A DNA stretch of 64,000 nucleotides. Source: Spirochaetota bacterium (GTDB lineage: Bacteria; Spirochaetota; Spirochaetia; Treponematales; UBA12059). The notes beneath the pieces are model-generated. The model was not told the DNA's origin. It was given only the letters and a program-made list of their open reading frames with translations, and made no database searches. Below are positions 1 to 64,000 of the stretch, one piece after another. The DNA lies in NCBI GenBank assembly GCA_018262985.1, contig JADFDI010000003.1, positions 285,577 to 349,576 on the forward strand, given 5' to 3'. The position numbers and the translations under genes were made by a program. Numbering within the stretch: position 1 is the first letter of the stretch; each line of letters starts with the position of its first letter.

Positions 1-53
1 CGTGGGCGACGCGCCCGGACCGTTCCCGCGCGGACTCCGGATTCCAACGAAGG

Positions 54-97
54 AACGGCCCTCCGCGGAGCCCCCGGGGCCTCCGCGGAGGGCCGTT
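54..97 (-). terminator. Hairpin terminator downstream of the first chemoreceptor
   Basis: A perfect inverted repeat with 17-bp arms (54-70 and 81-97) around a 10-nt GC-rich loop. It lies 18 bp beyond the stop of the leftward chemoreceptor gene. The tail on the minus strand is only mildly T-rich, so it may stop transcription or simply protect the mRNA 3' end. Confidence 0.65.
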
Positions 98-115
98 CGG
101 ATGTTCGCGGCCCGA

Positions 116-1963
116 TCAGTCGCTCGAGGGCGGCAGGCTCAGGGTCCGCTCCGGGCGCGCGCCGTCGCCGTCCCCGAGCGAGAAGAAACCGACGGCTTCC
201 GAGAGCCCGCCGGCGATTCCCGAGAGTTCGTCCGCCATCTTCACCAGGGCGTCGGCGCTGGCCGCGTTCCGCTGGACCACCTGGTCGAGCTGCTGCACCG
301 CGGTGCTGATCTGGCGGACGCCGACGTCCTGCTCGGCCGTCGCCGCGGCGATCTCCTGGATCAAATCTGCCGTGACCCCGATGTCCGGCACCAGCTTCTC
401 GATGCCCGCGCCGGCGGTGACGGCGGCCTCGAGCGAGCTGCCGGAGACCTCGTTGATTTCGGCCGCGGCCTTCTGGCTGCGCTCGGCGAGCTTGCGCACC
501 TCGCTCGCCACCACCGCGAAGCCCTTGCCCGCCTCGCCGGCGCGCGCCGCCTCGATGGCGGCGTTGAGCGCGAGCAGGTTGGTCTGCCGCGAGATCTCCT
601 CGATGATGGCGGTGCGCTCGACGATGGAGCGCATGGCCTCGACCATGGCGGTCACCTTCTCGCCTGAGGCCTTGGCCTCCCGCGAGATCTCGCCGGCCAG
701 TTCCCGCGCGCGTCCGGCGCCCTCGGCGTTCTGCCGGATGTTGGCGCTCATCTCCTCGAGGCTGGCGCTCACTTCTTCCATGGAAGAAGCCTGCTCCGAA
801 GCGCCCTCGGCCAGCTCGCGGCTCGAGTCGGATAGCGACTCCGAGTGCTCGACGATGGTGCCGGTGCCGTTCCGCACCGCGCCGACCGCGTCGCGCAGGT
901 TGCCGACCATGGCGCCGAGGGCCGAGGCCAGACGCCCCGTCTCGTCGCGGCTGCGCACCTCCAGCTCCGCGTCGAGCCGGCCGCGGCCGAGCTCGTCGGC
1001 GAAGGCCACGCCGAGCGTGAGCGGCCTGACGATGCGCGATGCCAGCACGGCGAAGATCACGATGGCGACGGCGAGCGAGATGATGGCGGTCAGCGCCAGC
1101 GTGGTGACGAGCTCCCGGAGGCGTCCGCGGAATTCCTCCACGGGCACGGCCGCGGCGATGACGCCCTCGCCGTAGGGCGCGAAGGTGGCGTGGACCCGCG
1201 TGTCCCTGAAAACGTACTCGACCTCGCCGGAACCCCTCGCCTTCATGTCCTTGAAGAAGGCCTCGCCCGAGAGGTCGAGGCCGAGGCGGTCCGTGTAGCT
1301 GTGGCCGATCAGGACGCCCTTTCCGTCCGTCGCGTACACGTAGCCGCCCTCGCCGACCTTCACGCCTTCCGCGATGCGCGCGATGCTCGCCTCGGCGAGC
1401 AGGCTCTGCAGCTCCTGGGGGCGTACGCCGATCTGCACGATGCCCGGCTCGTCGAGCCTCGTCACCGAGATGTACTGGAACAGCGCCTTGTCGACCCCGC
1501 GCTCCTGCGGATCCTGGGCCAGCTCGAAGCGCGGGTCCGAGAGGATCGGGATGAAGGGCCTGGTCTGCTCGCTCGTGTTGAAGTCGAAGCCGTAGAAGCC
1601 CGGCACGTTGCCCCAGAGCAGGACGCCGTTCCCGTCGGTGACGTGCACCTCGTCGACGCCGATGGCCCGGGCCGCCTCCGCCATGCGCTCCGGCGCCAAG
1701 AGGCCCGGATCGGCCGAGATGGCCAGCGAAAGCCCCCGCGCGATGCGCAGGTAGTTCGCCGACAGCGCGCCCTTGAGGGTCGCTATGGTCTCGTCGAGGC
1801 GTTCGATGCGCCCGGTGAGGTCGTCGAGGGCCGCGCCGGTCGTGGCGGCCATGAGGTCCTCGAGGACCGCGGACTGCGAAAGCCCGGTCAGGACGGCCAC
1901 GACGCCGACCGTGGCGGCGAGCAACAGTATGGCGGGAACGAGGATTTTCGTCCTGATGCCCAT
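116..1963 (-). CDS. Methyl-accepting chemotaxis protein with periplasmic Cache-type sensor
   Basis: Transmembrane chemoreceptor of 615 aa that would pass ligand binding outside the membrane to CheA/CheW. There is a membrane segment at about residues 7-28, a periplasmic sensor of about 250 residues (Cache-like, by size and the [15 protein letters not shown] stretch), a second membrane segment near 285-310, then HAMP and the methyl-accepting coiled coil. The conserved hairpin tip is clear ([35 protein letters not shown]). The start has a good ribosome site (AGGGAGG) 5 nt upstream. Unlike the two other membrane chemoreceptors in this window it lacks a C-terminal FEEF peptide. The ligand cannot be told from sequence. 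Confidence 0.93.
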
Positions 1964-2042
1964 GGGAACCTCCCTTTCGCGGAGCGACGCGTCGCGAGGC
2001 CGGGCGGACGCCCGCGGATATTCCTGTCTTGACGTGACAAAA

Positions 2043-2071
2043 AGCCTAACGGATGTCTCGACGCCTGTCCA
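2043..2071 (-). promoter_or_regulatory. Predicted sigma-70 promoter of the first chemoreceptor gene
   Basis: On the minus strand, TGGACA (2066-2071) and TAGGCT (2043-2048) are separated by 17 bp. This predicts a start near 2036 and a leader of about 73 nt before the ATG at 1963. The -10 hexamer is the same as that proposed for the OmpA-like gene at 48588. Confidence 0.5.
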
Positions 2072-2142
2072 ACCGGCGCCGTTCGCGCCGCCCAGCCCAG
2101 CCTGCGTCCGTCGCGCGGCCTTTCGGGCGGGCCGGGCGCCCG

Positions 2143-2172
2143 TTGACCGGGACTCGGGCGGGCGGGTATCTT
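2143..2172 (+). promoter_or_regulatory. Predicted promoter of alaS, giving a leaderless mRNA
   Basis: TTGACC (2143-2148), an 18-bp spacer and TATCTT (2167-2172). A start 7 nt after the -10 box falls on the A of the alaS ATG at 2179. There is no Shine-Dalgarno sequence in the pyrimidine-rich stretch between them. Confidence 0.5.
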
Positions 2173-2178
2173 CCCTCC

Positions 2179-3966
2179 ATGATAACCACGCACGAGCTCC
2201 GCTCCAAATACATCGAGTTCTTCAAGACCAAGGCCCACGCCGAGATCTCGGGCAAGTCGCTCATCCCCGAGAACGACCCCACGGTGCTGTTCACCACTGC
2301 GGGCATGCACCCCCTCGTCCCCTACCTGCTCGGCGAGCCGCACCCGGCGGGCAAGCGCCTCGTGGACTACCAGAAGTGCGTCCGCACCGGCGACATCGAC
2401 GAGGTGGGCGACCCCTCGCACCTCACCTGCTTCGAGATGCTCGGCAACTGGTCGCTCGGCGACTACTTCAAGAAGGAGTCGATCGCCTGGTCGTACGAGT
2501 TCCTCACGGACCCGAAGTGGCTCGCCCTCGACCCGCGCAAGCTCTCGGTCACCGTCTTCGCGGGCGACGAGAACGCCCCGCGCGACGAAGAGTCCGCCGG
2601 CATCTGGAAGTCCGTCGGCATGCCCGAAGGCCGCATCGCCTACCTGCCCGCCTCGGACAACTGGTGGGCCGCCGGCCCGACCGGTCCCTGCGGCCCCGAC
2701 ACCGAGATCTTCTACTGGGTGGGCGAGGGCCTCCCGCCCGCGGGCTCGAACAAGGGCACCGATTCCGCCAACTGGATGGAGATCTGGAACAACGTCTTCA
2801 TGCAGTTCAACCGCGTCGACGAGAAGACCCTGGTCAAGCTGCCGGCGCAGAACGTCGACACGGGCATGGGCCTCGAGCGCACCGTCACGGTCCTCCAGGG
2901 CAAGACGAGCGTCTACCAGACCGAGGTTTTCGCGCCCGTCATCGCGGCCATCTGCGAGGCCTCCGGCTACGCCTACGGCGCCGACTCCGAGAAGGACCGC
3001 TCGGTCCGCATCGTCGCCGACCACGTCCGCTCGGCCGCCTTCATCGTCGGCGACCCCAAGGGCGTCCTGCCCTCCAACGTCGGCGCGGGCTACGTGCTCC
3101 GCCGCCTCATCCGCCGCGCCGTCCGCCACGGCCGCAAGCTCGGCATCGAGGGCCTCTTCCTCCGGAAGCCCGCCGAGGTCGTCGTCGACAACTTCAAGGG
3201 TCCGTACCCCGAGCTCGACGAGAACCGCGCGAAGATCCTCGACGGCCTCGAGGCCGAGGAGCGCAAGTTCCTCGAGACCCTCGAGAAGGGCGAGCGCGAG
3301 TTCGAGAAGATGCTCCCCAACCTCCTCAAGAACCCGCAGAAGGTCATGTCCGGCCGCCTCGCGTTCAAGCTCTACGACACCTACGGCTTCCCCATCGAGC
3401 TCACCCTCGAGCTCGCCGCCGAGAACGGCATGACCGTGAACCGCGACGAGTTCGACGAGGCCTACCGAAAGCACCAGGAGCTCTCCCGCGCCGGCAGCGA
3501 AGGCACCTTCAAGGGCGGCCTCGCCGAGCAGTCGGAGATCACCACCAAGTACCACACGGCCACGCACCTTTTGCAGGCGGCGCTCAAGCGCGTGCTCGGC
3601 GACCACGTGGCGCAGAAGGGCTCGAACATCACCGCCGAGCGGCTCCGCTTCGACTTCGCCCACGACGCGCCCATGACGCCGGAACAGGTCAAGGAGGTCG
3701 AGCGCCTCGTCAACGAGCAGATCGCGCGCGACCTCCCCGTCGCCATGGAGGTCATGGACCTCGAGGCCGCCAAGGCTTCCGGCGCCACCGCCCTCTTCGG
3801 CGAGAAGTACGAGGCCCGGGTCAAGGTCTACACCATCGGCGACTTCTCCAAGGAAGTCTGCGGCGGTCCCCACGTCGAGCGCACCGGGACCATGGGCCGC
3901 TTCGTCATCCAGAAGGAGCAGTCCTCGAGCGCGGGCGTCCGCCGGATTCGCGCGGTCCTGGAGTAG
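2179..3966 (+). CDS. alaS: Alanyl-tRNA synthetase, short form
   Basis: Charges tRNA-Ala in the cytoplasm. The N-terminal class II catalytic core begins at the first residues ([15 protein letters not shown], then [10 protein letters not shown]). The editing domain is present with its HxxxH motif ([13 protein letters not shown], about residue 460) and CGGPHV near the C-terminus. The protein stops at 595 aa, far below the roughly 875 aa of E. coli, and lacks the C-terminal C-Ala/oligomerisation domain. The same short form is known in Borrelia and other spirochaetes, so this is lineage-typical rather than a truncation. The open frame extends upstream, but ATG 2179 is where homology begins and matches the predicted leaderless transcript. 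Confidence 0.95.
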
Positions 3967-4041
3967 GGGAACCGTCCGGGAGGCAAACCTGCGGTTTTCC
4001 CCCCGGCCCCCTTTTCCCTCCGAACGCCTTTTTTCGCAGCG

Positions 4042-4069
4042 CGGCGCGCCGGTCCGGTCCGGCGCGCCG
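4042..4069 (+). terminator. Probable alaS terminator
   Basis: Perfect inverted repeat with 11-bp arms (4042-4052, 4059-4069) and a 6-nt loop, followed on the plus strand by TCCGCTTTTCC. The T-tract is weak, so efficiency is uncertain. Confidence 0.5.
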
Positions 4070-4118
4070 TCCGCTTTTCCCCGGCGCCGTACCGCTCGGG
4101 CAGGCCCGGCCCGACGCC

Positions 4119-4556
4119 TCAGGTCGCGAATCGCCTCCACAGTTGCACGGCGCGGCGCCCGTCCTCGAAGACGCCGCGCACGTAGAGCGGACCCTCGCAG
4201 GCCGCGCCTTCCCACCAAAGGTCGCGGGCGAAGCCCTCGAGCAGGTCCAGGAGCTCGCCGTCGTCCGCCGGCGCGCGCGCGGGCTGCAGGAAGGCCCAGT
4301 CGCCCGCCCCGAGCACCAGGTCGGCCGCCTCGCCCGGCGTCGCGGGAAGGCCCCTGAAGGCGGGCGGCGGCAGGGCGCCGCGGACCCGCGGAGCCTCGCG
4401 GACTCGCGGACCCTCGCGAAGCCGCGGGCCGTCATCGCCGACGGCGAAGAGCGCGTCCCAGTCGTACGCGGCCAGGTCTTCCGAGCCTTCGCGGCAAGCC
4501 GGTTCCGCGGTTTCGGCGGCGCGCCACGGAAGCGGGGCGCGGAGGCGCAGCGTCAT
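4119..4556 (-). CDS. Hypothetical protein
   Basis: A predicted 145-aa cytoplasmic protein that I do not recognise. It has no signal peptide or membrane segment, and it is acidic and tryptophan-rich in its second half. A central stretch (about residues 42-60) repeats a short pattern (REGPRVREAPRVRG) that corresponds to imperfect tandem repeats of ctcgcgga-type DNA. The start at 4556 is chosen because GAGGA lies 5 nt upstream; ATG 4574 is an in-frame alternative. It is convergent with alaS and divergent from dxs. Coding is supported by frame length and sensible composition only. Confidence 0.55.
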   Translation of the reverse strand: MTLRLRAPLPWRAAETAEPACREGSEDLAAYDWDALFAVGDDGPRLREGPRVREAPRVRGALPPPAFRGLPATPGEAADLVLGAGDWAFLQPARAPADDGELLDLLEGFARDLWWEGAACEGPLYVRGVFEDGRRAVQLWRRFAT

Positions 4557-4698
4557 GGGTCCTCGGGTTTCCATGCGGGCATAGTGCCGACTCGCCGGAC
4601 GCGCGGCAAGCGCCTCCCGCCTCCGTCGCCGCCGGGTCGCCGCGGAAAAGCCGCGGAGGCGCCGCGCGGCGGGCATGGCGCGAGGGCCGCCCGCGGTG

Positions 4699-4704
4699 TA
4701 TAGT
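4699..4704 (+). promoter_or_regulatory. Probable -10 box of the dxs operon
   Basis: TATAGT ends 10 nt before the dxs ATG (4715), predicting a start about 4 nt before it and so a near-leaderless mRNA. No good -35 hexamer is visible. The sequence between the box and the ATG is CT-rich and has no ribosome site. Confidence 0.4.
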
Positions 4705-4714
4705 CCTCCCTGAT

Positions 4715-6646
4715 ATGCCTATCCTCGACACGATCGCCGGTCCGGACGATTTGCGGAAGCTGGGTTTCGACGAGCTCCGCGCCCTCGCGGCCGAGCTCCG
4801 CTCGAGCATCGTCTCGGCCGTGGAGAGCCGCGGCGGGCACCTGGCCTCCAACCTGGGCGTCGTGGAGCTGACCATCGCGCTCCACCGGGTCTTCGAGAGT
4901 CCCCGTGACGCCATCGTCTGGGACGTCGGGCACCAGTGCTACGCGCACAAGATGCTCACGGGCCGCGCCGGCCGCTTCGACGCCCTCCGCGCTCTCGGAG
5001 GCCTTTCGGGTTTTCCCCGCCGTTCCGAGAGCCCCCATGATCCCTTCGACGAGGGCCACGCCTCGGTCTCCATCTCCCGCGCGCTCGGCCTGCTCGCCGC
5101 CCGGCGCTCGCTCAAGGTGCCCGGCTCGGTGGTGGCCTTCATCGGCGACGGGGCCCTGACCGGAGGCCTCGCCTGGGAGGCCCTCCAGCACGCGGGCCAG
5201 CTCCAGCTGCCCCTGGTGGTGGTGCTCAACGACAACGCCATGAGCATCTCGCCGAACGTGGGCTCGATCAGCCGCTACCTTTCCCGCCTCTCCGCCACGC
5301 CCGCCTACCAGGCGTTCCGGCGCCGCGTCGACCGCGCCATCCTCTCCGTGCCGCGCTACGGCCGGCGCGTCCACGCCCTGGTGGTCCGCGCCAAGCGCGC
5401 GGTCAAGGAGCTCGTGTTCCGCGAGACGGTGTTCTCCGACTTCGGCTTCGAGTACGTCGGCCCGGTCGACGGCCACGACCTCGAGCTGCTCTGCGCGGTG
5501 CTGTCCGAGGCGAAGGCCCTCGGCCGCCCCGTGGTGGTGCACGCGCTCACCCGCAAGGGGCGCGGCCACGCGGAGGCGGAGGAGGATCCTTCGACCTGGC
5601 ACGGCGTGGCGCCTGCGTCGGGCGCTCCGTCCGACCCGAACCCGAGCTTCACCAAGGCCTTTTCCGCGGCCATGCTGGCCGCGGGCGCTCGCGATCCGCG
5701 CGTGGTCGCCGTCACCGCGGCCATGGCCGGCGGCACGGGCCTTTCCGCCTTCCAGACGCGCTTCCCGGAGCGCTTCTACGACGTCGGCATCGCCGAGGAA
5801 CACGCGGTGGCCTTCGCGGGCGGGCTCGCGCGCGGGGGCCGGAAGCCCGTCGTCGCGATCTATTCCACCTTCATGCAGCGCGCCGTCGACCAGGTCTTCC
5901 ACGACGTCGTGCTCCAGGACCTGCCGGTGGTCCTCGCGATGGACCGCGCCGGCGCGGTCCCCGAGGACGGCCAGAGCCACCAGGGCGCGTACGACGTCGC
6001 CATCTTCCGCGCCTTCCCGCGCCTGCCCATCCTGGCGCCGTCCACCGCCGCCGAACTGGCCGCGGCCCTCGACTGGGCCCTGGCCCGAGATGGTCCCTGC
6101 GCCATCCGCTACCCGAAGGCTCCGTGCATGGCGGAGCGCCCCGAGCTCGCCGCGCCCTGGGAGCCGGGCCGCGGGGTCTTCCTCGAGCGTTCCGGCGCCC
6201 CGACCCTCGTGGCGGCCTGGGGCGGGCTGGTGCCCTCGGCCCTCGGCGCCGCCGCCCTGGCCCGGGAGCGCGGCGCCGCGCTCGACGTGCTCTGCCTTCG
6301 CTTCCTCGCGCCGCTCGACGGCGACGCCTTCGCCGCCGACTGCTCGGGCTACCGGAGGGTGCTCATCCTCGAGGAGGGCGTCGAGCGGGGAGGGGCCTCC
6401 GAGGGCCTCGCGCTCGCCCTGCGCGAGCGCGCGCCGGGCGTCGAGGTCCTGCGCCGGGGCTTCCCCGACGAGCCTTTCGCCCACGGCCGCCGCGACGAGC
6501 TCCTGGCCCTGGCGGGACTGGACGCCCCGTCGGTCGCCGCCCTCGCGCTCGGCCCGGCGGACCGGGAAGCCGCCGCCGCGCCCGGGGCCGTGGACGTCCT
6601 CGAACGCCGCCGTCCGCGCGCCGTCCGCGCAGGATCCGTCCCGTGA
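4715..6646 (+). CDS. dxs: 1-deoxy-D-xylulose-5-phosphate synthase
   Basis: Thiamine diphosphate-dependent first enzyme of the MEP isoprenoid pathway, joining pyruvate and glyceraldehyde 3-phosphate. The 643-aa length is normal. Visible signatures are SRGGHLASNLGVVELTIALH near the N-terminus, WDVGHQCYAHKMLTGR, the thiamine-diphosphate motif GDGALTGGLAWEALQHAG, ThDP-fold residues VGIAEEHAVAFAGGLA, and DRAGAVPEDGQSHQGAYD. It is the first gene of a tightly packed operon and overlaps folP by 4 bp (GTGA). The later pathway genes ispD and ispF lie 35 kb away in this window. Confidence 0.96.
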   Translation: MPILDTIAGPDDLRKLGFDELRALAAELRSSIVSAVESRGGHLASNLGVVELTIALHRVFESPRDAIVWDVGHQCYAHKMLTGRAGRFDALRALGGLSGFPRRSESPHDPFDEGHASVSISRALGLLAARRSLKVPGSVVAFIGDGALTGGLAWEALQHAGQLQLPLVVVLNDNAMSISPNVGSISRYLSRLSATPAYQAFRRRVDRAILSVPRYGRRVHALVVRAKRAVKELVFRETVFSDFGFEYVGPVDGHDLELLCAVLSEAKALGRPVVVHALTRKGRGHAEAEEDPSTWHGVAPASGAPSDPNPSFTKAFSAAMLAAGARDPRVVAVTAAMAGGTGLSAFQTRFPERFYDVGIAEEHAVAFAGGLARGGRKPVVAIYSTFMQRAVDQVFHDVVLQDLPVVLAMDRAGAVPEDGQSHQGAYDVAIFRAFPRLPILAPSTAAELAAALDWALARDGPCAIRYPKAPCMAERPELAAPWEPGRGVFLERSGAPTLVAAWGGLVPSALGAAALARERGAALDVLCLRFLAPLDGDAFAADCSGYRRVLILEEGVERGGASEGLALALRERAPGVEVLRRGFPDEPFAHGRRDELLALAGLDAPSVAALALGPADREAAAAPGAVDVLERRRPRAVRAGSVP

Positions 6647-7545
6647 GCGTCCGCGCGAAGCCTCCGTTCCTGCCCCTCGCCCGCGGACGGAAGCTCGAGC
6701 TGGGCGGCCGACGCCACGTCATGGGCATACTCAACGCCACGCCCGACAGCTTCTACGGCGCCTCGCGCGCCTCGGACCCCGCCTCCGCGGCGAGCCGCGC
6801 CGTCGCCATGGTCCGTTCGGGCGCCACGCTCATCGACGTGGGCGGCGAGTCGACGCGGCCCGGCTCCGCCTACGTGACGGCCGACGAGGAGATCCGCCGC
6901 GTCGCGCCCGTCATCGAGGCCGTCCGCCGCGCCCTCGAGCTCGAGGGCCTCGACGCCGCCCTCAGCGTCGACACCCGGAAGGCCGCCGTGGCCGCCGCCG
7001 CCCTCGACGCGGGCGCGGACCTGGTCAACGACGTGGCCGCCCTGCTCGAGGATCCGGACCTGGCGGGCCTCTGCGCCGCCCGCCGCGCTCCCGTCGTCCT
7101 CATGCACAAGAAGGGCGTCCCCGCGTCCATGCAGGACGCGCCGTACTACGCCGACGTCGTCTCGGAGGTCCGCGCCTTCCTACTGGACGCCGCCCGGAGG
7201 GCCGAGGACGCCGGCATCGACCCGGGCTCGATCGTCCTCGACCCGGGCATCGGCTTCGGAAAGCGGCTGGGGGACAACCTCGCGCTGCTCGCCCGCCTTG
7301 ATGAACTGGCCGCCTGCGGCTATCCTCTGCTGGTCGGCCTCTCGCGGAAGTCCTTCATCGGCCTCCTGACCGGGCGGCCCGCGGAGGAGCGGCTCCCCGG
7401 GAGCCTCGGGTCCGCCTGCGCGGCCTGGCTCGGCGGAGCGGACATCTTCCGCGTCCACGACGTGCAGGAGACCGCGGACGCCCTGCGCGTGTTCGCCGCC
7501 TGCCGGGCGGGAAGGCCGACGGAAGGATACGGCGCCGAACGATGA
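6643..7545 (+). CDS. folP: Dihydropteroate synthase
   Basis: Condenses p-aminobenzoate with dihydropterin pyrophosphate in folate synthesis; target of sulfonamides. The 300-aa protein carries the family motifs MGILNATPDSF, DVGGESTRPGS and DLVNDVAALLEDPDLA. Near the C-terminus are DPGIGFGK and GLSRKSFIGLLTGRP. The start is the GTG overlapping the dxs stop, because the next ATG would begin inside the conserved MGILNATPDSF motif. The 4-bp overlaps on both sides indicate translational coupling with dxs and cdaA. Confidence 0.95.
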   Translation: MSVRAKPPFLPLARGRKLELGGRRHVMGILNATPDSFYGASRASDPASAASRAVAMVRSGATLIDVGGESTRPGSAYVTADEEIRRVAPVIEAVRRALELEGLDAALSVDTRKAAVAAAALDAGADLVNDVAALLEDPDLAGLCAARRAPVVLMHKKGVPASMQDAPYYADVVSEVRAFLLDAARRAEDAGIDPGSIVLDPGIGFGKRLGDNLALLARLDELAACGYPLLVGLSRKSFIGLLTGRPAEERLPGSLGSACAAWLGGADIFRVHDVQETADALRVFAACRAGRPTEGYGAER

Positions 7546-8342
7546 CCTGGAGCGACCTGACCCGTTTCCTCGGCGCCTCGCTCGGGCCCGCCGCGGACAT
7601 CGCCATCCTCGCCTTCCTCATCTACAAGACCTGGCAGATCCTGGTGCGGACCCAGGCGGTCCAGCTGGTCAAGGGCGCCATCCTCATGGCCTTCGTCTAC
7701 GCGGCGGCCTACCTGCTCGAGCTCGAGACCCTGGCCTGGGTGCTGAACGTAATGGCGCCCGGCCTCGTCATCGCGCTGGCCATCGTGTTCCAGCCGGAGC
7801 TTCGCAAGATCTTCGTGCGGCTCGGTCAGGGCTCCTTCTTCCGGGCCGGCAAACGCCCGCGCTCCACCCAGGTGGAGGCGGTGCTCAACGCGGTGGAGGC
7901 CCTCTCCACGCGGAAGCGCGGCGGGCTCGTCGTGTTCGCGCGCAACGTGGGCCTCAAGAACATCGCGGACACCGGCACCGCCCTCGACGCGCTGCTCTCC
8001 TCGTCGCTGCTGCGCAGCATCTTCGAGTACGACGGCCCTCTGCACGACGGCGCCGTGATAGTCCAGGGCGGCCGGGTCATGGCCGCCGGGTGCCTCCTGC
8101 CGCTCTCCGACCGCCAGGACATCGCCCGCTCCTTCGGCACCCGGCACCGCGCCGCCCTCGGCATGACCGAGCAGTCCGACGCCGTGGTGCTCGTGGTCTC
8201 GGAGGAGACCGGCGCCCTGAGCCTGGCCTACGACGCCAAGCTCTACTACAACCTCTCGCCCGCGCTCGTGCAACGGCGGCTCTCGGAGCAGCTCGACCTG
8301 TCGGGCGCCGAGGCGGTGCTCGAGGAGGAAAGCCTTGGCTAA
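7542..8342 (+). CDS. cdaA: Diadenylate cyclase, CdaA type
   Basis: Makes the second messenger cyclic di-AMP from two ATP. The 266-aa protein has about three membrane segments in the first 85 residues, followed by a DisA_N catalytic domain with the DGA motif (GPLHDGAVIVQGG) and the RHR motif (FGTRHRAALGM). This is the CdaA/DacA layout. It overlaps folP by 4 bp and is followed by its usual partner, a YbbR-domain protein. In Firmicutes the same pair controls potassium and osmolyte balance; here the operon lies just upstream of an MscS gene on the other strand. Confidence 0.93.
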   Translation: MTWSDLTRFLGASLGPAADIAILAFLIYKTWQILVRTQAVQLVKGAILMAFVYAAAYLLELETLAWVLNVMAPGLVIALAIVFQPELRKIFVRLGQGSFFRAGKRPRSTQVEAVLNAVEALSTRKRGGLVVFARNVGLKNIADTGTALDALLSSSLLRSIFEYDGPLHDGAVIVQGGRVMAAGCLLPLSDRQDIARSFGTRHRAALGMTEQSDAVVLVVSEETGALSLAYDAKLYYNLSPALVQRRLSEQLDLSGAEAVLEEESLG

Positions 8343-9312
8343 GGAGAAGCTCCTCGACCGCCTGCTCTCCGACTGGCCGGCCAAGGCCCTCTCGCTCATG
8401 GCCGCGCTGCTGCTCTTCTTCTTCCAGACCGTCAACCGGCTGGAGGAACGCCCCCTCTCGGTGCCGCTCGCCGTCGTCGCCGCCCGCGACTTCGTCCCGG
8501 CCAGCGCCTATCCGCGCACGGTCCGCCTCATCCTCCGCGGCGAGTCGAACGCGGTGCACGCCATCCTCGAGAACGACCTCGAGGCGAGCGCGGACTTCTC
8601 CGGCTTCGACTCCGCGGGCAGCTACCGGGTTTCCATCCAGGTGACCAAGAAGGGCTCGGCGCTCGACATCGACCCGCTCCAGATCCGGGTCGAACCGCCG
8701 GACGTCGAGGTCCGGCTCGAGCGCCGCGACTCGAAGAGCGTGCCGGTGGAGCCTGCGTTCCGGGGCTTCCTCGACCCGGGCTACGAGCTCGCCAGCTGGT
8801 CCATCGAACCCCGGACCGTCGAGGTTTCGGGTCCCGAGTCGCTCGTGGCCAAGGCCGTCGACGTGGGCACCGAGTACGTCGAGCTCACCGGGCGCTCGCA
8901 GGATTTCACGGCGGCCGTCCGGCTGGCCCGGCGCGACTCCCTGCTCGAGATCATCGGTCCCGATACCGTGCAGTTCTCGGCCGCGGTCCGCAGGGCCACG
9001 GCCTCCAGGTCCTTCGAGGGAATCGCCCTCGCGGCTTCCGCGCTGGATCCGGCCTTCTCGCTGTCGGCGCCGCTTCCCGCCGCCACCTTGCGGGTCGCCG
9101 GCGCCCGGGACCTCGTCGACGCCTGGACGCCGGGTCCGGCGACCCTGTTCCTGGACCTCGCGGAAGTGGACGCCCCCGGCGCGTACACGGTGCCGGTGCT
9201 CGTCGCGCTTCCCGAGGGCATGCAGGCCGAGGCCTGGTTCCCGGAAAGCGTGGACATCGTGGTCGTGGCGGCCGGAGACGCCGGCGCGGGGCCGGAGGAG
9301 GGCGCGCCATGA
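8335..9312 (+). CDS. cdaR: YbbR-domain protein, CdaR-like regulator of diadenylate cyclase
   Basis: Single-pass membrane protein of 325 aa. A short basic N-terminus precedes one hydrophobic segment (about residues 18-34), followed by an extracytoplasmic region with about three YbbR-type repeats (for example SVPLAVVAARDFVP, SVPVEPAFRGFLDPG, YTVPVLVALPEGM). The start is TTG 8335, placed by the strong site GAGGAGG 6 nt upstream, giving an 8-bp overlap with cdaA. In known systems CdaR binds CdaA and tunes its activity. Overlap with acpS (ATGA) continues the operon. Confidence 0.85.
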   Translation: MAKEKLLDRLLSDWPAKALSLMAALLLFFFQTVNRLEERPLSVPLAVVAARDFVPASAYPRTVRLILRGESNAVHAILENDLEASADFSGFDSAGSYRVSIQVTKKGSALDIDPLQIRVEPPDVEVRLERRDSKSVPVEPAFRGFLDPGYELASWSIEPRTVEVSGPESLVAKAVDVGTEYVELTGRSQDFTAAVRLARRDSLLEIIGPDTVQFSAAVRRATASRSFEGIALAASALDPAFSLSAPLPAATLRVAGARDLVDAWTPGPATLFLDLAEVDAPGAYTVPVLVALPEGMQAEAWFPESVDIVVVAAGDAGAGPEEGAP

Positions 9313-9680
9313 TACTCGGCGTCGGGCTCGACGTGGTGCACGTCGAGCGGCTCAGGCACTGGCTCCACGTTTCGGGCCTGCTCGACCGCTTCTTCCATCC
9401 GGACGAGATCGCGGCGGTCCGCTCCCGCGGCGAGTCCGCGGCCCTGTCCCTCGCGGCCCGCTTCGCCGCCAAGGAAGCCTTCGGCAAGGCCATCGGCACG
9501 GGCCTGCGCGGCATCGCGCTCCGGGACATCCGCGTGGAGAACGACGAGGCCGGCAAGCCGCACATTTTCCTGTACGGCTCCGCCCTGGCGGCCTTCGCGC
9601 GCGCGGGGGGCCGGACCGTCCATCTCAGCCTGACCCACGAGCGCGACAACGCCATGGCGCTCGCCGTGGTGGAGGGATAG
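9309..9680 (+). CDS. acpS: Holo-[acyl-carrier-protein] synthase
   Basis: Transfers 4'-phosphopantetheine from CoA to apo-ACP. The 123-aa length is typical. Motifs are GVGLDVVHVERL at the N-terminus (Mg-binding Asp), RFAAKEAFGKAIGTGL in the middle and HLSLTHERDNAMALAVVE at the C-terminus. ATGA overlap with cdaR and a 1-bp gap to the next gene show it is translated within the same operon. Confidence 0.95.
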   Translation: MILGVGLDVVHVERLRHWLHVSGLLDRFFHPDEIAAVRSRGESAALSLAARFAAKEAFGKAIGTGLRGIALRDIRVENDEAGKPHIFLYGSALAAFARAGGRTVHLSLTHERDNAMALAVVEG

Positions 9681-9681
9681 C

Positions 9682-10560
9682 ATGGGCATGCTCGGCAAGG
9701 CGGAGGCGAAGGACCGCAAGGTCACCTTCACCGCCAAGGATTCGATACGCTGCCCCGCGTGCGACGCGAACTTCCGCCGCGAGGAGCTGTTCTCCGGCCG
9801 CGTCAACGCCGGCGACCTGACCGACGAGCTCCACCGGCTCTACGTCCCGACCCAGGCCTGGGGCACGGTCCGGCCGCTCGTGTACGAGCTGACCGTCTGT
9901 CCCTCCTGCTTCGCCGCGGCGTGGAAGCACGACTTCGCCGCCATGCCGCCCAAGGTGGCCGAGGCGATCGTGCAGGACACCGCCAACCGCATCGAGTCGG
10001 TGCAGCGCGTGTTCGGCCCCCTCGATTTCCAGGATCCGCGGCGCCTCGTGGAGGGGGCGGCCAGCTACTACCTGGCCATGCTGTGCTACGAGCGCTTCGG
10101 CAAGGACGTCGCCCCGACCTTCAAGCAAGGCAACGCCTCCCTCCGCGCGGCCTGGCTCTGCGACGAGCTCGAGGCCGAGGAGCCCGGCAAGGACTACGCC
10201 TGGGCCGCGGCCATCTTCCGCAACAAGGCCCGGGTGCTCTACCGCGCCGCCATCGAGTACGAGCAGCACGGAAGGGAGCAGGTCTCGGCCCTGCGCTGGC
10301 TCGGACCCGACACGGACAAGAACTACGGCTACGAGGGCGTGCTCTACGTCTCCGGCATTCTCGAGCTCAAGTGCGGGCAGCGGGAGGACGAGGCGGCGCG
10401 CCGGGCCGCGCTCGACGCCTCGAAGCGGACCATCGCGCGCATGTTCGGGCTCGGCAAGCGCTCGAAGTCCAAGCCCGGTCCCCTCCTGGACAAGGCTCGC
10501 GACCTCTACGACCGCCTCAAGGCGGAACTGAACCAGGACGACGATTCCGACGATGAATAG
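9682..10560 (+). CDS. DUF2225 family protein
   Basis: Soluble 292-aa protein of unknown function. The N-terminus has two CxxC pairs (IRCPACDANFRREE at about residue 19 and VCPSCFAAAWKHDF at about 72), which would form a zinc site. The middle resembles tetratricopeptide-like helices (YYLAMLCYERFGKD, RAAWLCDELEAEE). DUF2225 proteins are common in spirochaetes and Firmicutes. A good ribosome site (GGAGGG) precedes ATG 9682. It overlaps truA by 8 bp. Confidence 0.8.
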   Translation: MGMLGKAEAKDRKVTFTAKDSIRCPACDANFRREELFSGRVNAGDLTDELHRLYVPTQAWGTVRPLVYELTVCPSCFAAAWKHDFAAMPPKVAEAIVQDTANRIESVQRVFGPLDFQDPRRLVEGAASYYLAMLCYERFGKDVAPTFKQGNASLRAAWLCDELEAEEPGKDYAWAAAIFRNKARVLYRAAIEYEQHGREQVSALRWLGPDTDKNYGYEGVLYVSGILELKCGQREDEAARRAALDASKRTIARMFGLGKRSKSKPGPLLDKARDLYDRLKAELNQDDDSDDE

Positions 10561-11419
10561 ACGCACCATCAGGCTCGACCTCTCCTACGACGGCACCGAT
10601 TTCTCCGGCTGGCAGCGGCAGAAGGACGCGCGCTCGGTCCAGGAAGCGCTCGAGGCGGCCCTCGCCAAAATGCACGGGCATCCCGTCGCCGTAACCGGCG
10701 CGGGCCGGACCGACGCGGGCGTCCACGCCGCCCGCCAGGTCGTCCATTTCCGCACCGACATCGGCTCGATCCCCGCGGAGCGCTTCCGCCCGGCCCTCGA
10801 CCGTCTCCTGCCCCGCGACGTCCGCGTCCTCTCCGCCGTCGAGGCCGATCCGGATTTCCACGCGCGTTACGACGCGCGCTCGCGGAGCTACCGCTACTTC
10901 ATCGACACCTCGGCCTATTGCCCGCCGTGGCGGGCCCGCTACGCCTGGCACCTGCGCCGCGTCCCCGACCTCGCGCGGCTCCAGGCCATGGCGCGCGCGC
11001 TCCGGGGCGAGCTCGACTTCACCACCTACTCGAGCGCCAAGGATCCGGCCGAGAACCGGTCGCGCTACGTGCACCGCGCGTCGTGGCGGGTCGAGGGCGA
11101 CGGGCTCCTCGTGTTCGAGGTCGAGGCCAACGCCTTCCTCTGGCGCATGGTCCGCTCGCTCGTCGGCGGCATGATCGAGCTCGAGGCCTCGGGCGGCGGC
11201 GGGGACGAATTCCGCGCCGCCCTGGAGGCGCGCGACCGCTCCCGGGCCGGCGCCACCGCCCCGGCCCGCGGGCTCTTCCTGTGGAACGTGGACTACTACC
11301 CCGCGCCGACCCGGCGCGGCCGCGCCGTCCTCGAGGACGAGACCGGCCGCCCGGACGACGAGGACCGGGCAGGTCCGGGCGCCCGGCTCGTCCCGGGAAT
11401 CGGCTACGTAGAGGAATGA
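10553..11419 (+). CDS. truA: tRNA pseudouridine(38-40) synthase
   Basis: Isomerises uridines 38-40 in the tRNA anticodon stem. The catalytic Asp motif is GAGRTDAGVHAARQVVHF (about residues 46-63). The N-terminus (IRLDLSYDGTDFSGWQRQ) and the C-terminal FLWRMVRSLVGGMIE are typical. The length of 288 aa is slightly longer than E. coli because of a variable tail after residue 255. It overlaps the preceding DUF2225 gene, and its stop overlaps an upstream ATG of the next gene. Confidence 0.95.
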   Translation: MNRRTIRLDLSYDGTDFSGWQRQKDARSVQEALEAALAKMHGHPVAVTGAGRTDAGVHAARQVVHFRTDIGSIPAERFRPALDRLLPRDVRVLSAVEADPDFHARYDARSRSYRYFIDTSAYCPPWRARYAWHLRRVPDLARLQAMARALRGELDFTTYSSAKDPAENRSRYVHRASWRVEGDGLLVFEVEANAFLWRMVRSLVGGMIELEASGGGGDEFRAALEARDRSRAGATAPARGLFLWNVDYYPAPTRRGRAVLEDETGRPDDEDRAGPGARLVPGIGYVEE

Positions 11420-11421
11420 CC

Positions 11422-12114
11422 ATGACCCGAAAGCGCCTCAAGGCCTGCCTGTTCGACCTGGACGGCACCATACTCGACTCGGAACCCGTCTATTTCGAGA
11501 GCGACCGCGCCTTCCTCGCCCGCTTCGGCATCGACTACGACGACGAGTTCAACCGCCGCATGGTGGGACGGGGCGTCGGCGAGATGTTCCGCGTCATCGA
11601 GGACCGCTGGCCGGAGAGCCCGCTCAACGCGGTGCCCTGGGCGGAGCGGGTCAGGCTCAAGGACCGGCACTACCTCGACCTCGCGCGCGGTCGCACCAGG
11701 GCCTTCCCGGCGGTGGTGCGCCTGCTCGACGCGCTGGCGGCGCGGGGCGTGCCGGTCGCCGTTGCCTCGGGCTCCTCGCCGGAGGTCATCGACGAGACGC
11801 TGCGCCACGCGGGCCTGCGGGAACGCTTCGGCGTGGTGGTGTCCGCGAGCGAGGTGCCGCGCGGCAAGCCGGAGCCCGACGTCTTCCTCGAGGCGGCGCG
11901 CCGCCTCGGCATCGGCCCGGTGGACTGCCTGGTGTTCGAGGATTCGCGCTACGGGGTGCTGGCGGCCAAGGCGGCCGGCATGGCCTGCGTCGGGGTGCCC
12001 GATCCGCGCCACGGCCCGGCCGCGCCGGAGTTCGACCGGGCCGACATGGTCTTCGCCGAAGGCCCCGAGACCCTCGACCCCGCCCTGGTCATGGAAACGT
12101 TCTTTTCCCGATAA
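11422..12114 (+). CDS. HAD-superfamily phosphatase or phosphoglucomutase-like hydrolase
   Basis: Haloacid dehalogenase fold enzyme of 230 aa. Motif I (CLFDLDGTILDSE) is at the N-terminus, motif II is VASGSSPEVI, and the motif III lysine and motif IV are in RGKPEPDVFLEAARRLG and CLVFEDSRYGVLAAKAAGM. The DxDGT and cap-domain pattern match the beta-phosphoglucomutase/phosphoglycolate phosphatase group; the substrate cannot be fixed. Two in-frame ATGs occur (11416 and 11422). The second has GAGGA at proper spacing and is preferred. It is the last gene of the dxs operon. Confidence 0.85.
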   Translation: MTRKRLKACLFDLDGTILDSEPVYFESDRAFLARFGIDYDDEFNRRMVGRGVGEMFRVIEDRWPESPLNAVPWAERVRLKDRHYLDLARGRTRAFPAVVRLLDALAARGVPVAVASGSSPEVIDETLRHAGLRERFGVVVSASEVPRGKPEPDVFLEAARRLGIGPVDCLVFEDSRYGVLAAKAAGMACVGVPDPRHGPAAPEFDRADMVFAEGPETLDPALVMETFFSR

Positions 12115-12115
12115 A

Positions 12116-12220
12116 ACGCCGAGACGCCGAGACGCCGAGACGCCGGGAAAACGACCGGGGACGGGAAACGATATCCCGATCCCTGGACCTCTCTGCGTCT
12201 CGGCGCCTCGGCGTCCTTTT
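12116..12220. repeat. Intergenic palindromic repeat, copy A
   Basis: Left arm (12116-12145) is a run of ACGCCGAG units. The right arm (about 12190-12220) is its near reverse complement (CTCTGCGTCTCGGCGCC...) ending in TTTT. The arms, about 30 nt each, can fold into one long hairpin with a central insert. A second copy of the same design is at 17975-18080. It sits between convergent genes and could also act as a bidirectional terminator. Confidence 0.7.
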
Positions 12221-12268
12221 CGGACGGCTCGACCCCGCGCCTCCGCGGTTCGCCTTTTTCCCCGGAGC

Positions 12269-12715
12269 CTAGTGGCGGACGGCGCGGAGGCCGGTCAGGG
12301 CCTCGTTGGTCTCGCGGAAGCGCTTCACGACGATCGGCAGGATGTCGATGGCCACCTCGGGATGCGACTTCAGGAAGGAGTTGAACTCCCAGGAGGCCAG
12401 GACCAGGCACTTGGTCTGCTCCGAGGCCACCACGCTCGCCGAGCGGGGAGCTCCGTCGAACACGGCCATCTCGCCCATGATGTCCCCGGGACCGTTCTCG
12501 GCGATCTCGACTTTGTCTCCCGAGACTCCGGTCTTCTCGATCTTGACCTTGCCCGAGAGGATGATGAACAGGCCGATGCCGCTCTCGCCCTGCTTCATCA
12601 GGTAATCGCCGGCCTGGAAGACGCGCTCCGTGCAAATCTGCGCGATGCCCTTAAGGTGGCGCTCCGTCAGCTTCTCGAAAAGGCTCACCTTGGAAAGAGC
12701 CTGCTCCTTGTCCAT
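12269..12715 (-). CDS. Cyclic nucleotide-binding domain protein
   Basis: Single-domain protein of 148 aa with a CRP/PKA-type cNMP-binding fold. Visible elements are the N-terminal helix (SLFEKLTERHLKGIA), the beta barrel (FQAGDYLMKQGESGIGLFIIL) and the phosphate-binding cassette (PGDIMGEMAVFDGAPRSASV) with the expected GEMA...R.A.V pattern. There is no DNA-binding helix-turn-helix after it, so it is a stand-alone sensor that may act through a partner. The start at 12715 follows AGGAGAC. The in-frame extension upstream is not supported. The adenylate cyclase at 22075 is a candidate source of its ligand. Confidence 0.88.
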   Translation of the reverse strand: MDKEQALSKVSLFEKLTERHLKGIAQICTERVFQAGDYLMKQGESGIGLFIILSGKVKIEKTGVSGDKVEIAENGPGDIMGEMAVFDGAPRSASVVASEQTKCLVLASWEFNSFLKSHPEVAIDILPIVVKRFRETNEALTGLRAVRH

Positions 12716-12761
12716 GTTTCGTCTCCTTACGCGGCCACGATACGTCAAAGGCGGCGAGTCG

Positions 12762-13730
12762 TCAAGTTTCGGGAACTTTCCCCTTCCCCGTTCCCCGCCC
12801 GCCGCCGCGGGCGGCGCCGCGCTTCGCCTCGGGCTTTCCCGGCGCCGCCGCGATCCGCGCCTCGAGCGCCCCGTTCAGCGTGAGCGTCTGGTAGGCGATG
12901 GCGATGCCTTCCTCCGAAAAGCGCCGCGCGATGGCCGGCACGAGCTCGTTCTTCACGGCCAGCACGTCGTCCTTCCTCACCCAGGGGCCGAAGAGCAGGT
13001 TGATCGCGCTCGGTCCGAAGCCGTCGGCCACGAAGAGGGGTTCGGGTTCCGCCAGGACGAGGGGGCTGGCGGCGGCCAGTTCCATCAGTACCATGCGCGC
13101 GCGGGCCAGGTCGGTGCCGTAGGCCACCCCGACCGGGATGTCCACGCGCCTCACCGGGAAGCGCGTCGCGTTGACGATGTTGGACTTCACCATGGTCTCG
13201 TTGGGGATGCGGACCAGGCGGTTGTCGAAGGTGCGGAGCTTGACCGAGAGCAGGTCCACCGCCTCGACCACCCCGAGGCTCGCGTCGACCTGGATGACGT
13301 CGCCCGGCGCGAAGGCTTTCTCGGACAGCAGGAAGATGCCGGAGATCAGGTTCGACATGGAGGTCTGCGCCGCGAAGCCGATGGCCACGCCGGCGATGCC
13401 GGCCGCGCCCAGCAGGGCCGAAAGGTCGATGCCGAGCACGTCGAACAGGTTGACGGCCACCAGCGTGAAGCCCGCGTAGCGCACGGCGCGCACGGCGAGG
13501 TCGGGCCCGCGGCCCTGCAGGCGCCCGCGGGCCAGCCTGCCCGTGACCATGGCGGCCAGCCGCACCAGCGCGAGCCCGACGACCACGATGGCCAGGGCTT
13601 TCAGCGCGGTGACCAAGGCCTGGGTCGAGATGAAGCTCCTCACGACTTCGAGGAGGTCCGGCAGCGCGGCGTCGGCGCTCGGCGCCGCGTCGGCCGCGGT
13701 CCCGGTGGAAACGATGTCCGATCCGTTCAT
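12762..13730 (-). CDS. mscS: Small-conductance mechanosensitive channel
   Basis: Inner-membrane channel of 322 aa that opens on hypo-osmotic shock. There are about three membrane segments (near residues 38-58, 78-96 and 100-125). TM3 has the Gly/Ala-rich pore pattern (LLGAAGIAGVAIGFAAQTSMSNLISGI). The MscS beta domain follows (PGDVIQVDASLGVVEAVDL, NRLVRIPNETMVKSNIVN). The C-terminal tail after residue 295 is basic and low complexity. The start at 13730 has AAAGGAAG upstream. It is 14 bp downstream of a DUF432-like gene and probably co-transcribed with it. Confidence 0.92.
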   Translation of the reverse strand: MNGSDIVSTGTAADAAPSADAALPDLLEVVRSFISTQALVTALKALAIVVVGLALVRLAAMVTGRLARGRLQGRGPDLAVRAVRYAGFTLVAVNLFDVLGIDLSALLGAAGIAGVAIGFAAQTSMSNLISGIFLLSEKAFAPGDVIQVDASLGVVEAVDLLSVKLRTFDNRLVRIPNETMVKSNIVNATRFPVRRVDIPVGVAYGTDLARARMVLMELAAASPLVLAEPEPLFVADGFGPSAINLLFGPWVRKDDVLAVKNELVPAIARRFSEEGIAIAYQTLTLNGALEARIAAAPGKPEAKRGAARGGGRGTGKGKVPET

Positions 13731-13744
13731 CCTGCTTCCTTTGC

Positions 13745-14509
13745 CTACATTCCGGCTATCACGCGGAGCAGCTCGAAGCCGCGCGCGAAGAAGCGCTCCT
13801 GCGCGCTCTGCCGGGGCGCGAGGAGCTCGACGCCGTCGGGACCGAGCAGCTCCGGAGCGGGCCGTCCGTGCCGCGCGGAAACCCGGGTGCCCGAATCGCC
13901 TACGGCGCATTCGAGCGAGTCGCCCAGGACGAGCGCCCCGTCCGCGCGTCCCCAGGCCCCGACCGAGTCGCCGTAGACGCAGAGCCGCGCGAGCTCGATC
14001 CGCTCGGAGGTCTCGTTGCGCACGGTGAGGCGCAGGGCGATGGTGCCGGGCGGGGCCGCGGGCGCTTCCGTGAAGGCGCTGCGGGCCGCGACGCAGAGCA
14101 CCCCGTTCTGCGGCGATCCGAACCAGGCGGATTTCTGGACGCCGAGGCCCAGGTCGCGGAGCAGGGGCGTGCCGTCCACGACCAGGTCGGCCTGGAGCGG
14201 CGCGCGTATCCAGCCCGCCGCGGTCGTCCGCGGGGCCAGCTCTAGGACCGGGCCGAAGAGGACGAGCCAGGGTCTCTCGGGGATGCGGGGCGAGAGGCGC
14301 GCGGTCGCGGGCTCGCGTTCGAGCGCGATCCGCCGCCAGGAGAGGCCCGCGGGAGCCGGCGCGCGCGTCGACGCGGTCCCCGCGCCCTCGCCGGTAGATG
14401 CCTCCTCCGACACCTCGACGCCGGAGCCGGAGGCGCGGACGCGGACGGTCCGCTCCGCGAAGCGCCATGCGAGCGTGCCCCTGCCGGGGATGTCGCGCCC
14501 TTCCCACAT
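13745..14509 (-). CDS. DUF432-like protein paired with MscS
   Basis: Soluble 254-aa protein, beta-rich by composition. It contains RPWLVLFGPVLELAPRT, IALRLTVRNETSERIELARL and a conserved-looking C-terminal segment. DUF432 proteins are often encoded beside MscS channels, and size and position fit; I make this assignment mainly on context. Its role is unknown. The start at 14509 has GGAGGAGG 8 nt upstream; the longer open frame upstream overlaps the divergent RluD gene and is a shadow. Confidence 0.6.
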   Translation of the reverse strand: MWEGRDIPGRGTLAWRFAERTVRVRASGSGVEVSEEASTGEGAGTASTRAPAPAGLSWRRIALEREPATARLSPRIPERPWLVLFGPVLELAPRTTAAGWIRAPLQADLVVDGTPLLRDLGLGVQKSAWFGSPQNGVLCVAARSAFTEAPAAPPGTIALRLTVRNETSERIELARLCVYGDSVGAWGRADGALVLGDSLECAVGDSGTRVSARHGRPAPELLGPDGVELLAPRQSAQERFFARGFELLRVIAGM

Positions 14510-14527
14510 TGGATCAGCCTCCTCCGC

Positions 14528-14556
14528 TTGAAGCTCCGGTCCGCGAACCCTATACT
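14528..14556 (+). promoter_or_regulatory. Sigma-70 promoter of the RluD-like gene
   Basis: TTGAAG (14528-14533), a 17-bp spacer and TATACT (14551-14556). The predicted start near 14563 gives a leader of about 64 nt. It lies between divergent genes and close to the start of the leftward DUF432-like gene. Confidence 0.65.
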
Positions 14557-14626
14557 GCCCGGCGGACCGGCATTCCACCCTATACGATGCGCGCCCCGGA
14601 CGCAAGGCGACGCGTCCGGAGGCTCC

Positions 14627-15592
14627 GTGGGACGATACTCGGGCCGCGTCGAGCTCGACGCCCCGCTCCGCCTCGACCGCTACGTGGCCGAGCGCCTGGC
14701 GCTTCTCACCCGCTCGCAGTTCAAGACCCGCCTCGAGTCGGCCCGCGTCGACGGCAAGGCCGCGAAGCCCTCGGCCCTGCTCTCCGGCGGGGAACTCCTC
14801 GAGCTCTCGTGGAAGGACGGGGAGGAGCGCGCCTTCGTTCCCGAGGACATCGCGCTCGAGGTCGTTTTCGAAAACGCCTCCTGCCTGGTCGTGGACAAGC
14901 GGCAGGGCATGGTGACGCACCCCGCGGCGGGCAATTGGACGGGCACCCTGGCCAACGCCCTGCTCGGGCGCCTGGTGCGCGAAGGCTCCCCCGTGCCGCC
15001 GCGCGCGGGCATCGTGCACCGCCTCGACAAGGACACCTCCGGCCTCATCGTCGCGGCCAAGGACGAGCGCGCCCTCGAGTACCTGGCCGCCCAGTTCCGC
15101 GAGCGCCGCGCCCGCAAGGAGTACCTGGCCGTGGTCCAGGGCCGCCTTCCCGCCCGCGAGGGCCTGGTCGAGAACCGCCTCGGCCGCGATCCGCGCGACC
15201 GCAAGCGCTTCGCGGTGGTCGCCGGGGCGGGCGATTCCGCCGGCAAGCTCGCGATCACCAAATGGAAGGTGCTGGCGGAGCGGCGCGCCGGAGGCGAGGA
15301 TTTCTCGCTCGTCGCGCTCCGTCTCCGCACGGGTCGCACGCACCAGCTCCGGGTCCACCTGCGCCACCTCGGCTGTCCCATACTCGGCGACCCGATCTAT
15401 GGAAGGCCCTCGGCGCGCTTCCCGAAGGCGACCCTGATGCTGCACGCGCGACGCCTCCGGCTCTCGTTCGCGCCGGGCGAGGAGCCGCGCGCCCTCGTCT
15501 CGCCCCTGCCCGGGCGCTTCCTCGAGGTCCTGTCGGCGCTGGGCGTCGCGTTCCCGCCCGAGGGCGAGCGGGACGGGGAGTCGGAGGCCTGA
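14627..15592 (+). CDS. RluA/RluD-family 23S rRNA pseudouridine synthase
   Basis: Pseudouridine synthase of 321 aa. An S4-like RNA-binding region is at the N-terminus (LDRYVAERLALLTRSQFKTR). The catalytic motif is GIVHRLDKDTSGLIVAAK, with the active Asp in HRLDKDTSG. Also present are RKEYLAVVQGR, RTGRTHQLRVHLRHLGCPIL and GDPIYG. This is the RluD-type layout, but the target uridines are not predictable. The start is GTG 14627, supported by CGGAGG 5 nt upstream and by the promoter at 14528-14556, which lies inside the longer open frame. Confidence 0.92.
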   Translation: MGRYSGRVELDAPLRLDRYVAERLALLTRSQFKTRLESARVDGKAAKPSALLSGGELLELSWKDGEERAFVPEDIALEVVFENASCLVVDKRQGMVTHPAAGNWTGTLANALLGRLVREGSPVPPRAGIVHRLDKDTSGLIVAAKDERALEYLAAQFRERRARKEYLAVVQGRLPAREGLVENRLGRDPRDRKRFAVVAGAGDSAGKLAITKWKVLAERRAGGEDFSLVALRLRTGRTHQLRVHLRHLGCPILGDPIYGRPSARFPKATLMLHARRLRLSFAPGEEPRALVSPLPGRFLEVLSALGVAFPPEGERDGESEA

Positions 15593-15620
15593 GGACGGGG
15601 CGGGCGGCCGGAAAAGAGGA

Positions 15621-15648
15621 AGCCCCCGGGCGACGGCTTCCGGGGGCT
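15621..15648 (-). terminator. Terminator shared by the RRM and RluD-like genes
   Basis: Stem AGCCCCCGG/CCGGGGGCT (15621-15629, 15640-15648). On the minus strand it is followed by TTCCTCTTTTCC, a fair T-rich tail for the RRM gene. On the plus strand it lies 28 bp after the RluD-like stop. Confidence 0.65.
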
Positions 15649-15688
15649 CCAGGGAACGGCCTTGTCCGCCGTACCCGCTACGGGTGCT

Positions 15689-15973
15689 TCAGTACGAGCG
15701 CGGCCTGAACGGCCGGTCGTTCTTCGGTCGCTCCTGCGCCTCGTTGACGCGGAGCTGGCGACCCTCGAACTCCTGGCCGTCGAGTGCCTCGATCGCCGCC
15801 ATGGCGGCGGCGTCGTCGGGCATCTCCACGAAACCGAAGCCCTTGGCCCTGCCGGTGACGCGATCGACGATGATGTTCACGGAACCGACCTCGCCGTACT
15901 GGGCGAAGAGGTTCCGGAGGCTCGTCTCGGTCGTGCCGTAATTCATGTTGCCGACGTACACCTTCTTGGACAT
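15689..15973 (-). CDS. Small RRM-domain RNA-binding protein
   Basis: A 94-aa protein made of one RNA recognition motif, with RNP2 (KVYVGNMNY) at the N-terminus and RNP1 (KGFGFVEM) at about residue 44. A short Arg/Pro-rich tail follows (PKNDRPFRPRSY). Glycine-rich relatives in cyanobacteria and other bacteria are often cold-induced and bind RNA with low specificity. The ATG at 15973 is the only sensible start. A 7-bp hairpin (15995-16014) lies just upstream of the start codon on the mRNA. Confidence 0.93.
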   Translation of the reverse strand: MSKKVYVGNMNYGTTETSLRNLFAQYGEVGSVNIIVDRVTGRAKGFGFVEMPDDAAAMAAIEALDGQEFEGRQLRVNEAQERPKNDRPFRPRSY

Positions 15974-16364
15974 TCGGGGAAATCCTCGACTCGCCCCGCC
16001 CGTGGAAGGGCGGGTTGCTCGGCCCGCGCTCAGGCGGACCGGCGATCGACTCTCGGGGCGGTTCGAAGGCCCGTACTTATCGGCGAAACAGGAAGGCAGG
16101 GGGCGCTGTCGGCCACCGGCGCTGGACGAGGGGGGAATGGCGGGGCCGGCCGCCGTCGGGCCGTGACCGCCGTGCGAACGCTGAAGCCCCGTTTCTCGGA
16201 ATGCGTTCGAAGCGAGGAACCGTCCTCTGTGAAAGACCGCTGGCCGCCCCCGCTCGGGGTCCGGCTTGGAAAAAGTGTAAGCCGGCCCGTCCGCGCCGTC
16301 AACGAGCGCTCGGGATTTCCTTCCAGGGCCGGGGAATGGGAGCGGACCGGGAGGTCTGCGTTCC
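15974..16364. other. 390-bp gap between rbp and rny: hairpins, no gene seen
   Basis: No credible ORF. On the minus strand it would be the 5' leader or promoter region of the RRM gene. Visible structures are a hairpin at 15995-16014 (CCCGCCC/GGGCGGG) next to the RRM start and a stem CCGGCTT/AAGCCGG at 16261-16285 with an 11-nt A-rich loop. I could not find a convincing promoter for the RRM gene. Confidence 0.5.
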
Positions 16365-16392
16365 TTGACAATCGCCGGGGTATCGCTATAAT
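16365..16392 (+). promoter_or_regulatory. Consensus sigma-70 promoter of rny
   Basis: TTGACA (16365-16370), a 16-bp spacer and TATAAT (16387-16392), both perfect hexamers. The predicted start near 16399 gives a 25-nt leader containing AGGGGGA before the ATG. Confidence 0.85.
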
Positions 16393-16423
16393 CGTCAAAA
16401 ATAGTTCGAGAGCAGGGGGAACC

Positions 16424-17953
16424 ATGACCGCATTGCTGTACGTGTCCCTCCCGCTGGTCGGTCTGATCCTTGGATGGACGATACGCTGGCTTTACGCCAG
16501 ATTCCAGCTTACCTCCGCCGAGCAGATGGCGGAGCGAGTTCGTCAGGAAGCGGTTAAAGAGGCCGAGGCGAAGAGCAAGGAAATACTCCTCGAAGCCAAA
16601 GAAACCCTCATTCGGGAACGGAACCAGCAGGAACGGGAGAATCGGGAGCGTCGGGCCGAGCTGCAGAGGCTCGAACGCCGCATCGAACAGAAGGAAGAGA
16701 CCCTCGACCGCAAGACCAAGCTCGTCGAGGACCAGGAGCTGGCCTTCGAGGAACGCGAGAAAGGCATCGCCGGGCGCGAGGCCTTCCTGTCGGGCCAGGA
16801 GGAGCGCTACCGGGCGGAGCTCGAGCGCATCTCCGGCCTCTCCGTGGAGGAAGCGACCAAGCTGATCATCCAGGGCCTCGAGAACGAGGCCAAGCACGAC
16901 GCGCAGATCATCATCAACAAGATCGAGCAGGAGGCGACGCTCGCCGCCGAGAAGCGCTCGCGCGACATCCTGGTCACCACGATGCAGCGCCTGGCCACTG
17001 ACGTGACCGCGGAGCTGACCGTCACGAGCGTGTCGCTGCCGAGCGACGAGATGAAGGGCCGCATCATCGGCCGCGAGGGCCGCAACATCCGCACCCTCGA
17101 GACCCTGACCGGCGTCGACGTCATCATCGACGACACGCCCGAGGCGGTCGTCATCTCGTGCTTCGACCCGGTGCGGCGCGAGATCGCGCGCGTGTCGCTC
17201 GAGCGCCTCATCGCGGACGGCCGCATCCACCCCGCCCGCATCGAGGAGGTGGTGCAGAAGGTCACGCGCGAGATCAGCCAGAAGATCTACGAGGAAGGCG
17301 AGAAGGTCGTCTTCGACCTGGGCCTCCACAACATGGGCCAGGAGCTGATCAAGTCGCTGGGGCGCCTGCACTTCCGCACCAGCTACGGCCAGAACGTGCT
17401 GGCGCACTCCAAGGAAGTCGCGGTCATCGCCGGCATGCTGGCCGCCGAGGTGGGGGCCAACCGCGAGATCGCCAAGCGCGGCGCCCTGCTCCACGACATC
17501 GGCAAGGGCATCGAGACCGACTCCGACCAGAACCACGCCGAGGTCGGCATGGAGCTGGCGCGCAAGATGGGCGAGGACCCGCGCGTGGTGAACGCCATCG
17601 GCAGCCACCACGCCGACGTCGAGCCGAGCTGCATCGAGTCGGTCATCGTGCAGATGGCGGACGCCATCAGCGCGGCCCGGCCCGGCGCCCGCCGCGAGAC
17701 GCTCGACAACTACGTCAAGCGCCTCGAGAACCTCGAAGCCATCGCGGAGGGCTTCGGCGGGGTCGACAAGGCCTACGCCATCCAGGCCGGCCGCGAGCTC
17801 CGCATCCTGGTCAACACCGACCAGGTGTCCGACGAGGGCGCCCGCGACCTCTGCCGCCAGATTGCCAAGAAGATCGAGAGCGAGCTGCGCTACCCGGGCC
17901 GCATCAAGGTGACCATCATCCGCGAGACCCGCATCGTCGAGTACGCGCGGTAG
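16424..17953 (+). CDS. rny: Ribonuclease Y
   Basis: Membrane-anchored endoribonuclease that starts mRNA decay. The 509-aa protein has one N-terminal membrane segment (residues 3-24), a long charged coiled coil (about 30-200), a KH domain (GRIIGREGRNIRTLE near 211) and an HD domain (LLHDIGKGIETDSDQNH, HD at about 355; GSHHAD near 390). This is the complete family layout and length. The start has AGGGGGA upstream. A YmdB-like gene follows after a repeat element; rny and ymdB are also neighbours in Bacillus. Confidence 0.96.
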   Translation: MTALLYVSLPLVGLILGWTIRWLYARFQLTSAEQMAERVRQEAVKEAEAKSKEILLEAKETLIRERNQQERENRERRAELQRLERRIEQKEETLDRKTKLVEDQELAFEEREKGIAGREAFLSGQEERYRAELERISGLSVEEATKLIIQGLENEAKHDAQIIINKIEQEATLAAEKRSRDILVTTMQRLATDVTAELTVTSVSLPSDEMKGRIIGREGRNIRTLETLTGVDVIIDDTPEAVVISCFDPVRREIARVSLERLIADGRIHPARIEEVVQKVTREISQKIYEEGEKVVFDLGLHNMGQELIKSLGRLHFRTSYGQNVLAHSKEVAVIAGMLAAEVGANREIAKRGALLHDIGKGIETDSDQNHAEVGMELARKMGEDPRVVNAIGSHHADVEPSCIESVIVQMADAISAARPGARRETLDNYVKRLENLEAIAEGFGGVDKAYAIQAGRELRILVNTDQVSDEGARDLCRQIAKKIESELRYPGRIKVTIIRETRIVEYAR

Positions 17954-17974
17954 CGGTCGGAAACGGAAACGGAT

Positions 17975-18080
17975 CGACGCCGAGACGCCGAGACGCGGAG
18001 CGAGGAGAGGAAAGGGGAGGGGAGGCGAACATCCTCCCCGTCCCGATCCTTCCCTCGGCGTCTCTGCGGCTCGGCGTTTT
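17975..18080. repeat. Intergenic palindromic repeat, copy B
   Basis: Left arm (17975-18000) is made of CGACGCCGAGACGCCGAG-type units. The right arm (18052-18080) is its near reverse complement ending in TTTT. Inside are a purine-rich GGGGAGG tract and CCTCCCC that can pair. It resembles copy A at 12116-12220 in arm sequence and layout. It fills the gap between rny and the YmdB-like gene and ends 6 bp before the latter's ribosome site. Confidence 0.7.
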
Positions 18081-18099
18081 CTTCACCGGAGGACGGTAT

Positions 18100-18876
18100 A
18101 TGACGAAGCGGGTGCTGATGCTGGGGGACGTGGTGGGCGAGGCGGGCGTCGCGGCCCTCGAGAAGCGCCTTCCGGCCCTGGTTCGCGCCACGGGCGCCGA
18201 CCTCGTCGTGGCCAACGGCGAGAACGCGACCGGCGGCTTCGGCATCGCGGCGGCCGAGCTCGAGCGCATCCTCGACGCCGGCGTCGACGTCGTGACGAGC
18301 GGCAACCACGTCTGGGAGAAGAAGGGCTACGCGGAGCTGCTGGAGTCCGAGGAGCGCCTCGTCCGGCCCGCCAACTACCCCGAGGGCGCCCCGGGCCGCG
18401 GCTCCGTGCTCCTGGAGAAGTCGGGGGTGCGCTGGCTGGTCTGCAACCTGCAGGGCCGCGAGCGCATGCGGGCCATCGACTGCCCCTTCCGCGCGGGCGA
18501 AAGGCTCGCGGCGGCCGGCGCCGAGGCCGGGGCGGTGGTGCTCGTCGATTTCCACGCCGAGTCGAACGAGGAGAAGGAAGCCCTCTGCTTCCACCTCGAC
18601 GGCACCGTCGCCGCGGTGGTCGGCACCCATACCCACGTGCAGACCGCCGACGCCCGGGTGACGGCCAAGGGCACGGCCTGCCTGACGGACCTCGGCATGT
18701 GCGGACCCGTCGACTCGGTCATCGGCATGAAGGCGGACACCTGCGTCCGGCGCTCCGTCTCCCAGATGCCGCTCAAGATGGAGGTGGCCGAAGGCGCCGC
18801 GACCATCCGGGGCGCGCTGGTCGAGATCGATCCCGAGACCCGGCTCGCCCTCTCGATCGAAGCCGTGAAGGACTAG
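18100..18876 (+). CDS. YmdB-family metallophosphoesterase
   Basis: Di-metal phosphoesterase of 258 aa (TIGR00282-type). Motifs are [10 protein letters not shown] (metal Asp), [40 protein letters not shown] and [12 protein letters not shown]. Bacillus YmdB hydrolyses 2',3'-cyclic nucleotides and interacts with RNase Y in RNA turnover. The gene order here agrees with such a role. The ribosome site CCGGAGGA sits 6-7 nt before ATG 18100. Confidence 0.92.
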
Positions 18877-18896
18877 CGGCGACTACTCCTCGATAT

Positions 18897-18925
18897 TTGA
18901 TATTCCTCCGGCGCGGCACCATACT
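18897..18925 (+). promoter_or_regulatory. Predicted promoter of the second chemoreceptor
   Basis: TTGATA (18897-18902), a 17-bp spacer and CATACT (18920-18925), with a predicted start near 18932 and a 63-nt leader. This is sigma-70-like; a sigma-28 flagellar-type box was not seen. Confidence 0.5.
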
Positions 18926-18994
18926 CCAAGGCTGAATCCGCGCGACGGACACGGCCGCCGGCCTCGCCGTCTTCGCGCGCGCCCGGGGGGAACC

Positions 18995-21157
18995 ATGAAA
19001 CTCGGCTTGATGGCTCGGATCGCGCTCATGTTCGGCGTCGTGGTGGTCGGCATGGTCGTGTTCCTCGTGCTCGCGGTCAACGTCACCGTGAATTCGCACG
19101 TCTTCGACGCGGTGAGCTCGCTCACCGAAGAGGTCGTCGCCTCGCACAACGAGACGATAGGCCAGCTCTTCGACTCGATGGAGGCCCAGCTCACCTTCCA
19201 CGCCGTCAAGAACCAGCTCGTGGTCGGCGACGAGGACGTCATCAAGGGCGCCATGGCGGAGCTCCACGCGGTCAAGCCCGACTACGTCAACCTGGTCTTC
19301 TGGTGCTGGCCGAACGGCGACTTCTTCACCTCGAAGGGCGGCGGCGGCAACATCGCCGACCGGGCCTACGTCAAGGAGATCTTCTCGGGCGCCAAGGACT
19401 TCGTCGTCGGCGAGCCGGTGCTCTCGCGCGACACCAACCTCCCGGTGACCAACGTGGTGCACGCGGTCAAGGGCGACGACGGGGCTACCCGGGGCTTCAT
19501 CGGCTACCAGGTGCTCTTCGACCGGGTCGGCGCGTTGGTCGATTCGGTCAAGGTCGGTCATTCGGGCTACTTCTGGGTGATCGACTCGAACGGAGTGGCC
19601 ATCGCCTACCCGGATCCGAAGTTCATCCTCTCCTTCAACGTGCTCGAGTCCGACAAGGACGGCTACGTCGGCATGCAGGCGCTCGGCCGCAGGATCATCG
19701 ACGAGGAGGCGGGCGTCGGCACCTACCTCCGTTACGACAAGGAGCCGATGACTGCCTTCTGGGCCACCATTCCCGGCACGCCGAACTGGACCATGATCGC
19801 CTCGCTGCCGAGCGCCGAGCTCGACGAGACTGCGAACGCGGTCATGCGCGTCATGCTGCTCATCTCCGCGCTCTCGATCCTGGTGGTGTTGCTCGCCTCC
19901 GTCCTGATCGCGCGCGGCATCGTCAAGCCCGTGGCGACCATCAAGGACGGCATCGACCTGCTCGCCTCGGGAGACTTGGCGCTGACCGGGCTCGACTACG
20001 CCTACTCGCGCAAGATCGTGGCCAGGAGCGACGAGCTCGGCGTCATGGGGCGCTCGCTCGACCGCATGGTGGAGAAGCTCACGGAGACCGCGACCGGCAT
20101 CCACGCGGCGAGCTCCCAGGTCGCCAACGGCAGCCAGGACCTGTCCTCGACGGCGCAGTCGCTCTCCCAGGGCGCGAACGAGCAGGCCGCCAGCGTCGAG
20201 GAGATCTCCGCGTCGACGGAGGAGCTGGCCTCGACCGTCAAGCAGACCGCGGACAACACGGCCCAGGCGGACGCCCTGGCCCGCCGCGTGGCGGCGAACG
20301 CGGACGTCTCGGGGAGCGCCGTGGGGCGCACGGTCGAGACCATGCGCAAGATCGCCGAGAAGATCGGCATCATCGAGGAGATAGCGCGGCAGACCAACCT
20401 GCTGGCGCTCAACGCCGCCATCGAGGCCGCGCGCGCGGGCGAGGCCGGCAAGGGCTTCGCGGTGGTCGCGAGCGAGGTCCGCAAGCTCGCCGAGAACAGC
20501 CAGCGGGCCGCGGGCGAGATCGTGGAGCTGTCGAAGAACTCGGTGGAGGTGGCGGCCGAGGCGGGCCGCAGCCTCGACGAGCTGGTGCCGGACATCAAGA
20601 AGACCGCGGACCTGATCCAGGAGATCGCGGCGGCCTCGGGCGAGCAGTCGAACGGTACCGAGCAGATCTCCAAGGGCATCCAGCAGATGGACCAGGTGGT
20701 CCAGCGGAACGCCGCGTCGAGCGAGGAACTGGCGAGCACCGCCGAGGAGCTGGCCGCCCAGGCGGAGCTCCTCGTCGAGCTGGTCGGCTTCTTCAAGCTG
20801 GCCAAGGGGGCGGGGGCGAAAGGGACGGCGGAAGCGAAGGCCATGGCGAAGGGACAGGCGCTTCCGAAGCGGAAACCCGCGATGGCGTCGAAAGCCGAGG
20901 GCCCGGCCCGGACCGAGCCGCGCGTCGAGGCGAAGGCTGCCAGGCCGGAACCGAGGCCCGACGCGAAGCCGGCCAGGCCCGACGCGAAGCCGACGGGACC
21001 CGGGCCCGCGCCGAAAGCCAAGCCCGCGCAGGACGCTTCCCCTGGCGCGAAGGCCGCTCCGGCGCCGCGACCCGCGCCCGCGAAAGAGCCTCCGCGCGGC
21101 ATAGCGCCGAGGAAGGGCGGGGCCGACAGGCTGGACGAGGACTTCGAGGAATTCTGA
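18995..21157 (+). CDS. Methyl-accepting chemotaxis protein with dCache-type sensor
   Basis: Chemoreceptor of 720 aa. Membrane segment at about residues 7-30, periplasmic Cache-like sensor to about 280 ([38 protein letters not shown]), second membrane segment near 283-306, HAMP, then the signalling coiled coil with tip [19 protein letters not shown]. After residue 605 comes an unusually long Ala/Pro/Lys-rich linker of about 100 residues with repeats of the type [13 protein letters not shown]. It ends in LDEDFEEF, a likely tether for CheR or CheB. The start has GGGGGGA at good spacing. A monocistronic unit closed by the terminator at 21185. Confidence 0.94.
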
Positions 21158-21184
21158 GGACGCGTCTCGCCGGGCGTCCAGAAG

Positions 21185-21214
21185 CCGCCGCGCCCCCGCG
21201 GGCGCGGCGGTTTT
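21185..21214 (+). terminator. Rho-independent terminator of the second chemoreceptor
   Basis: Perfect 11-bp GC stem (21185-21195, 21200-21210), a 4-nt loop and a TTTTGTT tail, 28 bp after the stop codon. Confidence 0.88.
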
Positions 21215-21223
21215 GTTATCCGG

Positions 21224-22006
21224 TCAGCGCCCCGCGCCCGTCGCCCGTTCGCGCCTGCGCGCCTCTACGACCACGACCGGATCGACGCCGGGCTCGAAGG
21301 GCTTGCCGCTCCAGCCGCCCCGCGGCTCGACGTCCCCGAAACCGGCCGCCGCGAGCGACGAGGCGATCATGGGGGGCGTAAAGGGCGTGAGGAGGGTGGA
21401 GCCTTCGCGCGCGAGCGTTCCGTCGCGCGAGGAGAGGCGGGTGGAGAATTCGACTCGACCGTCGTCCGTCCAGCGCAGCGATCGCTCGAAGCGCCAGCGC
21501 GCGGTTTCGATCGGGGCGAGGCGTTCGGGCCGCGTCGCGGTCAGCGTGCCGTAGTCGAGGAGCTGCAACAGGAGGAGTCCTCCGCCTTCGAGCGCGGCGG
21601 CCGCCGCCTCCAGGAAGGACGCGAGTTCCGCGGCGCTCCCGAGGTGGGGCAGGGTGTTGCCGAGGCAGAGCAGGGCGTCGAAGGGCCCCGCTCCCGCGAA
21701 ACGCGCGAAGTCGAGCATGCCCGCGACGCCGAAGCGGGGCGGCACGGCGCCGGGCGGGAAGGATCCCGCCGGGAAGGCTTCCGCGACGCGCGCGCGCGCG
21801 CGGGCGACCAGGGCTTCCGCCGGGTCGACGCCGAGGGCGGAGACGCCGCGGCGGGCCAGCTCGATGGCGTGGGAGCCCGTCGCGCAGCCCACGTCGAGCG
21901 CGCGCGAGCCGGGACCGACGCCGAGGGCTTCGAGCCGGGCGAGGGTCGCGGGGTTGACGGGGAAGATCTCGTCGTAGGCCTCCGCGAGGCCGTCGTACAT
22001 GTCCAT
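21224..22006 (-). CDS. Class I SAM-dependent methyltransferase
   Basis: Predicted 260-aa methyltransferase. The SAM-binding motif I is ALDVGCATGSHAIELARRG (about residues 36-54), followed by an acidic residue in LGVDPAEALV, and ALLCLGNTLPHLG matches motif IV. The C-terminal ASSLAAAGFGDVEPRGGW is typical of small-molecule methyltransferases. The substrate is unknown. Two starts are possible: ATG 22006, which coincides with the start predicted from TATACT (22013-22018), or ATG 22000, which has GGAGGA 6 nt upstream. It is divergent from the heme cyclase and may or may not be related to it. Confidence 0.85.
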   Translation of the reverse strand: MDMYDGLAEAYDEIFPVNPATLARLEALGVGPGSRALDVGCATGSHAIELARRGVSALGVDPAEALVARARARVAEAFPAGSFPPGAVPPRFGVAGMLDFARFAGAGPFDALLCLGNTLPHLGSAAELASFLEAAAAALEGGGLLLLQLLDYGTLTATRPERLAPIETARWRFERSLRWTDDGRVEFSTRLSSRDGTLAREGSTLLTPFTPPMIASSLAAAGFGDVEPRGGWSGKPFEPGVDPVVVVEARRRERATGAGR

Positions 22007-22040
22007 TCCTCCAGTATAAGCGTCGGGGCGGCATTGCGGC

Positions 22041-22068
22041 TTGCATTTCGCCCGCCGGGCTGTACGAT
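22041..22068 (+). promoter_or_regulatory. Predicted promoter of the heme cyclase operon, leaderless
   Basis: TTGCAT (22041-22046), a 16-bp spacer and TACGAT (22063-22068). A start 7 nt downstream is exactly the A of ATG 22075. No ribosome site precedes the ATG. Confidence 0.4.
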
Positions 22069-22074
22069 GGACGC

Positions 22075-23535
22075 ATGGGTAAACGCGAACGGGAAGCGGC
22101 GGGCAAGCGCCCCGCCAGCCTGGCCGGCAGGATCAACCGGATCGTCGCCGCCATTCTGGCCGTCGGGCTCGGGGCGGCCGCCTTCGTCTTCGCCTGGTCG
22201 CTCGTGGAAGCGCGGCGCGAAACGACGCGGCGTTCGCTCGAGGACCAGGCCGACTTCCTCTACGCGGCCATCGAGAACTTCATGCTGCCGGGCGAGGCCC
22301 CGATCGCCGTGGCCTTCTTCGAGGACGTGCGGCTCCTTTCGCCCGACTACCGCGTCGAGCTGTACCGCTCGGACGGCCGGCAGGCCTTTTCCGACGGCGC
22401 GACCATAGCCGACGTCAACGCCCGCCTCGGCCGCCTGCGCTTCGCGCCGCGGGAAGGCACGAGCGCCGTGGTGGTGCCTCCCGACGGCGCCCGCTTCGCC
22501 GAGGCCGTCGCCGTGCCTCCCTCCGACGTCTTCTTCACCGAGGCGGCGGGCGGCCGCAGCTTCTACCGCATCTACCGGCCCTTGGTGAACCTGCCGAAGT
22601 GCACGGGTTGCCATGGCGCCGACCACACCATCCGCGGCGTCATCGACCTGCGCGCCGACGTCACCGAGCTCGCCCTGTTGCAGAACCTGACCGTGGCGGG
22701 CACGGGCGGCGGCTTCGTGCTCCTCGTGCTGCTCCTCGCCCTGCTCATCGGGCGCTTCATGCGCACCGTCGTGGTCCGTCCGGTCCGCGAGATCGGCGCC
22801 CTCTGCCGCCAGGTGACCGACGGCCGCTTCGACGGCCAGGTCGTGCCGCGGAGCTCCGACGAGATCGGCGTCCTGGCCGCGACGGTCAACGGCATGGTGA
22901 AGGGTCTGCGCGAACGGGCGCAGCTCTCGAAGTACGTGTCGAGCGGCACCATCGACTCGCTCGGCTCCGACGGCGGACGCGCCGAACGGGACGAGCGGAC
23001 CCTGCTCTTCACCGACGTGCGCGGCTTCACGGCCTACACCGAACGCACGGAGCCCGAGCGGGTGGTCGAGGTGCTGAACCGCCTGCTCGAACGCCAGTCG
23101 GCCATCGTGCACGCGCATGGCGGGGACGTGGACAAATTCGTGGGGGACGAGGTGGTCGCCGTTTTCTCGGGAGAGGACGCCGCCCGCCGCGCCCTCGAGT
23201 CGGCCGCGGAGATCAGGCGCGAGGTGGAGGGCGACAGCGCGGGCGGCGCCGCCTTCGACGGGCTCCGCGTCGGGGCCGGCCTCGCGACCGGCATGGTCAT
23301 CCACGGCATGATCGGCTCCGAGCGCCGCGCGGACTTCACGGTGATAGGCGACGCGGTCAACGTCGCCTCGCGCCTCTGCGCGCTCGCGAAGGGCGGCGAG
23401 GTGATCGCCTGCCGCGCCACGCATGACGCGGCCCCGTCCCTGCCCTTCAAGGGGCCGTTCCGCGCTCGGCTCAAGGGCAAGGAGGACTGGCAGGTCGTGT
23501 ATTACCTCGACGTCGCCGCGGGGTCGGCGCCATGA
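22075..23535 (+). CDS. Membrane adenylate/guanylate cyclase with periplasmic heme-c sensor
   Basis: Class III nucleotide cyclase of 486 aa. Membrane segment at about residues 23-43; a periplasmic sensor to about 205 carrying one CxxCH motif (C176-T-G-C-H180, in LPKCTGCHGADHTIRG); second membrane segment near 213-235; HAMP (VVRPVREIGALCRQ); then the catalytic domain from about 300. Metal-binding Asp residues are in LLFTDVRGFTAYTE and DKFVGDEVVAVFSG; the latter also has the Lys, and FTVIGDAVNVASRL has the polar residue usual for ATP-using enzymes, so cAMP is the likelier product. The layout is like Tll0287/DUF3365-type heme sensors. It overlaps the next gene by 4 bp. Confidence 0.88.
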   Translation: MGKREREAAGKRPASLAGRINRIVAAILAVGLGAAAFVFAWSLVEARRETTRRSLEDQADFLYAAIENFMLPGEAPIAVAFFEDVRLLSPDYRVELYRSDGRQAFSDGATIADVNARLGRLRFAPREGTSAVVVPPDGARFAEAVAVPPSDVFFTEAAGGRSFYRIYRPLVNLPKCTGCHGADHTIRGVIDLRADVTELALLQNLTVAGTGGGFVLLVLLLALLIGRFMRTVVVRPVREIGALCRQVTDGRFDGQVVPRSSDEIGVLAATVNGMVKGLRERAQLSKYVSSGTIDSLGSDGGRAERDERTLLFTDVRGFTAYTERTEPERVVEVLNRLLERQSAIVHAHGGDVDKFVGDEVVAVFSGEDAARRALESAAEIRREVEGDSAGGAAFDGLRVGAGLATGMVIHGMIGSERRADFTVIGDAVNVASRLCALAKGGEVIACRATHDAAPSLPFKGPFRARLKGKEDWQVVYYLDVAAGSAP

Positions 23536-24119
23536 GCGGGCCCGGGTTCCCGGCGCGCGGGGACCTCGCCGCCCGCGCGGTCGGCGTCCTGTCCTTCGCG
23601 GCGCTTCTGGCGGCGCTCTCCTTGACGCTTTCCTGCGGCAAGGCCGCTCCGCGGCCTCCGCTCCTGCCGCCGGACTACGCCTCGTGGCCCCGAACGACCG
23701 CGGTCGCGCTCGATTACCCGATACCCGGCCACATGGACGACTTCCGCGTCATCCGGGCGAACGCCCTCGCTTTCCGGACCGTCCGCCGCGCCGATCCGGC
23801 GGGCGACCTGGACTTCCCCGCAGGCTCGATCGTGGTCAAGCAAGCCTGGCCGCGCGGCGCCGTCGAGGGCGCGCCCGGGAAGGTGTACTTCATGGTCAAG
23901 TCGCCGGCGGACCCTGCCGCCCGCGGCGGCTGGGTCTGGGGCACGCTCGACCCCGCGACGGGGGCGGAGCAGGTGTTCGAAGGCGCTTTCTGCATCACCT
24001 GCCACGCCAACGCCAACGAGAAATATCCCTACGCCGACGGCAATCCGGGCGAGGCCTTCCGCGACTACGTCTTCTTCCCGCCGGGCCTGCCCGGCGCCGA
24101 TCCGGAGGGCTATCCGTGA
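23532..24119 (+). CDS. Cytochrome P460-like c-type lipoprotein
   Basis: Exported protein of 195 aa. A hydrophobic signal with a lipobox ends at Cys35 (LSLTLSCGK), so it is probably a lipoprotein on the periplasmic side. The body matches cytochrome P460 in layout: W/Y-rich beta strands (VVKQAWPRG, KVYFMVKSPAD, GWVWGTLDPATG) and one C-terminal heme motif C154-I-T-C-H158, followed by FRDYVFFPPG. P460 cytochromes oxidise hydroxylamine or bind NO. The axial and cross-linking residues cannot be settled by eye. ATGA overlap with the heme cyclase makes a functional link likely. Confidence 0.8.
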   Translation: MSGPGFPARGDLAARAVGVLSFAALLAALSLTLSCGKAAPRPPLLPPDYASWPRTTAVALDYPIPGHMDDFRVIRANALAFRTVRRADPAGDLDFPAGSIVVKQAWPRGAVEGAPGKVYFMVKSPADPAARGGWVWGTLDPATGAEQVFEGAFCITCHANANEKYPYADGNPGEAFRDYVFFPPGLPGADPEGYP

Positions 24120-24216
24120 GCGGCCCGCCGCCGGCCCGCCCGATGACGGAGGGATGCGCCGGAGGAGGCGCGGGGGCTTGACCCTCGCGCGCGGGCGGAC
24201 GCAAGCTCGGCGCACC

Positions 24217-25956
24217 ATGCAAACCAGTTTTCTCCGCTCGCTCGCTTCGCGCTGGAAGCCCGCGCTCGTCGGCACGTTCCGCGAGGGGTACGGCCCCGCG
24301 CGCCTCGGCAAGGACCTGGCCTCGGGCCTGACCGTCGGCGTCATCGCGCTCCCGCTCGCCATGGCCTTCGCCATCGGCGCCGGCGCCACGCCCGCGCAGG
24401 GCCTCTGGACCGCAATCGTGGCCGGCGGCCTCATCGCGGCGCTCGGCGGCTCGAAGTACCAGGTGTCCGGACCGACCGGCGCCTTCGTGGTCATCATCGC
24501 GGACGTGATAGCGCGGCACGGCATGTCGGGCCTGATCGTCGCCACCTTCCTCGCGGGGCTGATCCTGGTGGTCATGGGCGTCACCGGCGTCGGCAAGCTG
24601 GTCAAGTACATCCCCTATCCGGTCACCACCGGCTTCACCACGGGCATCGGCGTCGTCATAGCCGTCGGCCAGCTCCGCGACTTCTTCGGCCTCCGCGTCC
24701 CGGAGCCGGGCTCCGAGGTGTTCGAGCGACTCGCGCAGGCGGTCGAGTACGCGCCGAGCTTCTCGCCCGTCAGCCTGGCCCTCGGCGCCGCGACCCTGGC
24801 CGGCATCGTCCTGGTCCGGAAGCTGGCGCCGCGCGTGCCCGCCGCCGTGCTCGCCATCGCGACCGTCACCGCGGCCGCCTTCTTCCTGAAGCTCGACGCG
24901 CCCACGGTCGGCTCGGTCTACGGCGAGCTGCCCCGCGGCTTTCCGGCCTTCGGCCTCCCCGCCGTCTCCTGGTCCCTCGTCCGCGAGGTGCTGCCGAGCG
25001 CCCTGACCATCGCCCTGCTCGGCTCCATCGAGTCCCTGCTGTCCGCCGTGGTGGCCGACGGCATGAAGGGCGACCGCCACGACTCCGACACCGAGCTCGT
25101 CGCCCAGGGCCTGGGGAACGTGGCGAGCGCCCTGCTCGGCGGCATACCCGCCACCGGCGCCATCGCGCGCACCGCCGCCAACATCAAGAACGGCGCCACG
25201 AGCCCCGTCTCCGCCCTCGTGCACGCCGCGGTGCTGCTGGCCTTCACCCTGTTGCTGGCGCCCGTGGCGTCCGCCATCCCGCTCGCGAGCCTCGCCGCCG
25301 TGCTCCTCATGGTGGCCTGGGACATGAGCGAGCTGGAGCGCTTCATCGGCATGCGGCGCGCGCCGAGGTCCGACTTCCTCGTGATGCTGCTGACCTTCGC
25401 GCTGACCGTCGCCGTCGACCTGACCGTCGCCGTGCAGTTCGGCCTGCTCCTCGCGGTACTGCTCTTCGTCAAGCGCGTCAACGAGACCTTCGGCATCGCG
25501 CCGCTGGGCGAGGAAAAGGACGCGCCGGACGATCCGGACGCCACGTCCAAGAAGGCGGTGCCGAAGGGCATCGAAGTCTTCGAGGTGCGCGGGCCCTTCT
25601 TCTTCGGGACCGCGGACCGACTCCAGGACGCGCTCGGCGAGGTGTCGAAGGAACCGCACGCCTTCATCCTGCGCATGAGGCGCGTGCCCTCGATCGACGC
25701 CACCGGCCTCAACGCGCTCGGGTCCTTCCTCCGCCACTGCCGGAGGCACGGCACCGCGCTCGTGCTCTCGGGCGTGCGCGAGCAGCCGCGCAAGGCCATG
25801 GAGCGCGCGGGCTTCATCGCCGAACTGGGCGGGGATAACGTCTTCGACCACATCGACGGGGCGCTCGAGCGGGCGCGCGCGCTCGTCGCCGAGCGGGAAG
25901 CGGCCTCCGCCCACGGAGCCCGGGCCGGACGGAACGCCGACCACGGAGGCGCGTGA
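24217..25956 (+). CDS. SulP-family anion transporter with STAS domain
   Basis: Inner-membrane transporter of 579 aa with about 12 membrane segments. The family signature is near the N-terminus (DLASGLTVGVIALPLAMAFAIG and KYQVSGPTGAFVVIIAD). LLGSIESLLSAVVADGMKGDRHDSDTEL is a typical SulP core segment, followed by GGIPATGAIARTAANIKNG. A C-terminal STAS domain occupies about residues 450-560 (FEVRGPFFFGTADRL, SIDATGLNALGSF). Substrates in the family are sulfate, bicarbonate and other anions; not decidable here. The start at 24217 is chosen near the onset of homology. It lies 97 bp after the P460 gene. Confidence 0.92.
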   Translation: MQTSFLRSLASRWKPALVGTFREGYGPARLGKDLASGLTVGVIALPLAMAFAIGAGATPAQGLWTAIVAGGLIAALGGSKYQVSGPTGAFVVIIADVIARHGMSGLIVATFLAGLILVVMGVTGVGKLVKYIPYPVTTGFTTGIGVVIAVGQLRDFFGLRVPEPGSEVFERLAQAVEYAPSFSPVSLALGAATLAGIVLVRKLAPRVPAAVLAIATVTAAAFFLKLDAPTVGSVYGELPRGFPAFGLPAVSWSLVREVLPSALTIALLGSIESLLSAVVADGMKGDRHDSDTELVAQGLGNVASALLGGIPATGAIARTAANIKNGATSPVSALVHAAVLLAFTLLLAPVASAIPLASLAAVLLMVAWDMSELERFIGMRRAPRSDFLVMLLTFALTVAVDLTVAVQFGLLLAVLLFVKRVNETFGIAPLGEEKDAPDDPDATSKKAVPKGIEVFEVRGPFFFGTADRLQDALGEVSKEPHAFILRMRRVPSIDATGLNALGSFLRHCRRHGTALVLSGVREQPRKAMERAGFIAELGGDNVFDHIDGALERARALVAEREAASAHGARAGRNADHGGA

Positions 25957-26507
25957 TGTACTTCCCCAAGCTGCCGGGCGCTCTCGTCTCGCTCTCGCCC
26001 ATCGATCCGGACGACGCGCCGAAATACGCCGCGTGGCTCAACGACCTTTCCACCGCCCGCTATCTGCTCCTCGCGACGAGGCAGATCGGGCTCGAGAAGG
26101 AGCGCGAGATCCTTTCGCGCCTCGCGGCCGACCATACCTACGCGATCGTGGAGAACCGGACCGGGGCGCTCGTGGGGAACGTCGGGCTCCTCGACCTTTC
26201 GTATCCGGACGCGACGGCGGAGATCGGCATTTTCATCGGCCCGGTCGAGGCGCGCGGCAAGGGCTACGGGACGGAGGCCTTGCGGCTCCTCGCGGACTAC
26301 GCCTTCAACGCGCTCGGGGTGAGGAACCTCATGCTCAAGCATTTCGCCTTCAACGCCGCCGGGGCGGCCTGCTACCGGAAGGTCGGTTTCAAGGAAATCG
26401 GTCGCCGCAGGAAGGCGCGCTACTGGGGCGGCGCCTGGCACGACGTCGTCTACATGGATCTGCTCGCGGAGGATTTCGGTCCGAGCCGGCTGCCCCCCGC
26501 GGAATGA
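25956..26507 (+). CDS. GNAT-family N-acetyltransferase, RimJ/RimL-like
   Basis: Acetyl-CoA-dependent acyltransferase of 183 aa. The acetyl-CoA loop is PVEARGKGYGTEALRLLADYAF, and the RimJ/L-type end LMLKHFAFNAAGAACYRKVGFKEIGRRR is clear. The acceptor is unknown. The start ATG overlaps the SulP stop (TGATG), with GGAGG 6 nt upstream; GTG 25953 is an alternative. It closes the cyclase-P460-SulP unit. Confidence 0.88.
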   Translation: MYFPKLPGALVSLSPIDPDDAPKYAAWLNDLSTARYLLLATRQIGLEKEREILSRLAADHTYAIVENRTGALVGNVGLLDLSYPDATAEIGIFIGPVEARGKGYGTEALRLLADYAFNALGVRNLMLKHFAFNAAGAACYRKVGFKEIGRRRKARYWGGAWHDVVYMDLLAEDFGPSRLPPAE

Positions 26508-26549
26508 GCGCCGCCCCGGCGCGTGACGACTGGCCGGGCGCGTCCGCGC

Positions 26550-26578
26550 TTGACGGAAGCGCGGAGCCGCGCTAGTCT
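26550..26578 (+). promoter_or_regulatory. Promoter of the ABC-F leader RNA
   Basis: TTGACG (26550-26555), a 17-bp spacer and TAGTCT (26573-26578). The -35 box is good and the -10 box is weak. The predicted start is near 26585, two nucleotides before the small ORF's ATG; if so the ORF would be leaderless, and if slightly upstream it would keep its GGAG site. Confidence 0.45.
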
Positions 26579-26586
26579 TGGAGTCC

Positions 26587-26664
26587 ATGATAGCGATCAG
26601 GCTTTCCTTCGCCGGAAACGTCAAATCCGACGTTTCCCTTCGAAAGGAGAGGTGTGCCTGCTAG
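26587..26664 (+). CDS. Candidate 25-aa leader peptide
   Basis: ATG 26587 to TAG 26662-26664, preceded by GGAG at 4 nt spacing. It encodes 25 residues beginning MIAIRLSFAG and ending RCAC. The 9-bp hairpin at 26614-26637 lies wholly inside it, so translation would open that hairpin. The stop codon is 5 nt before the next pairing segment. Such short ORFs upstream of terminators are known in attenuators that control ABC-F resistance genes in Firmicutes. There is no independent proof of translation. Confidence 0.45.
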   Translation: MIAIRLSFAGNVKSDVSLRKERCAC

Positions 26665-26692
26665 ATCGCTTTGACGTTTTGGAGAAAAGCGA
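26614..26692 (+). promoter_or_regulatory. Mutually exclusive RNA hairpins in the ABC-F leader
   Basis: Segment 1 (26614-26625) can pair locally with segment 2 (GGAAACGTC with GACGTTTCC, 26629-26637) or over a longer distance with segment 3 (AAACGTCAAA with TTTGACGTTT, 26670-26679, 10 bp). Segment 3 overlaps the left arm (26666-26672) of another stem, TCGCTTT/AAAGCGA (26686-26692), which abuts the terminator. A ribosome at the ORF stop would cover segment 3. The geometry suggests ribosome-dependent switching, although no segment sequesters most of the terminator stem. Confidence 0.5.
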
Positions 26693-26730
26693 ACGCCGCG
26701 GGCCCCTCGGGCCTGCGGCGTTTTTCTTTC
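26692..26730 (+). terminator. Strong Rho-independent terminator ahead of ABC-F
   Basis: A stem of 13 Watson-Crick pairs plus one G-U (26692-26705 with 26709-26722), a 3-nt loop and the tail TTTTTCTTTC. It lies 93 bp upstream of the ABC-F start codon, and there is no visible promoter after it. It may also end readthrough from the SulP-GNAT unit. Confidence 0.88.
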
Positions 26731-26822
26731 CGTGAGGGCGTCGCCTTCACGGGGCCGGCGTTCGGTCGCCGGCGCGCGCGGGTTCGGTCGGGTCGCGAGG
26801 CGGCGTTCCGGAAGGAGGGCCC

Positions 26823-28742
26823 ATGGCCGTCATCGAATGTCGCGGACTCTACAAGGATTACTCCGGTACGGTCGTCCTTCGGTCGGTGGATCTCGAGGTC
26901 CGCGAAGGCGAACACCTGGCCCTGGTGGGGCCGAACGGCGCGGGGAAGACCACCCTGCTGCGCGCCCTGGCGGGCGAGGACGAGGATTACCGCGGCGGCG
27001 TCGCGCTGAAGCCGGGAGCGAGGCTCGCGTACCTGCCGCAGCACGTCGAGCCGCCGGGCGACGGGACCGCGCTCGAGTTTCTTGCCTCGGACGCGGCCGC
27101 GGCCGAAGCCCGGGTGCGGGCGGCGGAGGAAGCGCTCGCCGCGGCCCGGGAGCGGGAGGCGTCGCGCCTGCTCGCGGATTACCAGGCCGCGCTCGACGCG
27201 TGGGAGGAGCTGGGCGGCGCGCGGGCCGTGGAGCGCGCGGGCCGCGCCCTGGCCCTCGTGGGACTCGCGGGTCGTGAACGCACCCGCGCCCGCGACCTCT
27301 CGGGCGGCGAGCGCGGCACCCTCGCGCTCGCGAAAGCCCTGCAGGGCAACCCGGACCTGCTCCTCCTCGACGAGCCGGGGAACCACCTCGACTTCCGGGG
27401 CCTCGCGTGGCTGGAGGACTTCCTGGCACAGTTCCGCGGGGCGGTGCTGCTCGTCTCGCACGACCGCTCGCTGATCGACCGGACCGCGACGCGGGTGGTC
27501 GAGCTCGAGGGCGGCCGCGCGAGGAGCTGGACCGGCGGCTATTCGGAGTACCGGCTCTCGAAGCTCCGGCTCGCGGCGACGCAGGGCGCGGACTGGCAGG
27601 CCTCGCGGAAGCGCATCGCGCGCCTCGAGGAGATGGTGAACCGCGCCGCCGTCCTGGCCGCGGCCTTCACCAAGCGGCAGGTAAAGGCGAACGGCTCGCT
27701 CGGGCAGAAGCTGCGCGCCCGGCGACGCCAGCTGGAGCGGGCGAAGGCCGAATCCGTCGCGAAGCCCGAGCTCGGCTCGACCGCGATCCGCGCCCGCTTC
27801 GACGGCCGCGGGGCCGGCGACGTGCGTTCGGATTTCGCCCTGATCGTGGACGGCTATGCGAAGGCCTTCGGCCCGCGCGTCCTGTTCGAGGACGCGTCCT
27901 TCGAGGTCCGCCGCGGCGAGCGGGTGGCGCTGGTGGGACCGAACGGCTCCGGCAAGACCACCTTCCTCCGCGAGCTGGCCTTCGGCCACGACTGGGAGAA
28001 CGGCCCCTTGCGGGTGGTGCCCGGCATGAAAATCGGCTACGTGGCCCAGGACCGCGACGGCTTCGAGCGCGGCCGTTCGATAGCGGACGAATTCGCGCGG
28101 CTCGGCGCGACGGGCCACGAGACGCGGCGCCTGCTCAGGGACTTCGGCTTCGCGGACGACGATCCGGAAAAGCTTGTCGATTCGCTTTCCGGCGGCGAGC
28201 TCAACCGGCTGCAGCTCGCGCGCGCCATCCGCTCCGGCGCCAACTTCCTCGTGCTCGACGAGCCCACCAACCACCTGGACCTGGACGCGCGCGAGTCGGT
28301 GGAGGAACGGCTGGCCGAGTACGACGGCACCATCCTGGTGGTGTCGCACGACCGCTACTTCCTTTCGAAGGTCGCGGAGCGGGTGGTGCTGGTCGAGGAC
28401 GGGTGCTTCGTCGAATTCGAGGGGAGCGTCGACGAGCTCCGGGCCTCGTACGGGCCGCCCGCGCGGCGGGAGGGCGCGGGCGGGTTCGAGCGGGGCCGGA
28501 GGGGCGGCGTTTCGATCGAGGAGCGCGGTCGCGCTCTCGCGTTGGCGGAACGCTCGGGCGCCCCCGGTTCGCCCGACCGGGTAGAGGAGCGGATCCTGGC
28601 GCTGGAGGAGGAGAAGGGCGCCCTCGAGCGGCGCATCCGCGCGGCCTTCGACGCGCGCGACTTCAAGGGCGCGAGGCGGCTCTCGAACGAGCTCGAGGAG
28701 CTCCACCGGGACATCGAGCGGCAGTACGCGAAATGGGCCTGA
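26823..28742 (+). CDS. ABC-F family ribosome-associated ATPase
   Basis: Soluble protein of 639 aa with two ABC domains and no membrane segments. Domain 1 has GPNGAGKTTLLRAL, LSGGERGTLALAKAL and LLLDEPGNHLD (Gly in place of the usual Thr). A linker of about 80 residues (near 255-335) is rich in Arg/Lys and would contact the ribosome. Domain 2 has GPNGSGKTTFLREL, LSGGELNRLQLARAI and LVLDEPTNHLD. A C-terminal coiled coil (about 580-639) resembles the Uup type. ABC-F proteins act at the ribosomal E site in translation quality control or antibiotic protection. The ribosome site AAGGAGG is strong. Confidence 0.93.
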   Translation: MAVIECRGLYKDYSGTVVLRSVDLEVREGEHLALVGPNGAGKTTLLRALAGEDEDYRGGVALKPGARLAYLPQHVEPPGDGTALEFLASDAAAAEARVRAAEEALAAAREREASRLLADYQAALDAWEELGGARAVERAGRALALVGLAGRERTRARDLSGGERGTLALAKALQGNPDLLLLDEPGNHLDFRGLAWLEDFLAQFRGAVLLVSHDRSLIDRTATRVVELEGGRARSWTGGYSEYRLSKLRLAATQGADWQASRKRIARLEEMVNRAAVLAAAFTKRQVKANGSLGQKLRARRRQLERAKAESVAKPELGSTAIRARFDGRGAGDVRSDFALIVDGYAKAFGPRVLFEDASFEVRRGERVALVGPNGSGKTTFLRELAFGHDWENGPLRVVPGMKIGYVAQDRDGFERGRSIADEFARLGATGHETRRLLRDFGFADDDPEKLVDSLSGGELNRLQLARAIRSGANFLVLDEPTNHLDLDARESVEERLAEYDGTILVVSHDRYFLSKVAERVVLVEDGCFVEFEGSVDELRASYGPPARREGAGGFERGRRGGVSIEERGRALALAERSGAPGSPDRVEERILALEEEKGALERRIRAAFDARDFKGARRLSNELEELHRDIERQYAKWA

Positions 28743-28894
28743 GCCGGGCTCGGGGAGAAGGACGGGCGCGGCGGCATGCGGCCGCGGCGTCCGTCCCGCC
28801 CGGGGTGGCCACCGGGGCGCGTCCCGGAGGCGAGCGTCCTCGGGGCTTCCCCCGAGCCTCCCCCGGCCCCCCCGGATCGAGGATCCGGGGGCGC

Positions 28895-29770
28895 CTAGAC
28901 CTCGATGCCGAACACCGAGCGGACCACGAAGCCGACGAGGAAGGAGAAGCCCGCCACGCCGAGGCTGATGCCCGCCATCTCGAGGAAGCGCTCGCGGAAG
29001 CGGTAGCCCTTGGCCACGGAGATGTAGAAGTTGAAGAGCGCGATGATGGCCACCGCGGCGAATAGGGTGAGCGCGAGGCTGACGAAGATCCAGGAGCCTT
29101 CGCGCGGCAGCGCGAGGTAGGGAAGGACGAGGACGACGACGGTGAGGAGGTAGGCGACGCCCGTGTAGAGCGCGGACTTGCCCGCCTTCGCGTCGCCGTC
29201 GGCCCGCGAGGCCAGGTAGTCGGAAGCGGCCATGGAGAAGGCCGCCGCGATGCCCGTGATGACGCCGGACGCCGCCACGAGCGGGGCGTTGCGGAGCGCG
29301 AAGGTGAGGCCCGCGAGCGTCCCGGTCAGCTCCACGAGGGCGTCGTTGAGGCCGAGCACGATGGAGCCCATGTACTCGAGGCGCTCCTCCTCGATCATGG
29401 CCATGAGGGCTTCCTCGTGACCGTCCTCCTCCTTGCCGAGCTCCGCGGCTCCGGGCGCGAGCGATTCGACCTCGGCGTAGCCCGCGGAGGCGGCCGCCTC
29501 GCCCCTTTCGAGCAGCTTGAGCGTGAAGGTGAGGCCGAGGAGGCGGGCGCAGAGGTAGGCGAAGGCGAGGAAGGCGCGGCGGGGCGCGACGTCGCGTCCG
29601 CTCAGGTTTTTCCAGAACGCGTAGTGGCGGCGCTCGGCCGCCGACATGTCCTCGAGGACGCGGGCGTTGTCCCCCTCCTTGGCGACCTTGGCGAGGCGCG
29701 CGTAGAGCACGGCGCTGGTGATCTCGTCGCGCTGGAAGCCGAGGAGCCGGGAACGGAGCCTTGAGTCCAT
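28895..29770 (-). CDS. Ferritin-like/VIT1 fusion, membrane iron or manganese exporter
   Basis: A 291-aa fusion. The N-terminal half (about residues 1-130) is a rubrerythrin/ferritin-like helical domain with spaced Glu and His ligands (RDEITSAVLYARLAK, AAERRHYAFW, EEDGHEEALMAMIEEE). The C-terminal half is a CCC1/VIT1 transporter with about four to five membrane segments (SIVLGLNDALVELTGTLAGL, FSMAASDYLASRAD). The design resembles MbfA, a membrane ferritin that exports iron. Convergent with the ABC-F gene; a 10-bp GC hairpin (28869-28891) with no T-tract lies just past the stop. Confidence 0.88.
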   Translation of the reverse strand: MDSRLRSRLLGFQRDEITSAVLYARLAKVAKEGDNARVLEDMSAAERRHYAFWKNLSGRDVAPRRAFLAFAYLCARLLGLTFTLKLLERGEAAASAGYAEVESLAPGAAELGKEEDGHEEALMAMIEEERLEYMGSIVLGLNDALVELTGTLAGLTFALRNAPLVAASGVITGIAAAFSMAASDYLASRADGDAKAGKSALYTGVAYLLTVVVLVLPYLALPREGSWIFVSLALTLFAAVAIIALFNFYISVAKGYRFRERFLEMAGISLGVAGFSFLVGFVVRSVFGIEV

Positions 29771-29888
29771 GGGGTGTCGTCCTTTCGGGCCGGATCCGCG
29801 TCCGCCCCGCGCTTGCGTGTCCCAATCGTACGCGCGGAGGGAGGAGCGGACAATACCCGGGCGTCCGGAAAACGCCGCGCCCGCCCGC

Positions 29889-29917
29889 TTGACACTCCCC
29901 GCGCCGTTTGCTATAAA
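29889..29917 (+). promoter_or_regulatory. Consensus promoter of tRNA-Leu
   Basis: TTGACA (29889-29894), a 17-bp spacer and TATAAA (29912-29917), with a predicted start about 5 nt before the mature tRNA. Confidence 0.85.
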
Positions 29918-29928
29918 GCTCCTGTCTT

Positions 29929-30010
29929 GCGGCGATGGTGAAATTGGCAGACACGCTAGCTTGAGGTGCTAGTGCCGAGAGGCATGGAGGTTCAAGTCCT
30001 CTTCGCCGCA
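29929..30010 (+). tRNA. tRNA-Leu(GAG)
   Basis: Class II tRNA of 82 nt. Acceptor stem GCGGCGA/TCGCCGC with discriminator A; D-loop ATGGTGAAATTGGCAGAC; anticodon loop TTGAGGT with anticodon GAG; a variable arm; and the T-loop GGTTCAAGTCC. The 3' CCA is not encoded. It has its own promoter and terminator, so it is a single-gene transcription unit. Confidence 0.96.
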
Positions 30011-30020
30011 GAAAAACGGG

Positions 30021-30052
30021 AAGCCCGGCCTTTGGCCGGGCTTTTTGTTTTT
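30021..30052 (+). terminator. Terminator of tRNA-Leu
   Basis: A 10-bp stem AAGCCCGGCC/GGCCGGGCTT with loop TTT, followed by TTTGTTTTTT. It starts 11 nt after the mature tRNA 3' end. Confidence 0.92.
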
Positions 30053-30241
30053 CGATCAGCGGCGAAGAAGGCCGAGGGCGGAGGCGCCGCCCCGGGCTGC
30101 AGGGCGCCCCGGCGCCGCGCGGGGTTTCCGGGCGCGCGCCTTCGGGGAGGGCGGCCCTTCCGGGAGGGCGGAGCGGAGGGGAGGCGAAGGCCGTTCGCCT
30201 TCGTCCCCAAGCCCCCGAGCGTCCGCTCCCGGAAGGAGGCG

Positions 30242-31549
30242 CTACTTGCCCGAGATGCTCACCCCGCCCGCGAGGATCCAGGGACCGACCATGGCGCCGA
30301 AGTCCTTGCGCTCGCGCGAGACGGCCCGGATGGATTCGAACACGCGCGCTGCGTTGCCGGCGATCATGGTCTCGCTGACGGGGCGGACGACGCGGCCGTT
30401 TTCGATGAGGTAGGAGTTCTTGGCCACGCCGGAGAAGTCGCCGTTCTCCGAGGGCATGCCGCCCGAGAAGCGCGCGAGGAGGATGCCGCGCTTGACGTCC
30501 TTGATGAGGTCCTCGAGCGGCGCGGCGCCCGGGTCGACGGCGAAGGAGCCGCCGCCCGAGGGGCAGCGCGCCTTGCCGGTCTTGAGCGAGCCGTAATGGC
30601 TCAGGGTGAAGTTCCGGAGGACGCCGCGCTCGATGAGCGCGCAGTTTTCCGCGCGGAACCCGTCCGCGGTGTAGTTGGCGCCCACCTCGATGTCGGGGCC
30701 GAGGGGGGCGGAGCGGACGGTCAGCAGCTCCGAGGCCACGCGCTTTCCGAGGGCGTCCTTCCAGGGCGAGGCGCCGGTGATCTGGCAGTAGTCGCCGAGG
30801 AAGATTCCGTCGAGCATGCCGAGGAAGTCGCCGAGGCAGTCGGGCGTGACGACGAGGTCGCCTTCGAACGAACCCTCGACGCTGGAGGTCTCGAGCTGCT
30901 CCGCCGACTGGCGCATGAGCTCGCCCGTGCCGCCCCAGTCCGCGAGGGGCAGGTCGAGGCCGCGGTGCGAGGCGCCGCCGCCGTTGAAGCTGGAGACCTT
31001 GCCGTCCTTACGGCTCGAGAACATGGCCTGGAAGGAGTAGACGCCCGAGTCCTCGGCGAACTCCGCGCCGTTCGAGTTGGCGAAGGCGCTTTCGGCGAAG
31101 GTGAAGTCGAGGATGCACTGCTCGAGGTTCGCGAGCGGGCGTTCGTGCCGCGCCCAGTCCACGAACTCGCGGAGCCGCTCGTACATGCGGCCGGAATCCG
31201 GTTCGCGCGCGCCCGAGGCGAAGCGTTCGAGCGGCCGCGCGGGGGCGATGTCGTTGGCCGGGTCGGGGGCCGCCGAGCGGGCCATGGCGACGGCCTCGGC
31301 GGCGGCGGCCTCGATGGACGCGTCGTCGAGGCGGTTGACGGCCACCGCGCCCTTGCGCGAGCCGTCGAGGGCGAGCAGGGCGAGCGAGACGTCGGCGGTG
31401 CTGCGGTAGAGGCTCATCTTCCCCGAGTCGACGTTGAGCTCGGAGAGCCGCTTGCGGGAGACGGAGGCCCGGGCCTTGTCGGCGCCCGCGGCGAGGAGGG
31501 CGTCCACGGCCTTGCGCGCCGTGACGACGGGATCGGTTTCGTTGGCCAT
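30242..31549 (-). CDS. tldE: TldE/PmbA subunit of TldD/TldE protease
   Basis: Partner subunit of 435 aa, without the metal site. Family features are LNVDSGKMSLYRSTADVSLAL at the N-terminus, SNGAEFAEDSGVYSFQAMFS in the middle, and GILLARFSGGMPSENGDFSGVAKNSYLIENG near the C-terminus. With TldD it forms a heterodimeric metalloprotease that trims unfolded peptides and matures some modified peptides such as microcin B17. It starts 1 bp after the tldD stop, so the pair is co-translated. No peptide substrate gene was seen nearby. Confidence 0.92.
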   Translation of the reverse strand: MANETDPVVTARKAVDALLAAGADKARASVSRKRLSELNVDSGKMSLYRSTADVSLALLALDGSRKGAVAVNRLDDASIEAAAAEAVAMARSAAPDPANDIAPARPLERFASGAREPDSGRMYERLREFVDWARHERPLANLEQCILDFTFAESAFANSNGAEFAEDSGVYSFQAMFSSRKDGKVSSFNGGGASHRGLDLPLADWGGTGELMRQSAEQLETSSVEGSFEGDLVVTPDCLGDFLGMLDGIFLGDYCQITGASPWKDALGKRVASELLTVRSAPLGPDIEVGANYTADGFRAENCALIERGVLRNFTLSHYGSLKTGKARCPSGGGSFAVDPGAAPLEDLIKDVKRGILLARFSGGMPSENGDFSGVAKNSYLIENGRVVRPVSETMIAGNAARVFESIRAVSRERKDFGAMVGPWILAGGVSISGK

Positions 31550-31550
31550 G

Positions 31551-32933
31551 TTACGCGCGCCCTCCCACGTTGATCCGGCACCGTACGGCCGGTCCGCCCA
31601 TGCCGACCGGGATCGGCTGCTTCTTGCCGCACATGCCCGCGCCGGTCCAGCTCATGTCGTCGGAGACCATGGCGACGGTCTTGAGCATGTCGAAGGCGAC
31701 GCCGGAGATGGTGCAGTCGCGGACCGCCTGCCCGAGCTTGCCGCCCTTGATCTCGTAGCCGAGCACCACGCCGAACATGAACTCGCTCGTGGAGTCGGCC
31801 TGGCCGTTCGAGGCGCGCATGAAGTAGTAGCCGTCGTCGACGGAGGCGATGAGGTCCGCGAGCTTCGAGGCGCCGGGCAGGATGGCGGTGTTGCGCATGC
31901 GCACGAGGGGCTCGTCGGAGAAGCGGTAGGCGCGCGCGTTGCCCGTGGGCTCGACGCCGAAATGCGCGGCCGATTCCTTGTTGTGCATGTAGGACCGGAG
32001 CACGCCCTTGTCGATGAGGACGGCGTCGCGGGCCTCGACGCCCTCGTCGTCGACCCAGAGCGGCACGGGGCAGGTCTTGCCGAGCGCCGTGTTGGCGAAG
32101 TCGACCATGGTGACGAGGGGGCTCGCGACCTCGCGGTCCATGTAGTCCGCGGCGACGGAGCCGCCGAGCACGAGGTCGGCCTCCACGGTGTGGCCGATGG
32201 CCTCGTGCGAGAGGATGCCGGCCAGGTCGGAGTCGAGGACCACGTCGAAGGTGCCGGGCCGGGCGTAGGCGCCCTTGGCCTTCTGGCCGAGCCGCTCGCC
32301 GAGCAGCTCGATGTCGGCATGGAGGTCCGCGGGGTCGGAGAAGACGTCCTCGAAGTGCCCGAGGCCGCCGAAGGCCTCGTAGAGCTCGACGGGCTCGCCC
32401 TTCTCCTCGACGGTCATGGAGACGAAGATGATGGACCTGGGCACGAGCGAGTGCGCGTCGGCGCCGTCGGCGGTGAGGAGGGTCTTCTCCATGTCGAGGA
32501 GGTTGACGCCGACCATGCGCGACATGAGGCCCGGGAAGCGGCGGACGACGTAGCCGTCGAGGGCGCGCGCGAAGTCGATGTAGCCCTTCTGCGAAAGGCG
32601 GGGCTTCCGGGTGGACAGGTCCCTCGAGCCGGAGCCGGGACGCGAGGGCAGGACGCCGGCGGGACGCCCCTCCTTGCCGGCGAGGAAGCGCGCGTTGGCG
32701 GTGGCGCGCGCGACCGTGTCGGCGATGGCGCCGTCCGAGGATTCGGGCGCCGACGCGAGGCCCCAGACGCCGTCCTTGAAGGCGCGCGCGGAGACGCCGG
32801 CCTCGGCTACGCTGACGTTGCGCATGATGTCGCCGTTCAGGAGGTTTATTCCGATGGACCGGTTCTCCTGGACGCGGAGCTCGGTGTATTCACCGAAGAG
32901 CGCCTTGTGGCGCCCGATGTCGCCGTATTTCAT
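31551..32933 (-). CDS. tldD: TldD metalloprotease subunit
   Basis: Catalytic subunit of 460 aa. The zinc motif is HEAIGHTVEADLVLGG (about residue 240), with the HExxxH pattern of the family; a conserved Cys near the end (SGVAFDMLKTVAMV, GAGMCGKKQP) agrees with TldD. The start at 32933 follows GGAGG and gives the expected N-terminus. The much longer open frame upstream is not supported by homology. Operon with tldE. Confidence 0.92.
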   Translation of the reverse strand: MKYGDIGRHKALFGEYTELRVQENRSIGINLLNGDIMRNVSVAEAGVSARAFKDGVWGLASAPESSDGAIADTVARATANARFLAGKEGRPAGVLPSRPGSGSRDLSTRKPRLSQKGYIDFARALDGYVVRRFPGLMSRMVGVNLLDMEKTLLTADGADAHSLVPRSIIFVSMTVEEKGEPVELYEAFGGLGHFEDVFSDPADLHADIELLGERLGQKAKGAYARPGTFDVVLDSDLAGILSHEAIGHTVEADLVLGGSVAADYMDREVASPLVTMVDFANTALGKTCPVPLWVDDEGVEARDAVLIDKGVLRSYMHNKESAAHFGVEPTGNARAYRFSDEPLVRMRNTAILPGASKLADLIASVDDGYYFMRASNGQADSTSEFMFGVVLGYEIKGGKLGQAVRDCTISGVAFDMLKTVAMVSDDMSWTGAGMCGKKQPIPVGMGGPAVRCRINVGGRA

Positions 32934-32990
32934 GCGACCTCCCGTTTGTGGGTTTCGCGCGGCCCCGTGCGGGCGCCGCGCCTCGGGACG

Positions 32991-33019
32991 AGCATACGGC
33001 CGCCCGCGGGGATGGGCAA
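32991..33019 (-). promoter_or_regulatory. Predicted promoter of tldD-tldE
   Basis: On the minus strand TTGCCC (33014-33019), a 17-bp spacer and TATGCT (32991-32996), with a predicted start near 32984 and a 51-nt leader. Confidence 0.4.
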
Positions 33020-33332
33020 GGAAAAAATCCGGAAAGGACGATACGCGCGGGCGGGCCGCGCCGGGCGGCGCCGGGCGGCCGCGCAGCGCGCGCTTCGTTC
33101 TCCTTCGCGGCTTCGCGGCTTCGCGTGGGGCTCGACCGAACGCCGCCGGGCGGCGAAGGGCGCCGCGCCGCGGCCGCGCGCCGGCCCCCGAGGCCAGGCG
33201 AAGCGAGCTGGCGGCGAAGGCCGGCACGATTCCTTCCCCCCTCTCCCCATGCCCCTTTCCCCAGGCCCCGGGCCGCCCTTTTCCTTTGCGTTTCCGCCCG
33301 ACCCGGGGGATACTGCCACGGCGGGAGGCGGT
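33020..33332. other. GC-rich gap upstream of the P-II-like gene
   Basis: No credible ORF. It contains a short tandem repeat (three TTCGCGGC-like units near 33105-33128). The only promoter-like signal is TTGCGT (33286-33291), 17 bp and GATACT (33309-33314), which would start transcription about 12 nt before the P-II-like gene. Confidence 0.4.
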
Positions 33333-33677
33333 ATGAAGCTCTACGTGTTCGTGCTCAACAGGGTCGAGCTGCTCGAGCGGGTGCTCGAGGCCTACGTCGA
33401 GGCCGGCGTGGCGGGGGCGACCATCCTGGACTCCGAGGGCATGGGCCGCTACCTGGCCTACGAGGTGCCGCTCTTCGCCGACTTCAAGGCCCTCATGAAG
33501 GGTTCCGGCCCGGAGAACAAGACCATCCTCTCGGTGGTGCGCGACGGGGCGGTCGGCGAGCGGCTCCGCAAGCTGGTCGAGCAGGCGGTCGGCGGCTTCG
33601 CCGAATCCGGCGCGGGCATCATGTTCTCGGTGCCGGTCGACTGGGCGAGCTCGCTCGAACGCGAAGGGGAGGACTGA
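33333..33677 (+). CDS. P-II-like signalling protein (family assignment tentative)
   Basis: Small soluble protein of 114 aa. The N-terminus (MKLYVFVLNRVELLERVLE, AYVEAGVAGATILDSEG) and the central VVRDGAVGERLRKLVEQAV resemble the ferredoxin-like fold of P-II proteins. There is no T-loop uridylylation motif as in GlnB and the C-terminus differs, so it is probably a P-II-like relative rather than a classical nitrogen regulator. GGGAGG precedes the start. It lies 4 bp before a PtsN-like gene. Confidence 0.55.
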   Translation: MKLYVFVLNRVELLERVLEAYVEAGVAGATILDSEGMGRYLAYEVPLFADFKALMKGSGPENKTILSVVRDGAVGERLRKLVEQAVGGFAESGAGIMFSVPVDWASSLEREGED

Positions 33678-33681
33678 GCGC

Positions 33682-34140
33682 ATGGCGTCGCTGGGCGAAC
33701 GGCTGGAGCTTTCCTGTTGCGTGACGGGCCTCGAGGCGGACGACCGCGCGGGCGTGATCAAGGCCTTGGTGGGCCTGCTCGACCGGGCCGGGGCCTGCTC
33801 CGACGCGGCGCTGCTCGAGCGCGACGTGAACGCGCGCGAGGAGCTGATGCCCACGGGCCTGGGCGAGGGCTGCGCGGTGCCGCACGCCCAGTCGGCGGGC
33901 GCCTCGCGGATAGCGGTGGCGGCGGCCGTGCTGGCGCGGCCGGTCGACTTCCGCGCGCCGGACGGCGTGCCCGCGCGCCTCGTGTTCCTGATGGCGGGAC
34001 CGCCCGATTCGGCGACCACCCACCTCAGGCTGCTGGCCAAGCTGGCGCGGCTCCTGCACGACCCGGACTTCCGCGCGACGGCGCTGGCCTCGCGCGACGG
34101 GGCGGCCCTGCGCGGTCTGGTGGTCCGGGGCGAGGACTGA
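33682..34140 (+). CDS. PTS fructose-type EIIA (PtsN-like) protein
   Basis: Cytoplasmic phosphocarrier-like protein of 152 aa. The active-site His lies in GEGCAVPHAQ (about residue 73), matching the conserved LPHA of the EIIA-Fru/PtsN domain, and RLVFLMAGPPDSATTHLRLLAKLARLL matches the C-terminal half. No EIIB or EIIC gene is adjacent, so a regulatory role is likely. Pairing with the P-II-like gene hints at a joint sensing function. Confidence 0.85.
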   Translation: MASLGERLELSCCVTGLEADDRAGVIKALVGLLDRAGACSDAALLERDVNAREELMPTGLGEGCAVPHAQSAGASRIAVAAAVLARPVDFRAPDGVPARLVFLMAGPPDSATTHLRLLAKLARLLHDPDFRATALASRDGAALRGLVVRGED

Positions 34141-34175
34141 GGGGCGGCGCGGGCGAAGGCGAAGGGCGGTTCCGC

Positions 34176-35786
34176 TCAGTCGTCCGCGGAGCCCGCGACG
34201 AGCCTCCCGAGCCAGGCGGCCGAGGCGGGATCTCGGATGCGTCCGTCGAGGAGGGCCTTGAGCTCCGCGTCCCGCGCCGAGAGCAGGAAGACCGCCTGAA
34301 GCTCCGAGTCCGACTCGAACGCGGTCGCGACCGTGCCGGAGAAGTAGCGCTTGGAGAGCCAGGCGCCGACCAGGCGTTCCGTGACGGCGAAGTCCGCGCG
34401 CTTCCAGACCACCGCCGCGAAGGCCTCGAGGTCGTTGGCGGCCACCACCTGCTCGCATCCGTAGCCTGAAAGGAGGTCCGCCGCGTACGAGCCCTTCTGG
34501 ACGGCGACCCGACGGCCGGCCAGGTCCTCGAAGCGGCGGGGCCGGTCCGGCTCGCCCTCGCGGCAGAAGACGGCCGGGCGGAAGGCCGCGAAGGGGAGCG
34601 AGGGAACGACCGGCTTGCCTTCGAGGAAGCGGTTGGGCCATCCGACGTTGGCGACGATCCGCGAGCGGCCCTCGAGCAGGTCGGCCAGGGCGTCGGAGAA
34701 CTGGCCGGGGTGGAACACGGGCGAGAAGCCGGCCTCGCCGAGGAGGCGGCGGGCGGCGTCGATGGCGATGCCCGCCGAGTGCCCGTCCTTGATGTAGACC
34801 CACGGCGGATAGGTGATGTCGTGCCCGACGGCGATCATGGCGCCGTCGCGCCGCGCGCCGTGGACGGCGTCGATAGTCGCCTTCAAGGCTCCGGCGGCCT
34901 GGGAGACGGCGGCCGCGGATCCTTCCTGGCGCTCCAGGTTGCCCGCGATCAGGCTCGAGTTCGAGGTGAGCAGCCGCGCGGCCTCCGAAAGCTCGTCCAT
35001 GGCGGCGCTGATGCGGCGCGAGCTTTCGGTCTGGCCGGCCAGGGCGTCGCGGATGCTCCGCATGCCCCCCGCCGCGCCGGAGACGGCCCGGGCGCCGGCC
35101 GCGAGCTCGGCGCGCGAGGCGCCCATGCGCCCGGCGAGCTCGGCCTCGCTCTTCGACACGGCCGCGAACCCGGTCTCGGCCTCGGTCATGCCCTTGCGGA
35201 GCTCCACGAGCAGGGCGGCGGCCGAGTCGGTGAGGTGGCGGCTCTTCGAGGCCAGGTTCTTGACCTCGTTGGCGACCACCTTGAAGCCTTTTCCGTGGAC
35301 GCCGGCCCGCGCCGCCTCGACGGCGGCGTTCAGCGAGAGGAGGTTGGTGAGCTCGGCGATCTCCTCGATGGACCGGAGCGTGCGCTCGATGTCGGCCATG
35401 CTCTGCGTCACGCGCGAGAAGATTCCGGCGAACACCTCCATGCGCGCGTCGACCTCGGAGAGCGCGATCGAGCCCGAATCCATGGCCGCGAGCGCCCCGG
35501 CCGTCGCCGCGTCCGCGCGCTCGAGCTCGGCGCCCGCCTCGGCGGCGGAGAGCGAGATGGCGGAGATGCCCTGTCCGAGCGCTGACAGGTCGCCGTCGAT
35601 GCTCCGGATGGCGGCGAGGTTCGACGTGTTCGCCTCGAGGCTTTCGCGGAAGAAGTCCGTGGTGAGACCGGATTCCATGGAGAGCGACCAGATGCGGTCC
35701 GCCAGCGCGCGGTAGCGGTCGTTGAGGGCGAGGGCGGGATCGGAGGGAGCCGTCTCGGGGCTCGCCTTCCTCGGCGCGTCGGTCAC
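34176..35786 (-). CDS. Soluble chemoreceptor fused to a C-terminal solute-binding domain
   Basis: A 536-aa protein with no membrane segment or signal peptide. Residues about 60-300 are a chemoreceptor signalling domain with a variant tip ([37 protein letters not shown]). From about 315 to the end is an SBP_bac_3-like domain ([37 protein letters not shown]). Such domains usually lie outside the membrane, so a cytoplasmic copy would sense an internal amino acid or similar solute. The start GTG 35786 is chosen for its strong GAGGAGG site; ATG 35852 is an alternative. Confidence 0.85.
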
Positions 35787-35876
35787 TCGTCTGCCTCCTC
35801 GCGGGTAGCGGAATGGAGCGGCATTATCGCATGCGTTGACCGATAGCGCCACCGAAACAGGATTCGGGGCGATCGT

Positions 35877-35904
35877 TTGACGACCCGGGCGGAAATCCTA
35901 TACT
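35877..35904 (+). promoter_or_regulatory. Sigma-70 promoter of the lipid kinase gene
   Basis: TTGACG (35877-35882), a 16-bp spacer and TATACT (35899-35904), with a predicted start near 35911 and a 40-nt leader with a GGAGGAG site. Confidence 0.7.
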
Positions 35905-35950
35905 CGAAGCCGGCGCCGTTCCGCGCTCGGGCGGCCGCCCGGAGGAGCGA

Positions 35951-36892
35951 ATGCACAGGATCCTCGTCATACTGAACCCGACGGCGGGCAAGGGCGCCGC
36001 GAGCGAGCGGATCGAGCCCTGGCTCGCCGGCATGCGGACGGCGGGCTTGCATTGGGACCTGGCGGTGACGACGGGACCGGGGCACGCGCGCGAGCTCGCG
36101 GCGGCCGCCCGGGCCGAGCGCCGCGAGGTGGTGGTGGCGGCGGGAGGGGACGGGACGGCCAACGAGGTGATCAACGGCCTGATGGAAAGCGGGAGCGGCG
36201 CCGACGACCGGCCCGCCCTCGGCCTCCTGCCCATCGGCCGCGGCAACGACTTCGCCCACGGAGCCCTGGCGCCCCACGATCCGCGGGATTTCGCGGAGCT
36301 CCTGGTCCGGCGGCGCTTCAGCCCCCTCGACGTCGGCATCGTGGAGGACATGGCGAATCCCGCCTCTCGCCGCCATTTCGGCAACGGGATCGGCATCGGC
36401 TTCGACACCCTGGTGGGTTTCACCGCCGCGCGCGCGACCATGCTGCACGGGGCCCTGGCCTACTTCTGGGGCGCGCTGGTGCGGATGGCGGCCTTCCCGA
36501 AAGCGCCGACCCTGGCCCTCGCCTGGGACTCGGGGTCGATGGAGCTCACTTCGATACAGGTGTCCATCATGAACGGCCGGCGCATGGGCGGCTCGTTCCG
36601 CATGGCGCCGGACGCTGATCCGGGGGACGGGCTCCTGGATCTGTGCGCCGTGCGGGTGCGGGGCCGGCTCCACCTGTTCCGGATGTTCCTGCGCTTCATC
36701 GAGGGGACTCAAGGTGAGGATCCGGGAACCGTGGTCGCGCGCTCCGCGCGCTTCTCGGTGAAGGCGCTCGAGGGGAGCATGCCCGTGCACGCCGACGGCG
36801 AGACGGTGGCGACCGCCGGGAAGGAACTCCGCGTGGAGCTCCTGCCGGGCGCGCTGCGCTTCGTCGGGCTTCCCGGCGCTTCGGGACGGTGA
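35951..36892 (+). CDS. Diacylglycerol/lipid kinase family protein
   Basis: Soluble lipid kinase of 313 aa (DgkB/YegS type). The N-terminus ILVILNPTAGKGAASERI and the nucleotide-binding VVAAGGDGTANEVINGLM (about residues 63-80) are diagnostic, followed by GLLPIGRGNDFAHG. The C-terminal LDLCAVRVRGRLHLFRMFLRF is typical. The product would be phosphatidic acid or another phospholipid; the exact lipid is not predictable. Monocistronic, ending before the convergent small RNA terminator. Confidence 0.92.
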   Translation: MHRILVILNPTAGKGAASERIEPWLAGMRTAGLHWDLAVTTGPGHARELAAAARAERREVVVAAGGDGTANEVINGLMESGSGADDRPALGLLPIGRGNDFAHGALAPHDPRDFAELLVRRRFSPLDVGIVEDMANPASRRHFGNGIGIGFDTLVGFTAARATMLHGALAYFWGALVRMAAFPKAPTLALAWDSGSMELTSIQVSIMNGRRMGGSFRMAPDADPGDGLLDLCAVRVRGRLHLFRMFLRFIEGTQGEDPGTVVARSARFSVKALEGSMPVHADGETVATAGKELRVELLPGALRFVGLPGASGR

Positions 36893-36927
36893 CGGCGCGG
36901 GGCGGAATCGCGGCAACGGAGGGGTTT

Positions 36928-36972
36928 AAAAAAATTGAGACCGCCGGGAAAGGAGGCGAACCCGGCGGTCTC
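36928..36972 (-). terminator. Perfect Rho-independent terminator of the candidate sRNA
   Basis: A 12-bp perfect stem (GAGACCGCCGGG/CCCGGCGGTCTC; 36961-36972 and 36937-36948) with a 12-nt loop, followed on the minus strand by AATTTTTTT. The plus-strand side has no T-tract, so it serves leftward transcription. The loop (36949-36960) contains CGCCTCCTTT. Confidence 0.92.
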
Positions 36973-37061
36973 GACCCGACGCTTGCTCAGGGCGCGGGCA
37001 AAGCGGAAAAGGAGGCGTCGTGCTTCAAGTCCGCCGCGACGCGGTCGGTCTTTCAGTCGAC
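36928..37061 (-). ncRNA. Candidate small RNA with two anti-Shine-Dalgarno-like motifs
   Basis: Predicted transcript of about 134 nt bounded by a near-perfect promoter (37068-37096) and a perfect terminator. No ORF with a ribosome site was seen on this strand. It carries two identical copies of CGCCUCCUUU (37008-37017 and 36949-36958), the second displayed in the terminator loop. CCUCCUUU equals the 3' end of 16S rRNA, so the RNA could pair with ribosome-binding sites of mRNAs. It does not look like tRNA, tmRNA, SRP RNA or 6S RNA. It is divergent from dnaE. Function is inference. Confidence 0.7.
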
Positions 37062-37067
37062 AAGATG

Positions 37068-37096
37068 ATAATATCCAGTATCTCCAAAGATGTCAA
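37068..37096 (-). promoter_or_regulatory. Consensus sigma-70 promoter of the candidate sRNA
   Basis: On the minus strand TTGACA (37091-37096), exactly 17 bp, and TATTAT (37068-37073). The predicted start is near 37061. It lies in the most AT-rich stretch of the window (about 37050-37165). Confidence 0.88.
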
Positions 37097-37150
37097 TACC
37101 GACTATCTCGAAAAAAGCACAAAATTTGCGGACTTGAGAAAAGAGGACCG

Positions 37151-37172
37151 ATACTATACAAATGTATGGTAT
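37151..37172 (+). promoter_or_regulatory. 22-bp palindromic operator over the dnaE start
   Basis: ATACTATACA, AA, TGTATGGTAT: ten-base arms with a single mismatched pair. It covers the probable -10 region (GATACT, 37150-37155, with TTGCGG 18 bp upstream) and the ATG at 37162. A bound repressor here would block transcription. I do not recognise it as a known LexA or other regulator site. Confidence 0.6.
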
Positions 37173-40100
37173 GCGATCCGACGCGACGCTCCCCCTCCTT
37201 TTCGCGCGCTCCCGCTTTTCGCTGATGGCCGGCGCGGCCGAGCCGGCCGCCCTCTGCGCGCGGGCGGCCGCGGGCGGCTACGGCGCCGTCGCGCTGGCGG
37301 ACCTGGACAACCTCTACGCCCTGCCGGAGTTCGCGGACGCGGCCGCCGACTCGGGCGTCAAGCCGCTCGCCGCCGCCTGGCTCGGGCCCGCGGGCCGGAG
37401 GACCGTCGCCGCCCTCGCGCTCGACCGGCGCGGTTATTCCCGGCTCAACCGCCTGCTCACCCGCGCGCTCGCCGTCGATACGGCGCTCAGGCGCTTCCGC
37501 CTGCCGCCGGAGGCCTTCGAGCCGGGCGGTGACGAGTCCGGGGAGGGGCGCGGGGCGGGCGTCGTCGCCCGGGCGCGGGATGCGGCCCCGCGCCCGGAGC
37601 CGCGGCCGGGCGTCGCCGTCCGGCCTTCGGCCGCGGCCGCGACGGGCTGGGATCCGCTCGCCGACCTGGCAGCGGAAGGCTGGGAAGGACTCGCGCTGGC
37701 CTCGGGAGAGCCGCGCGTCCTGGCGGCGCTCGCCCGGGCGGCCTCGGAGGGCGCCGGCGGACCGGGGCCGGGGCGGCTGCCCTTCGTCCTGCTGGAGGCC
37801 GGGCGTCCGCAGGCGGCCCTGGCGCGGCTCGGCGCGGAGCTCGGCCTGCCGACGCTCGCCGGCTCCGACGCGCGCTTCTTCGAGCCGGGCGACCGCGAGC
37901 GCGCCGAGCTGCTCGAGGCCATCGAGGCGCGGCAAACCCTCGCCGCCCTGCGCGCCGCGACGGGCCGGGCGGCGCCGGGGCCCGAGTGCGACTTCGTCGG
38001 CGCGGCCGAGCTGGCCGGACGGCTTTCGGCCTTTCCGGAAGCCCTCGACAACGCCCGCGCCCTGGCGGAGGCGGCCGCGCCCGCGTCCTCCTTCTTCTCG
38101 GAGACGCCGGTGTTCCCCGCCTGGCGCGGCCTTCCGGAGGCGGAGGCCCGCCAGGCCCTGGCGACGGCCTGCCGCGAGGGCGTGCCCCGGCGCTACGGAG
38201 CGGAGGGCGCCTCTCGCTCCGACCTGGCCGCGCGGCTCGAGCGCGAGCTGCGCATCATCGGCGACAAGGGCTTCGCGGGCTACTTCCTCGTGGTGCGCGA
38301 CATAGTCTCGCGCTGCCCGCGCACCTGCGGACGCGGCAGCGCCGCCTCGAGCCTCGTGTCGTACCTGCTCGGCATCACCCACGTCGACCCGCTCGAGCAG
38401 GAGCTCTTCTTCGAACGCTTCCTCAACGAGGGGCGCACGGACCCGCCGGACATCGACGTGGACTTCCCCTGGGACGAGCGGCCCGCCCTGATACGCTCGG
38501 TGCTGGACGGGAACCCCGGGCGCTCGGCCCTGGTGGCGGACCACTGCGGCTTCTCGGGGCGCAGCGCCATCCGCGAACCGGCGCTGGCCCTCGGCATCGC
38601 GACGGACGAGATCGCGCGCCTCGTGCGCGAGGCCCGGCTCACGGGGCCCGCCGCGCTTCCCGAAGGACTCGAGCGCCTGGCCGCACTCGCGCGAGGGACG
38701 CCCCGCTATATCGGCACGCATCCCGGCGGCATGATCATCACGCCCGGCCCCATCGAGGACTACGTGCACGTGCAGGAGTCGCCCCTCGGCTATCCGGTCA
38801 TCGCGTGGGAAAAGGACGGCGCGGAGCGCGCGGGCCTGGTCAAGATCGACCTGCTCGGGAACCGCTCGCTCGCCGTGCTGCGCGACGGCATCGAGCTCTC
38901 GAACCGGGCCTGGGAGGCCGAGCGCCGGCTCCCGGGAAGGGACGCGGAAGGGGCGGCTCCGGGCGCGGACCCGGCCGGGGCGGGAAGGGAAGGGGACGGA
39001 ACGGACGGGCGCGCGGCGGAAGCTGCCGCTTCGGAAGGCACCCGCTACCCGCTCTCGTGGGATCGTTTCGACCCGGTGGACGAGGCGTCCGCGCGCGCCC
39101 TGGTCGAACGGGGCGACACGGTGGGCGTCTTCTATATCGAGAGCCCGGCCACGCGCCGCCTGCTCCGGAAGATGGGGACGGCCGACTACCGCCACCTGGT
39201 CGTGGCCAGCTCGATCATCCGGCCGGCGGCCAACCGCTTCGTGGACGAGTACGTCGCGCGGCTTCACGGCAAGAAGTGGCGCCGCCTGCCCGCGGCCGTC
39301 GAGGAGGCGCTCGCGGAGACGCACGGCGTCATGGTCTACCAGGAGGACGTCTCGCGCGTGGCCATGGCCGCCGCGGGCTTCGAAGCGGTCGAGGCGGACG
39401 CGCTCCGCAAGGCTCTGACCAAGAAGCGCAAGGCCCCGTCCCTGCTGCGCTTCCGGGAACGCTTCATGGAGGGCTGCGCCGCTCGCGGCGTCCGGGAGCG
39501 CGACGCCCGCGAGCTCTGGGAGATGATGGCCAGCTTCGACGGCTATTCGTTCTGCAAGGCCCACTCGGCGTCCTACGCCCTCGTGTCGTACCGGCTGGCC
39601 TGGCTCAAGGCGAACCGTCCGGCGGAGTTCATCGCGTCGGTCATCAACAACGGCGGCGGCTTCTACGGCACCTCGGTCTACGCGGGCGAGGCCCGGCGGA
39701 TGGGACTCGCGCTGCTGCCGCCCGACGCGAACCGGAGCGAGGTCCGGTGGACGGTCGAGCGCCCCGGCCCCGGGGGGAAGAAGGCGGCGCTCCGCATCGG
39801 CTTCGCCCAGATCCGCTCGGCGCCGCGCGAGTTCGCCGAGACCGTCGTCGCCTCGCGCTCGGCGCGCGGACCCTTCCGCGGCGCCATCGACTTCTTCGAG
39901 CGGACCCGGCCCGACCGCGAGACCGCGCGCGCCTGGATCCTTTCCGGCTGCCTCGACGCCCTGGGCCTCGAGCCGGGCGGGTCGAAGGCGGCGCGCGCCC
40001 ACCTGCTCTGGGCCTGGCACCGCTGGCGCGCGCTCGGCGAGGGCGCGGGCGAGGCGCTCTTCCCCTCGTGGGAGGCGCCCGCGGGGCTCGCGGAGCACGG

Positions 40101-40518
40101 CCGGCGCCTCGCCCTGGCTTCCGAGGCGGAGACCCTCGGCTTCGTGGCCTCGAGCCCGCCGGCCGAGCTCTTCGCCGCGCGCGCCCGCGCGGCGGTAGCG
40201 CGGCTCGCCCTGCCGCCGCTCGTCGATTCGCGCGCGCTCGAAGGTTCGCTCGGCCGGCGGGTGTCGATAGCCGGCGTGGCGGCGGCGCGCAAGGAGGTGA
40301 TCACCAAGAAGCGCGACGCCATGTGCTTCGCCACCTTCGAGGACGCCTTCGGCCTTTTCGACGCGGTCCTTTTCCCTCAAGCGTGGACTCGCCTCGTGCC
40401 GATGCTGGAAGAGCACGACGCCGTCCTCGTGGTCGGCGAGCCGCGCTCCGAACTCGGCGCCGTCGCGGTGCACGTGGACGAAGCGTACGCGCTGGACCGG
40501 CCCCGCCGCGGCGCCTGA
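37162..40518 (+). CDS. DNA polymerase III alpha-like (DnaE-family) polymerase
   Basis: C-family DNA polymerase of 1118 aa. The catalytic pair is in PPDIDVDF (Asp430 and Asp432), with the third Asp likely in VKIDLLGNRSL. Fingers and ligase-like motifs are present (CGRGSAASSLVSYLLGITHV, PRYIGTHPGGMII, FCKAHSASYALVSYRLAWLK), and a C-terminal OB fold (RVSIAGVAAARKEVITKKRD). The N-terminal PHP domain is degenerate: the usual His-rich HxHxxYS and TDHxN motifs read LFARSRFSLM and LADLDNLYAL. Together with the operator this fits a DnaE2/ImuC-type error-prone enzyme, but a replicative role cannot be excluded. ATG 37162 would be leaderless; ATG 37171 is possible. Confidence 0.88.
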   Translation: MYGMRSDATLPLLFARSRFSLMAGAAEPAALCARAAAGGYGAVALADLDNLYALPEFADAAADSGVKPLAAAWLGPAGRRTVAALALDRRGYSRLNRLLTRALAVDTALRRFRLPPEAFEPGGDESGEGRGAGVVARARDAAPRPEPRPGVAVRPSAAAATGWDPLADLAAEGWEGLALASGEPRVLAALARAASEGAGGPGPGRLPFVLLEAGRPQAALARLGAELGLPTLAGSDARFFEPGDRERAELLEAIEARQTLAALRAATGRAAPGPECDFVGAAELAGRLSAFPEALDNARALAEAAAPASSFFSETPVFPAWRGLPEAEARQALATACREGVPRRYGAEGASRSDLAARLERELRIIGDKGFAGYFLVVRDIVSRCPRTCGRGSAASSLVSYLLGITHVDPLEQELFFERFLNEGRTDPPDIDVDFPWDERPALIRSVLDGNPGRSALVADHCGFSGRSAIREPALALGIATDEIARLVREARLTGPAALPEGLERLAALARGTPRYIGTHPGGMIITPGPIEDYVHVQESPLGYPVIAWEKDGAERAGLVKIDLLGNRSLAVLRDGIELSNRAWEAERRLPGRDAEGAAPGADPAGAGREGDGTDGRAAEAAASEGTRYPLSWDRFDPVDEASARALVERGDTVGVFYIESPATRRLLRKMGTADYRHLVVASSIIRPAANRFVDEYVARLHGKKWRRLPAAVEEALAETHGVMVYQEDVSRVAMAAAGFEAVEADALRKALTKKRKAPSLLRFRERFMEGCAARGVRERDARELWEMMASFDGYSFCKAHSASYALVSYRLAWLKANRPAEFIASVINNGGGFYGTSVYAGEARRMGLALLPPDANRSEVRWTVERPGPGGKKAALRIGFAQIRSAPREFAETVVASRSARGPFRGAIDFFERTRPDRETARAWILSGCLDALGLEPGGSKAARAHLLWAWHRWRALGEGAGEALFPSWEAPAGLAEHGRRLALASEAETLGFVASSPPAELFAARARAAVARLALPPLVDSRALEGSLGRRVSIAGVAAARKEVITKKRDAMCFATFEDAFGLFDAVLFPQAWTRLVPMLEEHDAVLVVGEPRSELGAVAVHVDEAYALDRPRRGA

Positions 40519-40651
40519 GCCCGTCGCGGATCCGCGCGAGCCAGTCCCGGGGCGGGGTGCGTCGCGGACGGTTTCCGCGCGCCGCCTCGCGCGGGGCCGC
40601 CGGACGGACTATGCTGGAAAGGCGCGCCAGTCGCGCGGGAAGGAACGGCGC

Positions 40652-41551
40652 TTGAACGTAGCGGTGCTCGTCGGACCGGAAGACGCCCAACTACTCGTTT
40701 CCGTGCTCGGCGCGCTCAGGGACGCGGGCGTCGAGGGGCGCGGCCTCAAGGTAAGCCCCGCCTGGCGGGACGAGAGCGCCGCCCGCATCGAAGCCGCGTT
40801 CGGAACCTCGTCGCATTTCGTCGCGGTGCTAGGCGCGGAAAGCGTTTCGTCCTCCTGGCTCGCCTACGCGGCCGGCTGGGCCCAAGGGAAGGGCCGCCCC
40901 TTCTTCTGCTACCGGCCGGACCCGGCGGTGCCGGTTCCCGGCTACCTCGGCGCCGAGCGCTGCCACGACGAGCTCGACGCGCTGGCCATCCATCTCGAAA
41001 GCGAGAAGGCGGAGTACCTGGTGAAGGAGCGCCGGCGCCTCGCGCGGAGCGCCTTGCTCGAACGGGGGGTCAGCTTCCACGCGGACGCCTTCGCGGCGTG
41101 CGCCTCGGAAGGCGACGCCCGTGCCGTGGGGCTCTTCCTCGACGCCGGCTTCCCGGCCGATTCGCGCGACCGGGGCGGAGTGCCCGTGCTCTGCCTGGCC
41201 GCGCGCTCGCGGCATCGATCGGTGGTGGAGCTGCTCGTGGACTCGGGCGCCTCGGTGGACCTCCAGGCGGAGGACCGCGGTTACACGGCCCTCTGCGACG
41301 CGGCGCACACGGGGAATCTCGATCTCGCGGAATACCTCTTGAAGCGCGGAGCCGACCCGAACCTCCGCAGCAAGGACGGCCAGACCGCCCTCGTCATCGC
41401 GGTCGGGCGCAACGATCCGGCCCTCGCCGGGCTCCTGCTCCGCTACGGCGCCGATCCGGACCTGGCGGACAAGCTCGGCCTCTCGGCGCGCAAGTACGCG
41501 AAGCTCTTCCACGACCCGGCGATGCTGGCCCTGTTCGCCGAGCGGGCCTGA
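40652..41551 (+). CDS. TIR-like domain protein with ankyrin repeats
   Basis: Soluble 299-aa protein. Residues 1-100 look TIR-like (MNVAVLVGPEDAQLLVSVLG, then SSHFVAVLGAESVSSSWLAY), but the Glu expected in TIR NADases after the SxW segment is replaced by Ala. From about 145 there are four to five ankyrin repeats (GGVPVLCLAARSRHRSVVELLVDSGASVDL, RGYTALCDAAHTGNLDLAEYLLKRGADPNL and others). Probably a protein-interaction module. The TTG start is supported by GGAAGGAA. Confidence 0.75.
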   Translation: MNVAVLVGPEDAQLLVSVLGALRDAGVEGRGLKVSPAWRDESAARIEAAFGTSSHFVAVLGAESVSSSWLAYAAGWAQGKGRPFFCYRPDPAVPVPGYLGAERCHDELDALAIHLESEKAEYLVKERRRLARSALLERGVSFHADAFAACASEGDARAVGLFLDAGFPADSRDRGGVPVLCLAARSRHRSVVELLVDSGASVDLQAEDRGYTALCDAAHTGNLDLAEYLLKRGADPNLRSKDGQTALVIAVGRNDPALAGLLLRYGADPDLADKLGLSARKYAKLFHDPAMLALFAERA

Positions 41552-41663
41552 GCGGCGCCGGACTCGGGGAGGCGGACGGCCAGCCCGGGGACGGGCGCCG
41601 TCCGCATCGTTCGCGCCCGCCGACGGCTCGAACGAAGGCCGCCCGGAAGCTTCGTGACACCGC

Positions 41664-42155
41664 TCAGCGCACGCGATCGATCAGGACGACCGCGCGCGCT
41701 TCCACCGCCTCGCCCGAACCGATCGGCCCGAGCCCCTCGGCGGTTTTCGCCTTCACCGAAACGCGCCCGACCTCGAGGCCGAGCGCCGCGGCCACGCGGG
41801 CGCGGATGGCTTCGACGTGCGGCCTGAGGCGCGGTCGCTCCAGGACCACGGTGCAGTCGGCGTTGACTATCCGCCACCCCTCGGCGTCGACCAGGGCTAC
41901 GGTCCGCGCGAGCAGCAGGAGCGAATCCGCGTCCTTCCAGCGCGCGTCCGAGGGCGGGAAGTGCGCGCCGATGTCGCCGAGCGCCGCCGCGCCGAGCAGG
42001 GCGTCGATGAGCGCGTGGAGCAGGACGTCGCCGTCCGAATGACCGAGTTCGCCTCGTTCGAACGGGATTTCCAGCCCGCCGAGCAGGAGGCGTCGCCCTT
42101 CGACCAGCCGGTGGACGTCCCAGCCTTCGCCGACCCGGAACTCGCGTCCGCTCAC
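41664..42155 (-). CDS. ispF: 2-C-methyl-D-erythritol 2,4-cyclodiphosphate synthase
   Basis: Fifth step of the MEP pathway. The 163-aa protein has metal ligands in VGEGWDVHRL (Asp, His) and GELGHSDGDVLLHALIDALLGAAALGDIG. VSVKAKTAEGLGPIGSGEAVEARAVVLI is the conserved end. The usual GxDVHR Phe/His is Trp here. GTG start overlapping the ispD stop (GTGA). Last gene of carD-ispD-ispF. Confidence 0.95.
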   Translation of the reverse strand: MSGREFRVGEGWDVHRLVEGRRLLLGGLEIPFERGELGHSDGDVLLHALIDALLGAAALGDIGAHFPPSDARWKDADSLLLLARTVALVDAEGWRIVNADCTVVLERPRLRPHVEAIRARVAAALGLEVGRVSVKAKTAEGLGPIGSGEAVEARAVVLIDRVR

Positions 42156-42817
42156 GGCTCGAGGTCCTCGGGGAAGGTGATCTTGCGGTTGGCGCGCTCG
42201 CCCGCCACGGTGAAGACCGGGCCTTCGTAGCGCGCCCACAGCTCGGAGTCGTCGGTCGAGGAAACCCCGTCGGCGACGGCCCTGCGGTGGGCGTCGAGCA
42301 GCGGGGCGAAGCGGAAGCCCTGCGGCGTCTGGGCCGCGCCGATGCTGGCCCGGCTCGGGTGCTCGAGCACCCGGCCTTCCGCGTCGACGCGCTTCATGGT
42401 GTCCACGGGCGGCACGACGGGAAGCGCGGCGCCCTTCTCCCGGGCGAGGTCGAGCACGGCCAGGCAGAGCTCCCGCGACGCCCAGGGCCGGGCGGCGTCG
42501 TGCACGAGCACCGTCTCGGGAGACCACGGTTCGAGGGCTTCGAGCGCGAGGCGGACGGAATCGGAACGCTCGGCGCCGCCTTCCACCAGGACGAGGCGCC
42601 CGCCTTCCTCCTCGGCGAGTTCGGGCGCGAGAAGGGAGCGCGCCTCGTCGAGGCCGCCGGGCGGGAGGGCCAGCGCGAGCTTGCCCATGGTCGGCAAGGA
42701 GAGCAGGGCGCGGAGCGGGGCGTCTAGGACTATGCCGGAGCCGAGGGGGCGGTATTCCTTCTTGGGACCGCCGAAGCGCGCCGAGCGCCCGGCGGCGACC
42801 AGCACCGCCGCGTCCAT
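42152..42817 (-). CDS. ispD: 2-C-methyl-D-erythritol 4-phosphate cytidylyltransferase
   Basis: Third step of the MEP pathway, using CTP. The 221-aa protein has the nucleotide-binding motif LVAAGRSARFGGPKKEYRPL at the N-terminus, VLVHDAARPWAS in the middle, and VVPPVDTMKRVD and AAQTPQGFR near the C-terminus. It lies 9 bp after carD and overlaps ispF by 4 bp. Confidence 0.95.
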   Translation of the reverse strand: MDAAVLVAAGRSARFGGPKKEYRPLGSGIVLDAPLRALLSLPTMGKLALALPPGGLDEARSLLAPELAEEEGGRLVLVEGGAERSDSVRLALEALEPWSPETVLVHDAARPWASRELCLAVLDLAREKGAALPVVPPVDTMKRVDAEGRVLEHPSRASIGAAQTPQGFRFAPLLDAHRRAVADGVSSTDDSELWARYEGPVFTVAGERANRKITFPEDLEP

Positions 42818-42826
42818 GCGCTTCCG

Positions 42827-43327
42827 CTAGGCCTCGAGCCGGGCCCGGATCAGCTCGGCGATCTCTTCCTTCGGCTTGTCGAGGGAATAGGAGACCTCGT
42901 CCTGCAGGAGGTTCAGGGCCGAATCGTAGAGCTTGCGCTCGAGGATGGGCAGCTCCTTGACCTTCGAGCGGTGGTACAGCGAACGCACCACGCTGGCGAT
43001 GTCGAGCACCGAGCCCTTCTTGAGCAGGTCCAGGTTCATCTGGTAGCGGAGCTTCCAGTCGGAGGGGATCGGCGCGTATTCCTCGCCGATGAAGGCGAGC
43101 GCCCGCTCGGCCTCGTCCTTCGGCACGAGGGCGCGGATGCCGAGCTCGGCCGCCTTCTGGACGGGCACCATGACGGTCATGTCCGAGAAGTCGAGGTAGA
43201 TGATGTAGTAGAGGCCGGGGACGTCCTTGTGGGTTTTTTCCACGATGTCGGTGATGAGGCCGACTCCCTGGCTCGGGTACACGATGCGCTGCTTGACGGA
43301 GAACTCGGTGGCGGGGGGGGTATTCAT
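42827..43327 (-). CDS. carD: CarD-family transcriptional regulator
   Basis: RNA polymerase-binding regulator of 166 aa. The N-terminal RNAP-interaction domain is KQRIVYPSQGVGLITDIVEK through DMTVMVPVQKAAELGIRALV. The helical C-terminal domain (SDWKLRYQMNLDLLKKGSVLDIASVVRSLYHR and onward) is typical. In mycobacteria CarD stabilises open complexes at stable RNA and other promoters, and the gene order carD-ispD-ispF is the same there. ATG 43327 is preferred; TTG 43339 is an alternative. Confidence 0.93.
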   Translation of the reverse strand: MNTPPATEFSVKQRIVYPSQGVGLITDIVEKTHKDVPGLYYIIYLDFSDMTVMVPVQKAAELGIRALVPKDEAERALAFIGEEYAPIPSDWKLRYQMNLDLLKKGSVLDIASVVRSLYHRSKVKELPILERKLYDSALNLLQDEVSYSLDKPKEEIAELIRARLEA

Positions 43328-43338
43328 GGCGTGAGGCA

Positions 43339-43367
43339 ATTCTATACGGAATCGGGGAAATTTTCAA
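43339..43367 (-). promoter_or_regulatory. Predicted promoter of carD-ispD-ispF, near-leaderless
   Basis: On the minus strand TTGAAA (43362-43367), 17 bp, and TAGAAT (43339-43344). The predicted start near 43332 leaves only about 5 nt before ATG 43327, and no ribosome site. Confidence 0.55.
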
Positions 43368-43448
43368 GCCGACCGCGACGGCGACGCGGAGGCGGAGCCT
43401 CGCGGCCGCGTTCCGGGAGCAGCTTCCGCGGCCCGGTCCCCGGAGCCT

Positions 43449-44168
43449 TCAGCGCCGGTCCCGGCGTTCGCGGCGCTTCCGCAGGGCCTCCCCGAGCGCG
43501 CGTCCGACGCGGTCGCGGAAGACCAGCCCGAGGGCGAACAGCAGCGTCGCGGCGGCGAGCACGACGAGCGCCGCGGCCAGGTCGCCCTCGAAGGCCGCGC
43601 TGCCCATGAACGAGGAGCCGACGATGCCCGGCAGGCGCCCGAGGGTGGAGGTCGAAAGGAAGAGGATGAAGGGCAGCCCGCTCGCGCCGGCGAAGTAGGT
43701 GAGCACGTCCTTCGGGAAGCCCGGCAGCACGTAGAGGACGAGGAAGGCCGCGGCCGCCTTGCCGCTCGCCGTGGCGTGCTCCATGCGCTCGAAGCGCCCG
43801 CTCCCTGCGACCCACTCGATGAAGGGCCGGCCGAGCGCCCTTCCTATCCAGAAATTGGCGGCGGAACCGGCGAGGATGCCGAGGGTGGACCACAGGCTGC
43901 CCCACCACATGCCGAAGAGGTAGCCGCCGGCCACCTGCACCACCTCTCCGGGGACGAGGAACACGAGCACCTGGAAGGCCTGGAGGGCCATGAACGCCAG
44001 CGGGGCGGCGACGCCGGAGCTTTCGACGAAGGCGCGGGCCGAGGCGGGATTGCGCGAAAGTTCGAGCAGGGGTTCCCGCCAGACGAAGAAGGCGGCCCCT
44101 ATGGCCGCCAGCACCAGCGGAAAGGCGAGTCGGCGGACGAGGTCGAGGCGGCGCTTCCCTGCTTCCAT
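43449..44168 (-). CDS. VTT-domain (TVP38/TMEM64, DedA-like) membrane protein
   Basis: Inner-membrane protein of 239 aa with about five hydrophobic segments. The VTT core is FLVPGEVVQVAGGYLFGMWWGSLWS, followed by GSAANFWIGRALGR and VLPGFPKDVLTYFAGASGLPFILF. Members are implicated in lipid scrambling and membrane potential maintenance. The C-terminal tail is strongly basic (RKRRERRDRR). It sits between carD and the hybrid kinase, both on the same strand. Confidence 0.88.
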   Translation of the reverse strand: MEAGKRRLDLVRRLAFPLVLAAIGAAFFVWREPLLELSRNPASARAFVESSGVAAPLAFMALQAFQVLVFLVPGEVVQVAGGYLFGMWWGSLWSTLGILAGSAANFWIGRALGRPFIEWVAGSGRFERMEHATASGKAAAAFLVLYVLPGFPKDVLTYFAGASGLPFILFLSTSTLGRLPGIVGSSFMGSAAFEGDLAAALVVLAAATLLFALGLVFRDRVGRALGEALRKRRERRDRR

Positions 44169-44227
44169 GAGCGCGAAGGATAGCGCCCGGCATCCGGCGA
44201 GGCAAGGGCGGAGGCGCCGGGGCGGGT

Positions 44228-47200
44228 TCAGTCCGCTTCCGGCGGCACCACCGAATCCACGGCCCGGCGCAGGTTCTCGAGCTCCGTCCGGAAGTGGGCG
44301 AGCAAGGCTGGCAGGGAGTCGGCCGGACCGCCCTCCCTGGCCGACCGCGCGGCCAGCATGAGCTCGTTGGCGGCCCGCGATGCGGAGAAGCCTCCGATGG
44401 CGCCGGCCGCTCCCTTCATGCGGTGCGCGATTTCGTCCACGTTTCCGTAGTCGCCCCGCTCCAGGGCGGCGGCGAGTTCCACGGGAACCCGGCCGGCCTG
44501 CTCGCGGTAGAGCCGCGCGATCTCGCGCGCCACCTCCGGCGCGCCCGCGTAGCGGCGGCGGAATTCCTCCGCCTCGAAAACGCCGGGATCGGCGTCGCGG
44601 TCTTCCTGCATCCTCGTATCCTCCGCTCCGTCGATGATCTTCTCCCCCGATCCCGCCTCCGCCGCGAGCAGCCGGGCGGCCGTCCGCGCCAGGGTGGCGA
44701 GCGTCAGGGGCTTCCGCAGCACCGCGTCGACGTCCTCGCCCGCGCACGAGCGCGCGTCCCGCTCGTCGCCGAAGGCGGTCATGGCGATGACCGGCACGGC
44801 CGGATCGAGCGAGCCGTTCTCGGGGTCGCGGATCCGGCGCGAGGTTTCGCCGCCGCCCATGCCGGGCATCAGGCAATCGAGCAGCACGAGGTCGAAACGG
44901 ATCCGCGCGAGCTCCGCGAGCGCGGCGACGCCGGATTCGGCCTCCACGGTCGTCGCGCCCAGCTCGGCGAGCAGGGCGCAGGCGACGCGCCGGTTCACGC
45001 CGTCGTCGTCGGCCACCAGGACCAGGCGTCCCTCGAGCGGCTTGCCCGCCAACTCCGCGCCCCCTTCGGGTTCCAGCTTCGAGGGGTCGGCGAGCGGCTG
45101 CGCGAGGCGGACGGTGAAGACGGAGCCCGAACCCGGCTCGCTTTCGACCTCGATCGAGCCGCCCATCAACGAGACGAAGCGCTTGCAGATCGAAAGCCCG
45201 AGGCCCGACCCGCCGAAAAGGCGCGCGGTCGAGCGCTCGGCCTGCGTGAACGGCTCGAACAACGACTCGATGCGCTCGCGTTTGATGCCGATCCCGGTGT
45301 CGCGGACGCGGATTCGCAGCGCCGCCGAACCCTCGGGCGCGGCGGCGTCCGGGTCGAGCCCGAGCTCGACGCTTACCCGGCCGCGGCTCGTGAACTTCAC
45401 GGAATTCCCCACCAGGTTGGAAAGCACCTGCTCGAGCCTGAGCCGGTCGCCGAGCAGGGCCGCGGGAACCTCGGGATCCGTCCTCGACTCGAACTCGAGC
45501 CCCTTGTTCCGCGCCCGTCCCGCGTAGGAGGCGCGGACGCGCTCGATCAGCGCCCGGGGATCGTACGGGGCGGACTCGAGCGCCATGCGGTCGGCGTCGG
45601 CGCGCGAAAGGTCGAGGATCTCGTCCACGATGCGCAGCAGGGTGGCTCCCGAGGAGCGGATGCCGTCCACGTACTCCGCCTGCCGCCCGTCGAGGCGGGT
45701 CCTGGCGAGCAGTTCCGCCATTCCCACGATGCCGTTCATCGGCGAGCGGATCTCGTGGCTGACCATGGCGACGAAGGCGCTCTTCGCCTTGTTGGCGCCC
45801 TCCGCCTCGGTGGCGTGGCGCAGGGTCTCCGCGTTGGCCGCCTCGAGGGCCCCCTTCGTCTCCGTCAGCTCCCGCACCTTGGCGGCGAGCAGGCGGTTGG
45901 AGCGGAGCGTCGCGGCGCCGTAGCCCGAAAGCGCGATGGCGAGCAGGTAGAGCGCGATGGCGACCGGCCCGAGGAAGGGGGACGCGGCGATCGTGAAGGC
46001 GAGCGACGCGCCCTCCTCGTTCCAGACGCCGTCGTTGTTCGCGGCTATGACCCGGAACACGTAGCGGCCGGCGCGCAGGTTGGTGTAGTTCGCGAAGGAG
46101 CGCGTGCCCGCCTGGACCCAGTCCTCGTCGAAGCCCTCGAGCCGGTAGGCGAAGCGGTTCGATTGCGGGTCCCGGAAATCGAGCGCGGCGAAGGTGAACG
46201 AGACCGAGTTCTCCCAATGGGCCAGCCTGATCGCCCCGTCCCGCGGAACCGAGGCCGCCGGCGCGGCGAGCTTCGGCCGGTTCGCCGCGACGAGGCTGGT
46301 CACGAAGACGGGCGGCACGTGGGCGTTGCGCTCGTAGCGCGACGGGTCGAAGCGCGTTACGAGGCCCACCGAGCCGAAGTAGAGCTCGCCCTCGGGGCCT
46401 ATGGTCGCGCCGGCGTTGAAGTTCTGGTTGTCGAGCTCCTTGTAGAGCGTCACGGTCTTGATCGAGGCGGTCTCGCGGTCGTAGAGGGCTATGCCGGTCT
46501 GCGTGACTATCCAGAGGTCGCCGGATCGATCCTCGAGCACGGAATAGACGATGTTGTTGGGCAGGCCGTCCTTGCGCATGTAGTGGGTGAAGCGGTCCTC
46601 GTCCTCCTCGTAGCGCATGAGGCCGCCGCCCCTCGTCGTCATCCAGAGCACGCCCCGCGAATCGAGGAAAATCCGCTGGATCGAGTTGTTGGAGATGCCC
46701 GAGGGATCGTCGATCGAGTAGGCGTAGCGGACGAATTCGCCGTCCTCGAAGCGCGCGAGCCCGTTGTTCGTGCCGACCCAGAGCCGACCCTTCGCGTCGT
46801 AGGCGAGCGTGTTGACCAGGTTGTCGGGAATGGACCGGGGGTCGCCCGGATCGTAGGCGTAGTGTTCGAACTTCCCGGTCCGCGGGTCCCAGCGGTCGAG
46901 GCCGCGCAGGTAGGTGCCGATCCAGTAGCCGCCCCCGCCGTCCTCGAGCACCGCGTACACGATGCTGTCGGCCAGGCCGTCCGAACCGTCGGTCGGCGAC
47001 TTCAGGGTCTCGAAGCGGCCGCGCTCGCGGTCCGCGAGGCGGGAGAGGCCCCGGTTCGTCGCGATCCAGATCGTGCCTTCCGAGTCCTCGTAGACCAGGT
47101 TGCAGGTGTCGTCGCCGATGCTGGTCGGATCGTCCGGATCGTGCCGGAAGTGCCGCCACGCGGCGGCGCCCGGCGCGAGCGCGTGTACGCCGTTGCCGTA

Positions 47201-48385
47201 GACCGAGACCCAGAGCCAGCGCCGCGAATCGACGTGGATGGAGAGGATCTTGCCGTCTGGCAGGGCGGCGGGATCGGCGGGATTCGCCGCCCAGGCGCTG
47301 AAGGAGCGGCGGGTGCGGTCGATGCGGGCTATGCCGCCGCCGTTGGTCCCGATCCACAGCTCGCCCGAGGCGTCCTCGTGGATGGAATAGACGACGTCGT
47401 GGGGCAGAGCGCCGAGGGCCTTGGTCGCGCGGTAGGATCGAACGGCGCCCGTCGCGGGCTCCAGCACGTGGAGGCCGCCCCCCCAGGTGCCGACGCGGAT
47501 CTCGTCCGGGTCGTCCGCGTTCACCACGTAGATGCGGTTGTCGGGAAGGGACCAGGTCCTGAAGCCGCCGTCCTCGGGCGAGAAGCGCACGAGCCCCGCG
47601 CCCCAGGCGCCGAGCCAGAGGACGCCTTCCGGATCCTCGGCGATGGACTGCAGCGAGGCCGAGGGCGGCGGCCCCCCCGCCGAGGCGCCGGGCCGGCGGT
47701 CGAAGCGGTCCCGCTCGTAGTCGTACGAGACGAAGCCTCCGCCCGTGAAGCCGATCCAGAGCATGCCGCGCGAATCCAGGAACATGGAGCGCACGGTGTT
47801 GTTCGGTATCGAGTGCGGATCCTCCGGGTCGTGGAGGTAGCGCTTGAAGGTTCCGGTCCCCTCGTCGAGGCGCGAGAGGCCGTTGAGCGTGCCGGCCCAG
47901 AGGCGCCCCTTGGCGTCCCGGGCTATCGCGATGACGAGGTCGTTCGAGAGCGAGTCCGGCTTCGCCGGATCGTAGACGTAGCGGGTGAAGGTCTCGGTGG
48001 CGATGTCGAAGCGGTTGAGGCCGTTGTAGGTGCCGACCCAGAGCACGTCGCCGGAGTCGAGGAAGAGCGTCTGGACCAGGCTCCCCGAGAGGGAATTCTC
48101 GTCGAAGGGCTCGTTCTCGAAGGTGCGGAACGACGAGCCGTCGTAGCGGGCCAGGCCCCCCTGGGTTCCGAGCCAGATGAAGCCCTTGGAATCCTGCACG
48201 ATGCCGGACACCGAGGCGTTGACGAGGCCGTCCTTGACCGACAGCACCGAGAACGCGGCCACGTCGTCGCGGGGCGGCGTTTCCGCCGGCGCCCGGAAGC
48301 CCGCGGCGAGCGCGAGCGCGGCGGCAAGCGCGAAGGCAGCTCGGGGGCCGCGCGCGCGGCCCGGTCGGGGTGTGTTCGCAGGCAT
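44228..48385 (-). CDS. Hybrid two-component histidine kinase with propeller sensor
   Basis: Large sensor of 1385 aa. A signal segment (about residues 14-32) is followed by many two-component propeller repeats (GLNRFDIATETFTRY, GFIWLGTQGGLARYDG) to about 720, a Y_Y_Y domain (FAYRLEGFDEDWVQAGTRSF), a membrane segment, HisKA (AMVSHEIRSPMNG, His877), HATPase (GIGIKRERIESLFEPF, GSGLGLSICK), a receiver domain (Asp1170 in LLDCLMPG) and an Hpt domain (AHRMKGAAGAIGG, His1321). A full phosphorelay in one protein. This layout resembles Bacteroides glycan sensors but without a fused DNA-binding domain. The output partner is not nearby. The start at 48385 fits a leaderless mRNA. Confidence 0.93.
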   Translation of the reverse strand: MPANTPRPGRARGPRAAFALAAALALAAGFRAPAETPPRDDVAAFSVLSVKDGLVNASVSGIVQDSKGFIWLGTQGGLARYDGSSFRTFENEPFDENSLSGSLVQTLFLDSGDVLWVGTYNGLNRFDIATETFTRYVYDPAKPDSLSNDLVIAIARDAKGRLWAGTLNGLSRLDEGTGTFKRYLHDPEDPHSIPNNTVRSMFLDSRGMLWIGFTGGGFVSYDYERDRFDRRPGASAGGPPPSASLQSIAEDPEGVLWLGAWGAGLVRFSPEDGGFRTWSLPDNRIYVVNADDPDEIRVGTWGGGLHVLEPATGAVRSYRATKALGALPHDVVYSIHEDASGELWIGTNGGGIARIDRTRRSFSAWAANPADPAALPDGKILSIHVDSRRWLWVSVYGNGVHALAPGAAAWRHFRHDPDDPTSIGDDTCNLVYEDSEGTIWIATNRGLSRLADRERGRFETLKSPTDGSDGLADSIVYAVLEDGGGGYWIGTYLRGLDRWDPRTGKFEHYAYDPGDPRSIPDNLVNTLAYDAKGRLWVGTNNGLARFEDGEFVRYAYSIDDPSGISNNSIQRIFLDSRGVLWMTTRGGGLMRYEEDEDRFTHYMRKDGLPNNIVYSVLEDRSGDLWIVTQTGIALYDRETASIKTVTLYKELDNQNFNAGATIGPEGELYFGSVGLVTRFDPSRYERNAHVPPVFVTSLVAANRPKLAAPAASVPRDGAIRLAHWENSVSFTFAALDFRDPQSNRFAYRLEGFDEDWVQAGTRSFANYTNLRAGRYVFRVIAANNDGVWNEEGASLAFTIAASPFLGPVAIALYLLAIALSGYGAATLRSNRLLAAKVRELTETKGALEAANAETLRHATEAEGANKAKSAFVAMVSHEIRSPMNGIVGMAELLARTRLDGRQAEYVDGIRSSGATLLRIVDEILDLSRADADRMALESAPYDPRALIERVRASYAGRARNKGLEFESRTDPEVPAALLGDRLRLEQVLSNLVGNSVKFTSRGRVSVELGLDPDAAAPEGSAALRIRVRDTGIGIKRERIESLFEPFTQAERSTARLFGGSGLGLSICKRFVSLMGGSIEVESEPGSGSVFTVRLAQPLADPSKLEPEGGAELAGKPLEGRLVLVADDDGVNRRVACALLAELGATTVEAESGVAALAELARIRFDLVLLDCLMPGMGGGETSRRIRDPENGSLDPAVPVIAMTAFGDERDARSCAGEDVDAVLRKPLTLATLARTAARLLAAEAGSGEKIIDGAEDTRMQEDRDADPGVFEAEEFRRRYAGAPEVAREIARLYREQAGRVPVELAAALERGDYGNVDEIAHRMKGAAGAIGGFSASRAANELMLAARSAREGGPADSLPALLAHFRTELENLRRAVDSVVPPEAD

Positions 48386-48392
48386 GGAGGGA

Positions 48393-48398
48393 ATTCTA
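48393..48398 (-). promoter_or_regulatory. Probable -10 box of the hybrid kinase gene
   Basis: TAGAAT on the minus strand ends 7 nt before ATG 48385, so the transcript would begin within a nucleotide of the start codon. No ribosome site is present (the intervening bases are TCCCTCC). The -35 match is poor. Confidence 0.35.
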
Positions 48399-48469
48399 GT
48401 CGATGGAGGCGGCGCAATCCAGAGCGGCCCCGCGCCGACCCTCCGCTTCCCGCCATTGAAGACCGCGAT

Positions 48470-48498
48470 TTGACCGGCGGGGCGTACGGGCTTAGGCT
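48470..48498 (+). promoter_or_regulatory. Predicted promoter of the OmpA-like gene
   Basis: TTGACC (48470-48475), 17 bp and TAGGCT (48493-48498), with a predicted start near 48505 and an 83-nt leader. It has the same -10 hexamer as the promoter at 2043. Confidence 0.5.
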
Positions 48499-48587
48499 GT
48501 GGTCGCCGCCACCGGCGCGGAACGGGTCGGATTCGGCTCGCGAGCCGTTCCCGGAGCGGCGGCGCAGTTCGAAAACCGGAGGAAACC

Positions 48588-49421
48588 ATGGCCTTCACCG
48601 ACGCCGACTTCATCTCGAAGGAAGAGCACGAACTCGACTACGTGCTGCGCAAGTGGAAGAAGCGGGGCACCGCCGCCAACCGCGCCCTGCTCGTCGAGGC
48701 GCTCGACCGCTTCAACGCCGACAAGGCCTGGGAGCCCCACACGCGCGCGAGGTTCTACGATTTCGCCGAACGCGACGGCCTTTACGGACGGCTGGAGGGC
48801 CCCGTTGGCGGGAAAACCGTGGACGCGGCCGCCGCTCCCGCCGACGCGCCGGCAGGCAAGCGCCGCTTCCGGTGGTGGTGGCTCCTCGTCCTCGCGGCGC
48901 TCGTCGTCGTCGCCCTGCTCCTGCTCCGCTACTGCGGCGCCTGCTCGTCCCCGTCCGTCCCCCCAGGCGCTCCGGCCGACGTGACCGAAAGCCCGGCAGC
49001 GGCAGCGGCCGCGCCGGCTCCCGCCGCCGTCTCCGCTCCGGCCGTTCCGGCGAAGCGCGTCCTCTCGCTCGAGGCGCTACCCGCGACCTCGCTCGCCATA
49101 CGCTTCCTGCCGGACTCGATCGAGCTCCTCGCGCCAGGCTCGGAGGCAGCCCTGTCCGCCCTCGCCGCCGCCCTCGCGGCCTTCGAGGAGGGGACGCTCG
49201 TCCTGGTCGGCCACGCCGCGGACGTCGGGCGCCCCGAGGGCGAGCTCCGCGTATCCGACGGGAGGGCGCGCTTCGTCGCCTCCTACCTCCGCTCCGCGGG
49301 CGTTCCCGAAGGCATCGGGCTCAGGATCGAGGCCCGCGGCTCGGCCGAGCCCGCGACGGCCCCCGGCGGCGTCGAGGCGTCCCGCGCGGCGAGCCGCCGC
49401 GTCGAGGTGCTGGTCGAATAG
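48588..49421 (+). CDS. OmpA-like domain protein with a single membrane segment
   Basis: A 277-aa protein. Residues 1-95 are cytoplasmic and charged (FISKEEHELDYVLRKWKKRG), followed by one strong membrane segment (RWWWLLVLAALVVVALLLLRY, about 97-117), an Ala/Pro linker and a C-terminal OmpA-like domain (about 150-277). The domain shows SIRFLPDS-like strands and GTLVLVGHAADVGRPEGELRVSDGRA with ASYLRSAGV, as in peptidoglycan-binding OmpA folds. It could tie the cell envelope to a cytoplasmic partner. The ribosome site GGAGGAAACC is clear. Confidence 0.78.
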   Translation: MAFTDADFISKEEHELDYVLRKWKKRGTAANRALLVEALDRFNADKAWEPHTRARFYDFAERDGLYGRLEGPVGGKTVDAAAAPADAPAGKRRFRWWWLLVLAALVVVALLLLRYCGACSSPSVPPGAPADVTESPAAAAAAPAPAAVSAPAVPAKRVLSLEALPATSLAIRFLPDSIELLAPGSEAALSALAAALAAFEEGTLVLVGHAADVGRPEGELRVSDGRARFVASYLRSAGVPEGIGLRIEARGSAEPATAPGGVEASRAASRRVEVLVE

Positions 49422-49525
49422 CCGCGCGGGTCCGGGCGCCGGCGGCCGCCCGGACTCCGGCCGTTCGGCCGGGCGCGATCGCTTTTTAGCTCCCGGTTCA
49501 TCCGGGGCGGGTTATAGTGGCATGC

Positions 49526-50173
49526 ATGCGCCCCGCGGCCCGCTCCGGGCGGCGGCGCGCGCGGAGGCAGCGTTTGATCCCCGTCCTCGCGGGCTGCGCG
49601 GGATTCTTCCTCATGGCGCTTTCCGGGCTCGCGGATACCCGGGGCCGGCGCGTCGCCCGCGCCGCGTTCGCCGCGGGCGCCTTCCTCGCCTTCGGACCCG
49701 CGTTCGTCCTGCTCGCGGCGACGGGTCCGCGCCTCGCGCTCCAACCCGCCGCCCGGGCGGCGGCGCTCGCCGTTTCCGCGCTCTTCGCCTGGCTGCTGCT
49801 CCGCGCCCTGGTCCTCGACCTCAGGCCGCCCCGTCCGTCCGCCGCCTCGGGCGCCGCCGACCGCGAGCCGCCCGCCCCGCGCGTCCCGCCCGAGGCCGGT
49901 CCCCGCTTCCTCTCCGAGCGGGGCCTCTACGCGCTCTGCCGACATCCCGGCGTCCCGGCGCTCTGCGGCTTCCAGGCCTCGCTCGCCGTCGCGACGGCCT
50001 CGCGCGGCCTCCTCGTCGCCCTGGCGCCCTGGACCGCCTGCAACCTGGCCCTCGCCGCCCTCGAGGACCGTTTCACCTTTCCCGCCGTCTTCGGGGACGC
50101 GTACCGCGCTTACCGCGCGCGCGTCCCCTTCCTGATCCCGAACGCCATGCGAAACGTCAGGAGGAAACCATGA
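49526..50173 (+). CDS. Isoprenylcysteine carboxyl methyltransferase-like membrane protein
   Basis: Membrane protein of 215 aa with about four to five hydrophobic segments. The C-terminal signature is GLYALCRHPGVPALCGF and LEDRFTFPAVFGDAYRAYRARVPFLIPN, as in ICMT/PEMT-like methyltransferases that act on membrane-bound substrates with SAM. The natural substrate is unknown. TATAGT (49513-49518) ends 7 nt before ATG 49526, so it may be leaderless; GTG 49517 is less likely. It overlaps the GH3 gene by 4 bp. Confidence 0.75.
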   Translation: MRPAARSGRRRARRQRLIPVLAGCAGFFLMALSGLADTRGRRVARAAFAAGAFLAFGPAFVLLAATGPRLALQPAARAAALAVSALFAWLLLRALVLDLRPPRPSAASGAADREPPAPRVPPEAGPRFLSERGLYALCRHPGVPALCGFQASLAVATASRGLLVALAPWTACNLALAALEDRFTFPAVFGDAYRAYRARVPFLIPNAMRNVRRKP

Positions 50174-51777
50174 GCGAGGCAGCCAGGCTGGCGCGCGAAG
50201 GCCGCACGAAGGAACTGTGGGAGCGCTACTGCGGATACCTGGATTTCGACGCGAAAGCCTTCATGGACGTGCAGCGGCGGCTGCTCGCCGAGCAGCTGGA
50301 ACGCTCGGCCTCCTCGGCGCTCTGGACCCGGCTTTCGAGGGGGCGCCGCCCGAAGGACGCGGAGGAGCTCCGCCGGACCGTGCCCCTCACCACCTACCGC
50401 GACTACGCGGAGAGCCTCCTCGCGCGCGACGAGGCCGCGCTGTCCGGAAAGCCGCGCATGTGGGTCCGCACCTCGGGCCGCTCCGGCGAGTACGACGCCA
50501 AGTGGGTGCCCTGGAGCGGCGCCATGTACGAGGAGGTCGGCAACGCCTTCCTGGCGGCCTTCATCGTCGCCTCCGCGAAGCGCAAGGGCGACGTGAGCCT
50601 CCGCGAAGGCATGACCTTCCCCTACCTGCTGGCGCCCACGCCCTACATCTCCGGCGTCATCAGCGAGGCGATGCTCGAGGCCTTCCCCTTCAAGGTCCTG
50701 CCGAAGCTCGAGGACGCCTACGCCATGGACTTCCAGGAACGCATCATGTCGGCCTTCGAGATGGCGCTCGCCGAGGGGCTCGACTTCTTCTGGGGCATGA
50801 CGAGCATCCTGATGAAGCTCGGGGAGCGCTTCGGCTCGCGCGAGAAGGGCGCCTCGCCCATGAAGCTGCCGAAGGACCCGCGCGCCCTCTTCCGCATCCT
50901 CAAGGCGCTCGCCAAGGCGGGCCTCGCGGGCCGCGCCCTCATGCCCAAGGACATCTGGAAGGTGAAGGGCGCCATCTGCGGCGGCATGGACACGGGACTG
51001 CTCAAGGACAAGGTGGCGGAGCTCTGGGGCGTCGAGCCGATGGAGGGCTACGGGTGCACCGAGTTCGGCGCCATCGCCTTCCAGTCCTGGTCGCGGCGCG
51101 GCATGACCTTCTACCCCTTCATGAACTTCTGGGAGTTCGTGGACGAGAAGGACTACCGGCGGAGCCTCGAGGATCCCGAGTACGTCGCGCCCTCGCGCTT
51201 CATGGACGAGGTCGAGGCCGGCGGCGAATACGTCCTCGCGGGCACCAATTTCCACGGCGGCGCCATGCTCCGCTACGTGCTCGGCGACCTGGTGCGCATC
51301 GACGCGCTCGAGGACGCGGAGGGCGGCATCCGCCTGCCGCAGATGACCTTCTCGTCGCGCATCGACGGCCTCATCGACATCGCGGGCTTCACGCGGTTGA
51401 CCGAGAAGACCATCTGGACGGCCATCGAGCGGAGCGGCGTGAAGTACGAGGACTGGTCCGCGCGGAAGGAGACCGTCGGCGAGCGGCCGGTGCTCAGGCT
51501 CTACCTGGAGCTCAAGGGCGAGGAGCGGAGCGCCGCCGAGGTCGCCTCGCTCGTCCACGCGAAGCTCCGCGAGCTCGACGCCCCGTACCGCGACATGGAG
51601 GACCTGGCCGGCGTGAGGCCCCTCGAGGCGACCCTGTTCAGCAAGGGAACCTTCGCCCGCTACTTCGCCGAACGGCAGGCCGCGGGCGCCGACCTGGCCC
51701 ACACCAAGCCTCCGCACGTGAACGCGCCCGACCGCGTCGTCGAGAGCCTCGTCCGCATGAGCGACTGGAAGATCTAG
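50170..51777 (+). CDS. GH3-family acyl-adenylating enzyme
   Basis: Soluble 535-aa member of the GH3 adenylate-forming superfamily. ATP-binding elements are visible: RTSGRSGEYDAKWVPWS (motif 1, about residue 100), GYGCTEFGAIAFQSW (motif 2, about 297) and YVLGDLVRIDALED (motif 3, about 372). Plant GH3 enzymes conjugate auxin and jasmonate to amino acids; bacterial members are poorly studied. It probably activates a carboxylic acid and joins it to an amine. ATGA overlap upstream and a 7-bp gap to a sensor kinase show one operon. Confidence 0.85.
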   Translation: MSEAARLAREGRTKELWERYCGYLDFDAKAFMDVQRRLLAEQLERSASSALWTRLSRGRRPKDAEELRRTVPLTTYRDYAESLLARDEAALSGKPRMWVRTSGRSGEYDAKWVPWSGAMYEEVGNAFLAAFIVASAKRKGDVSLREGMTFPYLLAPTPYISGVISEAMLEAFPFKVLPKLEDAYAMDFQERIMSAFEMALAEGLDFFWGMTSILMKLGERFGSREKGASPMKLPKDPRALFRILKALAKAGLAGRALMPKDIWKVKGAICGGMDTGLLKDKVAELWGVEPMEGYGCTEFGAIAFQSWSRRGMTFYPFMNFWEFVDEKDYRRSLEDPEYVAPSRFMDEVEAGGEYVLAGTNFHGGAMLRYVLGDLVRIDALEDAEGGIRLPQMTFSSRIDGLIDIAGFTRLTEKTIWTAIERSGVKYEDWSARKETVGERPVLRLYLELKGEERSAAEVASLVHAKLRELDAPYRDMEDLAGVRPLEATLFSKGTFARYFAERQAAGADLAHTKPPHVNAPDRVVESLVRMSDWKI

Positions 51778-51784
51778 GGATCCG

Positions 51785-54778
51785 ATGCAGAACCTCGCCA
51801 CGGCGGTCAAGCTGGTAGCCCTCGCGAGCTACCTGGCGCTCGCCCTGCTCACCCTGCGGAGCGCCGCGGCCCCGCGGATCCGCGTCTTCTTTTCCATCTA
51901 CCTCTTCGGCATGCTCTTCTGGCAGGCGGGCTCCGCCGGCGTCAACTTCGCGCGGGACGCCGGGACGGCGCTGACGCTCTACAACGTCATGCTGGCCTTC
52001 TCGGGACTCTACACCATCCTCTTCTTCCCCTTCACCCGCGCCCTGCTCGACATCGACGGACAGAAGGTACAGACGGCGCTGGCCTACCTGGTCTGCGCCG
52101 TCCAGTTCGTCAGCGGCCTGGCCGGCCTGCAGCTCGACGAGGTGGTGCTCGGGCGCTCCGGCTACTGGGTGCCGGTGTACTCCAGCCCTCTCATGTACGC
52201 GCTCTCGGGCCTCTCGTTCGCCTTCTGGGGCCTCGGCTTCGCGAACCTGGTGCGCGCGCTCCGCGGCAACCCGACGCCGGTCCAGCGCAACCGCATCCGC
52301 TACATCCTGATCGGCGCGGCCGTGACCATTATCGGAGCGGCCACCAACCTGACCTCCCTGCGCGACTATCCGGTGGACATCACGGCGAACCTGGCCAGCG
52401 CGGCCATCATCGGCTACGCCGTGGTCCGCCATCGCATCATGGACCTGCGCGCGGTCATCGCCCGCAGCCTCATCTACTCGATCCTGACCGCGACGCTCGT
52501 CGGGCTCTACCTCGGCTTCATCTTCGGGCTCGAAGGGCTGCTGTCGCGGGGCGGCGCGTATTCGAGCCGCGTCTACGGGGCCTTCGCCATCATCGCGCTG
52601 GCCGGCCTCTTCCTGCCCCTCAGGAACCTCCTGCAGCGCTTCCTCGACCGCGTCTTCTTCAGGGAACGGGGCGAGTACCAGAAGGCGCTCGAGCTCTTCA
52701 GCCGCGAGCTTGCGTCCCTCTACGACGCGGAGCCGATCGCGGAGCTGGTCTGCCGCGTCGCGGAGCGGGGCATCAAGCCGCTCTTCGCGGCCCTGCTGGT
52801 TCCCGACCCCGCCTCGCGGCGCTACGCGATACTTCAATCGACGGGACCGGAACGCCCCGACCCGGCGGCGCTGTCGCAGGACGCGGCGTCGCCGCTCTCC
52901 GACCTGCTTAGGGAACGGCGCGCCCCGGTCCTCCGCGAGGACATCCAGCTGGAAGTCCCGGCGGGCTCGGGACCGCCGGAGGCCGGCTCGGTCTTCGAGG
53001 ACGGCTCGGTCGCCCTCGTGGTGCCCGTGACCCTCGAGGACCGCATGCCGGCCCTGCTCGCGCTCGGCCAGAAGCGCTCGGGCGCCATCTACGGAAGCGA
53101 GGATCTCTCGTTCCTCTCCACCATCGCGAGCCAGGCCGCGACCGCCCTGGACCGCAGCGACATCTTCCTCGGCATCCGGCGCCGCCTGTCCGAGCAGACC
53201 CTGCTTTTCGTGCTGTCGGAGAAATTCCGCGACGTATCGGATTTCCCCGCGGTCATGGATTCCGTGACGGGCGTGCTCGCGGACTTCCTCGACCGCGAGC
53301 ATTGCGCCATCGCCTGGTTCGAGTCGGGCGGAGCGACCCGGCTGTTCGCGCGCGGAAGGCTCGGCTTCGCCGCGGGCGAGGCGCTCGCCGCCGTCAGGCC
53401 CCTGCTCGAGATCGCGGACGCGCGGCCCGGCGCCGGCATGGACCTCCGGACCCTCGCGCTCGAGTCGCTGCGTTCCCGGGGGGTGCTCGGTCCGGAGGAC
53501 GTGGCCGCGGCCGAGGCCTTCGCGTGGGTGCCGCTCGGCGGACCCGGGCTCCGGCTCGGCGTGCTCGCCGTCTCCGGCCGCCGCTCGGGCGGACCCTACG
53601 ACGAGCGGGACGACGAGATCTTCGCCGCGGTCCGCTCGATCGTATCGCAGGGCATGGCCCTGCACCGCAGCATCGTCACGCTGACGAACATGGAACGGTA
53701 CAACGAGCGCATCCTCGGCAGCCTCGACGACATGGGCGACACCCTGCTCGTCGTGGACGCGGGATTCCGCATCGAGCGCGCGAGCGAGGCCGCCGCGCGC
53801 CTGCTCGGCCGCCCGATCGCGGAGCTCGAGGGCCTGTCCTTCGGTCGCGTCATCGACGCGGAGGACGAGCTCGCCGACCGCAAGGCCTTCTTCCGCCTGC
53901 TCGAGGCGGGCCCGCTCTCGAACCGCGAGGCCCGCTACCGGACGAGCCAGGGAAGCCTCGTTCCCATGCTGCTGTCCGCCTCGCTCATGCCCTCCGAGTC
54001 CGGCGAGAAACCGCGCGCGGTCATCGTCGCCCGGGACATCACCGAGCGGCGCAAGGCCGAGGAATCGGCCAAGAACCTCCTCCTCGTGCAGGAGATCCAC
54101 CACCGCATCAAGAACAACCTGCAGGTCATCTCGAGCCTGCTCGCGCTCCAGTCGCACTACGTCGAGGACGAGGCCATCCAGGAGATGTTCCGGGAGAGCC
54201 GCAACCGCGTGCGCTCGATGGCCCTGCTCCACGAGAAGCTCTACCAGTCGCAGACGCCCTCGCGCATCGATTTCGGCGAGTACCTGGGCGACCTCGCGGA
54301 AGCCCTGCTCGGCACCTACTCGAACGAGTCGGGAAAGGTGGACGTCCGCGTGGACGTCGCGGGCATCGAGCTCGGCATGGACAGCGCCGTGCCCTGCGGG
54401 CTACTGGTCGGCGAGCTCGTGTCCAACGCCTTCAAGCACGCCTTCCCCGACGGCCGCGAGGGCCGCGTAGTGATCCGCCTGCGCGAGCTGCCTCAGGTCG
54501 CGGCCGAGGAGGCGGGCGGCGGAGCGGCGCCGGGCGGATCGGCCGCCGCGAGGACCGGAGCCCCGGAACGCCGCTTCCGCCTCGAAATCGAGGACGACGG
54601 GATCGGCTTCGCGTGCCCGACGGATCTCCACGGTATCCGCACCCTCGGCCTCAAGATCGTGTGGACCCTCGCCGCGCAGCTGCACGGAACGGTACGCGTC
54701 GAGGACGCGGGTCCCGGCAGCCGCTTCGTCATCGACTTCAGCGAGCGGCAGGGACGCGGGCGTGGCGGTGTGCGCTAG
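51785..54778 (+). CDS. 7TM-GAF-PAS sensor histidine kinase of the HisKA_2 type
   Basis: Sensor kinase of 997 aa. The first 215 residues form a seven-segment N-terminal membrane module of the histidine-kinase type, followed by two more segments (about 232-250 and 268-285), two GAF-like domains (about 310-460 and 480-625), a PAS domain (LLVVDAGFRIERASEAAARLLG) and HisKA_2/HATPase (EIHHRIKNNLQVISSLLALQ, His772; DDGIGF, RTLGLKIVWTLAAQLHG). No response regulator is fused. Encoded just after a GH3 enzyme, its ligand might be that enzyme's product. The next gene is a possible output regulator. Confidence 0.9.
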   Translation: MQNLATAVKLVALASYLALALLTLRSAAAPRIRVFFSIYLFGMLFWQAGSAGVNFARDAGTALTLYNVMLAFSGLYTILFFPFTRALLDIDGQKVQTALAYLVCAVQFVSGLAGLQLDEVVLGRSGYWVPVYSSPLMYALSGLSFAFWGLGFANLVRALRGNPTPVQRNRIRYILIGAAVTIIGAATNLTSLRDYPVDITANLASAAIIGYAVVRHRIMDLRAVIARSLIYSILTATLVGLYLGFIFGLEGLLSRGGAYSSRVYGAFAIIALAGLFLPLRNLLQRFLDRVFFRERGEYQKALELFSRELASLYDAEPIAELVCRVAERGIKPLFAALLVPDPASRRYAILQSTGPERPDPAALSQDAASPLSDLLRERRAPVLREDIQLEVPAGSGPPEAGSVFEDGSVALVVPVTLEDRMPALLALGQKRSGAIYGSEDLSFLSTIASQAATALDRSDIFLGIRRRLSEQTLLFVLSEKFRDVSDFPAVMDSVTGVLADFLDREHCAIAWFESGGATRLFARGRLGFAAGEALAAVRPLLEIADARPGAGMDLRTLALESLRSRGVLGPEDVAAAEAFAWVPLGGPGLRLGVLAVSGRRSGGPYDERDDEIFAAVRSIVSQGMALHRSIVTLTNMERYNERILGSLDDMGDTLLVVDAGFRIERASEAAARLLGRPIAELEGLSFGRVIDAEDELADRKAFFRLLEAGPLSNREARYRTSQGSLVPMLLSASLMPSESGEKPRAVIVARDITERRKAEESAKNLLLVQEIHHRIKNNLQVISSLLALQSHYVEDEAIQEMFRESRNRVRSMALLHEKLYQSQTPSRIDFGEYLGDLAEALLGTYSNESGKVDVRVDVAGIELGMDSAVPCGLLVGELVSNAFKHAFPDGREGRVVIRLRELPQVAAEEAGGGAAPGGSAAARTGAPERRFRLEIEDDGIGFACPTDLHGIRTLGLKIVWTLAAQLHGTVRVEDAGPGSRFVIDFSERQGRGRGGVR

Positions 54779-54807
54779 TTTTCTATGGCATAATAGAGAT
54801 AATGGAG

Positions 54808-54813
54808 TATAAT
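54808..54813 (+). promoter_or_regulatory. -10 box of the PAS-LuxR gene
   Basis: A perfect TATAAT in an unusually AT-rich patch (54779-54821) ends 8 nt before ATG 54822. The -35 match is weak (TATGGC, 18 bp upstream). The mRNA would be near-leaderless, with no ribosome site (only GATTTTTA). Confidence 0.5.
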
Positions 54814-54821
54814 GATTTTTA

Positions 54822-55964
54822 ATGAGCAACTGCATTTCGTTGCCGGGGCGGTCGAACGTACGCGCCGCCATCGCGGCGCCACGGAGCCGCGCGTCGCGAC
54901 TGGCGGCCGAATTCGGATCGGGAACCCTGCTCTCCGAGGTCTTCACCTCGGTACGCGCATGGGTTCTCGTTTTGGACGAAAATTTCACAGTTCTCAGGGC
55001 GAATCCCGAGGCCGCGGCGGGCCTCGGGGGTGGCAGCGGCGCGCTCTCGCGGCGTGACGCCCGCCAGCTACTCGGCGAGCTCGATCCGGCGGACGCCATG
55101 GATCGCATCGTCGAGGAACCGGGACGGGAGGCGATAGTGAGCTTCGAGGCCCGACCTGGCGGGGGCGGTCGCTATCGGAGTTTCAGGATCCGGACCCTCC
55201 ACGACCGATTCGGGCGCTGGGGCTATTTGGTGACCGGCGGCGACGAACTCGCCTTCAGAGGGTGCGAGGAAGACGAGGTCGAACGCGACATCATGGACGC
55301 GCCGCGGCGCGCCCTCTCCGGGCGTCCCGACCCCGCGGTGATAGTCGAAACGGCCGGATGGACCATCATCGAGGCCAACGCCGCCTTCACCTCGTGGTAC
55401 GGCACGTCCCGCGGCCTCACGCGGGGCTGTTCGCTCGCGCCTCGCTTTCCCGACGCCGACGCGTTCGGCGCCTTCCGGCGCGAGGCTGTTCGGCAGACCC
55501 TGCGGATCGGTTCGGGCAAGGTCGACGTGCTGCTCGACGACGGGAAAGGGCAGCTTGCTCCCTTCCTCGTCGAGGTCTCGGCTTTCCGGGTGCCCGGCGA
55601 GCTCCGCGACCGGCTCGTCCTCGTTTTCGAGGACTCGGGCGTGGAAGCCCGGCGGAACGAACGGGCCGGCAGGCTTGTCGACGAGCTGGAGCGCGCCACC
55701 TACGCCTTGGTGGCGGCCTTTCGCGAAGGCGCTCACGCGCGGGCCGAGGATAGGCGCTTGTCGACGCTCGGCGCCAGCCCCCGCCAGGTGGCCATCGTCC
55801 GGCTCCTGCTCGAGGGAGCAACGACCAAGGAAGCCGGAGCCGCGCTCGGCCTCTCGGAGTCCACCGTCAACAGTCATCTTTCCATGCTGTATCGCAAGCT
55901 CGGCGCCCTCGACCGCGCGGGCTTCATGCGCCTGGTGGCGGAACGGGGCTTGGTTGCCGGATGA
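54822..55964 (+). CDS. PAS-domain LuxR-type transcription regulator
   Basis: Soluble regulator of 380 aa. Two PAS-like modules are visible ([20 protein letters not shown] at about residue 45 and [21 protein letters not shown] at about 170). A LuxR/GerE helix-turn-helix closes it ([39 protein letters not shown], about 325-370). It has no receiver domain, so it senses a small molecule or redox state directly or through PAS. It follows the GH3-kinase operon by 43 bp but has its own promoter. Confidence 0.88.
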
Positions 55965-56097
55965 TCCCCACCCGGGAAGGGGAGGGGATCGACAATTCTT
56001 CAAGTTCTGGACAAAAGCGCAGACCCTGCGTTGCTCCATTAAATCTATAAACTCCATACCCCGTGCCATTGATGGCCCATCGGGGCATGGAGGAACC

Positions 56098-57780
56098 ATG
56101 AAAATCGGAACCAGGTTGATGGCGGGGTTCGCGGCGGTTGTCGCGATCGCGATCACGGTCGGAATCATCGGAATGGCGAGCATCGCCGCGGTCGTCGAAG
56201 CCGACCGCCTGCTCGACCGCAACGTCGCCAGGCCGCTGGCGGACCTCGTGCACATCACCGCGAGCTTCCAACGCGTCCGGATCAATATCCGCGATTTCGT
56301 CGACGCCGCCGACGCCGAGGAGAGGGCTGCTCTTCGCGGAACCATCGACGAACTCTCCAAGGTGATCGGCGACAAGGCGGCCGAGTTCGAGGCCACCATC
56401 ATCGGCGACGATGTACGCGCGTTGTATGAGACCTTCGTCGCGACTCGAAAAACCTACCGTGGCGGGCTCGACCGCGTCTTCGCGATGGCTGAAGCCGGAG
56501 ACCTCGCCAGCGCCAAAGCCTGGCTTACCGGGGAAGGCAAGGCCGCGGCCCTGGCGGAGCAGGCTGCAATCGACGCGCTCGTGGAAGCCAAGACGCGTAC
56601 CGGCGACGAGCTCTCGTCCGCCAACGCCGCCATCGGCGAGCGTTCAGGTTCCCTGATGACAGTCTCCCTGGTCGTCGGCGTTATCGCGGCCCTCGGTCTC
56701 GGCCTGTTTTTCGCCCGCTCGCTCTCGAAACCGCTGGCCTTGGCTTCGCGCCTCGCCGCCGACGTAGCCTCCGGCGACCTTTCCATCGTCGTGCCCGAGC
56801 CCTTCCGCAAGCGCAGGGACGAGATCGGCGAGCTCGCGCGTTCGTTCGACGCCATGGTCGCGTCGCTCCGCGAGGTTGTCGCCGGGGTGCAAGCCTCGTC
56901 GGCCAACGTCGCCTCCGGTTCGCGGGAGCTCTCCTCGGGCGCCGAGGAACTCAGCCAGGGCTCCGCCGAGCAGGCGGCCAGCGCGGAGGAAGTGTCGGCC
57001 ACCATCGAGCAGATCACGGCCTCGGCGCGGGCGAGCGCGGAGAACGCCACCGCCACCGAAGCCCTTTCGCGCCGCGCGGCGCGCGGCGCCGAGGAAGGCT
57101 CCGCGGCCGTGTCGCGCGCGGTCGCGGCCATGAAGGACATTTCCGAGCGCACCGGGATAATCGACGAGATCGCGCGGCAGACCAACCTGTTGGCGCTCAA
57201 CGCGGCCATCGAGGCGGCCCGCGCCGGAGAGGCCGGAAAAGGGTTCGCGGTCGTCGCGAGCGAGGTCCGCAAGCTGGCGGAGCGCAGCCAGACGGCCAGC
57301 GCCGACATACTCCGCATCGCTGTGGATAGCGTGGCGGTCGCCGAGGACGCGGGCGTCCAGATCGGAGCGCTCGTTCCGGACATCGCGAAGACCGCGGAGC
57401 TCGTGCAGGAAGTCAGCGCCGCCTCGCGCGAGCAGAGCTCCGGCACCGAGCAGATCGTGCAGGCGATGATGCAGCTCGACTCGGTCATCCAGCAGAACGC
57501 GGGGGTGAGCGAGGAGATGGCCTCGATGGCCGAGGAGCTCTCGAGCCAGGCCGAGAACCTCGCCGCGGCGGTCGCCTACTTCCGCCTGCCGGGCGGAACG
57601 CGTCGGGAACGGGGCGGCAAGGCTTCGCGGAGCGAGCCGGCCGGTCTGCGGCTGCCTTCTCCCGGTCCTGCCCCAGCGGACCGCTCGGAAGCTCGTCCGG
57701 CGGACGACGCCACCATTCGCCAGCCCCGGGCTTTCAAGATCGCGTCCGACGAGCTCGATGGCGAGTTCGAGGAATTCTGA
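56098..57780 (+). CDS. Methyl-accepting chemotaxis protein with four-helix-bundle sensor
   Basis: Chemoreceptor of 560 aa. Membrane segment at about residues 8-30, a helical periplasmic region (30-180, 4HB_MCP-like), second membrane segment near 185-207, HAMP, and the signalling coiled coil with tip [19 protein letters not shown]. The tail after 500 is variable and ends in ELDGEFEEF, matching the other chemoreceptor's LDEDFEEF. The ribosome site GGAGGAACC is good. The promoter is unclear; AT-rich sequence (56035-56060) holds TATAAA and CATACC. A CheW gene follows after 14 bp. Confidence 0.94.
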
Positions 57781-57794
57781 AAATGGAGCGCGTC

Positions 57795-58244
57795 ATGGAA
57801 ACCTGCCTGACCTTCACGCAGGACGGGGTCGTCTACGCCCTGCCCGTCTCCGCGGTCGAGTCGGTCGTCGAGAAGCCCCTCGTGACCAAGCTTCCCGGGC
57901 GCGGCGCGGTCAAGGGCGTGTTCAACCTGCGAGGCGCGCCCGTCGCGCTCGGCGACCTACGCGAGGTGCTCGGCGGGCGCGATGCGGACCTCGGGCGGCC
58001 CGGCGCGGTCATCGTCCTCAATTTCCCGTTGCCCGGCGGTTTCCGCGCCCGCTTCGGCGCGTTCGCGGACGGCGTCGACGAGGTAACCGAGCTCGAGTCC
58101 GAGGCGGTGAACGAAGGCCTCGCCGGTTCCGGAGGATCGCGCGCCGTCTCGGCGGTCGCGAAGCGCGGCGACGGATTCGCCGTGATGGTGGACCCTGTCG
58201 CCCTCGCGGTCGAGCTGGGCGTGGACGTCATCGCGGGAGCATAA
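57795..58244 (+). CDS. cheW: CheW-like chemotaxis adaptor
   Basis: Adaptor of 149 aa linking receptors to CheA. The CheW fold is seen in CLTFTQDGVVYALPVSAVES, PGRGAVKGVFNLRGAPVALGDLREVLG and the C-terminal FAVMVDPVALAVELG. ATG 57795 is preferred because GGAG lies 6 nt before it; ATG 57783 would add four residues. Co-transcribed with the preceding chemoreceptor. Confidence 0.9.
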   Translation: METCLTFTQDGVVYALPVSAVESVVEKPLVTKLPGRGAVKGVFNLRGAPVALGDLREVLGGRDADLGRPGAVIVLNFPLPGGFRARFGAFADGVDEVTELESEAVNEGLAGSGGSRAVSAVAKRGDGFAVMVDPVALAVELGVDVIAGA

Positions 58245-58249
58245 AAAGA

Positions 58250-58283
58250 GGACGGCCGGAACCTTCATCGGTTCCGGCCGTCC
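58250..58283. terminator. Bidirectional terminator after cheW
   Basis: A perfect 14-bp stem (58250-58263, 58270-58283) with a 6-nt loop. On the minus strand the tail is TCTTTTTATG, a good T-tract for the leftward gene at 58314. On the plus strand it lies 5 bp after the cheW stop but without a T-tract. Confidence 0.85.
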
Positions 58284-58313
58284 CATTACCCGGACGGGCG
58301 GGGCGAGCTTCCG

Positions 58314-59150
58314 CTATCGGAAATCCGCCCGCGGCGCGAGCCGCCGCGCGTACTTCTCCGGGCACATGACCTCGAGAGGCCTGACGTGGTGGAGCACGAC
58401 CTTCGGGTCGGTGAAGAAGCCGAGCTCCCAGGGGTTCTTCTCCACGAAGCGCGCCTGCAGCTCCTCGAAGAGCGGGTTCGAGCGCGGCACCGTGAAGGTC
58501 TCGCCGCGGATTATGGTGTAGTTCCAGTCGATGGCCTTCTCGAAGCGGTACGAGGCGCGGTGGTCGATGGCGTAGAGGCAGCGGCCGTCGCGGGCGAGGC
58601 ATTTCGACTTGAAGGTGTCCGCGTGCGAGATGAGGAAGATGTCGTCGTCCACCGACGAGAGGAAAGCCATCACCGTCGTGTGCGGACGGTCCGCCGCGCG
58701 GGTGATCCAGACGCCGAGCTTGTTGTCGCGTTCGCGCTCGTCGGCCAGGGCCAGGCGCTTGAGCGGCGTCTCGCGCGGGGCGACCGGAGGGCGCGCGTCC
58801 CGCGGGTACTCCCAGCCGGGGGCCTTGAACGAGTCGACGACGCGGTCGGAGTAGCGCAGCTCGTATTCCACCGGGACGGCCCGCAGGGAGCCTTCCCGGC
58901 AGCGCGTCGCGCTCGCCTTGACCGAGGCTCGGTACACGAGCAGCTCCGGCGTGAAGCTCTCCACGCCGGTCCGGTTGTCGAGGTGGATGGTCAGCGCCTG
59001 GCCGTCCCGGAACGGGTTCACCTTGGGGAACTCCAGGTCGACCGCGTCGTCAGATCCGATTTCGGCCGCGGCTATTACGCCGACCAGGGCGTCCCCCTCA
59101 TAGGCGCTGACCACCGCGTAGGTCCGCGGCGGCAGGTACCGTGCGAGCAT
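58314..59150 (-). CDS. Protein with C-terminal PNPOx-like split barrel
   Basis: Soluble 278-aa protein. The C-terminal half resembles pyridoxamine-5'-phosphate-oxidase-like FMN-binding folds (TTVMAFLSSVDDDIFLISHA, CLARDGRCLYAIDH, NYTIIRGETFTVPR). The N-terminal 130 residues form an unassigned beta-rich domain. Activity is unknown. The ribosome site is GGAGGG. It ends at the terminator at 58250. Confidence 0.65.
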   Translation of the reverse strand: MLARYLPPRTYAVVSAYEGDALVGVIAAAEIGSDDAVDLEFPKVNPFRDGQALTIHLDNRTGVESFTPELLVYRASVKASATRCREGSLRAVPVEYELRYSDRVVDSFKAPGWEYPRDARPPVAPRETPLKRLALADERERDNKLGVWITRAADRPHTTVMAFLSSVDDDIFLISHADTFKSKCLARDGRCLYAIDHRASYRFEKAIDWNYTIIRGETFTVPRSNPLFEELQARFVEKNPWELGFFTDPKVVLHHVRPLEVMCPEKYARRLAPRADFR

Positions 59151-59170
59151 GCGTCCCTCCGTTCCGCGCC

Positions 59171-59668
59171 TCAGCCTTTCTTTCCGAAGAGGCCGCCGAG
59201 CAGGCCGCCGACGTCGTCGAGGCCGATGCCGTCGGAAAGGTCGACGCCGCCCAGGTCGAGGCCGCCGATCGTCTTCTTGACCTTGTCCTCGTCGTCCTCG
59301 CCGTCCGGGGTGAGCAGGTCCACCGCCTTCGGCAGGTACTTCGCGAGCGCGCCGGCGGCGAGGGCCTGGTCGAGTCCGGCCTTCTTCGCTAGCTCGCCGA
59401 TCACCTTCGGTCCCAGCGCGCTCGTCACCTGCTCGCCCGTCACCTTCTTGTTCGGGCCCTTGCCGATCCATGACTGGATGGCGTCGCCGAGTCCCGCCTT
59501 GGAGAAGAGCTCCACCAGCTTCGGAATGCCGATCTTGCCGATGACGGCCATGGCGGATTTGGCCAGCAGCGCCATCTGCGCGACGTCGAGCTTCGCGCCG
59601 ACCTTCCTGGCGTCGTCGTCGTCGTCGTCCGAGTCCAGGGCCGATTGCAGGATGTCCAGGATGCTCAT
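59171..59668 (-). CDS. YidB/DUF937-like protein
   Basis: A 165-aa protein. It has helical repeats typical of YidB-like proteins (VGAKLDVAQMALLAKSAMAV, LGPKVIGELAKKAGLDQALAAGAL), a run of six Asp near residue 14, and a Gly/Asp-rich C-terminus (GLDDVGGLLGGLFGKKG). There is no signal peptide. The start is ATG 59668, with GAGGAG upstream. The function of the family is unknown. Confidence 0.7.
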   Translation of the reverse strand: MSILDILQSALDSDDDDDDARKVGAKLDVAQMALLAKSAMAVIGKIGIPKLVELFSKAGLGDAIQSWIGKGPNKKVTGEQVTSALGPKVIGELAKKAGLDQALAAGALAKYLPKAVDLLTPDGEDDEDKVKKTIGGLDLGGVDLSDGIGLDDVGGLLGGLFGKKG

Positions 59669-59768
59669 CGATTTCTCCTCGGGGATTTCCGGATATTCAC
59701 GGCCGACAGGCCGCCTCACCAGCATAGGCCGGGAGGGGGGCGGACGCCAGCGCGAATCGGGGCGGATT

Positions 59769-60167
59769 TCAGGAGGGCCGGTTCTTCCTCCGCACGTGGA
59801 CCGGCGCCGAGGCGCGCGGCTCGCCGTCGACCTTGAGCCTGAGCTCGTGCTTGCCGAAGGCCGCGAAGCGAACGCCCACGTGGTTGAGCACCAGGTCCGC
59901 CGCGACCGAGTCGGTGCCGAGGCCGGAGACGTCGAGCGAACCCTTGAAGGGCGGCGCCACCTGCTTACCCTCGGGGTCGAGGAATTCGACGGCGACCTCG
60001 TGGCGGCCGAGCTCGTGGATCATGAAGCGGATGCGGGTGGCCACGCACATGAAGGGGTGCGTGGCGGGCACGGCGTCCGCGGTGATGGTGTCGAAGGCTC
60101 CGACCACCGTCAGCTTGCCCTGGGCGTCCTGCGCGAAGTCGCAGGCGACGAACACTTCGACGATCAT
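59769..60167 (-). CDS. Conserved hypothetical, beta-sandwich-like protein
   Basis: A 132-aa protein that I recognise only loosely (DUF6941-like). It has the pattern VEVFVACDFAQDAQGKLTVVGAFD at the N-terminus and beta strands such as HELRLKVDGEP at the C-terminus; no catalytic motif is seen. It overlaps the upstream dehydrogenase by 4 bp and has a GGAGGG site, so it is co-translated with it. Confidence 0.65.
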   Translation of the reverse strand: MIVEVFVACDFAQDAQGKLTVVGAFDTITADAVPATHPFMCVATRIRFMIHELGRHEVAVEFLDPEGKQVAPPFKGSLDVSGLGTDSVAADLVLNHVGVRFAAFGKHELRLKVDGEPRASAPVHVRRKNRPS

Positions 60168-61393
60168 CGCATGCCCTCCGGGGCGGCGCGCATGAGACCG
60201 CGGACCACCGCCTCGCACGCGGCCGCGTCCATGATGCGCGGCACCGGGTAGGTCGGGTTGGCCTCGCGCAGCGCGCTCCGCACGATGGCGGGGACGTCCT
60301 CGTCGCGGATTTCGGCGAAGCCCTCGGGAATGCCCATGCGCGCGTTCATGGCGCGGATCTCCGCGACGAAGGCGCGGGCGGCTTCCTTCGGCGGCGTGCC
60401 CGGCTCCGCGACGCCCGCGATTCGCGCGAGGCGGGCCAGGGCCGGCGCGGCCGCGTCGCCGTACCAGTCGAGCACGTGCGGCAGGACCGTCGCGTTGGCG
60501 AGCCCGTGCGGCAGGCCGTAGAGGCCGCCGAGCTTGTGCGCGATGGCGTGCACGTAGCCGACGTAGGCGCGGGTGAAGGCGAAGCCGCCGCAGAACGAGG
60601 CCCGGAGCATGGCGCCGCGAGCTTCTAGGTCCGAGCCGTTCTTGTAGGCCTTTTCGAGGTTCGCGAAGACCAGGCGCACGGCCTCCTCCGCGCGGGCGCG
60701 GGTCTCGCGGGTGTTGGCGCGGCCGACGTAGGCCTCGACCGCGTGCGTCAGCGCGTCCATGCCGGTCGGCGCCGTGATCCGGGGCGGCAGCTTCAGCGTG
60801 AGCTCCGGGTCGAGCACCGCGTAGCGGGGCAGAAGCTTCGGATCGGAGATGGCGTACTTGTCGTGGGTCTCCGGGTCGGTGACCACCGCGGCCACCGTGG
60901 TCTCCGAGCCCGTGCCGGCCGTGGTCGGCACCGCGAAGAGGACGGGGGGCTTCCGCGTCACCTTGAGCAGACCCCGGAGCTGGCGCACGGTCTTTCCCGG
61001 ATTGGCGAAGCGCGCGCCGGCGGCCTTGGCGCAGTCCATGGGCGAACCGCCGCCGAAGGCCACCAGGGCCTCGCAGCGCTCCGCGCGGTAGAGCGCGAGC
61101 GCCTCCTCGATGTTGGCTATGGTCGGGTTCGCCTGCACGCCGTCGTAGATCGCGTACGCGACGCCCGAGGCCTCGAGCCCGGCGAGGAAGCCGTCGAGCA
61201 GGCCGAGCGAGCGCAGGCCCTTGTCGGTGACGACGAGGACGCGGCCGAAGCCCTTTCCCTTGATGAAGGCGGGCAGCCGCCCGATGGCGCCGGGACCCTC
61301 GATCAGCTCCGGCGGCGAGAAGTCCATCAGGTAGCTCGCGGCGCGGAGGACGCCCTGGTAGGCGCGGTATGCGGCGTGAAGCGGCTTCGACAT
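60164..61393 (-). CDS. Iron-containing alcohol dehydrogenase
   Basis: Fe-ADH-family oxidoreductase of 409 aa. The NAD-binding region is VLVVTDKGLRSLGLLDG and AFGGGSPMDCAKA. The metal-binding part is APTGMDALTHAVEAYVG (Asp and His), with later His residues in YVHAIAHKLGG and GLPHGLANATVLPHV. Substrate is uncertain: alcohols, 1,3-propanediol or lactaldehyde. A 4-bp overlap with the small downstream gene. Its upstream gap to the protease holds a terminator. Confidence 0.93.
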   Translation of the reverse strand: MSKPLHAAYRAYQGVLRAASYLMDFSPPELIEGPGAIGRLPAFIKGKGFGRVLVVTDKGLRSLGLLDGFLAGLEASGVAYAIYDGVQANPTIANIEEALALYRAERCEALVAFGGGSPMDCAKAAGARFANPGKTVRQLRGLLKVTRKPPVLFAVPTTAGTGSETTVAAVVTDPETHDKYAISDPKLLPRYAVLDPELTLKLPPRITAPTGMDALTHAVEAYVGRANTRETRARAEEAVRLVFANLEKAYKNGSDLEARGAMLRASFCGGFAFTRAYVGYVHAIAHKLGGLYGLPHGLANATVLPHVLDWYGDAAAPALARLARIAGVAEPGTPPKEAARAFVAEIRAMNARMGIPEGFAEIRDEDVPAIVRSALREANPTYPVPRIMDAAACEAVVRGLMRAAPEGMR

Positions 61394-61482
61394 TCGTCAC
61401 CCCTTTCGCGCCGGCGCGCGGCGCGTTCCTGATTCTAGCATGCGCGCGCCCGGCTTGCCCGGCGTACCCGACGCCCGGGACG

Positions 61483-61513
61483 AAAAAGCCGGCGGCCTTC
61501 GCGGCCGCCGGCT
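61483..61513 (-). terminator. Terminator of the subtilase gene
   Basis: An 11-bp stem (61487-61497, 61503-61513) with a 5-nt loop, and an A5 run on the left that reads as TTTTT on the minus strand. It lies 105 bp past the protease stop. Confidence 0.85.
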
Positions 61514-61618
61514 GATGGCGAACGCCTTCCCGAACGGTGGTTCGCCCGGGAAGGCGGGAAGCGGGGAGTAGACCGACCAGCCTTCGAGGTCCGTCCCCGG
61601 AGGCGTCGGATCGGTCGG

Positions 61619-62998
61619 TCAGAAGCCGCTCGCGTTGAGGCGGCCTCCGGTGACGCACTTGCCGGCCAGGCTGGCCGTCGGGACGACCGAGCCGAGGAGC
61701 GCGGCCTTGATCTGGGCCGCCGTGGCGGTCGGGTGGGTCGCGGCGTAGAGGGCGACCGCGCCCGTCACGTGCGGAGTGGCCATCGAAGTGCCGGAGTAGG
61801 AGGCGTACGACGAGGTCCTGCCGTTCTTGCTCGGCACCGTGGAATAGACGGCGGAGCCGGGGGCCCCGAGGTCGACGCGGGTGGCGCCGTAGTTGGAGTA
61901 GCTCGCAAGGTTGCCCGCCGAGTCTATGGCCGCCACCGCCACGATGTTGGCGTTCGGGTAGCCGGCCGGGTAGCTGATGGTCGAGTCGATGTCGAGGCTC
62001 TCGTTGCCGGCGGCCGCGACGAAGAGGATGTCCGCGGCGTTGGCGCGCTCGATGGCGTCCTGGAGGCCCTGCGAGAAGGCGCCGCCGCCCCAGGAGTTGT
62101 TGGTGGCGGGCAACGCGAGCCCGTGCCGGAGCTTGAGGTCGGTCAGGTAGTCGACCGCGAGGATGGCGTTCTCGGTGGTCCCTCCGGTCTGCCCGAGGAA
62201 TTTCGCCGTGATTATGGTGACGTTCCAGCTGACCCCGACCACGCCGAGGGCGTTGCCGCCGATGGCGCCGATGGTGCCCGAGACGTGGGTGCCGTGGTCG
62301 TCCGAGGCGCCGTCGTAGGTCGTGTTGTCGCCGGCCGCGAAGTCCCAGCCGTGCACGTCGTCGATATAGCCGTTGCCGTCGTTGTCCTTGCCGTCGACGG
62401 GGTCGTAGGGATTGGTCCAGATCTGGCCCGAGAGGTCCGTGTGCGCCCACATGGCGCCCTCGTCGATGACGCCGATGTGGACGGTCTTCGAGCCGACGTT
62501 GCCGCGGGCCCAGGCCTCGCCGGCCTGGCTGCCGTACTGGTTGGCCGGGCTCGTGCCGTCGCCGTACATGCCCCAGAGCTGGCCGCCGGTGTAGTAGGGG
62601 TCGTTCGAGACGGCCGCGTGGGTGTAGATCCAGTTCGGCTCCGCGAAGACGACGCCCTCGAGCTTCTTGACTATGCCCGCCGCCTCGAGCGCGTTCATCG
62701 GAACCTTGAGGACGACGATGCCCTCGTCGTCCCCGAAGCGCTTCATGGCGGCGCTCAGGATGGTGCGGTCGACCGCGCCCTTCGCGGCGCGGATGGCGGC
62801 GCCGCGGGCTTCCGCCGAGGTTCCCGGCGCGAACTTGACCAGCAGCTCGCCGGGGACGTAGTCCCCGAGGGTCGAGGCGGACGCGGCGCGGGCCTCGAGT
62901 TCGTCGGCGGCGACCTCGACGGGCGCGGCGGGCTCGAGGCTGCACGACAGCGCCGCCAGCGCGGCGAGCGAGACGAGGGCGAGAACGATTTTCCTCAT
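61619..62998 (-). CDS. Subtilisin-like (S8) serine protease, probable lipoprotein
   Basis: Secreted protease of 459 aa. A signal peptide with lipobox (LAALAALSCS, Cys about residue 19) suggests membrane anchoring. An inhibitor-like prodomain (about 45-125, YVPGELLVKFAPGTSAEARG) precedes the catalytic domain with all triad residues: Asp in HIGVIDEGAMW, His in DDHGTHVSGTIGA, Ser in SYSGTSMATPHVTGA. Asp-rich VDGKDNDGNGYIDDVHGWDF may bind calcium. The ribosome site GGGAGG is good. Confidence 0.93.
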   Translation of the reverse strand: MRKIVLALVSLAALAALSCSLEPAAPVEVAADELEARAASASTLGDYVPGELLVKFAPGTSAEARGAAIRAAKGAVDRTILSAAMKRFGDDEGIVVLKVPMNALEAAGIVKKLEGVVFAEPNWIYTHAAVSNDPYYTGGQLWGMYGDGTSPANQYGSQAGEAWARGNVGSKTVHIGVIDEGAMWAHTDLSGQIWTNPYDPVDGKDNDGNGYIDDVHGWDFAAGDNTTYDGASDDHGTHVSGTIGAIGGNALGVVGVSWNVTIITAKFLGQTGGTTENAILAVDYLTDLKLRHGLALPATNNSWGGGAFSQGLQDAIERANAADILFVAAAGNESLDIDSTISYPAGYPNANIVAVAAIDSAGNLASYSNYGATRVDLGAPGSAVYSTVPSKNGRTSSYASYSGTSMATPHVTGAVALYAATHPTATAAQIKAALLGSVVPTASLAGKCVTGGRLNASGF

Positions 62999-63087
62999 GA
63001 TGCCTCCCGGTACGGACAGACTTGCCCGGCGACGACATCGCGCCGGATTGGAAGGCTGTACCCGCGCCGCGGGCTTCGGTTGCCGGG

Positions 63088-63127
63088 AAAATAAAAAAAA
63101 ACGGCGGCCGACGTCGGGCCGGCCGCC
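63088..63127 (-). terminator. Strong terminator of the gene at 63151
   Basis: A stem of 8 bp (GGCGGCCG, 63103-63110, with CGGCCGCC, 63120-63127), then on the minus strand a T9-A-T4 tail from the A-run at 63088-63101. It lies 24 bp after the stop. Confidence 0.88.
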
Positions 63128-63150
63128 TTCGGGGCGTCGCCCCGGTCGCG

Positions 63151-63789
63151 TCAGCCCAGGAGTTCGCGGAACATGGCCCAGGCGCCCTCGTCCGCGAGCG
63201 CGGCGTCCGGCTTGCCCGCGGGCAGGCGGACCGCCACGTGCGCGAGGCCAGGGGCGCGTTCGAGGAAACGCAGGGATGGGCGGAGACGTTCGGCGGTCGC
63301 GTCGGCCGGCCTCGTCGCCTCGCCTTCCTTCTGGGCTTGCCAGGCGTGCAGGACCAGGTAGCTGGCCGTGAAGTGCCGGTCGGCGTTGCCGCGGCGGCTC
63401 GCGCCTTCCTCGATTTCGAGCACGAATTTGGTCGGCCTGCCGCCGAGCTCCAGCTCCATGCCGCCCTGCACGTGGAGCTTGTAGGAGCCGACGCGGCCCG
63501 GCAGCTTGAAGCCGGCGCCGCGGGCGTCCGGTCCGACCTTGAGGCTGAAGCTGAGCGTAGAGCCGGTCTTGGTGCTGAAATGGATTTCCTCCGGCTTCGG
63601 ATACCCGACCGAGTCGAGGAAGGCGGCGGTGGCCCGGAGCCCGAGGTAACGTCCGCCGAGGGCGGCGACCCGGCGCCTGAAGGCCGCCGCGGGCGAGGCC
63701 CGTTTCTGCAGGATCGGACCGGCGACGGCCAACGCCGCCGCCAGGATGAGTATCGGGATACCTATGTTCATGATCTGCGCGTCGGTCAT
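63151..63789 (-). CDS. Hypothetical membrane-anchored protein
   Basis: A 212-aa protein that I do not recognise. It has one N-terminal hydrophobic segment (MNIGIPILILAAALAVAGPI, about residues 7-26), then a soluble domain with alternating beta strands (GSTLSFSLKVGPDARGAGF, SYKLHVQGGMELELGG) and a C-terminal helix. ATG 63789 has GGAG upstream; upstream in-frame ATGs (63846 and others) are possible. Confidence 0.65.
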   Translation of the reverse strand: MTDAQIMNIGIPILILAAALAVAGPILQKRASPAAAFRRRVAALGGRYLGLRATAAFLDSVGYPKPEEIHFSTKTGSTLSFSLKVGPDARGAGFKLPGRVGSYKLHVQGGMELELGGRPTKFVLEIEEGASRRGNADRHFTASYLVLHAWQAQKEGEATRPADATAERLRPSLRFLERAPGLAHVAVRLPAGKPDAALADEGAWAMFRELLG

Positions 63790-63891
63790 CCGGCGAACTC
63801 CGTGCGGATAGGATCGGACCGCGGCTACGTTGGCCCGTATCGACATTCTTTGCCATCGGCCGGAAGAGCGCAAGCGGAACCTCGATACTGA

Positions 63892-63931
63892 AAATGAAGG
63901 GCCGCGCCGGGATTCGTTCCCTGCGCGGCCC
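63892..63931 (-). terminator. Terminator of the partial gene at the right edge
   Basis: A 9-bp stem (GGGCCGCGC with GCGCGGCCC, 63899-63907 and 63923-63931), a long loop, and TTCATTTTCA as the tail on the minus strand. It lies 24 bp past the stop codon. Confidence 0.65.
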
Positions 63932-63954
63932 CCGTCGTATCCAGGCTCGGTTTC

Positions 63955-64000
63955 CTAGCGGAAGTAGAGCCCCGCGATGACGTTGTCCTCGGCCGCGTCG
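63955..64000 (-). CDS. C-terminus of a probable outer-membrane beta-barrel protein (partial)
   Basis: Only the last 14 codons are in the window, ending DNVIAGLYFR before TAG (63955-63957). The alternating pattern with a near-terminal Phe resembles the last strand of a beta barrel. The short fragment does not allow more; a terminator follows. Confidence 0.35.
   Translation of the reverse strand, partial: DAAEDNVIAGLYFR

Follow-up and report, generated by a model that had tools for sequence, protein, structure and literature searches.

Within the window, i.e., the entire 64,000-nt stretch of Spirochaetota DNA analyzed here, a predicted small RNA (sRNA) gene lies on the minus strand between a lipid kinase gene and a dnaE gene. 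The convergent neighbor (35951–36892, plus strand) encodes a YegS/BmrU-type lipid kinase (NCBIfam TIGR00147 above cut-off), and the divergent neighbor (37162–40518, plus strand) encodes a second DNA polymerase III alpha subunit of the error-prone, DnaE2-like type (Pfam PF07733 and PF17657), for which the NCBIfam PRK05673 and PRK05672 matches fall below their cut-offs. Another DnaE of the same genome is located at G000:C16:162605. The start of the second dnaE is spanned by a near-perfect palindrome, TACTATACAAATGTATGGTA (37152–37171), and TACTATACA-NN-TGTATAGTA or close variants occur at the starts of homologous dnaE genes in L062, L130, L131, L132, L133, and L142. Judged from sequence alone, it resembles a LexA-type operator; no further copy with up to four mismatches was found in the 1.97 Mb of genome sequence searched, which consists of stretches covering 57% of the genome.

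A sequence check confirmed the minus-strand layout of the sRNA gene to the base. The −35 box TTGACA (37091–37096), a 17-nt spacer, and the −10 box TATTAT (37068–37073), identical in two congeners, precede the predicted transcript of ~134 nt (36928–37061), whose 5′ end was inferred at about 7 nt past the −10 box. The promoter scored 11/12 in a promoter scan, which returned two promoter-like sites in 6 kb versus 0.1 (sd 0.4) expected from shuffles. On the same strand, the RNA carries CGCCUCCUUU twice, in a single-stranded stretch (motif 1, 37008–37017) and in the 12-nt loop of an intrinsic terminator (motif 2, 36949–36958); the plus-strand reading of both is AAAGGAGGCG. The terminator (36937–36972) is built of a perfect 12-bp stem, GAGACCGCCGGG/CCCGGCGGTCTC (36972–36961/36948–36937), enclosing the loop at 36949–36960, and is followed by AA and a U7 tract (36928–36934). 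It is missing from the list of the terminator scan because that scan accepts only loops of up to 8 nt. The promoter, the ~134-nt span, the 12-bp stem, the U7 tract, and both motif positions had been proposed in a first-pass annotation, and all of them held. Its statement that no gene lies on this strand held insofar as we saw no conserved ORF. A conserved plus-strand ORF using GGAGG as its ribosome site, which would have refuted the proposal, was not found: the candidate ORF, starting with GTG at 37020 just past one GGAGG, is not conserved, its GTG being GAG in both congeners.

RNA folding gave an energy of −57.2 kcal/mol (z = −2.6). Both CCUCC copies of the window RNA are predicted to be open, with unpaired probabilities of 0.88 for motif 1 and 0.97 for motif 2 in the terminator loop, the RNA-wide mean being 0.45; in many relatives, motif 1 is predicted to be merely moderately open. 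The 16S rRNA gene of the source assembly lacks its 3′ end, being cut by the contig end, and the 16S rRNA of relatives was used. Three relatives, one from the window’s family and two from Treponemataceae, have 16S rRNA ending in GGATCACCTCCTTT, and CCUCCUUU is therefore the anti-Shine-Dalgarno (anti-SD) sequence. The earlier claim that the motif matches the anti-SD end of 16S rRNA holds on this basis, i.e., on the 3′ ends of relatives.

At the dnaE locus, two congeners retain the RNA with 95–98% identity and the promoter with 92–95%, the flanking intergenic DNA being 58–84% identical; neither motif varies across the three genomes, nor does the stem. A dnaE-adjacent version was also detected in further genera of two families, namely in G007 and G011 of the window’s family and in G065 of family f4, which includes Rectinema. 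Beside the same dnaE, these genomes have a TTGACA or TTGACG box combined with the −10 sequence GATATTNT or GATATATT, and CCUCCUU inside the terminator loop. The upstream motif 1 is missing from G007, and in G065 it can be recognized only in the form CCCUCCC. Other dnaE loci, including the palindrome-bearing L130, L131, and L142, are without the RNA, which therefore does not belong obligatorily to the dnaE unit.

The same genome encodes a second copy of the sRNA at C21:73783, where CCUCCUU is followed by a 10-bp stem with UUUCCUCCUUUC in the loop. This copy precedes a conserved, zinc-ribbon-like ORF of 56 aa (FYCPCGGEVKMKT) and rpsT, a position that is syntenic across the window’s family and Rectinemataceae. 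The cultured relative Rectinema subterraneum is among the carriers of an rpsT-linked copy (L193). Both motifs are present in 18 of the 34 rpsT-linked copies, only the single-stranded upstream motif in 11, and only the loop motif in 5. The lack of copies with neither motif is not independent evidence, since the search pattern at this locus demanded a CCTCC somewhere, i.e., at least one motif. In part of the window’s family, the loop copy at the rpsT locus is gone, leaving ordinary loops, and GUUCCUCCUUUCCGUGGUGC is nearly constant; some same-family genomes (G009, G014) lack the RNA at this position. The 56-aa protein (FYCPCGGEVKMKT...ERRPSDF; L006:1707–1874, G000:C21) encoded upstream of rpsT is itself 73–98% identical across two families. 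Neither Pfam nor NCBIfam gave it a family match above cut-off; a CSL zinc finger matched only weakly.

Covariance models extended the family across Spirochaetota. Model R1, built from four sequences, was run over 294 genomes of the order and matched 75 of them at E ≤ 0.05, many with an independently recognized CCUCC-loop terminator. Model R2, built from 20 sequences with the window’s RNA left out, recovered the window RNA (match 36938–36971, 36.4 bits; E = 1.3e-5 in the window and 6.9e-4 in the genome) and found exactly two places in this genome. At E ≤ 0.01, 91 of the 393 genomes searched from Spirochaetota gave a match: 52 belong to the order, 30 to the rest of the class, and 9 to other classes. 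Some of these genomes had supplied training sequences. The control model R3, in which stems and tails were retained and only the motif and loop columns permuted, matched 17 genomes versus 91 for R2, 9 of the 17 at R2 loci; at E ≤ 1e-4, R2 found 31 places versus one for R3. As the permuted control loses most matches, the motif, and not the terminator alone, carries much of the signal. Covariation of the terminator stem is strong: both sides changed in 5 of 12 pairs, and the score of 0.284 versus 0.118 in shuffles was lost on sliding. In the 1.97 Mb of genome sequence, CCTCC occurs in the loop of 4 of 135 terminator hairpins, and only the two sRNA genes have CCTCC upstream as well. Homology of the most distant matches, those in other classes, is likely; convergence on the same motif is possible for short RNAs.

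The covariance search suggested in the first-pass annotation thus yielded a family across Spirochaetota, supported by a permuted-column control. The refutation named there, relatives lacking the motif or promoter, was not borne out: the relatives keep promoter, motifs, and terminator. The claim of a conserved duplication held in part, two motifs being typical and not universal, as in the 18/34 rpsT-linked copies. Several other approaches were rejected. Tandem covariance-model matches in G516, G426, and G542 were unconfirmed by a hairpin check and were left out of the confirmed count. The exact two-motif pattern CCTCCTTN{10,40}CCTCCTT was not above its reversed control across the order, and covariance models were used instead. 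RNAalifold on a mixed 33-sequence alignment predicted only four pairs, with motif 1 misaligned between lineages, and was replaced by lineage-consistent alignments.

Upstream of the terminators, a second type of promoter was recognized. Of 58 non-redundant CCUCC-loop terminators, 34 are preceded by GTAAC[CT] within the expected interval, versus 1.3% of background 100-mers, and the GTAAC-bearing copies have T at 23 nt past the G in 32 of 34 cases and at 24 nt in all 34. The 58 terminators come from fetched loci that are partly orthologous, and the 34 GTAAC cases do not equal 34 independent events. The fixed GTAAC–TT spacing suggests one sigma factor or activator, and the GTAAC-N17-RTT promoter is perhaps ECF-sigma-like, which is an inference. 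This promoter is common in the family and not universal: the window copy, with its TTGACA-17-TATTAT, lacks it, and the rpsT-linked paralogue has GTAAC.

Several further CCUCC-loop terminators were observed. Two in the same genome, at G000:C16 ~47.2 kb (L265) and in L382, are without the upstream motif, the one in L265 coming just after a gene’s stop codon; they may be 3′UTR-derived relatives or chance occurrences. In genomes of family f4, the family of Rectinema (L067, L097, L103, L114, L125), another CCUCC-loop terminator is associated with a conserved upstream GGCGAAACGG-like element and, in L114 and L125, precedes a Nif3-like gene; this could be a separate sRNA or a leader. In L044 and L100, from two families, CCUCC-loop terminators lie immediately upstream of a rex-like redox regulator gene. 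The complete genome G034 carries two near-identical copies of the RNA ~5 kb apart (L311), probably a recent duplication to judge by their sequences. At L064:1623–1710, the Rfam TD-2 RNA (RF03162) directly adjoins one of the new RNA’s copies and is encoded on the other strand.

To relate the RNA to known systems, Rfam was searched. In the window, a tRNA was the only match at gathering score, and the relatives added no more than LhrC matches below threshold and TD-2, which is a different RNA located next to one of the copies. LhrC (RF00616) had no match in the window, and the Treponemataceae copies reached 36.7–37.5 bits versus a gathering score of 110, which excludes LhrC membership. LhrC1-5 of Listeria are multicopy RNAs of ~110 nt whose CU-rich motifs are redundant and lie both in a single-stranded stretch and in the loop of the terminator; LhrC masks the SD site of lapB mRNA, and Hfq is dispensable (PMC4132741). 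The window RNA shares the redundant CU-rich motifs in a single strand and a terminator loop, but its motif is CCUCCUU, whereas LhrC has UCCC, three sites, and a requirement of LisRK for expression. In RsaE, FsrA, and other C-rich-loop sRNAs of Bacillota, initiation is blocked by binding of the C-rich motif to SD sites (PMC4132741); these differ in their UCCC-type motif, and the window RNA has no Rfam match.

A comparison with Gram-positive C-rich-loop sRNAs had been drawn at the outset and held in part, since an equally close analogue is offered by the alphaproteobacterial RNAs with CCUCCUCCC loops. These RNAs, termed anti-SD (PMC3927594) or cuckoo RNAs (PMC4504443, PMC10253847) and including SmelA075, SmelA099, and CcsR1-4, repeat an anti-SD motif in hairpin loops, have varying stems, and are stress-linked (PMC3927594, PMC4504443, PMC10253847). 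They carry CCUCCUCCC in the loop of each of 2–4 hairpins and are often found with DUF1127 genes, whereas the window RNA, from Spirochaetota and with its own promoter, has one CCUCCUU copy in a single strand and one in the terminator loop. Neither cuckoo feature is present: there is one CCUCCUU hairpin loop, the upstream motif being unpaired, and the immediate neighbors are DAGK_cat and DNA_pol3_alpha proteins. As the defining tests of both LhrC and cuckoo RNAs failed, we describe the RNA as working like them, by analogy, and file it as neither; homology is not shown, and the likeness is one of working principle. No match to Hfq (PF17209) was found in the 99.8% complete genome, the same search being positive in five control genomes. 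No earlier description was found in Rfam or in the literature searched, the coverage of which is incomplete. What is proposed as new is a widespread, previously undescribed Spirochaetota sRNA family; the working principle inferred for it is already known.

The likely explanation is an independently transcribed, intergenic, trans-acting sRNA that acts by anti-SD blocking and belongs to a Spirochaetota-wide family. The gene architecture, conservation, synteny, covariation, distribution, and identity of the motif with the anti-SD sequence are shown; motif accessibility remains a model prediction. One or two open CCUCCUU motifs would pair with AAGGAGG-type SD sites of several mRNAs, blocking ribosome binding and repressing translation, steps that, like transcription itself, are inferred without transcript or target data. 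The two motifs may serve as redundant seeds, and the RNA would probably act without Hfq. The two members in this genome, dnaE-adjacent and rpsT-linked, would be controlled differently, by a sigma-70-type promoter here versus GTAAC-N17-RTT, perhaps ECF-sigma-like; redundancy, Hfq independence, and different control are again inferences. In an RNAduplex target ranking over 1.97 Mb, chance pairings rich in G+C and uncertain starts prevailed and no convincing target came out, and in an SD survey based on crude gene calls, GGAGG before starts was just slightly above other G-rich words. Further points count against this explanation: an anti-SD motif by itself offers, in principle, no specificity; motif 1 is just moderately open in many relatives; some family members have one motif missing; and G009 and G014, of the same family, are without the RNA at the rpsT locus. 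Overall, the initial SD-masking interpretation is supported, with transcription and targets unproven.

Among the alternatives, the best surviving one, still unlikely, is that the RNA is real and its motifs imitate the 3′ end of 16S rRNA: they would capture a ribosome-assembly factor or another protein that normally recognizes GAUCACCUCC, and would not silence chosen mRNAs. The motif is indeed the anti-SD core of the relatives’ 16S rRNA, and Rectinemataceae copies read CACCUCCUUU, a longer 16S match. However, the match stops short of GAUCA in other lineages (UUCCUCC, CGCCUCC, AACCUCC), and pairing sRNAs such as LhrC (PMC4132741) are laid out in this way, with the motif duplicated in a loop and a single strand.

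It is very unlikely that the element is merely a strong terminator of neighboring genes, with a C-rich loop arisen by chance or drift and no separate sRNA. The two other CCTCC-loop terminators of the genome that lack the upstream motif, one of them just past a stop codon, would fit this view. Against it stand the RNA’s own promoter and its orientation, convergent to the lipid kinase gene and divergent from dnaE; the conserved upstream body, second motif, paralogue, and distant relatives of the same layout; and the loss of most matches when just the motif and loop columns are permuted. Likewise very unlikely is a cis-acting regulator of dnaE or the lipid kinase gene, either antisense or coupled to SOS-like dnaE control. 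The fixed place beside dnaE in G000–G002, G007, G011, and G065 speaks for it, but the transcript overlaps neither the dnaE coding region nor the palindrome at its start, the palindrome-bearing loci L130, L131, and L142 lack the RNA, and family members elsewhere have unrelated neighbors. A sponge that uses its CCUCCUU motifs to capture sRNAs or mRNA fragments containing GGAGG would rely on the same chemistry, and sponges of C-rich sRNAs such as the RoxS sponge exist (PMC8216469), but this too is very unlikely, with no partner sRNA identified and SD sites expected to be far more abundant as partners.

A bolder version of the preferred trans-acting reading, which we consider worth stating while leaning slightly against it, is that this phylum-wide, ancient, Hfq-independent anti-SD sRNA family constitutes a global translational stress response, driven mostly by one ECF-like GTAAC-N17-RTT promoter, with the window copy as a sigma-70-driven paralogue. 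The family would then be comparable with enterobacterial sigma-E sRNAs or RpoH-dependent cuckoo-type RNAs. For spirochaetes of this order, the literature searched contains next to nothing on sRNA control, and the genome has no recognizable Hfq. A conserved RNA exposing the anti-SD sequence would open the way to direct tests, with seed motifs and promoters at hand and syntenic copies available in cultured species. It would also give much of the phylum a first global regulator of the sRNA type and add another, apparently independent, example of the LhrC/cuckoo design.
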